Positions 1 to 45,848 of a stretch of 45,848 bases of DNA are shown one piece after another. Location of the stretch: the NCBI GenBank assembly GCA_022599915.1, contig JAHZLH010000022.1, positions 1-45,848 on the forward strand. Direction: 5' to 3'. The first letter of the stretch is position 1, and each line of letters begins with the position of its first letter. The position numbers and the translations under genes were made by a program. Under the pieces are notes generated by a model. The model saw nothing but the letters and a program-made list of their open reading frames with translations. It was not told the DNA's origin and searched no databases. The stretch comes from Actinomycetes bacterium. GTDB taxonomy: Bacteria; Actinomycetota; Actinomycetes; S36-B12; GCA-2699445.

Positions 1-144
1 GAGCCAGGAGCCGTCGCAGGAGCCGAGCCAGGAGCCGTCGCAGGAGCCGAGCCAGGAGCCGTCGCAGGAGCCGAGCCAGGAGCCGTCGCAGGAGCCCACT
101 GAGGAGCCGTCGCAGGAGCCCACTGAGGAGCCGTCGCAGGAGCC
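1..144 (+). repeat. 24-bp tandem repeat coding for the SQEP linker
   Basis: Six head-to-tail 24-bp units. The first four (1-96) are identical; the last two (97-144) share a changed start that turns one SQEP into TEEP. Each DNA unit encodes two four-residue blocks, and the two Ser codons alternate AGC and TCG, so the DNA period is 24 and not 12. The array continues in frame into the chitinase and probably extends left of the window. Confidence 0.95.
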
Positions 145-1402
145 TACTGAGCCGCTGGCACCGCCAGCAGCGGACAGCCGCACGGTGGGTTACTTCACGC
201 AGTGGGGCATCTACGCGCGGAACTATCTGGTGAAGGATCTGGTGACTTCAGGGTCCGCCGGAAAGTTGAGCCACATCAACTACGCCTTCGGCAACATCAG
301 CCCAGCGGGCAAATGCTTCCTCGTGAATCAAACTGGTGAAGGCGATGCCTGGGCGGATTACGGCCGCAGTTTCACTGCAGATCAGAGCGTGGATGGAGTG
401 GGCGATACCTGGAGCCAGCCGCTGCGGGGCAACTTCAATCAGTTGAAGAAACTCAAGGCGCAGTACCCAGACACCAAGGCGCTCATCAGCCTAGGCGGGT
501 GGACTTGGTCCAAGCGATTCTCTGATGCGTCGCTAACCGCCGAGAGTCGCGAGAAGCTGGTCTCTTCCTGCATCGATTTGTACTTGCGCGGGAACTTGCC
601 GGTCGCGGACGGGGCTGGCGGCGAGGGTGCTGCTGCGGGCGTCTTCGACGGTATCGATATCGACTGGGAGTACCCGGGAGCACCGGCTGCTGCTGGTCAC
701 GTCTACCGGCCGGAAGATACCCGCAACTACACCTTGTTGCTGCAGGAGTTCCGTCGCCAGTTGGACAACTACGGCGCCGAGACCGGGAAATACTACGAGC
801 TAACGGCAGCGGTACCAGCTGGTCGGGGCAAGATCAACAAGATTGAGGTGCCAGCAGTCTCGGATGCTCTCGACGCCATCAACGTCATGAGCTACGACTT
901 CCGCGGTGCCTGGGATGCGAAGGGTCCGACGAACTTTCACTCCAACCTCTACACCGATCCGAACGGACCGGGCAGTGGTGACGCGAAGGAAGCGAGCGTC
1001 AAGTCATCGATTGACATCTGGCGTGAAGCTGGCGCCGACCCGGCGAAGTTGGTTGTCGGGGTGCCCTTCTACGGTCGCGGCTGGACCGGAGTGCCTGGCG
1101 GGAACGACGGGCTCTACCAGTCCGCAACCGGAGCCGCTCCGGGAACCTATGAAGCTGGATTTGAGGACTACAAGGTGTTGGTGGCCCAACCGGGTTTCAC
1201 TACCTACCGGCACCCCACGACCCGACAATTGTGGGCATATGACGGTACGACCTTCTGGTCCTACGATGACTCCGAGACTCTGATCGAGAAGATGCACTAC
1301 GTGCGCGATCAGGGACTCGGCGGCGCCATGATCTGGTCGATGGATGGTGACACCGCGAACGGTGAACTAATCTCGGCTGTGAACCAGGGACTGTACGGCT
1401 AG
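1..1402 (+). CDS. GH18 family chitinase, 3' part (5' end outside window)
   Basis: Secreted-type glycoside hydrolase of family 18, expected to cleave beta-1,4 GlcNAc links in chitin. The frame is open from base 2, so the gene starts upstream of the window and a GTG at 185 is not its start. The first ~50 codons encode a Ser/Gln/Glu/Pro linker (SQEP units, then TEEP/SQEP), typical between a substrate-binding module and a catalytic domain. The catalytic domain starts about base 185 (VGYFTQWGIYARNY). It has the GH18 signature DGIDIDWEYPG near base 650, with the acid/base Glu in DxxDxDxE, then MSYDFRGAWD and YGRGW, and ends with GGAMIWSMDGD. Any signal peptide or binding domain would lie upstream. 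A strong terminator follows the stop codon. Family assignment is firm; whether the natural substrate is chitin is inferred. Confidence 0.93.
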   Translation, partial: SQEPSQEPSQEPSQEPSQEPSQEPSQEPSQEPTEEPSQEPTEEPSQEPTEPLAPPAADSRTVGYFTQWGIYARNYLVKDLVTSGSAGKLSHINYAFGNISPAGKCFLVNQTGEGDAWADYGRSFTADQSVDGVGDTWSQPLRGNFNQLKKLKAQYPDTKALISLGGWTWSKRFSDASLTAESREKLVSSCIDLYLRGNLPVADGAGGEGAAAGVFDGIDIDWEYPGAPAAAGHVYRPEDTRNYTLLLQEFRRQLDNYGAETGKYYELTAAVPAGRGKINKIEVPAVSDALDAINVMSYDFRGAWDAKGPTNFHSNLYTDPNGPGSGDAKEASVKSSIDIWREAGADPAKLVVGVPFYGRGWTGVPGGNDGLYQSATGAAPGTYEAGFEDYKVLVAQPGFTTYRHPTTRQLWAYDGTTFWSYDDSETLIEKMHYVRDQGLGGAMIWSMDGDTANGELISAVNQGLYG

Positions 1403-1421
1403 TTCGTTTCGGTCCTGAGAC

Positions 1422-1489
1422 CTGATGCCCCGGGGCGCGGCGTAGTTCGGCAACTGCCGAAAGACCCCCCCCGGGGCGTCAGTGTTTTT
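1422..1489 (+). terminator. Nested-hairpin terminator after the chitinase gene
   Basis: The arms CTGATGCCCCGGGG (1422-1435) and CCCCGGGGCGTCAG (1469-1482) pair over 14 bases with one G-U. The loop holds a second perfect hairpin, TTCGGC-AACT-GCCGAA (1446-1461). A GTTTTT tract follows at 1484-1489. This is a good intrinsic terminator for the plus-strand chitinase gene. Confidence 0.85.
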
Positions 1490-1519
1490 GACTCAGCCAG
1501 CTGCAACAGTGATGACAGT

Positions 1520-2098
1520 ATGAATATCGATCCAGCGTCGCGCCGGCTCATTATGCTGCCTGGCATCTACGACTCTGGTCCGAGTCATTGGCAGACCCAT
1601 TGGCAGCAGGTTGACCCGCAGATCACACGATTTGAACCGGTGGATTGGGATCAGCCACGGTTGGACGACTGGTTGCCGGCACTAAGTCGGTCCGTGTCGG
1701 CCACGGCGCCCGACTCTCCGGTGCTGATTGCTCATAGCCTGGCCTGCCTGCTGGTACCGATCTGGGCGGCAACCGCAGCCCTCCCGGTCGCCGGTGCGGT
1801 GTTGGTCGCCCCCGTCGATCCCGACCGACCTGCCTTTCCAGACGAAGCAGCGGAGTTTCGCGATTTCCCCCGGCGACCGCTGCCCTTTCCAACCCTGGTG
1901 GTGTCGAGTCTGGACGATCACTACGCCACCGCGGACTGGAGTTCACACTTCGCGCAAGACCTGGGGGCGCGAGTCGTCATAGCCGGGGCGTTGGGCCATA
2001 TCAACGCCGATAGTGGCTTGGGGGACTGGGAGCAAGGCAAAGACTTGGTCACCGCTTTTTGCGCCGGGCTAGTACCGCCTTGGTCGTTGGGTCGCTAG
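1520..2098 (+). CDS. RBBP9/YdeN-type serine hydrolase (alpha/beta fold)
   Basis: Small cytoplasmic alpha/beta hydrolase of 192 aa, the usual size for the RBBP9/YdeN (Ser_hydrolase) family. The N-terminus has the family pattern LPGIYDSGPSHWQTHWQ, with the DWDQPRLDDW segment after it. The nucleophile Ser sits in IAHSLACLL (about residue 73), the acid Asp in VVSSLDDHYA and the catalytic His in GALGHINADSG. Substrate is unknown for most of the family. The ATG at 1520 has no clear Shine-Dalgarno sequence. The gene lies between the chitinase terminator and the convergent ppc gene, whose stop is 9 bp away. No sign of damage. Confidence 0.88.
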   Translation: MNIDPASRRLIMLPGIYDSGPSHWQTHWQQVDPQITRFEPVDWDQPRLDDWLPALSRSVSATAPDSPVLIAHSLACLLVPIWAATAALPVAGAVLVAPVDPDRPAFPDEAAEFRDFPRRPLPFPTLVVSSLDDHYATADWSSHFAQDLGARVVIAGALGHINADSGLGDWEQGKDLVTAFCAGLVPPWSLGR

Positions 2099-2107
2099 CG
2101 GCGACAG

Positions 2108-4825
2108 TTAGCCAGTGTTGCGTAGCCCAGTGGCGATGCCATTGATCGATAGTGACAGCGCTCTGCGCAACTCGGTGGGAACGTCGTCGATGTCGTACTC
2201 GCGAACCCGCTGCAGTAAGTCGACTTGCAGCAGATGCAGTGGCCGTAGATAGCGGTCCCGTACCGCCAGCGTTTGAGCCAGCACTGGCTGATCGGACAAC
2301 ACCGCAGCTCCGCCGGTGAGGTTTAGAATCTCGCGACGAGTCAACTCATGCTCCTGCACAATCTCGGCGAAGATGCTGTGCAGCCGTTCCGGAACGAGTT
2401 GTTCCACATACTGTTGGGCGACAGTCAGGTCGGTTTTGGCCAACGTCATCTGCACGTTCGAGACGAAGTTCCCGAAGAACGGCCATTCCGCCAACATCGC
2501 CGGCAGTGCGGCCGCGAGTCCTGCTTCCCGAGCAGCAGCTAAGCCACTACCCACACCAAACCACCCGGGGACGATCTGGCGAGATTGCGTCCAGCCGAAT
2601 ACCCAGGGAATCGCTCGTAGGCCATCGAGGCCCGCGCCAGTATCCGGCCGACGGGCGGGACGAGATCCCATGTGCATTCCCGCGAGCTCATTCACTGGGG
2701 TCGATGCGGTGAAGTATTCGGGTAGATCGGGACGGTCAACCAAACCGCGGTAGCGGGCAAATGCCGCTTCGCTCACTACCGCCATCACCCGATCCCACTC
2801 CGCCAGCAGCGTTGGCTCCGTGTGCGCCTGCCGGTGCAGCAGCGATGCCTCCAGCGTGGCTGCCACGGTGAGTTCCAGATTCTCGCGCGCGAGTTCTGGC
2901 AGCAAATACTTGTCCGAGATCACCTCGCCCTGCTCAGTGACCTTGATTTCGCCATCGAGTACGCCGTGCGGCTGGGCCATGATCGCTTCGAAGGTAGGTC
3001 CACCGCCTCGGCCAACGGTGCCGCCGCGGCCGTGGAATAGGCGCAGGCGTACGCCATGCCGTTCTGCTACATCCCGCAATCGGCGTTGGGCAAGGTGGAT
3101 TTCCCACTGGCTGGTGGTAATGCCAGCGTCTTTGTTGGAGTCCGAATAGCCCAACATGACTTCTTGCACGTCGCCGCGGAGCGCGACGACCTGTCGATAA
3201 CTTGGCTCCGACAACAGTGCGTCCAAGATGGTGCCAGTAGCACGCAGCTCAGCAACGGTCTCCAGTAGCGGTGCAAAATCGACAAGCGCCCGGCCCTCAG
3301 CCAACTCGACCAGACCGGCTTCACGACCTAGTACTACCGCCGCCAACAGGTCATCCGCCCCTCGAGTCATCGACACGATGTAGCTACTACAGGCTTCGGG
3401 TCCGTAGCGGGCAATCGCTTCTCTGGCCGCGACCAGCGCCTGATAGGTAGTGGTGCCAGCCTCGTCTAGCGGTGGCGGAGTTGGCGCCAGTGGGCGCCTA
3501 CTGGCCAACTCCGCGGCGAGTCGCTCCCGCCGCTGGTCGCGGTCCTGTTCGGCATAGGGCGGCGCAGCTGGCTCAGCTCGATCCAGTAGTTGGCCAATCG
3601 CGTGGTGGTGCTTGTCGGCGTGCTCGCGGACGTCGAGGGAAGCCATGGTGAGGGTGATCGCTGAAATCTTCCGGATCGCGGAGTCCAGTGAACCTTGAAC
3701 TGCCAGATTTCCGCGGTGCTCCAGCATGGCATGACGGATGCTATTCAGATCGGCGAGCAATTCGGCGGTCGTGGCGTAGTCAGTCCCAGGAACATGCGGC
3801 ATGTTGGTTGCATCCCGCTTGGTTGTTGCTGCAAGTCGGGCCCGGATAACCGAAAGTTTGAGTCTGATCGGTTCCTCGGAGTTGAGCCGTAGGTAGCGTG
3901 GATCGATGCCGGGCACCGAGGAAAGTTCGCCGTCTACCTCCTCACGTAGCTCCCGCGGAATTCCGGTAAGCCGTTCGCTAATAGACAGATCATCAATCAG
4001 GCCACTGATGATCTCGGTAATCCGACGAATCCCATGCCGACGTTGCAGCAGCAGGACTTCGGCAGTGACCTGCGCTGTGACAAAGGGGTTCCCATCTCGG
4101 TCGCCGCCGATCCAACTGCCAAATCCCAACGGGGCGGGCGAGCGCAGCGGAGCCCCGATTCGATTCAGGTTCCTGGCTAACGAATCCAGTACGTCGCTGA
4201 GTGGTCCGCGAACCATGTCGTCGAGGAAGTACAACGCGTTACGTGCTTCATCTAGAACCTCGGGACGTTCCAGTCGCAGTTCGTCGGTTTGCCAGAGCAG
4301 ATCGACGAGCTCGGCGATCCGCTCACGCGCGATTTGGGCGTCCTCGTCTTGTCCCTGAGCTTGCGCCAACTGGTGTCCGATTCGCTGCAACTTGACTAGG
4401 GTGCTGCGGCGGGCGGCCTCGGTGGGATGGGCGGTGAACACTGGCCGCGCAGACAGTCGGGCGGCAACACCTTGGACAAGTTCGGGGTCGAGTTCGGCCG
4501 CAGCAATACGATCGGTCACGCGTTGAATCGGTCCGCCATGTTCCCGACGCTCTATCCCCAAAGCTCGGGCTCGATGTACCTGCTCGGCGACATTAGCGAG
4601 ATTGAAGAACCGAACTAACGCTCGCACAGCCCGGGTCGCATCGGGCAGTTCGACTCCGGTCAGGGCTGCGGCCGGGTCCTCAGACCGCAGCCGCGCTACC
4701 AGGGCAGCGACATCGTCGCCTTCTTGCCGCTGAATGGTTGCGTTGAGGATGTCTCCGAGCAGAATCAAGTCCTCGTCGAGTTGCTTGTCAGCTTGGCTGG
4801 TTGTTTCGTCACCCGGTTGGTTCAC
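2108..4825 (-). CDS. ppc: Phosphoenolpyruvate carboxylase
   Basis: Cytoplasmic enzyme that fixes bicarbonate onto PEP to give oxaloacetate, replenishing the TCA cycle. The product has 905 aa. The GTG at 4825 is chosen because GAGAGG lies six bases upstream and the product then begins just before the first conserved helix. The frame runs on to 5053, but that part is unlike the family and overlaps the divergent gene. Key motifs: FTAHPTEAARRS with catalytic His about 133, GGDRDGNPFVTA, MLGYSDSNKDAG, the glycine loop FHGRGGTVGRGGGP, GSRPARRP, WVFGWTQSRQIVPGW and a C-terminus ending RNTG, where the family usually ends QNTG. All catalytic blocks are intact. With pckG at 42696 the window encodes both directions of PEP/oxaloacetate interconversion. 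Confidence 0.96.
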   Translation of the reverse strand: MNQPGDETTSQADKQLDEDLILLGDILNATIQRQEGDDVAALVARLRSEDPAAALTGVELPDATRAVRALVRFFNLANVAEQVHRARALGIERREHGGPIQRVTDRIAAAELDPELVQGVAARLSARPVFTAHPTEAARRSTLVKLQRIGHQLAQAQGQDEDAQIARERIAELVDLLWQTDELRLERPEVLDEARNALYFLDDMVRGPLSDVLDSLARNLNRIGAPLRSPAPLGFGSWIGGDRDGNPFVTAQVTAEVLLLQRRHGIRRITEIISGLIDDLSISERLTGIPRELREEVDGELSSVPGIDPRYLRLNSEEPIRLKLSVIRARLAATTKRDATNMPHVPGTDYATTAELLADLNSIRHAMLEHRGNLAVQGSLDSAIRKISAITLTMASLDVREHADKHHHAIGQLLDRAEPAAPPYAEQDRDQRRERLAAELASRRPLAPTPPPLDEAGTTTYQALVAAREAIARYGPEACSSYIVSMTRGADDLLAAVVLGREAGLVELAEGRALVDFAPLLETVAELRATGTILDALLSEPSYRQVVALRGDVQEVMLGYSDSNKDAGITTSQWEIHLAQRRLRDVAERHGVRLRLFHGRGGTVGRGGGPTFEAIMAQPHGVLDGEIKVTEQGEVISDKYLLPELARENLELTVAATLEASLLHRQAHTEPTLLAEWDRVMAVVSEAAFARYRGLVDRPDLPEYFTASTPVNELAGMHMGSRPARRPDTGAGLDGLRAIPWVFGWTQSRQIVPGWFGVGSGLAAAREAGLAAALPAMLAEWPFFGNFVSNVQMTLAKTDLTVAQQYVEQLVPERLHSIFAEIVQEHELTRREILNLTGGAAVLSDQPVLAQTLAVRDRYLRPLHLLQVDLLQRVREYDIDDVPTELRRALSLSINGIATGLRNTG

Positions 4826-4921
4826 GGTGCGCCTCTCAGTTGCCGCTAGCGTTTCGAACCTGACAAAGATTCGCAACCTGATTATCTTCCTGCTCCGCAG
4901 GTGTCCGCGCTGACTTCTCCC

Positions 4922-4927
4922 TAGGAT
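4922..4927 (+). promoter_or_regulatory. -10 box TAGGAT for the WS/DGAT gene
   Basis: TAGGAT fits TANNNT and lies 26 bases before the ATG at 4954, leaving a leader of about 20 nt that includes the AGAGGAG ribosome-binding site (4942-4948). No good -35 is visible. The opposing ppc promoter must lie in the same 128-bp gap but no clear hexamer was found for it. Confidence 0.5.
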
Positions 4928-4953
4928 TCCGGCAGGTAGACAGAGGAGATGAC

Positions 4954-6453
4954 ATGGCTGAGCGCAGACTATCCCCGGCAGACGCGGCGTGGCTCTACAG
5001 CGAATGGGGCCGCAACAATCAGACGGTCTCGGCAGTGGCGTGGACCAAGTCACTGGTCGACCCAGACCAATTCCGCGATATCGTACAGCAGCGGATCGTC
5101 GATACCTTTCCCACGTTCAGCCGCCGGCTTCGTAGCTCTCGGAATCCGCTCTATCTGCCGTCATGGGAGGACGATCCGGAATTTGATCTCGCCCATCACC
5201 TAGAGGTGGTTGAGCTTGACCCACCGGGAGACAAAGAGCAGCTGCGCGCCATAGTCAGTGAGCAACGGGGGCAGTTGTTGGATCGGGATCGTCCGCTGTG
5301 GAAGATCTACCAGTTTCAGAACTATCAAGGTGGGACGGCCTTTCATTGCCGGATCCAGCATTCGATCGCCGACGGTTGGTCGTTGGTGCGAGTCGTGCTC
5401 TCGCTGGCCGATGAAGACGAGAATCTCGAGCGGCCGGAGACCGTCCACAAGGAGCGGCAGCGCAAACGTGACGTGCTGTCCAGCGCTGTTGCGCCAGCGG
5501 TGGACGCGGTGTCCTCCCTCGGTGAGAAGGTGCGGCGAATCCCCGCGATGATCGCTGGTGACGACGAGGGAGACACCCTCACCATCGACCTTGACCCCAG
5601 CAACTTCGCGGAGTTCGGCAGTGATGTCGCCGAGCAGATCGCTGATGGCTGGAATCAAATCAGCGATCGGGTAGGGAAGATTGGCCAAACCGCGGGGACC
5701 GCCGTCGAAGGCGCCAAGGCCGCCTGGGACTTTGCCACGCCGACACTGCCGGGATCGACCATGCTGCATGGCAAGGTATCCGGCAACAAGATGGTGGATT
5801 GGAACGAGCCGCGACCGTTGCAGCCCATCAAGGATGCCGGGCGTGCCGCTGGAGCCACCATCAATGACGTGTTGTTGGCCGCCCTGACCAATGCGCTGCG
5901 CAAGTATTTGGTCAACCACAATGATCTGACGGTGGCGGATCTCCTCACCTCGGTGCCAGTGAGTTTGCGCAAACCTGGTGAACCGTTGCCCAAGCAGTTG
6001 GGAAACCGATTTGGCCTCATTCCAGTGTTGCTGCCAGTTGGTATTGCCGATGCCATGGACCAACTAGCAGAGGTGAAAGCCCGACTCGACGAGTTGAAGG
6101 TGTCGCCGATGCCAGTGGTGTCCTTCGGGCTGATGTCGGTGACGGCGTTGGGAACTGCCGAGGTCGAGCGGACCATTCATAAGTTAAACCAGATGCACTC
6201 AATCGGCGTGACTACCAACGTGCCCGGGCCACGGCACCCGATCTACATTTGTGGCTCGCAGGTGCTCGGCATGTGGGGGATGGGTGGGGTCTCCGGCAAT
6301 ATGAATTTGTCGTTCGGCATCTTCACCCTCGACGGGGAGTTGAATTTTTCCGTGCACAGTGATGCCGGCATTACGAATGATCCCGAGATGATCCTGCGCT
6401 ATTTCGATGAGTCGGTAGACGAACTCTTGGACCGGACCGGAGTGACTGCTTGA
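4954..6453 (+). CDS. WS/DGAT family O-acyltransferase (wax ester/triacylglycerol synthase type)
   Basis: Acyl-CoA-dependent O-acyltransferase of the wax ester synthase/diacylglycerol acyltransferase family, 499 aa, the usual size (about 460-500). It would transfer a fatty acyl group to a long-chain alcohol or diacylglycerol to make storage lipid at the membrane face. Seen: DRDRPLWKIY (PLW motif), the active-site block IQHSIADGW near residue 136, a NDVLLAALTNALRKYL helix, and the C-terminal WSD1 block with VTTNVPGPRHPIY and the SGNMNLSFGIF stretch. The usual HHxxxDG reads QHxxxDG here: the first His is Gln, the second (catalytic) His is kept. AGAGGAG before the ATG is a good ribosome-binding site. 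The stop overlaps the TTG start of the next gene. True substrates are unknown. Confidence 0.92.
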   Translation: MAERRLSPADAAWLYSEWGRNNQTVSAVAWTKSLVDPDQFRDIVQQRIVDTFPTFSRRLRSSRNPLYLPSWEDDPEFDLAHHLEVVELDPPGDKEQLRAIVSEQRGQLLDRDRPLWKIYQFQNYQGGTAFHCRIQHSIADGWSLVRVVLSLADEDENLERPETVHKERQRKRDVLSSAVAPAVDAVSSLGEKVRRIPAMIAGDDEGDTLTIDLDPSNFAEFGSDVAEQIADGWNQISDRVGKIGQTAGTAVEGAKAAWDFATPTLPGSTMLHGKVSGNKMVDWNEPRPLQPIKDAGRAAGATINDVLLAALTNALRKYLVNHNDLTVADLLTSVPVSLRKPGEPLPKQLGNRFGLIPVLLPVGIADAMDQLAEVKARLDELKVSPMPVVSFGLMSVTALGTAEVERTIHKLNQMHSIGVTTNVPGPRHPIYICGSQVLGMWGMGGVSGNMNLSFGIFTLDGELNFSVHSDAGITNDPEMILRYFDESVDELLDRTGVTA

Positions 6454-6932
6454 GCGCGCAGTCACCAACTCCGGTTATTGGCGTCATCGGCCCGGGGCTC
6501 GGTGCCGACGAGGCCGATGTCGCTTGGGCAGAAGAAGTCGGTGGACTGCTCGCCCAGCGAGGTTGCTCGGTCGTGAACGGTGGTCTCGATGGGGTGATGG
6601 CCGCGGTCTCCCGGGGAGCGGCGAGCCACGGTGGCCTGGTGATTGGAATCCTTCCTGGTGAGGATCGCTCGGCGGGCAATGACCACCTCACCTTCGCGTT
6701 GCCCACCGGACTGGGTGAGATGCGCAACGCCTTGGTGGTCCGTGCCAGCGACGCGGTGATCTGTATTGGGGGTAGTTGGGGTACCTGGAGCGAAGTGGCT
6801 CTGGCTATCCGGACCGGGGTGCCAATCGTCCAACTGGGTGGCTGGCAGGCGCCCGAGCCAGGACCGCAGTTGACAGGCTCACCCGGTGAGGCTGTCGAGG
6901 TAGCGGTGACGTTGGCGCAGAAGCGGATTTAG
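6450..6932 (+). CDS. TIGR00725-like protein (LOG/SLOG Rossmann family)
   Basis: A 160-aa cytoplasmic protein with one Rossmann-like domain of the SLOG/lysine-decarboxylase-like superfamily. The N-terminal strand VIGVIGPG, the NGGLDGVMAAVSRGA block, VIGILPGE and the GGSWGTWSEVALAIRTGVPIV block match the TIGR00725 pattern (the PGGxGT motif of true LOG enzymes is altered). Proteins of this group bind nucleotides or nucleotide-derived ligands, but no reaction is established. The start is TTG at 6450, overlapping the acyltransferase stop as TTGA, so translation is likely coupled; no other in-frame start is near. Functional link to the acyltransferase is unknown. Confidence 0.82.
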   Translation: MSAQSPTPVIGVIGPGLGADEADVAWAEEVGGLLAQRGCSVVNGGLDGVMAAVSRGAASHGGLVIGILPGEDRSAGNDHLTFALPTGLGEMRNALVVRASDAVICIGGSWGTWSEVALAIRTGVPIVQLGGWQAPEPGPQLTGSPGEAVEVAVTLAQKRI

Positions 6933-6991
6933 TCCAGCGGGATCACAACCGACTGACTTTCGAGTTCCGCAACTGCAGCCTCAATAAGGTG

Positions 6992-8986
6992 CTACCCAGG
7001 TGAGTTTGCGTCAGTGGTGTCTGCGTCTTGGTCGTAGCTCGCTAGGAACTGACTGGTGTACAAGTCGTAGTAGAACCCGTGGGCGGCGAGCAGTTCCTCG
7101 TGATTGCCTTGCTCGACGATACGGCCGCCATCCATGACCACAATGGTGTCGGCATCGCGAATAGTGCTGAGCCGATGGGCAATGATGAAGCTCGTGCGAT
7201 CCTGTCGCAGTTGAGCCATGCCCTCCTGAATCAACACCTCAGTGCGAGTGTCCACCGAACTCGTGGCTTCGTCCAAGATGAGAATGGCAGGGTCGGCTAG
7301 GAAGGCGCGCGCGATGGTGAGGAGTTGCCGCTCACCTGCGGATAGATTTGCGGCCTCATCATCCAGTTCGGTGTCGTAGCCGTCAGGCAAGGTGCAGATG
7401 AAGTGATCGGCTCGGGCGGCCTCTGCGGCGGCACGGATCTGCGCCTTGGTGGGATCGATAGCGCCGTAGCCGATATTCGCGGTGATGGTGCCGCGGAACA
7501 GCCAGGTGTCTTGCAGCACCATTCCGAAACACCGGCGGACATCGTCTCGAGTCATGGCCTGGGTATCGACACCGTCGATGGAAATTCGGCCTCCATCAAT
7601 CTCGTAGAACCGCATCAGCAAATTGACGACTGTCGTTTTCCCGGCACCTGTAGGTCCAACGATCGCTACCGTCTCGCCAGGGCGAGCATGCAGATTGAGG
7701 TTCTCGATCAGCGGCACGTCGGGGGAGTAGCGGAAGTCCACATCGGTGAGTTGCACATCCCCTCGGGGTCGACCGATACGCGTCGGCTGCTGGGGGTCGG
7801 GCTCCTCTTCACCAGCATCCAGTAGCTGGAAAACTCGCTCGGCGGAGGCAATCCCAGACTGCAACAAGTTCGTGATGCTGGCTAGTTGGGTGATCGGCAT
7901 CGTGAACTGCCGGGAGTATTGGATGAAGGCTTGGACCTCGCCCAACGAGATAGCTCCGGTGGCCACCCGCATCCCACCGACGACGGCAATCGCCACATAG
8001 TTCAGGTTGGAAATCAGCATCATCGCGGGCTGGATGATGCCGGAGATGAACTGGGCCTTGAAACTATTAGCAAACATTTTTTCGTTGGCCTCATCGAACT
8101 GCGCGATCGCCCGGGGTCGGTGGCCGTACACCTTGACCAGCTCGTGGCCGGTGTACATCTCTTCCACGACTCCGTTGACTTCACCTGTCCAATGCCATTG
8201 CCCCACGAACTGTCGTTGGGAGCGCTTGGCGATCAGCACTGTAGTCAGGAAGGATAGCGGCACTGTCAGCACCGAGATCAGTGCCAGCAGTGGACTGATC
8301 CAGATCATGACCAGCAGTACGCCCAATACGGTCAGCAGACTGGTGATGGCTTGTGTCAGCGCCTGCTGCAGGGTGGTGGAAATGTTGTCGATGTCGTTCG
8401 TCACCCGGCTCAATACATCACCGCGAGATTGACTATCGAAATACTTCAACGGCAGTCGGCCCAGCTTGGTGTCGACGTCTTCCCGCAATTGATGAATGGT
8501 GCGTTGCGTGACGCCGGCCATGATGTAGTTCTGCCCCCAGGAGAAAATTGCGCTGATTAAATACACGACCGCGGCCAGCACGGTAACCCGCGCCAAGGCG
8601 TTGAAATCAACACCATCAGTGAGCGTCATGCTGGCTAGCATGTCCGCGCGTTCTACCTGACCTTCGGCCCGCAGTTGCTCTTCGGCTTGCTGTTGGGTCA
8701 ATCCCGGCGGTAGATCGCGACCGGTGACGCCGGAAAACACGATGTTGGTAGCCATCCCCAAGAGCAACGGCCCCAGAACGGAGAAAAATACGCTGCCCAG
8801 TGCCAAGGCCATGACGATGGTGATCAGTAGTCGCTGGGGCCGGAGCATCCGGAGTAGTCGTCGCAACGAACCAGTGAAGTCACGTGCCTTCTCGGCTGGC
8901 AAGGTCATGCCCAGGCTGCCCGGGCCTCGACCCAACGGCGAACCAGGGCGCTCGGTCATGGTGCGGTTTGGTGCGGTGCGGCTCAT
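6992..8986 (-). CDS. ABC exporter, fused membrane/ATPase subunit 2 (canonical ATPase site)
   Basis: Half-transporter of the ABCB/multidrug type, 664 aa: soluble N-terminus, six membrane helices (about residues 50-350), then an ATPase domain. Walker A GPTGAGKTTV is near residue 443, Walker B ILILDEATSSVD has the catalytic Glu, and the H-loop His is in IIAHRLST. The signature reads NLSAGERQLL instead of LSGGQ. Its ATG at 8986 overlaps the stop of the upstream partner gene (ATGA), and GGAGG inside that gene's end serves as ribosome-binding site. The partner (8983-10728) has the complementary defects, so the two form a heterodimer with one full and one degenerate ATP site. Substrate cannot be deduced; drugs or lipids are likely. 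Confidence 0.94.
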   Translation of the reverse strand: MSRTAPNRTMTERPGSPLGRGPGSLGMTLPAEKARDFTGSLRRLLRMLRPQRLLITIVMALALGSVFFSVLGPLLLGMATNIVFSGVTGRDLPPGLTQQQAEEQLRAEGQVERADMLASMTLTDGVDFNALARVTVLAAVVYLISAIFSWGQNYIMAGVTQRTIHQLREDVDTKLGRLPLKYFDSQSRGDVLSRVTNDIDNISTTLQQALTQAITSLLTVLGVLLVMIWISPLLALISVLTVPLSFLTTVLIAKRSQRQFVGQWHWTGEVNGVVEEMYTGHELVKVYGHRPRAIAQFDEANEKMFANSFKAQFISGIIQPAMMLISNLNYVAIAVVGGMRVATGAISLGEVQAFIQYSRQFTMPITQLASITNLLQSGIASAERVFQLLDAGEEEPDPQQPTRIGRPRGDVQLTDVDFRYSPDVPLIENLNLHARPGETVAIVGPTGAGKTTVVNLLMRFYEIDGGRISIDGVDTQAMTRDDVRRCFGMVLQDTWLFRGTITANIGYGAIDPTKAQIRAAAEAARADHFICTLPDGYDTELDDEAANLSAGERQLLTIARAFLADPAILILDEATSSVDTRTEVLIQEGMAQLRQDRTSFIIAHRLSTIRDADTIVVMDGGRIVEQGNHEELLAAHGFYYDLYTSQFLASYDQDADTTDANSPG

Positions 8987-10728
8987 CGGGTGGCCTCCGT
9001 CTCGGTCAGCTGTGACAGCACGATCTCGGAGTAGGTGGGGCAGTCCTGCATCAACTCTTCGTGACGGCCGATGCCAGCCACTGTGCCCTCATCAAGCACC
9101 ACGATCTGGTCGGCATCGCGGATGGTGCTAATCCGTTGCGCCACGACCACCACCGCGGCTTCGGCGGTCTGGCTTCGCAAGGCCGCGCGGAGGCGAGCAT
9201 CGGTGGCGTAGTCCAGCGCGGAGAAACTGTCATCGAAAACGTAGACAGGTGCCTGCCGCACGAGCGCTCGCGCGATGGCCAGTCGCTGCCGTTGACCACC
9301 GGAGACATTGGTACCTCCCTGGTCGATTTCGGAGTCGATCCCATCTGGCATCTGCGAGACGAAACTGTCCGCCTGCGCGATCTGCAATGCCTGCCATAGT
9401 TGTGCATCGCTGGCATTCTCGGCGCCGAAACGAATGTTACTGGCAACAGTTCCCCGGAACAGGAACGCTTTCTGCGGGACCAGACCGAACCGCGACCATA
9501 ACTCTTCTTGAGCTTGCTCTCGGATATCGACACCGTCGACCAGGATTGCGCCACCGGTCACGTCGTATAGCCGGGTCAGCAGATTGACTAGGGTCGTTTT
9601 TCCCGACCCAGTTCCGCCAACAATCGCCGTCACCTGACCCGGTCGGATAGTGAACGAGACATGACACAGCACCGGTTCTTGCGCACCGGCATAGCGAAAC
9701 TCCACCTCCCGCAGTTCGATTTCACCAGCATGCTGGGCTGGTGTGACGGGGGATTCCGGGTCGACGATCTCCGGTTGAGTGGCGAGTACTTCCTGGATGC
9801 GTTCAGCTGAGGCTGCTGCCCGCGGCACCATAGTCATCAGCATCACCGCCATCATCACGCTGAACAGGATCTGCATGATGTACGCCAGGAACGCCGTCAG
9901 ATCACCGATCTGAATCTCGCCGCTGTCCACCAGGCCGCCGCCAAACCAGATCACCGCCACCGAGGAGATATTGAAGACCAGCATTAACAGCGGCATCATC
10001 AGCGCGAACAGTCGCGCCACCCGCAGTGAGGTGTCAGTGAGATCGTCGTTTGCCGCCTCAAAGCGTTCCTCCTCACTGCGGGTGCGCACAAACGCGCGGA
10101 TGACCCGAATGCCCGACAGGTTTTCCCGCAAGACTGCGTTGATGGTGTCGATTTTCGTCTGAACGGAACGAAATAGTGGCACGGCGCGGGACACGATGGC
10201 TCCGATAACCACCGCCATGATCGGCACGATCACCAACAGTAGAGCGGACAGCTGCAGGTTGGTGCGCAGCGCCATGATCACGCCGCCAATGGCAGTCAGT
10301 GGCGCGGAGATCAAGATGGTGAGTCCCACTAGGACCAGCATCTGAACCTGTTGGACATCGTTAGTATTGCGGGTAATGAGCGAGGGGGCACCGAACTCGT
10401 TGACTTCGCGCAGCGACAGCGACTCCACCGAGCGGAATAGCGACTTGCGGACGTCGCGGCCGAAGCCCATGGCCGTGCGCGCACTGAAGTAAACCGCGAT
10501 CACTGAGACCACGCCCAGGGCCAGGGTTAGGCCGAGCATGGTCGCGCCTACTTCCAGGATGTAGCCGATATCACCGGTAATCACACCGTCGTTGATGATG
10601 TCGGCGTTGAGAAAAGGCAAGTAGAGGTTGGTCAGCGACTGGATGGCGATCAGGACAATGACAATGGTGATCGCAGTGCGGTAGGGGCGCAGATACGAGC
10701 GCAGGAAGCCGATCACCGCAACGCCCAC
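8983..10728 (-). CDS. ABC exporter, fused membrane/ATPase subunit 1 (degenerate ATPase site)
   Basis: Half-transporter of 581 aa with six membrane helices (residues ~10-300) and a C-terminal ATPase domain. Walker A GGTGSGKTTL is near residue 369 and the signature NVSGGQRQRLAIARAL is canonical. Walker B reads VYVFDDSFSALD, with Asp in place of the catalytic Glu, and the H-loop His is replaced by Gln (VVVVAQRIST). This is the known pattern of the degenerate half of heterodimeric exporters. First gene of a two-gene operon with 6992-8986. The start is GTG at 10728 or GTG at 10716; neither has a strong ribosome-binding site. The gap to the divergent M15 gene (10729-10848) holds the inverted repeat GTGAT-C-ATCAC at 10762-10772, a possible operator. 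Confidence 0.93.
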   Translation of the reverse strand: MGVAVIGFLRSYLRPYRTAITIVIVLIAIQSLTNLYLPFLNADIINDGVITGDIGYILEVGATMLGLTLALGVVSVIAVYFSARTAMGFGRDVRKSLFRSVESLSLREVNEFGAPSLITRNTNDVQQVQMLVLVGLTILISAPLTAIGGVIMALRTNLQLSALLLVIVPIMAVVIGAIVSRAVPLFRSVQTKIDTINAVLRENLSGIRVIRAFVRTRSEEERFEAANDDLTDTSLRVARLFALMMPLLMLVFNISSVAVIWFGGGLVDSGEIQIGDLTAFLAYIMQILFSVMMAVMLMTMVPRAAASAERIQEVLATQPEIVDPESPVTPAQHAGEIELREVEFRYAGAQEPVLCHVSFTIRPGQVTAIVGGTGSGKTTLVNLLTRLYDVTGGAILVDGVDIREQAQEELWSRFGLVPQKAFLFRGTVASNIRFGAENASDAQLWQALQIAQADSFVSQMPDGIDSEIDQGGTNVSGGQRQRLAIARALVRQAPVYVFDDSFSALDYATDARLRAALRSQTAEAAVVVVAQRISTIRDADQIVVLDEGTVAGIGRHEELMQDCPTYSEIVLSQLTETEATR

Positions 10729-10835
10729 CGTTGCGGAAGCGTCGTCACGTGGAGACGAAAGGTGATCATCACTTCCTCAGGGTACGGATGGTTGTGGAAT
10801 CTCGCTGACTGGTGTGGGTCGGCGGGATTCGATGC

Positions 10836-10841
10836 TACGGT
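10836..10841 (+). promoter_or_regulatory. -10 box TACGGT, leaderless promoter of the M15 peptidase gene
   Basis: TACGGT (TANNNT) ends seven bases before the ATG at 10849, so the transcript should begin at or next to the start codon. There is no ribosome-binding site. This placement also argues for 10849 over the in-frame ATG at 10762. Confidence 0.55.
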
Positions 10842-10848
10842 TCCGGCC

Positions 10849-11577
10849 ATGCGGGCGCTCACACACCACGGTGGACGCTGGCTGCAATTTCTCCTGCTGG
10901 CCATGCTGCTGGTGGGCCTGGTCGCGCCGGTGACATACGTCGCGAACCAGGCGGCCGCCAGTGGCGACTCCCGAGCGCTGCCGACCAGTGAACCGGACCG
11001 GCCAACTTTCCATGCTGAGGTCAGCCGATTGGATCGAGCGACTCGGCGGGGCATGCGGCCAGCGGTCTGGCGAAAGGGCTGCCCGGTGCCGTTACGGAAA
11101 CTTCGGACGGTGCAGGTCAGTCACTGGGACTTCGTCGGCGACGTTCAGACCGGGACGTTGGTGGTGCATCGCCGCGCAGTTCGGGATGTGAAAGGGATCA
11201 TGGCGGAGCTGTTCGAGTTGGATTTTCCGATTCGACGGATCGTTCCGATCGAGGCTTATGGCGGCAGTGATTTCGATTCCATTGAAGCGGGCAACACCAG
11301 TGCATTCAACTGTCGTCGGGTCACCGGCGGCAGTAACTGGTCGCGGCACGCCTACGGTTTGGCGATTGATATCAACCCGCTGGAGAACCCGTACGTACTG
11401 AACGGTCGCACCTCTCACAAAGACAGCCGCCCGTTCGTAAACCGCCGCCCGTTGCGGCCCGGGATGTTTGGTGGCCGTGCCCCAGAAGTTGCAGTCTTTG
11501 AGGGACGTGGCTGGGAGTGGGGTGGCCGTTGGCGCAGCCCGAAGGACTATCAGCACTTTTCATTAGCGCCGCGCTAG
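10849..11577 (+). CDS. Secreted or membrane-anchored M15-family peptidase (VanY/endolysin type)
   Basis: Predicted zinc peptidase of family M15 that would cut peptidoglycan stem or cross-bridge peptides outside the membrane. 242 aa from the ATG at 10849, which places a hydrophobic segment (WLQFLLLAMLLVGLVAPVTYV) at the N-terminus as signal or anchor; the longer frame to 10762 puts unlike sequence in front. Zinc ligands are visible in SRHAYGLAIDIN (His ~167, Asp ~174) and the C-terminal block WEWGGRWRSPKDYQHFSL carries the catalytic Asp/Glu region and the last His. This arrangement fits the M15C/M15_4 subgroup. Monocistronic, with a bidirectional terminator 100 bp after the stop. Exact bond specificity is unknown. 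Confidence 0.87.
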   Translation: MRALTHHGGRWLQFLLLAMLLVGLVAPVTYVANQAAASGDSRALPTSEPDRPTFHAEVSRLDRATRRGMRPAVWRKGCPVPLRKLRTVQVSHWDFVGDVQTGTLVVHRRAVRDVKGIMAELFELDFPIRRIVPIEAYGGSDFDSIEAGNTSAFNCRRVTGGSNWSRHAYGLAIDINPLENPYVLNGRTSHKDSRPFVNRRPLRPGMFGGRAPEVAVFEGRGWEWGGRWRSPKDYQHFSLAPR

Positions 11578-11678
11578 ACCTCTACTTGCCCGTGGCGTCG
11601 GTGCATGCCGCCGAGGTTGGTCCGCATCGGCCTTGAGTTGCGGAGTGAACTATCAGCACGTTCGGATTCCGGAAAGTC

Positions 11679-11715
11679 GTTGGGCCCACAGATCTATGCG
11701 ATCTGTGGGCCCAAC
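11679..11715. terminator. Perfect 16-bp hairpin between convergent genes (bidirectional terminator)
   Basis: GTTGGGCCCACAGATC (11679-11694) and its exact complement (11700-11715) enclose a five-base loop. It lies between the M15 gene (+) and the SGNH hydrolase gene (-). The T-runs on either side are short (ACTTTGTT on plus, GACTTT on minus), so it is a very stable stem with weak tails. Confidence 0.75.
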
Positions 11716-11740
11716 ACTTTGTTGAGGTTAGGTCTTTGCC

Positions 11741-13870
11741 CTACTTGCTCTCCTTCTTCACGCCAGTGCGCTTGAGCAGCTTCGCGCCCATGTACTCGGC
11801 GTACTTTTCCTGCCCGATATCGTTCGGGTGCATGGCGCCCGAACCGTTGGGCGGATTGTTGTACGGTGCTGGGGCGCTCGCACCAGCCGCGGACGTAGCT
11901 GGGAAGAGCCACGAACCACTACCAGCGCAACCACCATGGCCGCGGGATTCAGAGAGCATCTTCAACTCCGGCGTCCAGCCATAGTCGGCCTTGTTCTCCT
12001 GGATGAGCCCCTTGATGCCGTCAACCTCCGGGGTAATCGTCGGGGTATAGGTGTTGTTATCGATCACTGGGTTGGCGCCCTTGTAGGGGAGGTCGGATTT
12101 CTGCCAGTTGGGCATGGGTACCTCTTTGCCCTTCTGACCTACGTAAGCGACGTTGTAGGCCCAGTAGTTGCTGATGGTGTCTGCCGGATACTCCACTGAC
12201 CATTCACACGGCTGCACGGTCTTCTCCAGGAGTTCACCCTTCTCGCCAGAGGTGAGGTCCGGGTAAATGCCCTGCACCACGTTCTTGGCTTTAGCTACCT
12301 TGATTGGCTTCGACTTAGACGGTGAACTGGCCGATGGGCCACTTACCCCATTCTGCAGGGCATAGGTCTTGCAGCCCTTGCCGTTCTTGCCTGGAGCTTT
12401 GGTTCCCTTCATGGTTTTGATGCACTTTGCCATGTCGTCGTAGCGCTGATCCAGTTGGAGCAACTGCCGCTGAATAATGGCCCACAAGGGTGCAGTACCA
12501 GGAGTTTCTGGCGCCGGATTGGCCTGCGTTCCCGGGAGTTCCCAGGCAGGTGCTGCGCCGTAGCAGTTTTGTTTGCCTGAAGCCTCGACAGCCTTCAGAA
12601 CCTCACTCTTTACATCTTCCTGTGTGCCTGCTGACGGATCATTCTGGATGATCAATCCCGCGAGCTGCCCGGCGAGAATCTCCAGTACTCCTTCTGGCAA
12701 CTCGTTAATGAGGGTGGAGGCCCCCGAGATGCCGCAAGCGACCACAAGTGGATAGAACAGCACGTCGTTACCGCCGATAGTGAAGGACACCGTGTCGGCG
12801 ACCAACTTGCCGTTACGAAGTGCAGCATGGGCCTGGTCGATCTGTGCCGGTGTGTAGCCGTAGTCAACCCCGTTAGTCAGGCCGTTCTTCTGTGGGTGCA
12901 GGATACCGCCCTGACCTGTCAAATCTCCCAGTAACTTCTGGTTGGCGACGAGGTTGCCACCCGAAACCTGAGCACCGGTGCAGGCCACGTCAACCAGGGT
13001 CACGTTCGACCGCGGGCTGGTCTTCTCCACTTCGAGTGCGGCGCGCACCTGGCCGGCCCAGCGGGAGCGGTGGCAGCGGTTGTCGTCCCAATCAATCCAG
13101 CGAGCATTCGAAAAGTTGGGGTCGGTGTTCTGCTTGTAGAACGGTGGGAAGCCTTCACCGGAGGAGTAGGAGTCACCCATGATCACCATCAGGTGATTCT
13201 TGACCTTTAGCTTTTTGGCGTCACCCGTCACCGATGATCCGGAGGAGGACTTGATCTGCAACTTGGTCTTGAAGTTGCCCTCGGGTAGTTTCAGCTTCTT
13301 CTTTTCGGGGCACGTGCCCTTCGCTTTGCCACTCACTCGGATGGTCTTCTTCTTATTCATTTGGATTATCCAGGTGCAGGTCAGTTTCCCGGGCCCCGCG
13401 ATGGTCGAGCCGTCCAGCATGACCTTGTACTTCCCATTCTTGGGTAGCGGGCCGTAGCGGTTGTAACCAGAGTCCTTCGACCACTTGGTCTTCTTCATCT
13501 TGTCGTCGGGGATGCCGTCCTTGCCGTCTATGTATTGACCACCCGCGTAGTACTCAGGTGACCCAACCTCACAGAAGAACGGATTGGCTGAGCCATCTGG
13601 CTTGGCCGCGCCTGCCTCGCAGGCCACCCACTTCTTCTCGTCCGTCATTTGCGCTGGCATTGACCAATCCCAGGTGTTGGCTCCGGAGATTCGATCGCCG
13701 CGACTTGGCGCTGCTTCCTGTTGCGGTGTGGCCTCCTGTTGGGCGGCAGCGGGTGCCTCGGGTACCGCCTCCTCGGCGGTGGCGGCGGTGGTGGTCATCG
13801 GCACGAGTGCCCCGAGCACCAGGGCACCAGAACCCAGGGCGACGGCAGCAGCACGAAAACGAGATGGCAT
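11741..13870 (-). CDS. Large secreted SGNH/GDSL-type hydrolase
   Basis: Secreted lipase/esterase-like protein of 709 aa, far longer than a lone SGNH domain. Start ATG 13870 has AGGAG five bases upstream; it gives a signal peptide (MPSRFRAAAVALGSGALVLG, then an Ala-rich cleavage region) and an Ala/Gln/Glu/Pro linker. Residues ~60-230 are a lysine-rich N-terminal region with four Cys and no domain I recognise. The SGNH domain follows: block I VIMGDSYSSGEG (Ser ~238), VDVACTGAQVSGG, block III FTIGGNDVLFY, and near the C-terminus GAMHPNDIG with the catalytic His. The Asp expected three residues before this His is Gly. Long inserts lie between blocks. Substrate is unknown. The gene is divergent from the sigma-factor operon. 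Confidence 0.86.
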   Translation of the reverse strand: MPSRFRAAAVALGSGALVLGALVPMTTTAATAEEAVPEAPAAAQQEATPQQEAAPSRGDRISGANTWDWSMPAQMTDEKKWVACEAGAAKPDGSANPFFCEVGSPEYYAGGQYIDGKDGIPDDKMKKTKWSKDSGYNRYGPLPKNGKYKVMLDGSTIAGPGKLTCTWIIQMNKKKTIRVSGKAKGTCPEKKKLKLPEGNFKTKLQIKSSSGSSVTGDAKKLKVKNHLMVIMGDSYSSGEGFPPFYKQNTDPNFSNARWIDWDDNRCHRSRWAGQVRAALEVEKTSPRSNVTLVDVACTGAQVSGGNLVANQKLLGDLTGQGGILHPQKNGLTNGVDYGYTPAQIDQAHAALRNGKLVADTVSFTIGGNDVLFYPLVVACGISGASTLINELPEGVLEILAGQLAGLIIQNDPSAGTQEDVKSEVLKAVEASGKQNCYGAAPAWELPGTQANPAPETPGTAPLWAIIQRQLLQLDQRYDDMAKCIKTMKGTKAPGKNGKGCKTYALQNGVSGPSASSPSKSKPIKVAKAKNVVQGIYPDLTSGEKGELLEKTVQPCEWSVEYPADTISNYWAYNVAYVGQKGKEVPMPNWQKSDLPYKGANPVIDNNTYTPTITPEVDGIKGLIQENKADYGWTPELKMLSESRGHGGCAGSGSWLFPATSAAGASAPAPYNNPPNGSGAMHPNDIGQEKYAEYMGAKLLKRTGVKKESK

Positions 13871-14184
13871 AGGGACTCCTTCGTTGGCCACAACTTATTC
13901 CGCAACTGGGGCTGTTGCGACCGGAATGGACGAACCGGTCGGGGAAATCTGCATCGTTTCGCCGCAGGTCGGCAAGATGTCCGATTTGGGGTCTTAGTGC
14001 CTGGGCCAAAGGGCCGGTGTGTTTGGACAGCGAGTTCTTGGAAATTGCGGATGACCTACGGCGGCAGCGGCCCCCGATCACCTCGATCTGGGGCCGGTGA
14101 GCAGATTCTTGGGAAATCTTTTCGTTTTCTGTTGCGGCAGAGCGGGTGCCCTCATCTCTGCAGTACGAGACAGAGGAGCGAGCC
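13871..14184. other. Divergent regulatory region between SGNH hydrolase and sigma operon
   Basis: 314 bp without a gene. Toward the hydrolase gene: ribosome-binding site AGGAG and a -10-like TAAGTT (minus strand, 13892-13897), with two inverted repeats upstream of it (13901-13919 and 13919-13940). Toward the sigma operon: a hairpin GGCCCCCGATC/GATCTGGGGCC (14069-14095, one mismatch), then AGATT-N7-AATCT (14104-14120) running into TTTTCGTTTTC. The hairpin plus T-rich run looks like an attenuator or the end of a short transcript. Immediately before the small gene is AGAGGAG. Confidence 0.6.
13901..13940. promoter_or_regulatory. Two adjacent inverted repeats, candidate operators
   Basis: CGCAAC-N7-GTTGCG (13901-13919) is followed directly by GACCGG-N10-CCGGTC (13919-13940). 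Both are perfect 6-bp dyads just upstream of the hydrolase -10-like box. No regulator is identified. Confidence 0.4.
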
Positions 14185-14346
14185 ATGAATACGTGGAGCG
14201 AATCGACTACTATCCGTAGACCATTGGGACGGACAGTAGCGGCCCTATTGCTCGGTGTGTCGGCTATCCTGATAGTCGCAGCTGTGGAAGAAAGCGACCG
14301 TTCTGCTGGTAGTGGAGGACCAGTAGCGGTAGCACCGGCGCCGTGA
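14185..14346 (+). CDS. Small single-helix membrane protein coupled to the sigma gene
   Basis: 53-aa protein: short charged N-terminus (MNTWSESTTIRRPLGR), one membrane helix (TVAALLLGVSAILIVAAV, residues ~17-34) and a short Gly/Pro/Ala tail. Start ATG 14185 has AGAGGAG six bases upstream, the best ribosome-binding site here; an in-frame ATG at 14146 does not. Its stop TGA overlaps the GTG at 14343 (GTGA), a possible start of the sigma-factor gene. I do not recognise a family. Position and coupling suggest it works with the sigma protein, for example as a membrane partner or a leader peptide that sets its translation; both are inference. Confidence 0.65.
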   Translation: MNTWSESTTIRRPLGRTVAALLLGVSAILIVAAVEESDRSAGSGGPVAVAPAP

Positions 14347-14423
14347 ACCGCGGTGGAAACGACAGTTCGGTGTCGATTGGCCTCTTTTCAGACGTCGGCG
14401 CCGTGGAGCGACGGAGGTTGGCT

Positions 14424-16325
14424 ATGGGTTCGCATCCTGCAGTTGATGACGGCGGCATCGTCGATACGCTGCACTCCGACCCCAATGAGGGCTTCACACT
14501 GCTTTACCAAGCGTATGCGGAACGACTGTTCGCCTACTGCACCACCGTGTTGCGAGACCGGGACTCAGCGGCTGATGCCAGTCACGACTGCTTGGTGGCG
14601 GCCGTGACCAAAATTGACACCCTTCGCTCCGCCGAACGACTGCGGCCGTGGCTGTTCGCGATTGCCCGCAACGAATGTTTCAAGATCCTGCGCAATCAGG
14701 GCAAGGTCGTGACCGATGAGGAGGCGATTGAGATGCAATCAACCGCCCCCGACATGTCGGCTGGGGTTTCCTCGTCTGAATCGCAGCAGCTGGTGTACGA
14801 GGCGCTGCAGTCGCTGTCGCCGGGAGATCGTGACGTCCTGGCGCTGGCGCTGCGCAACGACCTCGACGCAGCACAGGTGGCTGAAGCCATGGCGGTCAGT
14901 CCCAACGAAGTGAGGGCTCGGCTGTCACGCGCCCGTAGTTCGCTGAACGGTGCCGTCAGTGCGCTGGTATTGCTGCGAGACAAGAATCAGGATTGCCCGG
15001 AACTGCAGGAGATTGTGGCTGGCGCCGGAGCTGAACTCACTCCGCTGCTGCGCAAGCGCATCTCCCGGCACATCAAAGAGTGCGATCAATGTCGCGACAG
15101 TAGTCACACCAAGGCGCTCTCCTACGTCTCGGCCTTCACGCTGCCGCTGGTGTTGGTACTGCCGAAAGGCTTCGAGGCACGCGCGGCGGAGTCTGCTCAC
15201 GAAGCACTGAGCCAGATCGGCGACGGGGCAACAGAAATTGGAACCACCGGTGCCGGTTCCGACGGAACTGTTCCAATCGATGCTGGCGGCGCCTCACTAG
15301 GCGACGGCGGCGGGGCAAGTCAGGTCGCAGCTGCGGCAGGGGCGAGCGCAGGCAAGAAGGTCGCGGCGGTTCTGATGGCATCGGGTCTCGGGGCGGCGGC
15401 CGTCTTTGCCATTACGGTGTGGGTTCCTGGCGGCACCGAGCCACAACCGTTGCCGCAGGCGCAGTCGCCGTCGATTGACGATCTACTCGAGAGCGCCCCC
15501 CGGATCACGGTTGAACCTGGCGCGCCCCAGCAGCAGCAAGGTTCGGCCCAGCGTGGCGAACGAGGGCAGCGGGGCAATGACTCAGAACAGCAGGGAACTG
15601 ATGCCAACCAACCGGGCGGTGACGGCGGTACCGGTGGCCAGGTAGCTGGCAATAGTCAGTCCGGTGGCTCCGGTGGCGGCGGCGGTAATGGTGACTCCGG
15701 CGGTGGCGGCGGTAATGGTGGCTCCGGTGGCGGCAGCGGGGGTAACGGTGGCTCCGGTGGGGAGTCTGGCGGCAGTACTACCGGAAACAGCGGCGGCAGC
15801 AGTGGCGGCGGTAACGCTGGTGGCGGAACCACTGGCGGCTCGGGAACGGAAGATACCGGGGATGCCACAAGCGGCAACGGCGATACCGGCAACACAACCG
15901 GCGGTGGGAAAGAGACTGCTGAACCAACCCCGCAGATTGCCCCCGTTACGAATATCACCGTGGCCGCTCAGCCCGGTTCTACCGCCGGATGCCCCGCTCC
16001 CAAATGGTCGCTGAGTGCCGCTACCAGCGGTGGCCCGGTAGCCAGCGTGGTGGTGGTGTACTCAGGCGCGGCCAACGGCAAAGTGCAACTGTCGGGCGGT
16101 GGTGGAAAGTGGTACGGCTCCTTGGCGCTGCCGCAGGGGATCTATAAGTTTTACGCGGTTGCCTACGGCGAGGCAGGTAATCAGATCCAGTCCGGGACCA
16201 CTGGCGGATCGATCAAGTGTCCCCCACCCGAGACAACTATCAAGCAGTCAGCTGAGCCCAGCCCCAACCTGACGTTGAAGGCGCCTGATCCCAGGTTCAC
16301 CCAAGACCCAGCGCTCAAGCAGTAG
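14424..16325 (+). CDS. ECF-type sigma factor fused to zinc-finger, membrane helix and outside domain
   Basis: A 633-aa membrane-bound sigma factor. Order from the ATG at 14424: sigma region 2 (residues ~22-85, LYQAYAERLFAYC to WLFAIARNECFKIL), region 4 (~127-180, LSPGDRDVLALALRNDLDAA, then a helix-turn-helix), an anti-sigma-like HIKECDQC zinc-finger motif (~215-222), a Gly/Ala linker, one membrane helix (~311-333, VAAVLMASGLGAAAVFAITV), a stalk very rich in Gly, Ser and Asn (~395-485), and a C-terminal domain of ~110 residues with two Cys that may form a disulfide. ATG 14424 has GGAGG six bases upstream; GTG 14343, overlapping the small gene's stop, would add 27 residues. Fused sigma/anti-sigma proteins are known in actinobacteria; the outside ligand and regulon here are unknown. 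Confidence 0.87.
   Translation: MGSHPAVDDGGIVDTLHSDPNEGFTLLYQAYAERLFAYCTTVLRDRDSAADASHDCLVAAVTKIDTLRSAERLRPWLFAIARNECFKILRNQGKVVTDEEAIEMQSTAPDMSAGVSSSESQQLVYEALQSLSPGDRDVLALALRNDLDAAQVAEAMAVSPNEVRARLSRARSSLNGAVSALVLLRDKNQDCPELQEIVAGAGAELTPLLRKRISRHIKECDQCRDSSHTKALSYVSAFTLPLVLVLPKGFEARAAESAHEALSQIGDGATEIGTTGAGSDGTVPIDAGGASLGDGGGASQVAAAAGASAGKKVAAVLMASGLGAAAVFAITVWVPGGTEPQPLPQAQSPSIDDLLESAPRITVEPGAPQQQQGSAQRGERGQRGNDSEQQGTDANQPGGDGGTGGQVAGNSQSGGSGGGGGNGDSGGGGGNGGSGGGSGGNGGSGGESGGSTTGNSGGSSGGGNAGGGTTGGSGTEDTGDATSGNGDTGNTTGGGKETAEPTPQIAPVTNITVAAQPGSTAGCPAPKWSLSAATSGGPVASVVVVYSGAANGKVQLSGGGGKWYGSLALPQGIYKFYAVAYGEAGNQIQSGTTGGSIKCPPPETTIKQSAEPSPNLTLKAPDPRFTQDPALKQ
15655..15860 (+). repeat. Gly/Ser/Asn-coding low-complexity tract (stalk of the sigma protein)
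   Basis: Degenerate repeats of GGTGGCGGC- and GGCTCCGGT-like units encode an extracellular Gly-Ser-Asn stalk. No unit is exactly conserved. Such tracts are prone to length change. Confidence 0.8.
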
Positions 16326-16399
16326 CGTTTTCGGTCTTGGTGTTCTTTCGCTGCTGCCGTGCTGCGCAATGCCGATCACGGAGTGCGAAACTGTGCGCC

Positions 16400-16405
16400 T
16401 AGCCT
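16400..16405 (+). promoter_or_regulatory. -10 box TAGCCT upstream of the GDPD gene
   Basis: TAGCCT matches TANNNT 41 bases before the GTG at 16447. The leader then carries GGAAGGA as ribosome-binding site, so this gene would be leadered, unlike several of its neighbours. Confidence 0.4.
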
Positions 16406-16446
16406 GAATTCACAGACCCACTCAGGCAGGCGGAAGGAACATCGCG

Positions 16447-17391
16447 GTGTCGCCACAAGATTCGCAGATCAGCCAGGCGGCTCGGGCGCTGGCGGCGGCG
16501 GGTCGAGACGAGTCCCGGCCGTTGCGAGCAGCGGCCGACGTGGTGCGGCTGGTAGCTCACCGCGGCGCCGGCCACCAGCAAACCGATCCGCAGGGGCCAC
16601 CGGAAAATACGCTCGCCGCGGTAGCGCACGGCTTTGCTGTTGGTGCTGATGCGGTAGAGGTGGATGTCTGGCTGACGGCAGACGGAGTCCCGATTCTGCA
16701 TCACGATCGCACCACTGATCGCACGACCGATCGTGTCGGTCGCAGCATTACCGACCTGACCCTGGCCGAAGTCAGCGCGCTGGACGCCGGGTCCTGGAAA
16801 TCTCCTCGCTGGGCGGCGCAGCCGGTTCCCACGTTGGCGGCAGTTGCTGCTGCGGTACCTGCCGAGCGAGGGCTAGTGGTGGAAATTGAGGAAGGGCCAC
16901 AGGTAGTCCCGCACCTGTTAGCTGCCCTGCAGCCGGTAGGTCTGGCCGATGAACAGATCGTCTTCATCAGTTACAACCTGGACACCATTGCGGAGATGAA
17001 GAAATCCGCCCGACAGCATCGGGCCTACTGGATCGTCGACACACTGCCCCGATGGCAACTGGGTGGTTGGTGTCAGGGGCACCGGCGTGGGATCGCGAGC
17101 GAGCGGGTCGGCTACGACGAGGCGGCTAATCCGGGCTGGCTGGCTGAACAAGCCGTGGGTGCTGGTTTGGATGGCCTGGACACTTTGTTTGCCTACCCGC
17201 CGGAACTACCGCAGCAATTAGCCGCTGTCGGCTTGGATTGGCTGGTATGGACCGCTAACGATCCCCGAGCAATCGACAGCTGCATCGATGACGGGGCTTG
17301 GGGGATCACCACCGACAACACCGCGGACGTTGCCCGTTGGTTGTCCGCAGCGGAGATCGCGACGGCTCGAACTGCCGGGATCGCTTTCTAG
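16447..17391 (+). CDS. Glycerophosphodiester phosphodiesterase family protein
   Basis: 314-aa GDPD-family phosphodiesterase with a TIM-barrel fold, which splits glycerophosphodiesters to glycerol-3-phosphate and an alcohol. The domain begins near residue 35 with VAHRGAG, then PENTLAAVAHGF, GADAVEVDVWLTADGVPILHHD (catalytic His and metal-binding Glu/Asp), and ends with LDWLVWTANDP and GAWGITTDN. The first ~30 residues are an extra helical N-terminus; no signal peptide is seen, so the enzyme should be cytoplasmic. The GTG at 16447 follows GGAAGGA by eight bases. Between VGRSITDLT and the barrel end all expected blocks are present. Confidence 0.92.
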   Translation: MSPQDSQISQAARALAAAGRDESRPLRAAADVVRLVAHRGAGHQQTDPQGPPENTLAAVAHGFAVGADAVEVDVWLTADGVPILHHDRTTDRTTDRVGRSITDLTLAEVSALDAGSWKSPRWAAQPVPTLAAVAAAVPAERGLVVEIEEGPQVVPHLLAALQPVGLADEQIVFISYNLDTIAEMKKSARQHRAYWIVDTLPRWQLGGWCQGHRRGIASERVGYDEAANPGWLAEQAVGAGLDGLDTLFAYPPELPQQLAAVGLDWLVWTANDPRAIDSCIDDGAWGITTDNTADVARWLSAAEIATARTAGIAF

Positions 17392-17422
17392 TTGAACGGC
17401 GCTGACTAACCTGACCAGCGGC

Positions 17423-17428
17423 TAGCCT
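17423..17428 (+). promoter_or_regulatory. -10 box TAGCCT, leaderless promoter
   Basis: TAGCCT, then six bases (GGAGTA), then GTG at 17435. Transcription would start on the first base of the start codon. Confidence 0.6.
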
Positions 17429-17434
17429 GGAGTA

Positions 17435-17689
17435 GTGATTCATCTACTTGGACTGATCGGCACCATCCTGGTGCTCAGTGCCTATCTGTTGTTGTCCACC
17501 GGTCGAGTCGAACCGGCCTCATACCGCTATCAACTGATGAACCTGCTCGGTGCACTGAGCCTGATTATCTATTCAGTGGTTCTGTCGGCATGGGCGGTCC
17601 TCGCGCTAAATGCCGTCTGGAGCGTCATCGCAACTGCAGCCATACTGCGGATTTCGCGAGATCGAAATATCGCTGCAACTGCCGAGTAG
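17435..17689 (+). CDS. CBU_0592-type small membrane protein
   Basis: 84-aa protein with three hydrophobic helices: residues ~3-22 (LLGLIGTILVLSAYLLL), ~33-52 (LMNLLGALSLIIYSVVL) and ~53-72. The pattern IGTILVLSAYLLLSTGRVEP, YQLMNLLGA and LNAVWSVIA matches what I recall of the CBU_0592 family, whose function is unknown. It starts with GTG right after a TAGCCT-N6 leaderless promoter. Monocistronic as far as can be seen. Confidence 0.8.
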   Translation: MIHLLGLIGTILVLSAYLLLSTGRVEPASYRYQLMNLLGALSLIIYSVVLSAWAVLALNAVWSVIATAAILRISRDRNIAATAE

Positions 17690-17709
17690 CCGATTCTTAG
17701 CAAATCTTG

Positions 17710-17859
17710 GTGCGCTGCGCCGATCCGATTCAGATTCCCTCGGCAGCCCAGCAGCAAGAGCTCAGCTCCGACGTGCTGACCCAGGTCGAGGTGCTGGCTG
17801 CGGCGATTGCCGTTCGGGGTGGGCAGATTGAGACATCCCAGCAGGCGCACTCGGATTGA
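17710..17859 (+). CDS. Possible small protein (49 codons), unproven
   Basis: Between two leaderless small genes lies a frame open from 17701, with GTG at 17710 (or TTG at 17707) and stop at 17857-17859. The product would be soluble, Gln-rich and helical (PSAAQQQELSSDVLTQVEVL), with no membrane segment. Upstream, TAGCAA ends six bases before TTG 17707's neighbour GTG 17710, close to the local promoter pattern but lacking the final T. Composition looks protein-like, but no homology can be named. Confidence 0.3.
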   Translation: MRCADPIQIPSAAQQQELSSDVLTQVEVLAAAIAVRGGQIETSQQAHSD

Positions 17860-17900
17860 ACGGAATCCGTAGGTTCCGCGACAGTAGCGCCGCAGCGCCG

Positions 17901-17906
17901 TAGCGT
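17901..17906 (+). promoter_or_regulatory. -10 box TAGCGT, leaderless promoter
   Basis: TAGCGT, six bases (GCAGGT), ATG at 17913. Confidence 0.6.
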
Positions 17907-17912
17907 GCAGGT

Positions 17913-18296
17913 ATGAGGGGATTGCTGCTGCTGGCCTTGCTCGGGTTGCTGATAGCGGGCGCCGTCTGGCTGGCGCAGCGCTACCGGCCCAAGCCGAAGT
18001 CAGCAATTCCGTCAGGTCCGCCGCAGCTATCTCGCGAGCGTTCCGAACGCGCCACGGTGGCGTTCGGGTCGGAGCGGGGTCCCGGCACCTTGCGGCTCAC
18101 ACCGACTCAGTTGATCTTTGCCGGTGATTCGGGTCGGGTGGTCGTCTTGGAACGGATCGCCATCGTCGGTGTGAACGTCACCACTGACTTGCCCGATGGC
18201 TCAGTCGCTACACCAATACTGGCGGTCATGACGAGAACCGAGTCGCTGTACCTGTCGGTGGCAGACCCAGATCGATGGGTAGTACTGCTGAACTAG
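17913..18296 (+). CDS. Membrane-anchored protein with a PH-like domain (inferred)
   Basis: 127-aa protein: N-terminal membrane helix (residues 2-20, GLLLLALLGLLIAGAVWLAQ), a basic Pro/Lys stretch, then ~80 residues that look like a small beta-sandwich. The strand pattern GTLRLTPTQLIFAG, RVVVLERIAIVGVNV, PILAVMTRTESLYLSV and a final WVVLL resembles bacterial PH domains, which often sit behind a membrane helix. Function is unknown. It begins at an ATG six bases after a TAGCGT box. The downstream neighbour is the decayed RCC1 gene in the opposite direction. Confidence 0.7.
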   Translation: MRGLLLLALLGLLIAGAVWLAQRYRPKPKSAIPSGPPQLSRERSERATVAFGSERGPGTLRLTPTQLIFAGDSGRVVVLERIAIVGVNVTTDLPDGSVATPILAVMTRTESLYLSVADPDRWVVLLN

Positions 18297-18323
18297 TGGC
18301 GGCCGGCCGGCTCAACTACTCGA

Positions 18324-19934
18324 CTAGTCACGCGGTAACACCAGGTAGTTGGTACCTCCCATCACTCGCTGGGCAGGCGCCGGACTATTAACCAGATCAG
18401 GCAGTCCCAGCTGCCCCACCTCACCGGTTCCCCAACACCAGATGGTTGCGTCCGTCGCCAGTGAGCAACTGTGCCGGGCTCCGGAGGCGACGGCGCTACT
18501 TGCTGGTGAGTTGGGGACGGTAGTCAGGTTGAAGGCTGGTAGCCCGTTAGTACCGGTGCCGAGTTGGCGTTGGTTTCGCCGTACCTACGGGCTGAACGTC
18601 TCGTTACCTGGCTGCTGGTTCGGGTACCAGGTGAGCTACTGATAGTTCATCTACAGAGAGTAAGGGGCTGGTCGTGTTAGTTGGTTTTTCCCTTGCACTA
18701 CCAGATGCCGTAGCTACTTAGGGAGGAGGCAAGCCTCGAGTTAGGTCTGTGCGTTGGGGGCTTTTGCTAGCTCTGTGGTCGCCCGAGAATGAGATTGTGG
18801 TGAACGTTTAAGAAAACGTGTCAGACCACAGCTGTGCCGCGGGGCGGCAACGACTTGGACGAAACGCTGTTCACCTACCACCGGGATGGGGGTGGCAGCC
18901 GACGGGCCGAGAAGAGGATCGCCACTGCCGAGTTGGCCGATGTGGTTGGCTCCCCAGCACCAGGTTTGTCGACTGCTGTCGATGACACAGATGTGCCCTT
19001 GGCTCAACGAGACATCGAGCAAGGCGCCGAGCCCGGTTGCCACTTGGCGCGGTTTCCCCCACGGTTCATCGCCCTGACCGTGGATGATCGCTGGCGCTTC
19101 ACCCCAACACCAGGCCGAGCCGACTTCGTCGAGCGCGCAGAACCCGCTGCGGTTGCCGGAACCACCGGTGATGAACCGGAACCGATGATCGCCGGGCACT
19201 GTCGCCAGGGTCGATCGGCCGGCCGCGTCTTGCCAGCATTGGGCGGCGCCGAAGGAAGAAAGACCACACCCGGAACCGGCGGAGGTGGCAACAGTGAAGA
19301 ATGGTTGCTCCGTGACCACGGCTGCGGGGGTCAGTTGTACCGTGCCGCCGAACTTGCCCCAGCACCAAGCAGTGCCACTGGTGTCGAGCACGCAGTTGTT
19401 AGCGTCGCCACCTGCGAGCGTCCGGGGTCACAGTGGTGTGACTGGAGTTGGTGTGGCAACTGCCCGTGCGGAATTACTGGTCTCCGGCCCAGTGGCAGGG
19501 TCACCGTCCGGTGCGGCGATGGCCGGAGTAGTGGCAACCGGCTTGAGGAGTCGGACCCGCAGCGTACGACTGCGGACTCGTGGCTTCGTGCTCACTGCTC
19601 GGTACCAGGTTTTCGACTGCCGTTTCGGCGCACGGAGTCGTACCGAAAATCGCCCGCGCTTATTGCTGCGGGTTCTAGCGACTTTCCGCCACTTACTTCC
19701 ACTCCACTGTTGAATCTTCAGCCGATGGCGCGGCGGGAGCGACTGAGCCCGGCCGCGGAGTCGAAATTTGCTGCCGGTCTCTGGCTTCTTGGGTTGGGTA
19801 CGCAACCGGATCTGTTTTGTCGTGGACTTATCGCGCATTGACGGGGCCTCCGCGGCGGCTGCAACGGATGTCAGACCGTTCGGGAGCAGCAGCGCTGCCG
19901 CTGAGGCCGCAATGAGTGCCGTGCCTAGTCGTAT
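18324..19934 (-). pseudogene. Decayed gene for a secreted RCC1-repeat protein
   Basis: One minus-strand frame carries a whole secreted protein, but broken. It starts after a strong GGGGAGGA site at ATA (19934-19932) where ATG is expected; no other start lies before the first stop upstream. A signal peptide follows (GTALIAASAAALLLPNG), then a basic beta-rich domain (residues ~35-165). An in-frame TGA at 19430-19428 interrupts it. RCC1 repeats follow in the same frame: NNCVLDTSGTAWCWG, GFCALDEVGSAWCWG, HICVIDSSRQTWCWGANHIG. After RHSCGLT (about 18820) the match is lost for ~230 bp with several stops, including one at 18741-18743. RCC1 sequence returns still in frame near 18570 (QRQLGTGTNG, RHSCSLATDATIWCWG) to a stop at 18324. 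Confidence 0.8.
18585..18820. other. Segment inside the RCC1 remnant with no RCC1 match
   Basis: About 230 bp, more AT-rich than its surroundings, separating two RCC1-coding blocks. It contains multiple stops in the host frame and small dyads: ACGTTT-AAGA-AAACGT at 18804-18819 and ACCTGG-N15-CCAGGT around 18606-18632. No terminal inverted repeats or target duplication typical of an insertion element could be recognised. Confidence 0.5.
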
Positions 19935-20241
19935 GAGTTTCCTCCCCGCGGGCCACCCGAGGCTGCTCGATCCAGTTCGCCGGGGATCGAGCGGTGGCTG
20001 CCAATGAGGTTGAGGTTAACTATGGGCCGGGTCTCGTCCCGAGATGGCAGCGAATGCTGCGACCTGAATCACGCGAACAGGTCATATCGAGGGCAAATGG
20101 CGGCAAAAAGCCACCGAACGAACAGGATCGCTCACTCTCGGCGACCACATCCACCACTCGGAGGAACGGTGGTCGGCATCCCTTACCCAGCTCCTACAGT
20201 TTGCTTTCCCCGGCCACAACTGCGGCGGTGATAGTAGTCGC
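19935..20241. other. Intergenic region before the 20242 gene
   Basis: 307 bp without a supported gene. It would hold the lost promoter of the RCC1 gene (its GGGGAGGA site lies at 19940-19947, minus strand) and the promoter of the 20242 gene. TACAGT (about 20194) fits a -10 box, and GATAGT ending six bases before the ATG at 20242 resembles the local leaderless pattern without its first T. Nothing else stands out. Confidence 0.4.
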
Positions 20242-20697
20242 ATGAACGATGAACCCCAGCCACACGACAGTAGTTCCGGCGACCAGAAATCCGGTGTCCC
20301 CGCTGAGGAGCTGATGGGATCAACGCAGCAGCCGACTGAGCAGATAACCGAACAGGTAGCAACTACCGATCAGTCGACCCGAACCAATGATTGGGAGCAG
20401 CGCTACTACCGGGAGCGCACGCTGACCAGAGTCTTCATGGCGACCACGGCTGCGGCAGTCCTGCTGTTCACAGGCGCTGTTGCTTACGCGGTGGCTACAG
20501 ATCCGAATACTGGTCAACCGGGAGCACCAGGGGAGAGCTATCGAGACGGCGGTAACCGCGATGACCGCGGCGGCCCTGGGCGACACGGCGGACCTGGTGG
20601 TCCGGACGGCCAACGCTGGCAAGGTCCCAACGCTGGTGGGGTTCCGGTCGGTAGCGGAAGCGACTCGACGACGATGTTTTTATCAGCTGCCCGCTAG
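20242..20697 (+). CDS. Uncharacterised single-pass membrane protein
   Basis: 151-aa protein I do not recognise. Residues 1-62 are polar, rich in Gln, Thr, Glu and Ser (intracellular by the positive-inside rule: RYYRERTLTR precedes the helix). One membrane helix follows (residues ~63-87, VFMATTAAAVLLFTGAVAYAVA), then an outside tail very rich in Gly, Asp, Arg and Pro. The layout, disordered-helix-disordered, resembles several actinobacterial surface or division-associated proteins but gives no function. It is followed by the convergent ppk2 gene 95 bp away. Confidence 0.65.
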   Translation: MNDEPQPHDSSSGDQKSGVPAEELMGSTQQPTEQITEQVATTDQSTRTNDWEQRYYRERTLTRVFMATTAAAVLLFTGAVAYAVATDPNTGQPGAPGESYRDGGNRDDRGGPGRHGGPGGPDGQRWQGPNAGGVPVGSGSDSTTMFLSAAR

Positions 20698-20792
20698 GAA
20701 CTCGCTAGCTGTGCTGGTAGGTGAGGCAGAACTAATGGACTGGAACTGACGGATTAGTCAACCCCGAGCGGGAGCAGTAGGACCGCTGATAT

Positions 20793-22313
20793 CTACTTCT
20801 TTTTCTTCTTCTTATTTCGTTGACCGGTATTTTTCGACTTTTTGATGGTGTCGGAGAGACCTTGGTTCACTGCCTTGAGGACCGCCACTCGCGCGAACCA
20901 CTTGTCATTTGCCGGAATGACATGCCAGCGGGCGTCGTCGGTCGTGGTGCGCAGCAGCATCTGGTCGACGGCCCGCACGTAATCGTCCCAGCGTTCCCGG
21001 TTGCGGTAGTCCTCTTCGGTGATCTTGTGCTGTTTGTACGGGGTCTCTTCGCGGGCCTCGAAGCGAGCGAGTTGCTCTTCCGGTGAGATATGAAGCCAGA
21101 ACTTCGCGACATAGGTGCCGCGCTCGGCGATTTGGGCCTCAAAGTCGTTGATCTCTTGATACGCGCGCTGCCATTCCTCGGGTTGGGCGAATCCTTCAAC
21201 ACGTTCCACCAAGACTCGGCCGTACCAAGTGCGGTCGAAGATGGCGAACTTGCCCGCCGGTGGTAGATCCCGCCAAAACCGCCACAAGTAGTGATAGTTG
21301 TTTTCCTCCGCGGTCGGTGCAGCCACCGGGATAATCCGGTAATCGCCCGATTCGAGGGCCCAGGTGATTCGGCGAATAGCACCGCCCTTGCCACCAGCGT
21401 CCCAGCCTTCGAATCCCAAGACCGTGCTGATGCCTCGGTCCCGAGCCTCCAGTGACAGTTCGTGCAGTTGTCCCTGCTCCTTGGCTAACTGTCGTCGGTA
21501 GGTATCCCGACTCAGTGACTGGTCGAGATTGATTCCGGACAACGCATTTGCTCCGCTGTCGAGATCACCAAAAACACTGTCGGCAGCGGGCGGTGTTCCC
21601 TTACTGCTTTGCGCCATACGTGACGTCATCGCGTCGAGGATTGTCTTGGTGACGGTGAGATCGCGGTAGCGGGCGTCCGCCGATTCCACGATCATCCACG
21701 GTGCGCCCGGCGTCGTTGTCTCGCGCAGGATTCGCTCCGCGACAGGTAGCACCGGTCCCAGATTGTCCAGTGGCTCCCAGTCTTTTCGGTCGGCCATCCA
21801 GCCCTTGCGCTTGTCCTTCTTAGTCTTCTTGCGCCGCTTGGACTGCACCTTGGCGGGAGTGTGGAGGAAGAACTTGAGGATCAGCGCACCATCAGCGACG
21901 AGTTCCTCCTGTGTAGCGGTGACGTGGTTCAGCCAAGTGCTGAACTCCGTCTCGCTGATGTCGCCGTCGGCTAGTTGGCGCGCCGCGCTCATCAGCCCGC
22001 CGGCAATGACCGCGGTTTGCCCCTTGGGAGGTAGTGACTGCCACAGCCGCCACAATCGCGGACGTTCCGCCTCAGTGGCTGTGGGTTCGCCAAAGATGTG
22101 GGTGTGGACGTAGCGGGCATCCATCCATTCGTTGATTCGATTGACCATTTCATTGGCCGCGACTCGATCGTCACCAGCAATCCATACGATGACCGGAAAG
22201 TTATGTTCGCGCAGATCGTATTCAGCATTCACTAGGTGTAGCCGCAGATCTGGGACGGCGCTCTTATACGTTTGCTTGTCGACTTTGTTTCCGACTTCCG
22301 CGACTTCTAGCAC
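20793..22313 (-). CDS. Polyphosphate:AMP phosphotransferase (two-domain, class II PPK2)
   Basis: 506-aa enzyme of two fused PPK2 domains, expected to phosphorylate AMP to ADP with polyphosphate. The C-terminal domain (residues ~265-490) is active-looking: Walker A GFEGWDAGGKGGAIRR (300-315), then YHYLWRFWRDLPPAGKFAIF, DRTWYGRVLVERVEGF and WLHISPEEQLARF. The N-terminal domain (residues ~15-200) keeps the fold (LWRLWQSLPPKGQTAV, LKFFLHTPAKVQ) but its P-loop is degenerate (IAGDDRVAANEM). This asymmetry is known for class II. The protein ends in a run of six Lys. The start is GTG 22313 with GGGAGA six bases upstream. It may link energy state to polyphosphate stores. Confidence 0.92.
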   Translation of the reverse strand: MLEVAEVGNKVDKQTYKSAVPDLRLHLVNAEYDLREHNFPVIVWIAGDDRVAANEMVNRINEWMDARYVHTHIFGEPTATEAERPRLWRLWQSLPPKGQTAVIAGGLMSAARQLADGDISETEFSTWLNHVTATQEELVADGALILKFFLHTPAKVQSKRRKKTKKDKRKGWMADRKDWEPLDNLGPVLPVAERILRETTTPGAPWMIVESADARYRDLTVTKTILDAMTSRMAQSSKGTPPAADSVFGDLDSGANALSGINLDQSLSRDTYRRQLAKEQGQLHELSLEARDRGISTVLGFEGWDAGGKGGAIRRITWALESGDYRIIPVAAPTAEENNYHYLWRFWRDLPPAGKFAIFDRTWYGRVLVERVEGFAQPEEWQRAYQEINDFEAQIAERGTYVAKFWLHISPEEQLARFEAREETPYKQHKITEEDYRNRERWDDYVRAVDQMLLRTTTDDARWHVIPANDKWFARVAVLKAVNQGLSDTIKKSKNTGQRNKKKKKK

Positions 22314-22521
22314 TTGTGGTCTCCCGAGTCACTCCCGATATACGCTTCGTGCCGAGTGTTCACCACCGAAAGGGCTGCTGTCCCGCTGAGCGCGAGATTA
22401 ATGCGAGGCTGGGCAGATGGGCAGGGCGCCGTTACCCGCAGCGGTGTGTTCGTGGGGGCTAGATCGGATCCATCAGCGATTCTTGTTGTCTCTAACCCGT
22501 GCAACAACTGCTGTTCATGTC

Positions 22522-22527
22522 TAGTTT
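22522..22527 (+). promoter_or_regulatory. -10 box TAGTTT, leaderless promoter of the SulP gene
   Basis: TAGTTT, six bases (GGCTAT), GTG at 22534. No ribosome-binding site. Confidence 0.6.
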
Positions 22528-22533
22528 GGCTAT

Positions 22534-24207
22534 GTGTCTGCTACCGATGTGAAACAGGAGTCGTCAGGCTGGAAGCGGACTCTCTTCACCTCCGGGAATC
22601 TGTTGGCCGGAATCTCCGTAGGTGCCTACTTCATTCCGCAGGCCATGGCGTACGGTGCGCTGGCCGGCATCGATGTGGCGGACGGACTCGCTATTGCCGT
22701 GGTGCCGCTACTGGTCTACCTGTTCCTCGGTCGAAGTCGGTATATGTCGGTGGGTCCCGAATCGGCAGTGGCCCTGATGGCAGCGGCAGCAGTTGGGCCG
22801 ACCGCTAGTTCATTGGGAGTCGACCCGCTCACTGCGCTAGCCGCCTGTTCCATCATGGTGGGAGCGATTCTCTTCCTCGGCTGGCTAGCGAAAGCATCCT
22901 TCCTGGCAGATCTGCTGTCAAAGCCAATCCTGGTTGGGTATCTGACCGGGGTGGCAGTTCTAATGGTGCTGTCGCAACTTCCCAAAATCTTGAACTACGA
23001 GGTGGACACGTCCTCGATCCGGGCAGTCTTCAGCAGTGACCTGCAGATACCGGACTACCAAACGGTGGTCATTGCGTTGCTGGTGCTGGTGGTGTCACTC
23101 GTCTGTCGAAAGATTAATCCCCGATTGCCCGGTCCGTTGTTTGGTTTAACCCTGGCGATCTTGCTGGGGTTGATGTGGGACGTTCCCACAGTGGGCGACG
23201 TATCGCTACAGATGCCCACGCCGCAACTCTCCGGCATCACGCTAGAACTCATGGCGGCCCTCTTTCTGCCGGCGATCAGCATCGCCATCGTTTCGTTCAC
23301 CGATGTGATGGTCACCTCACGTGCCTTCGCGGTGGGGCCACCACCTGACCCTAGTTCAGAGATGCGGGCGCTGTCGGCGGTTCAAGGTGTGACCGGCGTG
23401 GCCGGCGGCTACCCGATGTCGGCATCGTCTTCGCGAACTGCATTGGCAGCCGCATCAGGGGCAACGAGCAAGTACTACTCGATCATCGTGATCGCCGTCC
23501 TCATTGGCGGGCCACTACTCATCCCCGGAGTTATTTCCGCCACTCCCGATGCTGGCTTGGCTGGTGTCATCCTCTACGCGGCCTACACCTTGATCGATGT
23601 ACCGGAGTGGGCTGGCTTGGCGCGGTTCCGCAAGCGCGAGACTGCCATTGCAGCGGTGTGCGCCATCGCTGTTGTTGCTCTCGGGATATTGCCGGGTGTC
23701 ATCGTGGCGATCGTTCTTTCGGTCATGGAGTTCTTGGCGCGGCTAGCACGGCCCCACGAGGGCGTGCTCGGTTTCACTCCCGAAGCCGCAGGCATGCATG
23801 ACATTGACGATTGGGATCGAACGACAACTATCCCGGGTCTGGTTGTCTTCCGCTACGACGCTCCGCTGTTCTTCATGAACGCCTACGACTTCTACAACAA
23901 GGTCAAAGGTGTGGCACCGCCAGGCACCGAGGTAGTCATTCTCAACATGGAGGCAAACGTTGAGCTGGACTCCACCGCGCTAGCCACCATGGAGGATTTG
24001 TGGGAGGCCTTAGATGAGCAAGGGACCGAGTTGTGGCTGGCCCGAGTCAAGCGGGATGTGTTGGCTCCCATGGCGACTCACGGGGTTGCGGACGTCATCG
24101 GCCGCGACAATATGTATTCAACGTTGCGTACTGCGCTAGACGGGTATCGAGAGGCCTACCCGGAACTCATCGCGAAGGAGTCTGATGAAGACTCATCGGA
24201 GAACTGA
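22534..24207 (+). CDS. SulP-family inorganic anion transporter with STAS domain
   Basis: 557-aa inner-membrane transporter of the SLC26/SulP family. The N-terminal signature is complete: AGISVGAYFIPQAMAYGALAG and YLFLGRSRYMSVGPESAVAL. About 12-14 membrane segments reach to residue ~410, with the MSASSSRTALAAASGA block before the later helices. A cytoplasmic STAS domain (~430-545) ends the protein: PGLVVFRYDAPLFFMNAYDF, ILNMEANVELDSTALATME, HGVADVIGRDNMYSTL. Substrate could be sulfate, bicarbonate or another anion; sequence alone does not decide. Starts with GTG on a leaderless promoter and converges with the K+ channel gene 48 bp away. Confidence 0.93.
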   Translation: MSATDVKQESSGWKRTLFTSGNLLAGISVGAYFIPQAMAYGALAGIDVADGLAIAVVPLLVYLFLGRSRYMSVGPESAVALMAAAAVGPTASSLGVDPLTALAACSIMVGAILFLGWLAKASFLADLLSKPILVGYLTGVAVLMVLSQLPKILNYEVDTSSIRAVFSSDLQIPDYQTVVIALLVLVVSLVCRKINPRLPGPLFGLTLAILLGLMWDVPTVGDVSLQMPTPQLSGITLELMAALFLPAISIAIVSFTDVMVTSRAFAVGPPPDPSSEMRALSAVQGVTGVAGGYPMSASSSRTALAAASGATSKYYSIIVIAVLIGGPLLIPGVISATPDAGLAGVILYAAYTLIDVPEWAGLARFRKRETAIAAVCAIAVVALGILPGVIVAIVLSVMEFLARLARPHEGVLGFTPEAAGMHDIDDWDRTTTIPGLVVFRYDAPLFFMNAYDFYNKVKGVAPPGTEVVILNMEANVELDSTALATMEDLWEALDEQGTELWLARVKRDVLAPMATHGVADVIGRDNMYSTLRTALDGYREAYPELIAKESDEDSSEN

Positions 24208-24227
24208 TGGATTAACTGCGTGACCCA

Positions 24228-24271
24228 CATAAGTCAAGAGCGGCCCGATCATAAGTCAGGAGCGGCCCGAT
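24228..24271. repeat. 22-bp tandem duplication at the end of the K+ channel gene
   Basis: Two adjacent 22-bp copies (24228-24249 and 24250-24271) with a single A/G difference. The right copy contains the channel gene's stop codon and last codons; the left copy repeats them, stop included, just downstream. Confidence 0.9.
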
Positions 24272-25950
24272 ATTGTCCGGAAGACTCGATCCAACCGAGT
24301 TTGTTGACCCTGAACGGTGTAGTTGAAAGCAGCGGGAACTGCCAGCACATCTTGCAGGGAAGTTCGCGCCCCGGTAGTTCCCGCCAGCAACAGTTGATCC
24401 CCGTCCCGAAGTACGGTGTCGTCTCCCGGAAACACGATATTTCTCTCGTCGCGAATCAGCAGCATGACGACTGCATTGAGATTCGTGTTGCGTTGTTGCG
24501 GATCTCGGAGAAGATCGCCTAGCTGTGCATCGTCGGTGGCGAGCCAGTGGGCCAGTGACGGGTACAGTTGTGCTCGCAGATCCACACGCCAAAATCGGGG
24601 TCGCCGGTTTCGATCGACTGCGGCCAGTCGCTCGAATGCTGTCTGACTCCAGTCATCTGGTCGATCTGCGATTTCTTGAACAAACTGCCACATCATGGGC
24701 GTGCCGATGCGAGCTCGAGCTTCGCGTGCCACTACTTCTGTCGGAATCAGTAGAAAATCCATATTGAGACGCTGGTAGAGCGGGTGATTTGCTACCTGAT
24801 TTTGGAAACCCACCAGAAATAAATCAGGATTCTTGCGACGAGCCGCTCGCAGTAGCGAAAGATTTTCGGTATCACTCGCAGTCGCGGCAACCAGACCAGC
24901 TAGCCCCGTCGTATGTTCAGGTAGCAAGGGGTAAGCCCGGTGGCTCTCGCCCCTGCGAAGCTCATTGAGCTCAATTAACTCGGTGGGGATTCCCGCTCGG
25001 TCCAAATTATTTGCTAACGAATGGCCCCAATGTTGATCGGAGACTACGAGCCACTGCCCACGTTGCGGTAGTCGATGATCGGCGGGTGGCGGTGAGCCGG
25101 CATTGGTCGTCAGCCAATCCAAGAGCTTTGCCGCAGCGGATTTGGTGAGAGCAAGCGTAAGTTCATCACCGAAGAGATCGTAGGGATTGATGACCATCGG
25201 GGTGCCGAAGTCGGTCATCTGATCAGCGATCTCGGAAGTACCAACTCGTGCCACCACCGGCGTATCGGGAACCATTAGATCCGCGGCCATGGTCACTGCC
25301 AGATTAGCTTTGTCGCTGTCCGTTGCTGCTACAACCGCCGTGCAGTACGGACTTGTCAGACCCGCTCGGATGAGTTCATGTGGATCGGTAGCATCAGCCA
25401 CGTGGCACGGAACGTCGAGTCGCAAAGCTTCAAGTTGTACTTGCGCGATGGCGGCAGGGTCTGAATCGATGACAACCATCCGTCGGCTATCGGTATCCAG
25501 CATGCGGGCTAGTGTTCGTCCGGTTTCACCAAAGCCGATGAGTAGGATGAAGTTCTCCCGCAGGCGCGAGACCTGGCCACCAAAGCGCTGTTGAGCGACT
25601 GCCTCGCGGAAGTGTTTGTCGCGCAGTAGCGACAGCAGGTTTCCGATGACGTATGTCCAACTGACCACGGTCAGTGCGATCGAGATCACTACCCACAGCC
25701 GCTGCTGTGGTGAATAGCTGTAGGGAAGTTCGCCGTATCCGATCGTTGAGGCGGTATAGCTCACGAAATAGAAGGCCTCAAAGAGGTCCATCCGCCAGGT
25801 GTTGCCCTCTGGATCCACTCCCGGCATGAGTGTCATTCCGGAAATGGATATGGCGAAGACGACGATGAGGAGGAGTAATGGCGCTCGCATACGTCGAAGC
25901 GCTATGAAGATCGCTCCGGTCTCATTCTCGTCGTGCTGGTAGCCGCTCAT
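24256..25950 (-). CDS. Two-helix potassium channel with tandem RCK/TrkA domains
   Basis: 564-aa K+ channel. Two membrane helices (residues ~24-43 and ~85-108) flank the pore loop, and the selectivity filter TIGYGELP is at residues 69-76. The first RCK_N domain begins at FILLIGFGETGRTLARML (nucleotide-binding GxGxxG 140-145) with VVIDSDPAAIAQV. A second Rossmann-like domain starts at QWLVVSDQHWGHSLANNL. A TrkA_C-like end follows (NIVFPGDDTVLRDGDQLLLAG). Gating by nucleotides or ions is expected for the family. The gene lies 17 bp after the stop of the small membrane protein at 25968-26354, so the two form an operon. Confidence 0.92.
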   Translation of the reverse strand: MSGYQHDENETGAIFIALRRMRAPLLLLIVVFAISISGMTLMPGVDPEGNTWRMDLFEAFYFVSYTASTIGYGELPYSYSPQQRLWVVISIALTVVSWTYVIGNLLSLLRDKHFREAVAQQRFGGQVSRLRENFILLIGFGETGRTLARMLDTDSRRMVVIDSDPAAIAQVQLEALRLDVPCHVADATDPHELIRAGLTSPYCTAVVAATDSDKANLAVTMAADLMVPDTPVVARVGTSEIADQMTDFGTPMVINPYDLFGDELTLALTKSAAAKLLDWLTTNAGSPPPADHRLPQRGQWLVVSDQHWGHSLANNLDRAGIPTELIELNELRRGESHRAYPLLPEHTTGLAGLVAATASDTENLSLLRAARRKNPDLFLVGFQNQVANHPLYQRLNMDFLLIPTEVVAREARARIGTPMMWQFVQEIADRPDDWSQTAFERLAAVDRNRRPRFWRVDLRAQLYPSLAHWLATDDAQLGDLLRDPQQRNTNLNAVVMLLIRDERNIVFPGDDTVLRDGDQLLLAGTTGARTSLQDVLAVPAAFNYTVQGQQTRLDRVFRTISGRS

Positions 25951-25967
25951 GATTTGCCGTGTGTTTG

Positions 25968-26354
25968 CTAGCGCCTGCTGTAGGTAGACGTCTCGACGAT
26001 GAGCAGCACTACCGAGACCAGATTGGCGACCAACGCGCCGCCGGAAAGCGAGACGATAGTAGACATCTCAGCGGTGGTGAAACCGGCGGCGCCCGCGTTT
26101 TCGTAATAGGCATATGCCGTTGTTGCCAGGATAAGTTGCAGGTCTGCCACTAAGCTAGCTGCGAGCAGGGCCGCCCCCATTTGAGTGCGATCACCCAACT
26201 TCAAAATTGTCACTATCAGTGAGACAACAAGCGCCGCGAACAACTCGAACCCGTTGTGGACGTCAGGATCGCCGATGTCCCCGATAAAAAACCCGAAGTT
26301 CAGCGTCGCAGCCAGCAGCACAAAAAAGCCGAAAATGACTTTACCCAGATTCAT
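25968..26354 (-). CDS. Four-helix membrane protein, DUF6394-like, partner of the K+ channel
   Basis: 128-aa protein with about four membrane helices (residues ~5-22, 40-55, 60-85, 98-122). The blocks FFVLLAATLNFGFFIGDI, FELFAALVVSLIVTILKLGDR, ASLVADLQLILA and SLSGGALVANLVSVVLLIVE match my memory of DUF6394. The family's function is not known; its members tend to sit beside K+ channel genes, as here. ATG 26354 has GGAAGG seven bases upstream. First gene of the two-gene operon with the channel. Confidence 0.75.
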   Translation of the reverse strand: MNLGKVIFGFFVLLAATLNFGFFIGDIGDPDVHNGFELFAALVVSLIVTILKLGDRTQMGAALLAASLVADLQLILATTAYAYYENAGAAGFTTAEMSTIVSLSGGALVANLVSVVLLIVETSTYSRR

Positions 26355-26433
26355 GCTGCTGCCTTCCGACTGCCGTTACGTGGAGCCTAGCCAGACACCG
26401 TCCACGCTGTTCGTGATTCGGCAAGATCGTCAG

Positions 26434-27687
26434 CTAGCTCGTTCCGGCCAAGGTGGCGTACCAGCGCATCGCATAGTTGCCGCGGATGGTTGTCACGAAG
26501 GAGGAACTATCGGCAGATCGTTCGAAGACATCGTGAAAGTAGACGGTTGCGGCCACCACGTCTTTGGAGCGTTTGAACTGTGGCAAGTCAAAGTCAAAAA
26601 TCACTGATTCCATTTCGTAGATCATGAAACGGGTTTGAGTTACCGCAGACCAAGGGTCGAGCCCACGAGATCCGGCAAATGCCAACAGACTGTTCGGTCC
26701 AGTGTCCCAACGGCCGCCTCGCGACCACTGCGCCAGACCGGTGCCAGGGCCTCCCGCCTGCAATACCGTCGGATCGACGTTGGACTCTTGCTGCAGATTG
26801 CCCAGAATGCCGGCAGCAGCTTCTTCCGAGAAACCCTCACCGATCAAGATGTCCCACACCAGTGGTGCTTGGTTGCCTGCTGCAGCACCCGGGGCGGAAG
26901 AAATATCGCCCAGGGAGCCACCGGAAGATTCCAGCGCCGAACGAAACTGCTGCTGTGCATTGGTGAATTTCGCTGCTGCCTTATCTCGCGCGGCTTCGGC
27001 TGTTTCCGCGCCCCGACCGTTCTTGCGTGCGGTGGCAGCTGCGGTGGTCAACTGTTCTCGGAAATCGCCGAGAGCGCGCTGGGCGCTATCCAAACGGACT
27101 GCGGCTGTCGCAGATTGGTTGCGTGCTTGGTCAGCGGTGACCGCGGCAGTCGTCGCGGTTTCGGCGGTGCGTTCGACAGCCACCACGGTCGCGGTTTCGA
27201 TGCGCTCGGCAGCCACGTTATGGCTGGCCAGCGCATTGAGTACTGCGGGTCCTTCGGCGGCGAAGTCTACGAACGCAGCTAGCTCGGCGTTCGCGGACCC
27301 ATGCACGTAAGTGGCCCGAACCAGTTGCACCATGTCCGAACGAGCCAGGGCCGCTGCTGCGGCGGTCTCCTGTTCGGTTTCTGAGGCGGCTAGTGCCTGC
27401 TTACCGTTACTGCGGTGCGACTTCCGCGCGTCAGCGAGTTCTTGCTCGGCGGCGGCGATATCACCGCGAGTTTCGCTCACTACTGTGGTGGCGTCGCGGG
27501 AGGCGCGATTGGCTTTCTTCCACGCCTGCTCAGCTGCGTCCAGTTTCTTGCGGGCCTGAGCCACCTGCTGGGCTAGGTCGCTGAGTGAACTATCGGCACT
27601 CGCCGGTGGGGTCACGGCAAGCAGCGAAAAGGCCAGTGGGAGTGCTGCTACTCCCACGCACCAGCGCTTGCCCTGCCTAAGACCCAT
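26434..27687 (-). CDS. Secreted coiled-coil protein with a phage-lysozyme-like C-terminal domain
   Basis: 417-aa exported cell-wall protein. The start at ATG 27687 gives a clean signal peptide (MGLRQGKRWCVGVAALPLAF, then LLAVTPPASA); the GTG at 27723 only adds 12 polar residues. Residues ~30-270 form long Ala/Glu/Lys/Gln-rich coiled coils like those of PcsB/RipA-type hydrolase proteins. The C-terminal domain (~280-417) has VWDILIGEGFSEEAAAGILG, LQQESNVDPTV and GGPGTGLAQWS, the pattern of the phage tail lysozyme domain (Phage_lysozyme2), with Glu of LQQES the likely catalytic acid. It would cut peptidoglycan glycan strands, with the coils controlling access; this role is inferred. Confidence 0.82.
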   Translation of the reverse strand: MGLRQGKRWCVGVAALPLAFSLLAVTPPASADSSLSDLAQQVAQARKKLDAAEQAWKKANRASRDATTVVSETRGDIAAAEQELADARKSHRSNGKQALAASETEQETAAAAALARSDMVQLVRATYVHGSANAELAAFVDFAAEGPAVLNALASHNVAAERIETATVVAVERTAETATTAAVTADQARNQSATAAVRLDSAQRALGDFREQLTTAAATARKNGRGAETAEAARDKAAAKFTNAQQQFRSALESSGGSLGDISSAPGAAAGNQAPLVWDILIGEGFSEEAAAGILGNLQQESNVDPTVLQAGGPGTGLAQWSRGGRWDTGPNSLLAFAGSRGLDPWSAVTQTRFMIYEMESVIFDFDLPQFKRSKDVVAATVYFHDVFERSADSSSFVTTIRGNYAMRWYATLAGTS

Positions 27688-27853
27688 GCCTCTACTATCG
27701 GCTCTTTTGGGCCAAAGTTTCACCTAAATTCGGCATTTCTGCGAGTGATTGTCCGGCGAGGGGCCCCACTGGCTCATCCGCAAGTCCATCACCGGTTGGT
27801 CGCGATAGCCCGGATGTGCGGAATGTCGGTGCTTGGGCAGTAGGTGTGGCGGC

Positions 27854-27869
27854 TGGGTCGCTAGACCCA
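27854..27869. other. Hairpin in the 27688-27962 divergent gap
   Basis: TGGGTC-GCTA-GACCCA, a perfect 6-bp dyad in a gap that holds the promoters of the lysozyme-like gene (minus) and ung (plus). No T-run follows, so it is not an obvious terminator; an operator or chance dyad is possible. Confidence 0.35.
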
Positions 27870-27905
27870 CCACAGCCGTGACCGGGTGCTGGCAACAGCG
27901 CGGGC

Positions 27906-27911
27906 TAGGCT
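27906..27911 (+). promoter_or_regulatory. -10 box TAGGCT of the ung-P450 operon
   Basis: TAGGCT lies 51 bases before the ung ATG; the leader of ~45 nt ends with AGGAGG six bases before the start codon. Confidence 0.5.
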
Positions 27912-27962
27912 GCTGCCAGTATCTGTTGCGAGCATCCCGTAACAGCGAACAGGAGGTCGGCC

Positions 27963-28637
27963 ATGCCTCAACCGCTGGTTGAGTTGGTGCACCCCGGCTG
28001 GCTACCAACATTGGAACCACACCAACAACGGCTCGATGAGTTAGGTTCCTTCCTGCGTGCGGAAACCGCCGCCGGGCGGGGCTTCCTCCCTAGTGGCGAT
28101 CGAATTCTGCGGGCCTTCAGTCGAGATCCCGCCGAAGTGCGCGTGCTGATTGTCGGTCAAGATCCATATCCCACTCCCGGGCACGCGGTGGGACTGTCCT
28201 TCTCCGTCGCCCCCGAGGTTCGCCCGCTACCGCGTAGTTTGCGGAATATCTTTCGGGAGTATCAAGAAGATTTGAGTTTGCCAGCACCCGCCAATGGGGA
28301 TCTCACGGCCTGGTTTCAGCGGGGCGTGTTGTTACTCAACCGGGTGTTGACCGTTCAGCCGGGCAAACCCGCCTCCCACCGCAATCAGGGTTGGGAAGAG
28401 GTTACTGGCGCTGCCATAGCCGCCCTGGCTGCGCGTCCAGAACCGCTGGTGGCCATCTTGTGGGGTCGAGATGCGCGATCCGCGGCCGATCTGTTGGCGG
28501 GGCGGCCGACTGTGCAAAGCGCCCATCCCAGCCCGATGTCCGCTGATCGTGGATTCTTCGGTAGTCGGCCGTTCAGTAGGGCGAACGAGTTGCTGCAGTC
28601 GGCTGGTGGCCAATCAGTGGATTGGCAGTTGCCATGA
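27963..28637 (+). CDS. ung: Uracil-DNA glycosylase, family 1
   Basis: 224-aa base-excision repair enzyme that removes uracil from DNA. The motif [20 protein letters not shown] (catalytic Asp and the Pro-rich water-activating loop, residues ~60-79) is complete. [20 protein letters not shown] carries the uracil-binding region, and [18 protein letters not shown] holds the catalytic His and the minor-groove Leu/Ser loop equivalent. Length is normal for the family. A strong ribosome-binding site (AGGAGG) precedes the ATG. The gene overlaps the next one as ATGA. Confidence 0.96.
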
Positions 28638-29953
28638 GTAGCGCCGTCCCGAACCGCAGCTATCTGGGAACGCCGGCGACGGCGCCGGGACCGTCGGGGC
28701 CACAGATGCTCAACTACACCAGGTTGATCCGCCGGGATCCGCTAGGTTTTCTGACCCGCATGCGCAATGAATACGGCGATGTTGTGCAGTTTCCCATTCC
28801 GCGACCGCCGACCTATCTGGTGGCATCAGCAGCTGACGCGCAACGGGTCTTGGTCGGCAACGCCCGCAACTACGGCAAGGACACCATCCAGTACCGGTCG
28901 TTGTCGCTGGTCACCGGCGAGGGACTGTTGAGCGCCGATGATGAGTTGTGGCGACAGCAGCGACCAGTGGTGCAACCTGCTTTCCATCACTCCGGGCTGC
29001 ATCGACTCGAACCGGTCGTGATTGACGAAACCGACCTGGTGGGTAGTGAATGGCTAGCCAAAGGTCCGGGGGCGGTGGTGGACGTGGAAGCCGCCATGAT
29101 GGACATAGCGTTGCGGGTGGTGGGTCGGCTGCTGTTCGGCGATGACCTGCGCGGCAGCAGCGCAGACCTTGCGCGAGCCACCTTAGCGGCGCTGCGAGTC
29201 GTGGTGCAGCGTTCCCGGGTCCCGATAACGGTGCCGCGATTGCTTCCGACACCGGCGAATCGACAACTAGATCGCAGCACCGCCCAACTCGATCAAGCGG
29301 TCGCGAATCTCGTGCAGCAACGAGGTCGAGCCGTCAGTACCGCTGATGCTGTTGCGCCGATGCTGTTGGACCAGTTGCTGGCTGCTGGACTGCCGCCGAG
29401 CGAGGTGCGAGATCAAGTGGTCACCTTCTTGGTGGCCGGTCACGAGACTGCTGCCAGTGGATTGACCTGGGCACTGTGGTTGCTCGCAGCAGCGCCGCAG
29501 TGGCAGGAACGGGTGGCGGCAGCAGCACAACTGGAAGAGGTCTTTCCGGTGGTGGACGAAGCGCTACGGCTGTTTCCGCCGGCCTGGGTGATCACCCGTA
29601 CAAGTAGATCTGCCGATCAATTGAACGGTTACGACATTCCCGCGGGTGCGCTGATCATCGTGAGTCCGTTCCTGATCCAGCGAGACCCACGGTATTGGGA
29701 TGCCGCAGCGAGGTTTGATCCCGGCCGATTCACCGCCGTAACTTCTAGTCGAATGCCGGCATACCTGCCGTTTGGTGCGGGAATGCGGCTTTGTATCGGG
29801 CGAGACTTCGCCCGCTGGGAGATGGCTGTCGTCCTGCGGGAGTTATGTCGTCGTTTTCGACTTGAACGCCCCGGCGGCTTGCGGCCACAGCCGATTACCG
29901 AAGTCACTTTGCGCCCAAAGGCAGGTATGCCGCTGCGGATTTGGCAGCGGTAG
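28634..29953 (+). CDS. Cytochrome P450
   Basis: 439-aa soluble haem monooxygenase. Start ATG 28634 overlaps the ung stop (ATGA); a TTG at 28622 is also in frame but less likely. Motifs: oxygen-binding I-helix [14 protein letters not shown]-helix ExxR in [18 protein letters not shown] meander region, and the haem loop [18 protein letters not shown] with axial Cys about residue 387. The N-terminus has [20 protein letters not shown] and no membrane anchor. It resembles the CYP4/CYP102-like class I sequences that act on fatty acids, but substrate is not predictable and no ferredoxin or reductase gene is adjacent. Translational coupling to ung is odd for the function. Confidence 0.94.
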
Positions 29954-29982
29954 GGCTACCAGTTTGCAGGTCACCGACAGCG

Positions 29983-30420
29983 CTAGCCGCCGACGGTGAC
30001 GTATTGAATCAGCGCGTCTCGCTCGTCTTGCAGTTCTCCGAGCCGGCTCTTCACCACGTCGCCGATGCTGATCAGACCGATGAGATTTTCGTCATCATCC
30101 ACCACGGGAACGTGGCGGATTCGAGAGTTCGTCATCAACTCCATTAGGTCTGCTGTGGTCGCGGATACCGGTGTGCAGGTAATGGTGGTGGTCATGATGG
30201 CCGAGACTGGGCTCTCAAGAATGGCGGGACCGTCGGACGTAATCCGATTGACGACATCCCGTTCCGACGCCATGCCGAGAACGCTTTGGCCATCCTCGGA
30301 AACAACCAGCGCGCCGATTCGGCGTTCGGTGAGGCGTTCAACGAGCTCCCGCACACTTTGATCCGGGCGAATCGTCTCCACGGCCGAGCCTTTGTGGTCC
30401 AGTACCTTGTCGAGTTTCAT
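29983..30420 (-). CDS. Tandem CBS-domain protein (Hrp1-like)
   Basis: 145-aa stand-alone CBS pair. CBS1 (residues ~8-65: VETIRPDQSVRELVERLTER, ALVVSEDGQSVLGMASERDV) and CBS2 (~73-130: TCTPVSATTADLMELMTNSR, IRHVPVVDDDENLIGLISIG, then DVVKSRL). Such proteins bind adenine nucleotides and act as regulators; no partner domain is fused here. ATG 30420 follows GGGAG. It converges with the P450 gene (29 bp gap) and lies downstream of hisN on the same strand with a 48-bp gap. Confidence 0.9.
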   Translation of the reverse strand: MKLDKVLDHKGSAVETIRPDQSVRELVERLTERRIGALVVSEDGQSVLGMASERDVVNRITSDGPAILESPVSAIMTTTITCTPVSATTADLMELMTNSRIRHVPVVDDDENLIGLISIGDVVKSRLGELQDERDALIQYVTVGG

Positions 30421-30468
30421 ATTGACTCCCAGGTAAGTCGATGAGTTCTTGTCCTTGTGGAAGGGAAT

Positions 30469-31269
30469 CTAGTGGAGAGAACCCTCGGATGTCAGCATCG
30501 AGAGAACTACGTCATGCAAAGTGCCGTTAGTTGTCAATGCGGAACCCGACTGGATGGCCTCGTCGCCTCGCCAACCAGTCAGTTGCCCGCCGGCCTCCGT
30601 GACGATAGGAATCAATGCGGCTAGGTCCCAGGCGTTGAGTTCGGGTTCGGCGACGATATCGACCGCGCCTTCGGCTACCAGCAGGTGTGGCAGAAAGTCG
30701 CCGTAGTCGCGGACCCGCCAACAGTTAGTGCGTAATTGCTGGACTGCTGCCATAGCACCGAGTTGCTGCCAACCAGGATCATTGGAGATCGAGCAGGAGG
30801 CGTGGCTCACCGTGGATACATCGCTGACCTGTATCCGCCGTTCCGAACCATCTGGGTCCCGGGTCCAGGCTCCACCGCCGGTTCCTGCCCACCAGCGTCG
30901 AGCCATCGCCGGTGCCGAGACCACGCCAACCGTCAGCCCATCGGTCGATTCCAAGCCAATGAGCGTGGCCCAAATCGGCACGCCGCGCAGGTAGTTGGCA
31001 GTGCCGTCGATGGGATCAATGATCCAGCGACGTTGGTGTTCACCCTGCTCGCCGTACTCCTCACCGAGAATGCCGTCGTCAGGACGCTCCGCTGTGAGGA
31101 TTTCACGAATGGCCATCTCGGTACCTCGATCAGCTTCGGTGACCGGGCTGAGATCGGACTTGGTCTCTACCGCAAGATCTGCAGCCAGATACCGTTGCAG
31201 CGCGATGTGATCTGCTGCGTCGGCAATACGTAAGGCCAGATCGAGATCCGCAGCGACTACGTTGTCCAT
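30469..31269 (-). CDS. hisN: Histidinol-phosphatase, inositol-monophosphatase type
   Basis: 266-aa Mg-dependent phosphatase of the IMPase fold. Metal-site blocks: GILGEEYGE (Glu), WIIDPIDGTANYLRG (residues ~81-95) and NAWDLAALIPIVTEAGG. The segments GVPIWATLIGLE, VGVVSAPAMARRWWAG, WRVRDYGDFLPHLLVAEGAV and DIVAEPEL closely follow actinobacterial HisN, which makes histidinol from histidinol phosphate in His synthesis. ATG 31269 is preferred to GTG 31311: the latter adds an unlike N-terminus, and CAGGAT ends six bases before 31269, near the local leaderless pattern. In many actinobacteria hisN sits beside aroA-rsgA; here it is 9 kb away. Confidence 0.87.
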   Translation of the reverse strand: MDNVVAADLDLALRIADAADHIALQRYLAADLAVETKSDLSPVTEADRGTEMAIREILTAERPDDGILGEEYGEQGEHQRRWIIDPIDGTANYLRGVPIWATLIGLESTDGLTVGVVSAPAMARRWWAGTGGGAWTRDPDGSERRIQVSDVSTVSHASCSISNDPGWQQLGAMAAVQQLRTNCWRVRDYGDFLPHLLVAEGAVDIVAEPELNAWDLAALIPIVTEAGGQLTGWRGDEAIQSGSALTTNGTLHDVVLSMLTSEGSLH

Positions 31270-31402
31270 AGCGACATCCTGCCAGTAGCCAGCCCGATGC
31301 TGGGAAACCACTCGGTGGCAACGACGGGATATCTTTCGGCAATAATCAGCGAGTGATAACGCGGCGAAATCTTGTGACGGTCATATCCAACGGATTTGCC
31401 AG

Positions 31403-32953
31403 ATGACTCGAGCGCTCAAAACCCATTCGCCTTGGTTGGGCCTGTCGCTGGTTCTGCTGTCCTTTGTCATCCGGTTGATGAACGCGACCATCACCTCCAC
31501 CGAACTGCCGGCGTTGGAGTCTGATCTGGACGTATCCGGACCGACAGCTGAACTAACCATGACGCTGTTCCTGGCTGTCGCAGGTGCGCTGGTGGCCCCG
31601 ATGGGGATGTTGGCCGATCGTTACGGCCGGGTGCGAGTGTTCAGCTATGGCGCGGTGGCAATGATCGTGGCCAACGCCGGAAGTGCGCTGGCGCCGAATT
31701 TCGGTGTGCTGTTGATCACCAGAGTGGCTGAAGCAGTTGCCTTTCCCGCGATGGGTGCGGCGAGTCTGGCGCTGGTAGCCAGCGCATTCACGGACGCTAA
31801 ACAGCGCTCTCGAGCCTTTGCGGCCTACGGTGCCTGCTATGGCGTCGCAGTTGCTTTGGCTGGTGTGCTGGGCGGTGTCTTCGCAACCGACTTGTCCTGG
31901 CGCTGGTCCTTTGCGATGAACATCCCGTTTCTGTTGATCGCTCTCATCGGGGTGAACCGATTGCTGCGGCGAGACGATGACCCGCATCCAGAGCGGGAAC
32001 TGGATTGGTGGGGGACAGCAGCCCTGACCATAGGGGTCAGCGGTTTGCTGTTCGGCATCCAGCGGCTACCGGAGACCGGTTTCGATGCAGTGACCATAGC
32101 GTTGCTGGTGACAGCCGCTGCAGGCCTGGTCGGGTTCCTGTTGTGGGAACGGTATCGATCCCGGGCGGGGCATCAGGTGCTGCTCGACCCGCAACTGTTC
32201 GCTTGCGCCAGTTTTCCGGCTGCTGTTTCGGTAAGTGGCCTCATGCTGTTCGGCGCCTTCGCGTTGTTTACGGTGATGCCGCTGTTCTGGGGGCTGGTGG
32301 CCGGGGCGACACCGCTGCAGGTCGGGGTCGGATTGGTGCCATTGGGAGCCGGCTGGAGTGTGGGTGCCATTCTGGCTGCGCCGTTGGGCACGCGGTGGGG
32401 AGATCGGCTGGCGGTAGCACTCGCACTTGTGACAGCTGCTGCTATGGCGGTGATAGCCGCCTGGCGATTGCCGGACGACGGCGCGATCGGCGCAAGTGCG
32501 ATCCCGTTAGCAGTCTTGGGAATTGGACTGGGTGTGGCCTATGCCCGCATCAATCAGGCTGGCTTGCATTCAGTGCCCGATCGGCTCACGGGATTGGGAT
32601 CGGGACTGCTGATCGGGACGCGATTCCTAGCAGCTGCCCTCGGCGCTGCGCTGCTCTCCCAACTGTTGATGTGGTCCGCGACGTCTTTGGCGCGGGAGGC
32701 GATTGCGGCTGATTCCACCTTGACGGTGGAGCAGCGGCAGCAAGCACAACATGCGGTGACTGCAGCTGCTCGGGGTAGATATGGTCCGTTGCTGGCGGTG
32801 GAGTCGAGACCGTCGGATGAGATGGCCGCGCAGGAACTGCGCGATGCCTATACCGAAGCTGCTCGCAGAACGCTATTGGCAGCTGGACTGTTCTTGCTAC
32901 TGGGTGCTGCCGCGACCAGAGGGTTCCCCGGTCGCAAGCCGAAAGCCGACTAG
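31403..32953 (+). CDS. MFS transporter, DHA2-like (drug:H+ antiporter type)
   Basis: 516-aa integral membrane protein with about 13-14 helices. The loop 2-3 motif GMLADRYGRVRVF (motif A) and the motif-C-like AYGACYGVAVALAGVLGGVF in helix 5 mark it as a major facilitator exporter; DLSWRWSFAMNIPF follows as in DHA2 members. Helix-poor stretch near residues 440-480 (EAIAADSTLTVEQRQQAQ) is an outside loop before the last helix. Substrate unknown. Divergent from hisN across 133 bp. Confidence 0.88.
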   Translation: MTRALKTHSPWLGLSLVLLSFVIRLMNATITSTELPALESDLDVSGPTAELTMTLFLAVAGALVAPMGMLADRYGRVRVFSYGAVAMIVANAGSALAPNFGVLLITRVAEAVAFPAMGAASLALVASAFTDAKQRSRAFAAYGACYGVAVALAGVLGGVFATDLSWRWSFAMNIPFLLIALIGVNRLLRRDDDPHPERELDWWGTAALTIGVSGLLFGIQRLPETGFDAVTIALLVTAAAGLVGFLLWERYRSRAGHQVLLDPQLFACASFPAAVSVSGLMLFGAFALFTVMPLFWGLVAGATPLQVGVGLVPLGAGWSVGAILAAPLGTRWGDRLAVALALVTAAAMAVIAAWRLPDDGAIGASAIPLAVLGIGLGVAYARINQAGLHSVPDRLTGLGSGLLIGTRFLAAALGAALLSQLLMWSATSLAREAIAADSTLTVEQRQQAQHAVTAAARGRYGPLLAVESRPSDEMAAQELRDAYTEAARRTLLAAGLFLLLGAAATRGFPGRKPKAD

Positions 32954-33018
32954 GCTGCTAATGGAGTTTCGGTTGCGACCGTGCCAGGGTTGCGGTGGCG
33001 TGTATGCGGACCAGGAAG

Positions 33019-33032
33019 GTGGACATGTCCAC
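33019..33032. promoter_or_regulatory. Perfect 14-bp palindrome over the DoxX start codon
   Basis: GTGGACATGTCCAC is its own reverse complement and is centred on the ATG at 33025. It could be an operator or an mRNA stem covering the start. Confidence 0.4.
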
Positions 33033-33468
33033 ATCAGTAAGTCGGCGATTATTTGTCAGTAGGTTGCAGGGTGGGGCGCAGTGGTGGTCGACGGCTGTGC
33101 GTTGGCTCGCTGGCGTTGTGCTGATCTCGGTGTCACTGTCGAAGTTCACTCGGTACGAGGACCTAGTGGCTGCGTTTGAGCGGTATGGGATCCCTTTCCC
33201 AGAGCAATCGGTCTATCTGGCGGGAACGATCGAACTGCTCGGTGGAATCTTGCTTGTGCTGGGTTTGCTGACCAGACTTGCGGCGCTAGCGGTGGCGGGA
33301 AATATGTTCGTCGCTGTTCTCACGGGTGGAAGAATTGACGTGGATTTCTATCACACCGGTCTCGGAAGTCTGCTATTCCTGGCGGCATTGTTCTTGCTGT
33401 GGTCCGGTCCCGGTCGGCTGGCCGTCGACAACCGTTGGGTTGACCCGTCGCAGTCGGCCGTCGACTAG
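33025..33468 (+). CDS. DoxX family membrane protein
   Basis: 147-aa protein with four membrane helices, starting at ATG 33025 (AAGG upstream; the ATG at 32995 in the same frame is less likely). The DoxX pattern is clear: RWLAGVVLISVSLSKFTRYE, then FPEQSVYLAGTIELLGGILL, LGLLTRLAALAVAGNMFVAV and DFYHTGLGSLLFLAALFLLW. Relatives are linked to thiol/redox stress, but many have no known role. It converges with the GGDEF-EAL gene, ten bases between stops. Confidence 0.87.
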   Translation: MSTSVSRRLFVSRLQGGAQWWSTAVRWLAGVVLISVSLSKFTRYEDLVAAFERYGIPFPEQSVYLAGTIELLGGILLVLGLLTRLAALAVAGNMFVAVLTGGRIDVDFYHTGLGSLLFLAALFLLWSGPGRLAVDNRWVDPSQSAVD

Positions 33469-33478
33469 CTGGTTGCGG

Positions 33479-35551
33479 CTAGAGCGCATCAGCGGGCTGC
33501 GCGGCCCCGAAGAGGTAGCCCTGCCCCACCGTCCAGCCTAGTTCTTGAAGCACCAAAGCTTGCTCCTCGTGCTCAATGCCTTCAGCGATGCGCACCAAGC
33601 CGAGCCGATCTGCGAGTTCGGCAAGTCCAGCTACTAGATCACGACCCGAGTGCTGCCGCGGATCATCCAACATCTGGGTGAACGAAGCATCAAGTTTGAT
33701 AGCCGAGACGGGGTAGTCACGCAGGTTCGCCAGGGATGAGTAGCCGGTGCCGAAGTCGTCGACGTGGATCTGTACGCCCAAGTCGGCAATCCCCTGGATG
33801 GTTTGGGCTACTCGCTGTCCCGATTGGCTAATGGAACGTTCAGTGATTTCGATCGCCAGTCGTTGCGGGTCTATTCCGTGTTCCGCAATGAGCTGGGCGA
33901 GGTGAGCCAGATAGTTCGGATGGGACAGCTCCTGGGGGGAGGCATTGATGCTCATCTGCACCCCAGACGGCAGCAGTACCGCGGTGGCAATCCCGGCCGA
34001 CAATACTGAACGGCCCATCTGATCAATGAGCCCCCGGTCCTCGGCGATGTCGATGAACCCATTCGCTTCGGTCAGTATGCCGTCCTGACGTTCCCAGCGC
34101 AGGAGTGCCTCGTAACCGATGAGTGCACGATCCCGCAATCGATATTGCGGTTGATACCAGGGCAGAAACTCGTCTCGAGTCAGTCCGTCATGAAGGAGCG
34201 AGGCAAGTTCCAACTGAGTGCGCTGTGACAATCGCATCTGATCGTCGTACAGCACCGGGATCTTGCTCTGCCGCCGTTTTGCCTGCCCAAGAGCCGTGTC
34301 CGCCTCTTGGAGTAGTTGCTCGGGCGAAACCGTCCCGCCCGCTATCGTGACTCCAGCCGAGATTTGCACCCAGACTGGTCGTTGACTGGTCACGATGGGT
34401 TGCGACGCCACGATTCGTTGCAGTTCGCCGGCTCGGGTCAGGACCGATGAACTGTTGTGGATACCACTCAACACGCAGACAAATTCGTCACCGCCGATGC
34501 GCCCGACTACGTCATCGCTGCGAATTGTTGAGCGCACTCGCTCGGCAACCTGCCGCAAGACCTCATCACCGATGGCGTGTGACATCGAATCATTGATTTC
34601 TTTGAAGTTATCGATATCGCAATAGACCACGGCCGTGGAGCCGGCTGGGTCAGTCGTTAGCGAGTGGTGAAGGGCTTGAGCAATACCTTCACGATTGAGG
34701 GTGCTGGTGAGATGATCTCGGATTAGGCGCGATCGTAGATCGTGCTCGGCCTCGTCCGCGCGTTGTTGTGCCTTCTGCTCCGCAGTAACGTCGAGGAGTT
34801 GCACCACGTGCCACCGTTGCTTTCCGGTCGCATCGGGAACCTCGGTTACCCAGATGCGCACCCAGCGTTGTTCACCGTCCATTCTGATTACGCGTAGATC
34901 ATGGCTGGTCTGGCTCGCTGAGACGGAGTCGACCGTAGTTCGCAGGATGGTGTCAGTCCGGGCGCGATCATTTGGGGCGATCAGCGACAAGAATTTTCGA
35001 CCCAGCAGATCTGGCCGAGCTCGCCCGAACAGCTCGCTGGCGGCACCGTTGCCCTCGATTATGAGGCCGGTTAGATCTAGTACGCATTGGCCAATCAGTG
35101 CCTCATCCACGCTGCGACTCAGCATGTCGGATCGATTGGAGTTGTAGGGGTCAGTGTCGTGCCAGGAATCCCGTTCCGCGAGCGCCGAAACTTCCTGACT
35201 TACTTCGAGAGCCGCCCCCACTGCACCGATGACCGCGCCGGAGTGATCTCGCGACAGATTGCCAACAATGTCCACCCAGATAAGTTCGCCGTTCTTCCGG
35301 AGTAAGGGCCGTCGGCGGCGCCAACTTTCCGCTTGTTGGTGGGCCACTAGTTCTCGTTGAAACTGTGCGTTGCGACCATCTTCTGCCAGATCAAAAGCAT
35401 CGAGGTTTTGTCCTACTAATTCTGCGGGTGCGTAGCCGGTGAGGCGCTCGCAACCGGCGCTGGCAAAGGTGATGACATGGTCGGTGTCCACGAGGAACCA
35501 AGCGAGATCAGACTGCTGCAGCGCTCGTAGCAGGTCGACGTTGTTCACCAT
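33479..35551 (-). CDS. PAS-PAS-GGDEF-EAL cyclic-di-GMP protein
   Basis: 690-aa soluble sensor and c-di-GMP enzyme. PAS1 (residues ~4-125, WFLVDTDHVITFASAGCERL), PAS2 (~145-265, DLTGLIIEGNGAASELFGRA), GGDEF (~280-430) and EAL (~445-690). GGDEF is intact at ~350-354 (GRIGGDEFVCVL), and RSDD five residues before it is an intact inhibitory RxxD site, so it should make c-di-GMP and sense it. EAL is also intact: YEALLRW (~479), NASP, EITERSI, HVDDFGTGYSSL, IKLDASF, RIAEGIE. It may therefore both make and degrade c-di-GMP, with PAS input choosing. No membrane segment. ATG 35551 lies in a run of GTG/ATG codons, so the start is uncertain by a few codons. Confidence 0.95.
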   Translation of the reverse strand: MVNNVDLLRALQQSDLAWFLVDTDHVITFASAGCERLTGYAPAELVGQNLDAFDLAEDGRNAQFQRELVAHQQAESWRRRRPLLRKNGELIWVDIVGNLSRDHSGAVIGAVGAALEVSQEVSALAERDSWHDTDPYNSNRSDMLSRSVDEALIGQCVLDLTGLIIEGNGAASELFGRARPDLLGRKFLSLIAPNDRARTDTILRTTVDSVSASQTSHDLRVIRMDGEQRWVRIWVTEVPDATGKQRWHVVQLLDVTAEQKAQQRADEAEHDLRSRLIRDHLTSTLNREGIAQALHHSLTTDPAGSTAVVYCDIDNFKEINDSMSHAIGDEVLRQVAERVRSTIRSDDVVGRIGGDEFVCVLSGIHNSSSVLTRAGELQRIVASQPIVTSQRPVWVQISAGVTIAGGTVSPEQLLQEADTALGQAKRRQSKIPVLYDDQMRLSQRTQLELASLLHDGLTRDEFLPWYQPQYRLRDRALIGYEALLRWERQDGILTEANGFIDIAEDRGLIDQMGRSVLSAGIATAVLLPSGVQMSINASPQELSHPNYLAHLAQLIAEHGIDPQRLAIEITERSISQSGQRVAQTIQGIADLGVQIHVDDFGTGYSSLANLRDYPVSAIKLDASFTQMLDDPRQHSGRDLVAGLAELADRLGLVRIAEGIEHEEQALVLQELGWTVGQGYLFGAAQPADAL

Positions 35552-35724
35552 CACCACCCACCATCAGATCCCCCCCAACGGTATCCGCTCTGTGGTGCTA
35601 CTCCCACTCCTAGATCGAGATATGACCGAGGGTGAACTCTGCACTACCAATGGTTATACCGCTGCGGATTTCGCCGCGAATGTGTGGCGGGTGGCGACTA
35701 TGTCGCCGCCGCTGAAGGGAGCGG

Positions 35725-37368
35725 CTATCGCGCCGCGGTTGCTTGCTCCCGTTTGGTCTGCCGGGCGAGGCCGATGCCGAACAGCGCTCCCAAGAATGAA
35801 AAGAAGGCGGCTAGGCCAAAAGCAAGTTTCAGGCCAGTAACCATGTCGTCCTTGGTTTCGGTGATGACCTGGTCAAATTCCGCTATCTCCTGCGTCTGGG
35901 CCGCAGTAGCGCCAGAGTCGGTGGTAGGTGTGCTGAGTTGATTCTTGAACCCGTAGAGACTAGTGATCTCTTGTTGCTGCTTGGCGGTTAGGTCGCTTAC
36001 CGAAACTTGCTGCATCTGCTGCGCTATCGACCCGAGCAGCAAGCTGGTGATCAGAGCGCCTCCGAGTGCGCCAAAGACTAGTCGAGCCGCGACCTGAGTG
36101 CCGCCGGCCACTCCCGACATCTCCTTGGGAACATCTGTGAGCAGCAACGACACCAGGAGTGCATAGGCGGCGCCCCACGCGAAGCCCTCGACCAACAGCG
36201 GCAATGCCAGCCACCAGCCCTGTCCGCTCGTTGAAATCAGCGGTATCAGCGCCACCATGGCAATCGGTTGGAGAATGAGGCAAAACAAACTGGCCTTCAC
36301 CGGCGGGACTTTGACCCGCGTGATGATCGGTCCCCCAAGTGCCATTCCGATTCCGAGCGGTACCAAGGTCAGGCCGGAGCCCAACGGGTCTTGATCCAGC
36401 ACGAATTGCGCGTACAGCGGGATTAGCATCAGCAGACCAAAAACTCCGGCAGTCATCGCGGCTGCCGCTGAGGTGCCCCAGTTGAAGGAGATGACTCGGA
36501 ACAACGAGAACTCCAGTACCGACTCCCGGTCGGTCTGCTGCAGCGACACTTCCCAGCGAGCGAACAGCGCCAGCAGCACCAGCCCCAAGCCCAGCATGAT
36601 CGGTACGGGAGAAATACTCAGCGGCCAACTAGCTGTGCCACCTAGCCAAGTGTCGCCAGTAGCTGACCACCAGCCAAGACTTGCGGCCTCCTGCAGTCCG
36701 AAGACCACCAAACCCAAGCCCAGTACCAGCAGTACCGAACCCAGTACATCGAACTTGCCCTTACGCGGTCGCCCGGGAATCTCCCGCTCGAGAAAGAGCA
36801 AGCCCAGGAAAGCCACGACCATGATGGGCACATTGATCAGAAAAGCCCACCGCCATGACATGAAGGTCGACAGCGCGCCACCAATGAGCGGACCTAGCGC
36901 CATGGCAGAACCGATGACCGCGGTCCAAATCGAGAAGGCAAGGGCGCGGTTCCGGCCACTGGGAAATGATTGATTGAGCAGCGACAACGAAGCTGGAATA
37001 GCCATCGCCAAAACGAATCCCTGAATCGCCCGACCGGCCATCAGCGTCGGGAAGCTATTGGCCAGTCCGGTGATGGTCGAACCGAGTGCGAACACCACGC
37101 ATCCCAGTAGTAGCGATTTCTTCGGACCAACGAGATCGGCCACTTTGCCCATCAGCACCATGAATGAGGCAGCCACCACCATGAAGATCGTGATGATCAG
37201 CGTGGCACTGTCTGCGTCAATACCGAGGTCAGTGACGATCGACGGCAGCGTGACATCGGCAATCGACAAGTCGAGTCCGATGACCAGCAATGCGATGGCC
37301 AGAAAGACAAAGCCACCCCACGTTCGGCCCACGGAAGAAGTGCTGGTGTTGTCCTGATGTGTTGTCAT
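35725..37368 (-). CDS. DHA2-family MFS exporter (14-helix, EmrB/QacA type)
   Basis: 547-aa membrane exporter with about 14 helices. ATG 37368 (GAGAAG upstream) replaces a longer frame to 37482 that overlaps the peptidase gene. Helix 1 has GLDLSIADVTLPSIVTDLGI (motif D1), loop 2-3 GKVADLVGPKKSLLLG (motif A), and helix 5 ends WTAVIGSAMALGPLIGG (motif C), followed by MSWRWAFLINVPI. The C-terminal ~70 residues include a polar Gln/Thr-rich outside loop before the last helix. It is 16 bp after the M20 peptidase stop, hence probably cotranscribed; the pair could process and export a peptide-like compound (inference). Confidence 0.9.
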   Translation of the reverse strand: MTTHQDNTSTSSVGRTWGGFVFLAIALLVIGLDLSIADVTLPSIVTDLGIDADSATLIITIFMVVAASFMVLMGKVADLVGPKKSLLLGCVVFALGSTITGLANSFPTLMAGRAIQGFVLAMAIPASLSLLNQSFPSGRNRALAFSIWTAVIGSAMALGPLIGGALSTFMSWRWAFLINVPIMVVAFLGLLFLEREIPGRPRKGKFDVLGSVLLVLGLGLVVFGLQEAASLGWWSATGDTWLGGTASWPLSISPVPIMLGLGLVLLALFARWEVSLQQTDRESVLEFSLFRVISFNWGTSAAAAMTAGVFGLLMLIPLYAQFVLDQDPLGSGLTLVPLGIGMALGGPIITRVKVPPVKASLFCLILQPIAMVALIPLISTSGQGWWLALPLLVEGFAWGAAYALLVSLLLTDVPKEMSGVAGGTQVAARLVFGALGGALITSLLLGSIAQQMQQVSVSDLTAKQQQEITSLYGFKNQLSTPTTDSGATAAQTQEIAEFDQVITETKDDMVTGLKLAFGLAAFFSFLGALFGIGLARQTKREQATAAR

Positions 37369-37384
37369 GAGTTTCGCTTCTCGC

Positions 37385-38755
37385 CTATTGCGGCCGTGAT
37401 TGAGCCATAGTCTGCAGGAATAGCGCGGCCGCAGTGATCGATCGATGCAGTTCCGCGAGATCGATGCTTTCGTTGGGGGCATGGATGAGTGCGCCTGGAT
37501 CCTGCGCTCCGGTCGCTACGACCGGAAGATTGGGAAAGGCAGAGACCAGGTTGGCGAGGAAGGGGATGGAGCCACCAGCGCCCTGCTCCACTGGTTCGCG
37601 GCCAAAGGCAGTTTGCATGGCCTCGGCGTAGGCGCGATAGGCATTATTGCCGGTGGCAATCCGAGTTCCAGCGGCACCAAAGTCTGGCGTAATGTCTGTG
37701 GCCACTCCCCAGGGAGTGTGCTGCTGGACATGAGCCTCGATCGCCGCGATTGCCTCGTGCCAGTCGGCAGTGGCGGGAATCCGAACGCTGATCATGGCGC
37801 TTGCTTCCGGAATAATGGCGGTGGCCGCTCCCTCAACTGCCGGTGCGTCCAGCCCGGTCACGCTCACTGCTGGTTTCGAGATAAGCCGGTCGGCTATGGT
37901 GCCGGTGCCAACCAGTGCGACATCTGGCAGGACGCCGGCTTGTTCTCGAAATCTAGCTTCGGGAATATCGGCACCATGCCACTGGCCGCTGGGAATGCCA
38001 GCGATTGCGCAGTCACCATTGTCATCGGTCAGCGAATCCAACAGCCGGATGAGGGCGAGTAGTGCGTTCGGCGCTGGCCCACCGTAGAGACCGCTGTGCA
38101 GGGTGCCCGTCAACGTTCGCAATGAAACTTTGACCTGAGCCACGCCACGGAGTTCGGTAGTGAACGTGGGAACTCCGAGTTCCACGCCACCCATGTCATT
38201 GATGACGGCGGCGTCAAGCCCCGCAAAGGCCGCTGGTTTTGTTGCCGGCCACTCCTCGAAATCGCCGCCGTGCTCTTCTTCGCCCTCGATCATGATCCGC
38301 AGATTGACGGGTGGATTGGCTGCTAACGCGCGGACACAAGTGAGGTGGGTGACAACGCCAGATTTATCGTCGGCAGCGCCGCGTCCGTACATCCGCCCGT
38401 CTCGGACCACCGGCTCGAATGCCGCTGACTCCCAGATCGTTGAATCTCCTGCTGGTTGGACGTCGTAGTGCGAGTAGAGCATCACCGTGGGGGCTTCCGG
38501 TGCAGCATCGAGTTCGGCCATGACCGTAGGAACGCCCGAACTGCCGGGGACTAGGCTCACTCGACTTGCACCAGCGGTTTCGAACAAGTCAGCCACTGCG
38601 GTCGCGCATTCCTGCACTGGTTTCGGGTCAAAGTCCGGAAAGTTGATCGAGGGAATTCGAACCAACGCGGCGAGGTCGGCTTCTGCTTGGGGCATCAGAT
38701 CAGTGATCTGGGCGATGAGGGCTGCCTGCTGTGCCTGAGGATCGGTGGCTGACAT
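37385..38755 (-). CDS. M20 family metallopeptidase (dipeptidase)
   Basis: 456-aa two-domain zinc peptidase. First metal block VMLYSHYDVQPAGD (His), bridging Asp in MYGRGAADDKSG, catalytic Glu pair in MIEGEEEHGG, a further metal ligand in INDMGG, and the last His in ALIHAPNESIDL. The lid domain lies at about residues 200-320. This matches the M20 dipeptidase group acting on di- and tripeptides in the cytoplasm. The ATG at 38755 sits six bases after a TAGCGT box, so the mRNA should be leaderless. First gene of the likely operon with the MFS exporter. Confidence 0.93.
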   Translation of the reverse strand: MSATDPQAQQAALIAQITDLMPQAEADLAALVRIPSINFPDFDPKPVQECATAVADLFETAGASRVSLVPGSSGVPTVMAELDAAPEAPTVMLYSHYDVQPAGDSTIWESAAFEPVVRDGRMYGRGAADDKSGVVTHLTCVRALAANPPVNLRIMIEGEEEHGGDFEEWPATKPAAFAGLDAAVINDMGGVELGVPTFTTELRGVAQVKVSLRTLTGTLHSGLYGGPAPNALLALIRLLDSLTDDNGDCAIAGIPSGQWHGADIPEARFREQAGVLPDVALVGTGTIADRLISKPAVSVTGLDAPAVEGAATAIIPEASAMISVRIPATADWHEAIAAIEAHVQQHTPWGVATDITPDFGAAGTRIATGNNAYRAYAEAMQTAFGREPVEQGAGGSIPFLANLVSAFPNLPVVATGAQDPGALIHAPNESIDLAELHRSITAAALFLQTMAQSRPQ

Positions 38756-38761
38756 GCCCCT

Positions 38762-38767
38762 ACGCTA
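38762..38767 (-). promoter_or_regulatory. -10 box TAGCGT, leaderless promoter of the M20 gene
   Basis: On the minus strand: TAGCGT, six bases (AGGGGC), ATG at 38755. Same hexamer as at 17901. Confidence 0.6.
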
Positions 38768-38878
38768 GTACTCGCCCCCGCGCGATTCCCGTTTCCGCCG
38801 TGGTTCGCGCCTTCGACTGGTGAACTCTGCCAGACTCAAGAGTGGTGACCATTGCTCACGTGTCACGGAGGTGATGTC

Positions 38879-39316
38879 ATGCCCGAGGAGTTTTTCGGGT
38901 TGCCGTTACATCCACTAGTCGTGCACGCAGTCGTGGTGCTTATCCCGCTCACCTCGCTGGGTCTCATCGTGATGGCTTCCAGTGGCAAGCGGTCGCAGCG
39001 GTACGCGCCGGCGGTCGTGCTCATAGCCAGTGTTGCTGCGGTATCGGCTTTCGCGGCCAAACAAAGCGGCGAGCAACTGCTGCAGAGTCGCGGCCCGGTG
39101 CAAGCCCAGCACTACGACTATGGTCATTGGCTGCCGTGGGCTGCCTTGGGCCTGTTGGCCTTGGTGGTGTTGCTGGTACTGATGGACCGCAACAGTGACG
39201 GCAACCGGCAGCCCATCGGTCGAGTGTTTGCGGTGGTGTGCGTGGTGGCTGCCATCGGTGCTGTCGCATTGACCGTCCTCACTGGTCACTCCGGGGCAGA
39301 ACTCGTTTGGGGCTAG
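38879..39316 (+). CDS. DUF2231 family membrane protein
   Basis: 145-aa protein with four membrane helices. The N-terminal signature LPLHPLVVHAVVVLIPLTSL is that of DUF2231, followed by helices at ~40-55, 85-105 and 118-138 and a conserved His after the third helix region (TGHSGAELVW at the end). Function unknown. ATG 38879 has a textbook GGAGGTGAT site seven bases upstream, making it better than the GTG/ATG upstream in frame. Its stop overlaps the convergent rsgA stop by four bases. Confidence 0.86.
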   Translation: MPEEFFGLPLHPLVVHAVVVLIPLTSLGLIVMASSGKRSQRYAPAVVLIASVAAVSAFAAKQSGEQLLQSRGPVQAQHYDYGHWLPWAALGLLALVVLLVLMDRNSDGNRQPIGRVFAVVCVVAAIGAVALTVLTGHSGAELVWG

Positions 39317-40305
39317 TTCAGTTCGCTCCGCACCGACCCCAACAGTCGGCGGAAAGACGCCAGTCGTTCTGCTCCTGCCGGGCCCGCGCCGTCAGCTGCT
39401 ACCCAGTCGTCCAATGCGCAGTGCGGTGGCAGGTGATCGCAGCCACGGGGGCATTGCTCGGCACCGTCTGCCAACTCACCGAAGGCGGCCAGGATCCGAC
39501 CGGGGTCGATGTGACCCAATCCGAAACTGCGTAGTCCCGGAGTATCAATGATCCAGCCACCGCCGGGCAGTGGCAGTCCCACGGCTGAAGTGGAGGTATG
39601 CCGCCCTCGACCGGTGACTGCGTTCACCTGACCGATTTCTCGCTCTGCGCCAGGAACTAGCCGATTCACTAGCGTGGATTTACCGACACCGGACTGCCCG
39701 ATAAGTACCGAGATTCGACCAGCCAGCCGTTGCACTAGATCGGTAACTGGACCGTCCTGTCGAACCCGAATGAGCTCCACGCCGAGGGCGCGGTACCCGG
39801 TGGCTAGTTCTTCTCCCGACGCTAGATCGGTCTTGGTCACGATCAGCAGCGGCATCAGATCCGCATCGAGGGCGGCAACTAAGCACCGGTCGATGAACCC
39901 TTCTCGAGGCGCGGGATCCGCGGCTGCGGTCACGATGCCCAGTACTTGCGCGTTGGCTACGACCACTCGGTCTGTGGGATCGGAATCGTCGGGGGTGCGG
40001 CGCAGTGCGGTAGTGCGCGGTTCCAATCGAATGATGCGGGCCAGCGTTCCGGTGGCGCCCGACGTGTCGCCGGTAACGCCGACACGATCACCGACCACGA
40101 TGCCGCGGCGGCCCAGTTCGCGAGCTCGTACCGCCGACACCCGGCTGTCGTCGTCGGACAGCACTACGCCGTAGCGACCGCGGTCTATTGCCACCACGAA
40201 GCCAGGGCGCGCTTCATGGTGCGCTGGCCGATCTTTGCTGCGTGGCCGTGACTTCCGGCTCGATGGCCGGATCTTGACGTCATCCTCGGTGTACTCCCGG
40301 GGCAC
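39313..40305 (-). CDS. rsgA: Ribosome small-subunit GTPase RsgA
   Basis: 330-aa circularly permuted GTPase that checks the decoding region of the maturing 30S subunit. Order: basic N-terminal tail and OB-fold (residues ~30-95), then the GTPase motifs in permuted order: G4 IVTKTDLAS, G1 GQSGVGKSTLVN, G2/switch GRGRHTSTS, G3 IIDTPGLRSFG. A C-terminal zinc knuckle (CPRGCDHLPPHCAL) is intact. Start GTG 40305 lies four bases after the aroA stop, with GGGGAGG inside the aroA end. A hairpin spans this junction (see 40306-40319). Confidence 0.95.
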   Translation of the reverse strand: MPREYTEDDVKIRPSSRKSRPRSKDRPAHHEARPGFVVAIDRGRYGVVLSDDDSRVSAVRARELGRRGIVVGDRVGVTGDTSGATGTLARIIRLEPRTTALRRTPDDSDPTDRVVVANAQVLGIVTAAADPAPREGFIDRCLVAALDADLMPLLIVTKTDLASGEELATGYRALGVELIRVRQDGPVTDLVQRLAGRISVLIGQSGVGKSTLVNRLVPGAEREIGQVNAVTGRGRHTSTSAVGLPLPGGGWIIDTPGLRSFGLGHIDPGRILAAFGELADGAEQCPRGCDHLPPHCALDDWVAADGAGPAGAERLASFRRLLGSVRSELN

Positions 40306-40319
40306 GAGGCTAAAGCCTC
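40306..40319 (-). promoter_or_regulatory. aroA-rsgA junction hairpin
   Basis: GAGGCT-TT-AGCCTC on the minus strand (perfect 6-bp stem) contains the aroA stop codon and part of the rsgA ribosome-binding site, directly before the rsgA GTG. A ribosome finishing aroA would open it. Confidence 0.45.
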
Positions 40320-41632
40320 CCCGCAGCCTCAGCCGCTGGGTTCACTAATGTTCGCCAGACCTGCGGAAATTCAGCGAAGGTCTTGCTGGTCGTCTCGATG
40401 TCCTCGACCAACACCTTGGGCGTGACCAGACCAATGATCGCTCCGGCGGTAGCCATGCGATGGTCCCGATAGGTGGCCCACGAGCCGCCATGTAGCGGTC
40501 GCGGATTGATCAGTAGTTCATCGGAGGTGGCGCTGACATCGCCCCCCAAGCCATTGATCTCGGCAGCAAGTGCTGCGAGTCGATCGGTCTCATGGCCTGT
40601 GATGTGACCGATTCCAGTCAGTTTGGAGGGAGCGTCGGCCACAGCACAGACTGCCGCCACCGTGGGGACAAGTTCGCCGATGTCGCGCATATCTAGGTTG
40701 ATGCCACGAACTCGACCGGTACCCCGAACTAGTAGCCCGTCCGCAACCGATTCAGTGGTGGCTCCCAACTGCCCCAGCAGTTCGATCACCTCGTTACCTG
40801 GCTGCAAATTGTCCGCTGGCCAGTCTGCGATAACGATTTCCCCACCGGTCACCAGTGCCGCAACTGCTAGTGGCAGGGCGTTGGACAGGTCCGGTTCCAC
40901 CACGCGATCCAGTGCTCGCAGTGGCCCTGGCATGACCGTCCAGTCGGCTCGGTGTCGGTCCTGCAGGCTTTCCGATACCTCGACCCCGTGTTGGGCCAGC
41001 ATCTTGCAGGTCATCCGGATGTGGGGGAGTGAGGGGACTTTGCCACCCCGGTGCCGTACCTGAACACCGTTGCTGAAATTCGCCCCGCTGAGTAACAAGG
41101 CGGTGACGAACTGACTACTTGCCGCGGAGTCGATGTCAACGGTGCCGCCTGCCACCTCACCGTGGCCGATCACAGTGAAAGGCAGCGAGCCACGACCACC
41201 ATCATCGATTTCGATCCCCAAGCGAGTCAACGCAGTCAACATCGCCGTCATTGGGCGAGTTCTTGCCTCGGCGTCGCCGTCGAAACGAACCTCGCCATTG
41301 GCGAGACCCGCGATAGGTGGCAAGAAACGCATCACGGTGCCGGCAAGACCGCATGCCACCGTGGCTGGTGCGGAGATCGGGCGCGGAGTTACCCGTACTG
41401 CCCGTTTCGCCGGATCCGACAGTTGCTCAATCCCGAAACCCAAGGCCCGCAGGGCAGCGATCATTAGCTTAATGTCTCGCGCCTGCAGCGGCAGCCCCGA
41501 GATAGTGCTCTCGTCGTCCGCCAGGCAACTCAGTAGCAGCGCTCGATTGGCCACCGACTTCGATCCGGGGACCTGAACGGTTCCGCGAACCGGGTCGGTA
41601 GCCACAGGAGCGGGCCACATTTTTGGAGGCAT
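40310..41632 (-). CDS. aroA: 3-phosphoshikimate 1-carboxyvinyltransferase (EPSP synthase)
   Basis: 440-aa enzyme of the shikimate pathway joining PEP to shikimate-3-phosphate. Active-site blocks are all present: VPGSKSVANRALLLS (Lys 25), ACGLAGTVMRFLPP, AASSQFVTALLLSGA, DIGELVPTVAAV (catalytic Asp), HETDRLAALAAEI, YRDHRMATAGAII and TSKTFAEFPQVW. The PEP-loop reads LAGTVMR, as usual for actinobacterial enzymes. The ATG at 41632 follows TACCCT by six bases and has no ribosome-binding site, so a leaderless mRNA is expected. rsgA follows after four bases. The thioesterase gene diverges 38 bp away. Confidence 0.96.
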   Translation of the reverse strand: MPPKMWPAPVATDPVRGTVQVPGSKSVANRALLLSCLADDESTISGLPLQARDIKLMIAALRALGFGIEQLSDPAKRAVRVTPRPISAPATVACGLAGTVMRFLPPIAGLANGEVRFDGDAEARTRPMTAMLTALTRLGIEIDDGGRGSLPFTVIGHGEVAGGTVDIDSAASSQFVTALLLSGANFSNGVQVRHRGGKVPSLPHIRMTCKMLAQHGVEVSESLQDRHRADWTVMPGPLRALDRVVEPDLSNALPLAVAALVTGGEIVIADWPADNLQPGNEVIELLGQLGATTESVADGLLVRGTGRVRGINLDMRDIGELVPTVAAVCAVADAPSKLTGIGHITGHETDRLAALAAEINGLGGDVSATSDELLINPRPLHGGSWATYRDHRMATAGAIIGLVTPKVLVEDIETTSKTFAEFPQVWRTLVNPAAEAAGRL

Positions 41633-41638
41633 GCTCAG

Positions 41639-41644
41639 AGGGTA
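41639..41644 (-). promoter_or_regulatory. -10 box TACCCT, leaderless promoter of aroA
   Basis: Minus strand: TACCCT, six bases (CTGAGC), ATG 41632. Only 14 bp separate it from the opposite -10 box. Confidence 0.6.
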
Positions 41645-41658
41645 TCCGGGTGGGTGGC

Positions 41659-41664
41659 TATCGT
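41659..41664 (+). promoter_or_regulatory. -10 box TATCGT, leaderless promoter of the thioesterase gene
   Basis: TATCGT, six bases (GCCGGG), ATG 41671. Back to back with the aroA promoter. Confidence 0.6.
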
Positions 41665-41670
41665 GCCGGG

Positions 41671-42462
41671 ATGGAGGATGCCTTCTTTGTGCCGCTTGCC
41701 GAGCGGCGCTATCGACCCACTGACCGCGTGCGCGGCCCCTGGTCTGCTGACCACATGCACGGCGGACCGCCCAGTGCCCTGCTGGCCCACGAGATGTCTG
41801 CGGCCGCGCAGGCGGCCGGTTTCGTTGGCCCGGCCTTGCTATCTCGAATCACGGTGGAGTTGTTATCGCCGATTCCGATGGCAGACGTTGACGTGACCGC
41901 CACGGTGGAACGACCAGGAAGACAGGTCTCGCTGCTATCGGCAACACTGGCCGTCGATTCCGTCCCGGTGGCGCTTGCTCGAGCCTGGCTCATCCGGCTC
42001 ACCGAGTTGGAACTGCCTTACCGCGATGCCGGTCCGGTTCCCGGTGAGGGTCGGCCTGGGCTGCCCGAAGGTTGGGGCGGTGGCTACATCGATTCAGTGG
42101 AATGGCGGTGGGTGGCTGGTGCCATGGATCAGCCGGGACCGGCGACTGTATGGGCCCGTCCGCGAGTTCCCCTAGTCGTGGGCCGCGAGCTGAGCGGCGA
42201 GGAACGAGCGCTGTTGGTCGCCGATTCGGGCAGTGGTGCTTCGTCAGTGCTAAATCTGCGGGAATTCTTGTTCCTGAATACCGAGCTCAGCGTGCACTTG
42301 TTTCGACCACCGCAGGGGGAGCGAATCCTGCTGGCGTCCGAAACGAAGCTCGATTCCGGTGGCATTGGTTTAGCCGCGACCGAGTTAGCCGACGATACCG
42401 GAATGATCGGTCGGGGTGCGCAAACCCTGTTTGTAGCGCCCAGGGTTACGGAGCATCGCTGA
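41671..42462 (+). CDS. Acyl-CoA thioesterase-like protein (double hot-dog, TesB/4HBT_3 type)
   Basis: 263-aa protein with two hot-dog halves. N-terminal half: VRGPWSADHMHGGPPSALLA (substrate loop and helix), SRITVELLSPIPMADVDVTA, then the C-terminal half with VLNLREFLFLNTELSVHLFR and ASETKLDSGGIGLAATELAD. This is the pattern of thioesterase-family proteins that hydrolyse acyl-CoA. The last strand pair carries the usual Asp/Gln-region, here ASETKLDSGGIG. ATG 41671 is chosen over the frame's earlier start because TATCGT lies six bases before it. Function in fatty acid turnover is inferred. Confidence 0.85.
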   Translation: MEDAFFVPLAERRYRPTDRVRGPWSADHMHGGPPSALLAHEMSAAAQAAGFVGPALLSRITVELLSPIPMADVDVTATVERPGRQVSLLSATLAVDSVPVALARAWLIRLTELELPYRDAGPVPGEGRPGLPEGWGGGYIDSVEWRWVAGAMDQPGPATVWARPRVPLVVGRELSGEERALLVADSGSGASSVLNLREFLFLNTELSVHLFRPPQGERILLASETKLDSGGIGLAATELADDTGMIGRGAQTLFVAPRVTEHR

Positions 42463-42543
42463 TGGCGCGTAATCGAGGAGGCCGGACTCGCAGTAGTTTT
42501 CGCGCCCGATAACCGACGAATGCTGGCCTAGGCATCTTGGAAA

Positions 42544-42557
42544 GTGATAGACATCAC
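42544..42557. promoter_or_regulatory. CRP/GlxR-like operator upstream of pckG
   Basis: GTGATAGACATCAC, that is GTGA-N6-TCAC, the core of the CRP-family site used by GlxR/CRP proteins of actinobacteria. It is centred about 54 bases before the expected pckG transcription start. Confidence 0.5.
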
Positions 42558-42592
42558 CCCGACTTTGGCGGTCGCAGGAGTATCGGGCATCC

Positions 42593-42598
42593 TAGAGT
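42593..42598 (+). promoter_or_regulatory. -10 box TAGAGT of pckG
   Basis: TAGAGT fits TANNNT and gives a leader of about 90 nt before the ATG at 42696. No clear -35. Confidence 0.45.
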
Positions 42599-42614
42599 CA
42601 ATGCGATCCGCCCC

Positions 42615-42657
42615 GCCCGGCTGGGACTTCATCCCGTCGCGGACCGCCCCGCCGGGC
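42615..42657 (+). promoter_or_regulatory. Structured pckG leader
   Basis: GCCCGGC (42615-42621) pairs with GCCGGGC (42651-42657); inside lies GGGA-CTTCA-TCCC (42623-42635). The structure falls in the 5' leader and has no T-run. No known riboswitch class is recognised. Confidence 0.4.
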
Positions 42658-42695
42658 TACCGAGTGAGGGCGTGCCTGCGAGATACGGAGTGAAG

Positions 42696-44528
42696 ATGAG
42701 CGTGCCGGGTCTGGATAACTCCCCGACTAAGAACAAGAAGCTTCTTGAATGGGTCGAGGAGGTTGCCGCGCTGGCGAAGCCAGATCGCGTCGAGTGGTGC
42801 GATGGCTCTCAAGAAGAATGGGATCGACTCACCCAGTTGCTCGTGGACGGTGGCACCTTCATCCCGCTGAATCAGGAGAAGCGTCCCAACTCCTTCCTCG
42901 CCCGCTCGAATCCGTCTGACGTTGCTCGGGTAGAGGACCGGACCTACATCTGCTCCACTCGCGAAGAGGACGCTGGTCCCACCAATAACTGGATGGATCC
43001 GGCCAAGATGCGTGGCATCCTCAACGGCCTCTTCGACGGCTGTATGCGTGGTCGGACCATGTACGTCATCCCGTTCTGCATGGGCCCGCTGGGATCGCGA
43101 ATCTCACAGCTCGGTGTTGAGATCAGCGACTCACCATACGTCGTAGCCAACATGCGGATCATGACCCGAATGGGTACCGCTGCTTTGGAGCAGTTGGGCG
43201 AAGACGGTGACTTCGTGCCTGCGCTGCACACCGTCGGGTACCCGTTGGTGGATGAGAATGGCGAGTCCCGCGAGGACGTTGCCTGGCCGTGCAGTGATAC
43301 CAAGTACATCGTTCACTTCCCAGAGTCTCGCGAAATCTGGTCCTACGGTTCTGGCTACGGCGGCAATGCGCTGCTGGGCAAGAAGTGCTTCGCGCTGCGG
43401 ATCGCCTCTGCCATGGCTCGCGACGAAGGCTGGATGGCAGAGCACATGCTGGTGTTGAAACTGACCGCCCCAGATGGCGACGTCAAGTACATCACCGCAG
43501 CGTTCCCGTCCGCTTGTGGCAAGACCAATCTGGCCATGTTGGAGCCCAGCGTTCCCGGCTGGAAGGTGGAGACAGTTGGCGACGACATCGCTTGGATGCG
43601 ATTCGGTGCCGACGGGCGTCTCTACGCCATCAACCCGGAGGCTGGCTTCTTCGGCGTTGCGCCGGGAACTGGTGACAAGACCAATGCGAACGCGGTGAAA
43701 TCGCTGTGGGGCAACTCCATCTTCACCAACGTCGCCCTCACCGATGATGGCGATGTCTGGTGGGAGGGTCTCACTGAAGAGCCGCCCGCTCACCTCATCG
43801 ACTGGAAAGGCAACGACTGGACAGCGGATAGTGACGCCCCGTCCAGCCATCCCAACGCTCGCTTCACCGCTCCCGCCGAGCAGTGTCCGTCAATCGCTCC
43901 CAACTGGGAAGATCCCGCAGGAGTCCCGATTTCGGCCATCTTGTTCGGTGGTCGGCGTGCGACGAACGTACCGCTGGTCAATGAAGCTCGTGACTGGCAG
44001 CACGGTGTCTTCCTGGGATCGTCTATTGCCTCAGAGCAGACCGCTGCGGCAGAGGGCACCGTTGGTGAACTTCGCCGGGACCCGTTTGCGATGCTGCCGT
44101 TCTGCGGTTACAACATGGCGGACTACTGGGGTCACTGGCTCAAGATCGGCAACATGACCGACGAGGACAAACTGCCGAAGATCTACCAGGTGAACTGGTT
44201 CCGCAAGGACGAAGACGGCAAGTTCATCTGGCCGGGCTTCGGCGAGAACTCCCGAGTGCTGTCCTGGATCGTGGAGCGAGTCGAGGGTCGGGTCGACGCT
44301 GACGAGACTCCGATTGGCAACCGCCCGCAGGAAGGTGACCTCTACGTCGAGGGTTTGACCCTGTCAGATGCTGAGCTCGCCGAGTTGTTCGAGGTGGACC
44401 CGCAGTCGTGGCTGGCGGAGTGCGACCTCACCGAGGAATACTTCGCCAAGTTCGGTGACAAGGTTCCGCAGCAGCTGCGAGACGAACTCGCCGTGCTGCG
44501 CGAGCGGTTGACTGCCGCTCAGGGCTAG
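42696..44528 (+). CDS. pckG: Phosphoenolpyruvate carboxykinase (GTP)
   Basis: 610-aa gluconeogenic enzyme turning oxaloacetate and GTP into PEP, GDP and CO2. ATG 42696 has GGAG six bases upstream and begins just before the family N-terminus; the frame to 42537 adds unlike sequence. Motifs: [16 protein letters not shown] (PEPCK-specific block), the P-loop [14 protein letters not shown] with the reactive Cys (~268-281), kinase-2 [24 protein letters not shown] and the guanine-binding region IDWKGNDW to [12 protein letters not shown]. Length and motifs are typical of GTP-dependent actinobacterial enzymes. Preceded by a CRP-like site, TAGAGT -10 box and a structured leader. Confidence 0.97.
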
Positions 44529-44566
44529 TCGCAAGGGCAGCGCCTAGCGAGAGTTGGCAGGACCAG

Positions 44567-45271
44567 TCAGCCGATGTGGTGGTTGACGCTGTTGAGGTCG
44601 TTGACCGGCTGATTGCCTTGTCGCAGCGAACGCCAGGAAACTACAACGGCGTAGCCGAGCCATAGTGCGACGCCGATGAATTTGAGGCTGTCTTCCGTCG
44701 GTCCGGCCCAGACTGGCTTGAGCCCGAAAGCGTCGGCTGCGGTGTCGAAGCACACCGATCCGGCCAGAAAGATCACCGCGGCGGAGAACAAGAGTGGCGA
44801 ATGCCGCTGCAACATCGCCCATTGCGTCACGACAAAACCGATGAACACCATGCCGTAACCGACGACGTAGACGCTTTGGCCGCCGAAGGGCAGCATTGGG
44901 ATATACCACTCGTGCAGTAGAAACTGGTCGTCCACAGCTAGCAGTAGGCTCCACGCGCCGAAGAACAACAGAAACCGCGATTCCGTTCGTGCATGATTGG
45001 CCCGAGCTACGGCACCCGCCAACAAGGTCAGCGCGGCCGCGGCAGTCCACGACATGATGCTCAGGGAGGAGACGGCGCTGCTGAGCGGATTGGCGTTAGC
45101 TACCGAAGTTGCATCGGCAAAGAGTTTCCACGGCTCCATCCCGGTCTGCACCGCCAAAGCCAGCAGCAGGGCGAGGAAGGTGAGCGCACCTGCCAGAACC
45201 AGCGCGATGATCTTGACGTCACGATGGGCAGATGAAGGTTGTCTTGTCTTGAGCAAAGATCTGATGGCCAA
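44567..45271 (-). CDS. Uncharacterised multi-pass membrane protein
   Basis: 234-aa protein with about seven hydrophobic segments (residues ~22-40, 62-80, 92-108, 122-140, 148-163 and two more near the C-terminus). A conserved-looking DDQFLLHEW motif lies between helices 3 and 4, with acidic and His residues placed at the membrane face; another charged patch is GPTEDSLKFIG. I do not recognise the family. The start is TTG 45271 with AGGAG seven bases upstream. It converges with pckG, 38 bp apart. Confidence 0.65.
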   Translation of the reverse strand: MAIRSLLKTRQPSSAHRDVKIIALVLAGALTFLALLLALAVQTGMEPWKLFADATSVANANPLSSAVSSLSIMSWTAAAALTLLAGAVARANHARTESRFLLFFGAWSLLLAVDDQFLLHEWYIPMLPFGGQSVYVVGYGMVFIGFVVTQWAMLQRHSPLLFSAAVIFLAGSVCFDTAADAFGLKPVWAGPTEDSLKFIGVALWLGYAVVVSWRSLRQGNQPVNDLNSVNHHIG

Positions 45272-45393
45272 AGCGCATCTCCTGTCTGGCCGGTTGTTCG
45301 TGATGGGTGGAATACCGAGGCGTCAACGAGAGCGGCCTAATAGAGAATAGCGCGACATGGCGGAAAAGCTTCCTGCTCACCGCGCAGGATGTC

Positions 45394-45399
45394 TAGGCT
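45394..45399 (+). promoter_or_regulatory. -10 box TAGGCT, leaderless promoter
   Basis: TAGGCT, six bases (GCGGGT), GTG at 45406. Confidence 0.6.
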
Positions 45400-45405
45400 G
45401 CGGGT

Positions 45406-45723
45406 GTGGATTTCTTCGCAACTGCTCTGTCCATTGTGGTGGCATATGGCTCACTGATTGTGGTCGCTTGGGGCTTTGTGGATGCCTACGGCTACAGCAA
45501 GGAAGATTTCAAAGTGGTGAATCGGATGCCGCGGCTGATCTGGTTGATGATTCTGCTGGTCAGTTTTGCATTACTGGTCTTCGGTATTGGTGGCAGCATC
45601 ATCCGAGAACCATTGAGTCTTGGTGGCCTTACCTGGCTGGCCGTGATGATCGCCACGGGCGTTTACTTCTATGATCAGCGGCCCAAGTTGCGCGGCGTGC
45701 GTGCAGGTCGGTTGAACACCTAA
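45406..45723 (+). CDS. DUF2516 family membrane protein
   Basis: 105-aa protein with three membrane helices (~8-27, 44-64, 70-88). WGFVDAYGYSKEDFKVVNRM, then PRLIWLMILLVSFALLVF and a C-terminal VYFYDQRPKLRGV match the DUF2516 pattern of actinobacteria (membrane helix, short amphipathic loop, DxRPxLR end). Function unknown. It starts with GTG on a leaderless promoter. Confidence 0.83.
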   Translation: MDFFATALSIVVAYGSLIVVAWGFVDAYGYSKEDFKVVNRMPRLIWLMILLVSFALLVFGIGGSIIREPLSLGGLTWLAVMIATGVYFYDQRPKLRGVRAGRLNT

Positions 45724-45787
45724 CCCGACTCGTCTGCGGCACGGACCTCCAGCGATTACCTAGTAACAGGGCTTCGGCGCGCGAAAG

Positions 45788-45819
45788 CGCAATGAAGCGA
45801 TCACGCAATGAACCAATCA
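45788..45819. repeat. Tandem 16-bp direct repeat
   Basis: Two adjacent copies (45788-45803, 45804-45819) beginning CGCAATGAA and ending ATCA, with two mismatches. They lie in a short AT-richer stretch just before the right edge and may be a binding site. Confidence 0.6.
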
Positions 45820-45821
45820 AG

Positions 45822-45848
45822 AAATGAGGAAGCCCCCGGCCACTGGCC
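45822..45848. terminator. Left half of a probable bidirectional terminator, cut by the window edge
   Basis: AAATGAGGAAGCCCCC is followed by GGCC-ACT-GGCC (45838-45848), where the sequence ends. If the complement GGGGGCTTCC follows outside the window, this is an intrinsic terminator with A/T tails on both sides. Confidence 0.45.

Follow-up and report, generated by a model that had tools for sequence, protein, structure and literature searches.

How is a sigma factor that carries an anti-sigma domain, a membrane helix and an outside domain in one chain held and released, and does a small membrane protein encoded just upstream take part? This question is raised by a locus of a marine actinobacterium that is the host of such a fused sigma gene. 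The window, which is the whole stretch of DNA that was analysed, is one complete contig of 45.8 kb (G000:C22) from a genome of 2.44 Mb (75 contigs, 98.65% complete). The closest genome to it (G002) matches contig PAAU01000054 of the MAG "Micrococcales bacterium" isolate NAT138. In the data searched, the fused sigma region has one orthologous locus, L032, and all ortholog comparisons given here (identity and pN/pS) are between two sequences, that of the window and that of L032. The features of the locus are collected in Table 1.

Table 1. Features of the fused sigma locus and its neighbours, with positions in the window; residues are numbered in the 633-aa protein.
Feature	Position	Strand	Basis or remark
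Divergent secreted SGNH/GDSL-like protein, 716 aa	11741..13891	-	GDSYSSGEG, GGND and late HPND motif, by eye
Shine-Dalgarno-like AGGAG of the small ORF	14174..14178	+	6 nt before its ATG; read from sequence
53-aa single-helix membrane protein (or secreted peptide precursor)	14185..14346	+	MNTW...VAPAP
27-codon in-frame stretch from GTG, most likely untranslated leader	14343..14423	+	pN/pS 1.02 between two orthologues
Shine-Dalgarno GGAGG of the sigma gene	14413..14417	+	6 nt before ATG 14424
Fused ECF sigma / anti-sigma / membrane protein, 633 aa	14424..16325	+	
Sigma region 2	14502..14702	+	Pfam PF04542, residues 27-93
Sigma region 4	14787..14945	+	Pfam PF08281, residues 122-174
Predicted zinc anti-sigma (ZAS) domain	14976..15179	+	Ligands C191, H216, C220, C223 (14994, 15069, 15081, 15090); hydrophobic segment 229-250
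Predicted transmembrane helix	15360..15425	+	Hydropathy; KK before helix (N-in, C-out)
Gly/Ser/Thr/Gln/Asn-rich low-complexity stalk	15459..15938	+	
Two-Cys Ig/FN3-like beta-sandwich, predicted	15939..16256	+	C523, C599
Glycerophosphodiester phosphodiesterase (GDPD), downstream of sigma gene	16447..17391	+	Pfam PF03009, E 3.7e-33; syntenic in L032

A reading of this DNA from its letters alone (the sequence-only reading) had placed sigma regions 2 and 4 in one frame with an HxxxCxxC segment and one membrane helix, and these parts were all recovered here. Sigma70_r2 (E 9.9e-10) and Sigma70_r4_2 (E 1.2e-9) both match over the Pfam cut-offs (ORF 14343-16325, + strand) and TIGR02937 matches with 64.3 bits against a cut-off of 42.9; with its regions 2 and 4, the window protein is an ECF (group IV) sigma factor. 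The first 220 codons after ATG 14424 are under purifying selection (pN/pS 0.20). The HxxxCxxC segment reads HIKECDQC and belongs to a C191-x24-H216-x3-C220-x2-C223 site whose four residues are invariant in 16 relatives. The same C-x24-H-x3-C-x2-C site is near-universal in a survey of 63 proteins, and every one of the 61 scannable relatives has a Cys 22-30 residues upstream of the His, the distance being exactly 24 in 47. While zf-HC2 is sub-threshold in the window protein alone (E 0.09), it is weakly matched by 14 of 25 family members, and a profile of the anti-sigma domain searched against all PDB sequences gave a single match, the anti-sigma RsiW (E 0.0092). Judged by its H-x3-C-x2-C motif and the fourth ligand upstream, this part is a predicted class I zinc anti-sigma (ZAS) domain. 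An AlphaFold2 model of the sigma/anti-sigma part had a pLDDT of 44, too poor to show the contact between the two, and was discarded. A single stretch of the protein is strongly hydrophobic (19-mer mean 2.09), and KK lies on its cytoplasmic side. The hydrophobic segment 229-250 falls below the helix threshold (19-mer mean 1.47); it could be a second membrane helix, which would place the tail inside.

The same reading had the stop of the small ORF overlapping a GTG start of the sigma gene, with translational coupling through that overlap. The overlap (GTGA, at GTG 14343) is kept in frame in L032. From GTG 14343 to ATG 14424, the codons give a pN/pS of 1.02 and 5 of the 27 residues are shared with L032; homology to all relatives starts near residue 28 (counted from GTG 14343), and candidate starts in the other relatives lie at a similar distance from region 2. 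A GGAGG precedes the start of the L032 counterpart as well. Because the 27 upstream codons are unconstrained, and because of the homology limit and the GGAGG, ATG 14424 is the most likely start of the sigma gene, which would then encode 633 aa; the GTG start with its stop/start overlap was rejected on the pN/pS and the homology limits. With this start, a 77-nt gap separates the stop of the small ORF from the sigma ATG and each gene has its own Shine-Dalgarno site, so coupling through an overlap is unlikely.

Beyond the helix, the long stalk described earlier as Gly/Ser/Asn-rich contains 58 Gly and 7 Pro in 160 residues and is also rich in Thr and Gln, and the two-Cys terminal domain follows it as claimed. 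An AlphaFold2 model of the terminal domain from two sequences is an eight-strand sandwich (pLDDT 82.8), which solved Ig/FN3-type structures match with Z up to 10.3 (90 residues, rmsd 2.4). Ig/FN3-like folds are common and the fold implies no ligand. The top Foldseek match, CBM56 (TM 0.53), was not taken as a sign of sugar binding, given that numerous unrelated Ig/FN3 domains reach similar scores. A profile of three close copies matched the domains that end the fused sigmas of four other families with 96.4% probability (P 1.4e-9, both Cys spanned), compared with 0.4% for BACON-type tails; therefore, by profile comparison, the two-Cys Ig/FN3-like domain is a recurrent module of fused sigmas and no new domain. 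The earlier view of this domain as undescribed holds in that a Pfam search of it gave no family above the cut-off, but not for its fold, which is an Ig/FN3-like sandwich common to fused sigmas of other families. The outside domain is 61% identical between the window and L032, and this constraint in two orthologues, together with the recurrence in other families, suggests that the domain has a job.

Many families of the class, at least seven besides that of the window, have full-length relatives of the sigma and anti-sigma part, and the same architecture occurs in Thermomicrobium. This agrees with the statement that fused versions exist in actinobacteria, where the architecture is already known (ECF48/52/53-type fusions). 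The tails of the 63 survey proteins include CAP (10 proteins), BACON (9), glycosyl hydrolase core (2), PKD (1) and right-handed beta-helix (1), and many have a Pro/Thr-rich tail only. NPCBM-bearing fusions that fit the published ECF52 description were found in a Streptomyces-like genus, a label that rests on named plasmid relatives. CAP, glycosyl hydrolase, BACON, PKD and NPCBM are normally secreted domain types. Because homologues carry these domains at the position of the window protein's tail, its C-terminus would lie outside the cell, as the sequence-only reading had it, and the topology is predicted to be N-in, C-out. The further idea that force on the stalk acts as a signal gained no support: the composition of the stalk varies, and in many relatives the tail is Pro/Thr-rich and lacks a terminal domain.

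Several of the relatives have features of their own. In genome G006, which has at least four fused-sigma paralogues, one fused sigma (L034 31-2553, +) carries an outside tail of five PKD repeats. Three others (L104 1844-3496, -; L105 1920-3734, -; L110 768-3560, +) bear a CAP domain, a glycosyl hydrolase core and a right-handed beta-helix on the outside, and these tails are possible enzyme-like heads on a sigma factor. At L067 and L069 (genomes G382 and G164), two fused sigma genes stand in tandem with starts ~1.6 kb apart. Outside Actinomycetota, the Thermomicrobium roseum plasmid gene TRD_RS13910 (L141 2465-3775, +) encodes the same sigma and zinc anti-sigma part and is annotated as a sigma factor only.

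These features are consistent with a one-protein transmembrane switch, in which a membrane-anchored ECF sigma factor inhibits itself and is freed by an outside signal, probably via intramembrane proteolysis, and we hold this reading to be rather probable. Sigma regions 2 and 4 would be held inside the cell by the attached zinc anti-sigma domain (C191, H216, C220, C223 and the hydrophobic fourth segment), while one helix would cross the membrane and the flexible, low-complexity stalk would hold the disulphide-type Ig/FN3-like binding domain outside. At the outside domain, a signal or ligand would most likely lead to a first cut outside, followed by site-2 protease cleavage within the membrane, and the sigma part could go to RNA polymerase once the anti-sigma part is removed or opened. 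Proteolysis and ligand binding are the steps that we infer. The genome encodes an M50 site-2 protease, as nearly all genomes do. For fused sigmas of the ECF48/52/53 kind, the literature proposes release by regulated proteolysis (PMC5826349 and PMC8999054), and in S. coelicolor the ECF52 protein SCO4117 is active in a truncated form from which zinc finger, helix and CBM are missing (PMC5826349). The sigma part of the window protein would probably be released by proteolysis as well.

The switch could instead be turned from the inside: the CHCC zinc site would react to cytoplasmic oxidants as in RsrA and loosen the sigma part, and the helix and tail would only position the protein. The site has the N-terminal Cys that was found necessary for oxidative release (PMC4960319), and it is conserved family-wide whereas the tails vary or are absent. 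However, a zinc motif can be purely structural, as in RsiW (PMC7406223), and the outside domain is constrained and recurrent, which makes such a sensor unlikely here. We find it similarly improbable that a ligand shifts the conformation of the whole chain and that the sigma part is active on its tether or is passed on with no proteolysis. Fused C-terminal extensions that act without proteolysis do exist in ECF41 and CorE (PMC8999054). In contrast, the data on the best-studied relatives, namely the SCO4117 truncation and IutY, which is released by Prc and RseP (PMC8999054), fit release from the membrane, and the M50 protease also speaks for it, if weakly given how widespread it is. The outside-signal switch therefore remains the reading that we prefer.

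Synteny around the fused gene is kept in L032 only and covers the SGNH-like gene, the small ORF, the sigma gene, the GDPD gene and two further genes. The SGNH/GDSL-like protein is 60% identical in L032, and a Pfam search of it gave nothing above the cut-off; it is a candidate target of the sigma factor, which is a guess. A shared promoter block upstream of the small ORF was looked for, but the window and L032 have no 9-mer in common there, and a search for a sigma-70-type promoter site found none. The third genome of the genus (81% complete) is without the 53-aa gene and without the fused sigma gene, which fits co-occurrence of the two but proves little. Farther away, the window encodes a GH18 chitinase-like protein with SQEP repeats that starts at the contig edge (2-1402, +, E 5e-83) and an RCC1-repeat protein (18741-19391, -), and L032 has, by eye, an RCC1-like gene in the corresponding position.

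The 53-aa single-helix protein, which had been noticed upstream of the sigma gene, is conserved in L032 with 76% identity, in frame and with mostly synonymous change. Its ORF has a pN/pS of 0.20 in its own frame compared with 1.17 and 4.9 in the other two, it follows an AGGAG, and the conserved pattern is MNTWxES...RRPLxRxxAALLLGxSAILIVAAVEES...VAPxP. By these comparisons it is a real gene under purifying selection. No relatives outside the genus were found among 166 genomes of the order, where the search gave weak partial matches only (E 3e-4 or worse, mostly within longer ORFs), and none were found in viral contigs and phages. Among the loci examined outside the genus, no homologue lies upstream of other fused sigma genes, and an unrelated hydrophobic ORF with a Shine-Dalgarno-like site does so at 3 of 59 fused-sigma loci.

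The 53-aa protein may be a dedicated membrane co-regulator that binds the helix or stalk of the fused protein and sets the threshold for its cleavage, which we put forward tentatively and regard as somewhat doubtful. If true, a switch that elsewhere consists of one part would here be made of two. Its possible action on the sigma switch has only conservation and adjacency in its favour: wherever one of the two genes occurs, in two genomes, the other adjoins it, but the whole neighbourhood is kept in L032 and adjacency alone is thus weak evidence for a functional link. We give an even chance to the ORF having no role in the switch, as a lineage-specific small membrane protein or as a leader that sets expression by its translation. 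Its restriction to the genus and its absence upstream of the other fused sigma genes examined agree with this, as do the 77 nt and the separate Shine-Dalgarno sites; since the fusion occurs elsewhere without the 53-aa protein, the fused switch would work without it. A mere leader is unlikely, however, because amino acids are conserved and not translation alone. The protein might also be a secreted peptide precursor, with a possible cleavage at VAA|VEES and a product of ~20 residues as the signal for the outside Ig-like domain. As read from the sequence, the n-region is basic, 17-18 hydrophobic residues are present, V-A-A resembles a cleavage site and the acidic/Pro tail is conserved, but a hydrophobic stretch of this length could serve as a stable anchor, and we consider this reading very unlikely. 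A PepX-like peptide was examined as a precedent and rejected, having no adjacency to a fused sigma gene. As a conserved membrane neighbour, the 53-aa protein is the less familiar part of the locus and a concrete candidate accessory factor.

Fused membrane sigmas are predicted in several ECF groups and, according to reviews, SCO4117 alone has been studied in Actinobacteria. In our survey, one and the same inner switch, whose zinc site is near-invariant, comes with a wide range of outside heads (Ig-like, BACON, CAP, glycosyl hydrolase, beta-helix, PKD and NPCBM), and therefore swapping heads between relatives would be a direct test of the role of the outside part.

Compared with named systems, the window protein shares with ECF52 (SCO4117 of Streptomyces coelicolor) a single chain of ECF sigma, zinc finger, membrane region, low-complexity stalk and outside domain. 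The stalk of ECF52 is Pro-rich whereas that of the window protein is Gly-rich, and the outside domain of ECF52 is an NPCBM-type carbohydrate-binding module, whereas a Pfam search of the window protein gave no NPCBM match and its own domain is the two-Cys Ig-like one. In the tree, ECF52 was represented by 11 NPCBM-bearing stand-ins; these form their own clade (support 100/100) without the window protein, which groups with its order, although trees from short, divergent domains are only a guide for deep branches. Membership in ECF52 was rejected on tail, stalk and tree, the last with the stand-ins. ECF48 and ECF53, likened here by description only, have a C-terminal zinc finger fusion with one to two membrane helices in Actinobacteria (PMC8999054), and the window protein agrees with this description. 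It resembles the class I anti-sigma domains of RsrA, ChrR and RsiW in its H-x3-C-x2-C, a ligand ~24 residues upstream and a hydrophobic fourth segment, but these are separate anti-sigma proteins whereas its anti-sigma part lies mid-chain in a sigma factor. RsrA has the zinc ligands C11, H37, C41 and C44, and its x25-x3-x2 spacing is near-identical to the x24-x3-x2 of the CHCC site in the window protein (PMC4960319). IutY of Pseudomonas putida (ECF243) likewise has sigma and membrane anti-sigma in one chain; it belongs to Gram-negative cell-surface signalling with a siderophore receptor, and the available part of PMC8999054 reports no Ig-like tail for it. For the 53-aa protein, YhdL/YhdK with sigma-M in Bacillus subtilis offers a precedent only, in that a second membrane protein from the same operon is required for full anti-sigma activity (PMC6827917), while the anti-sigma factor there is separate and no homology is expected.
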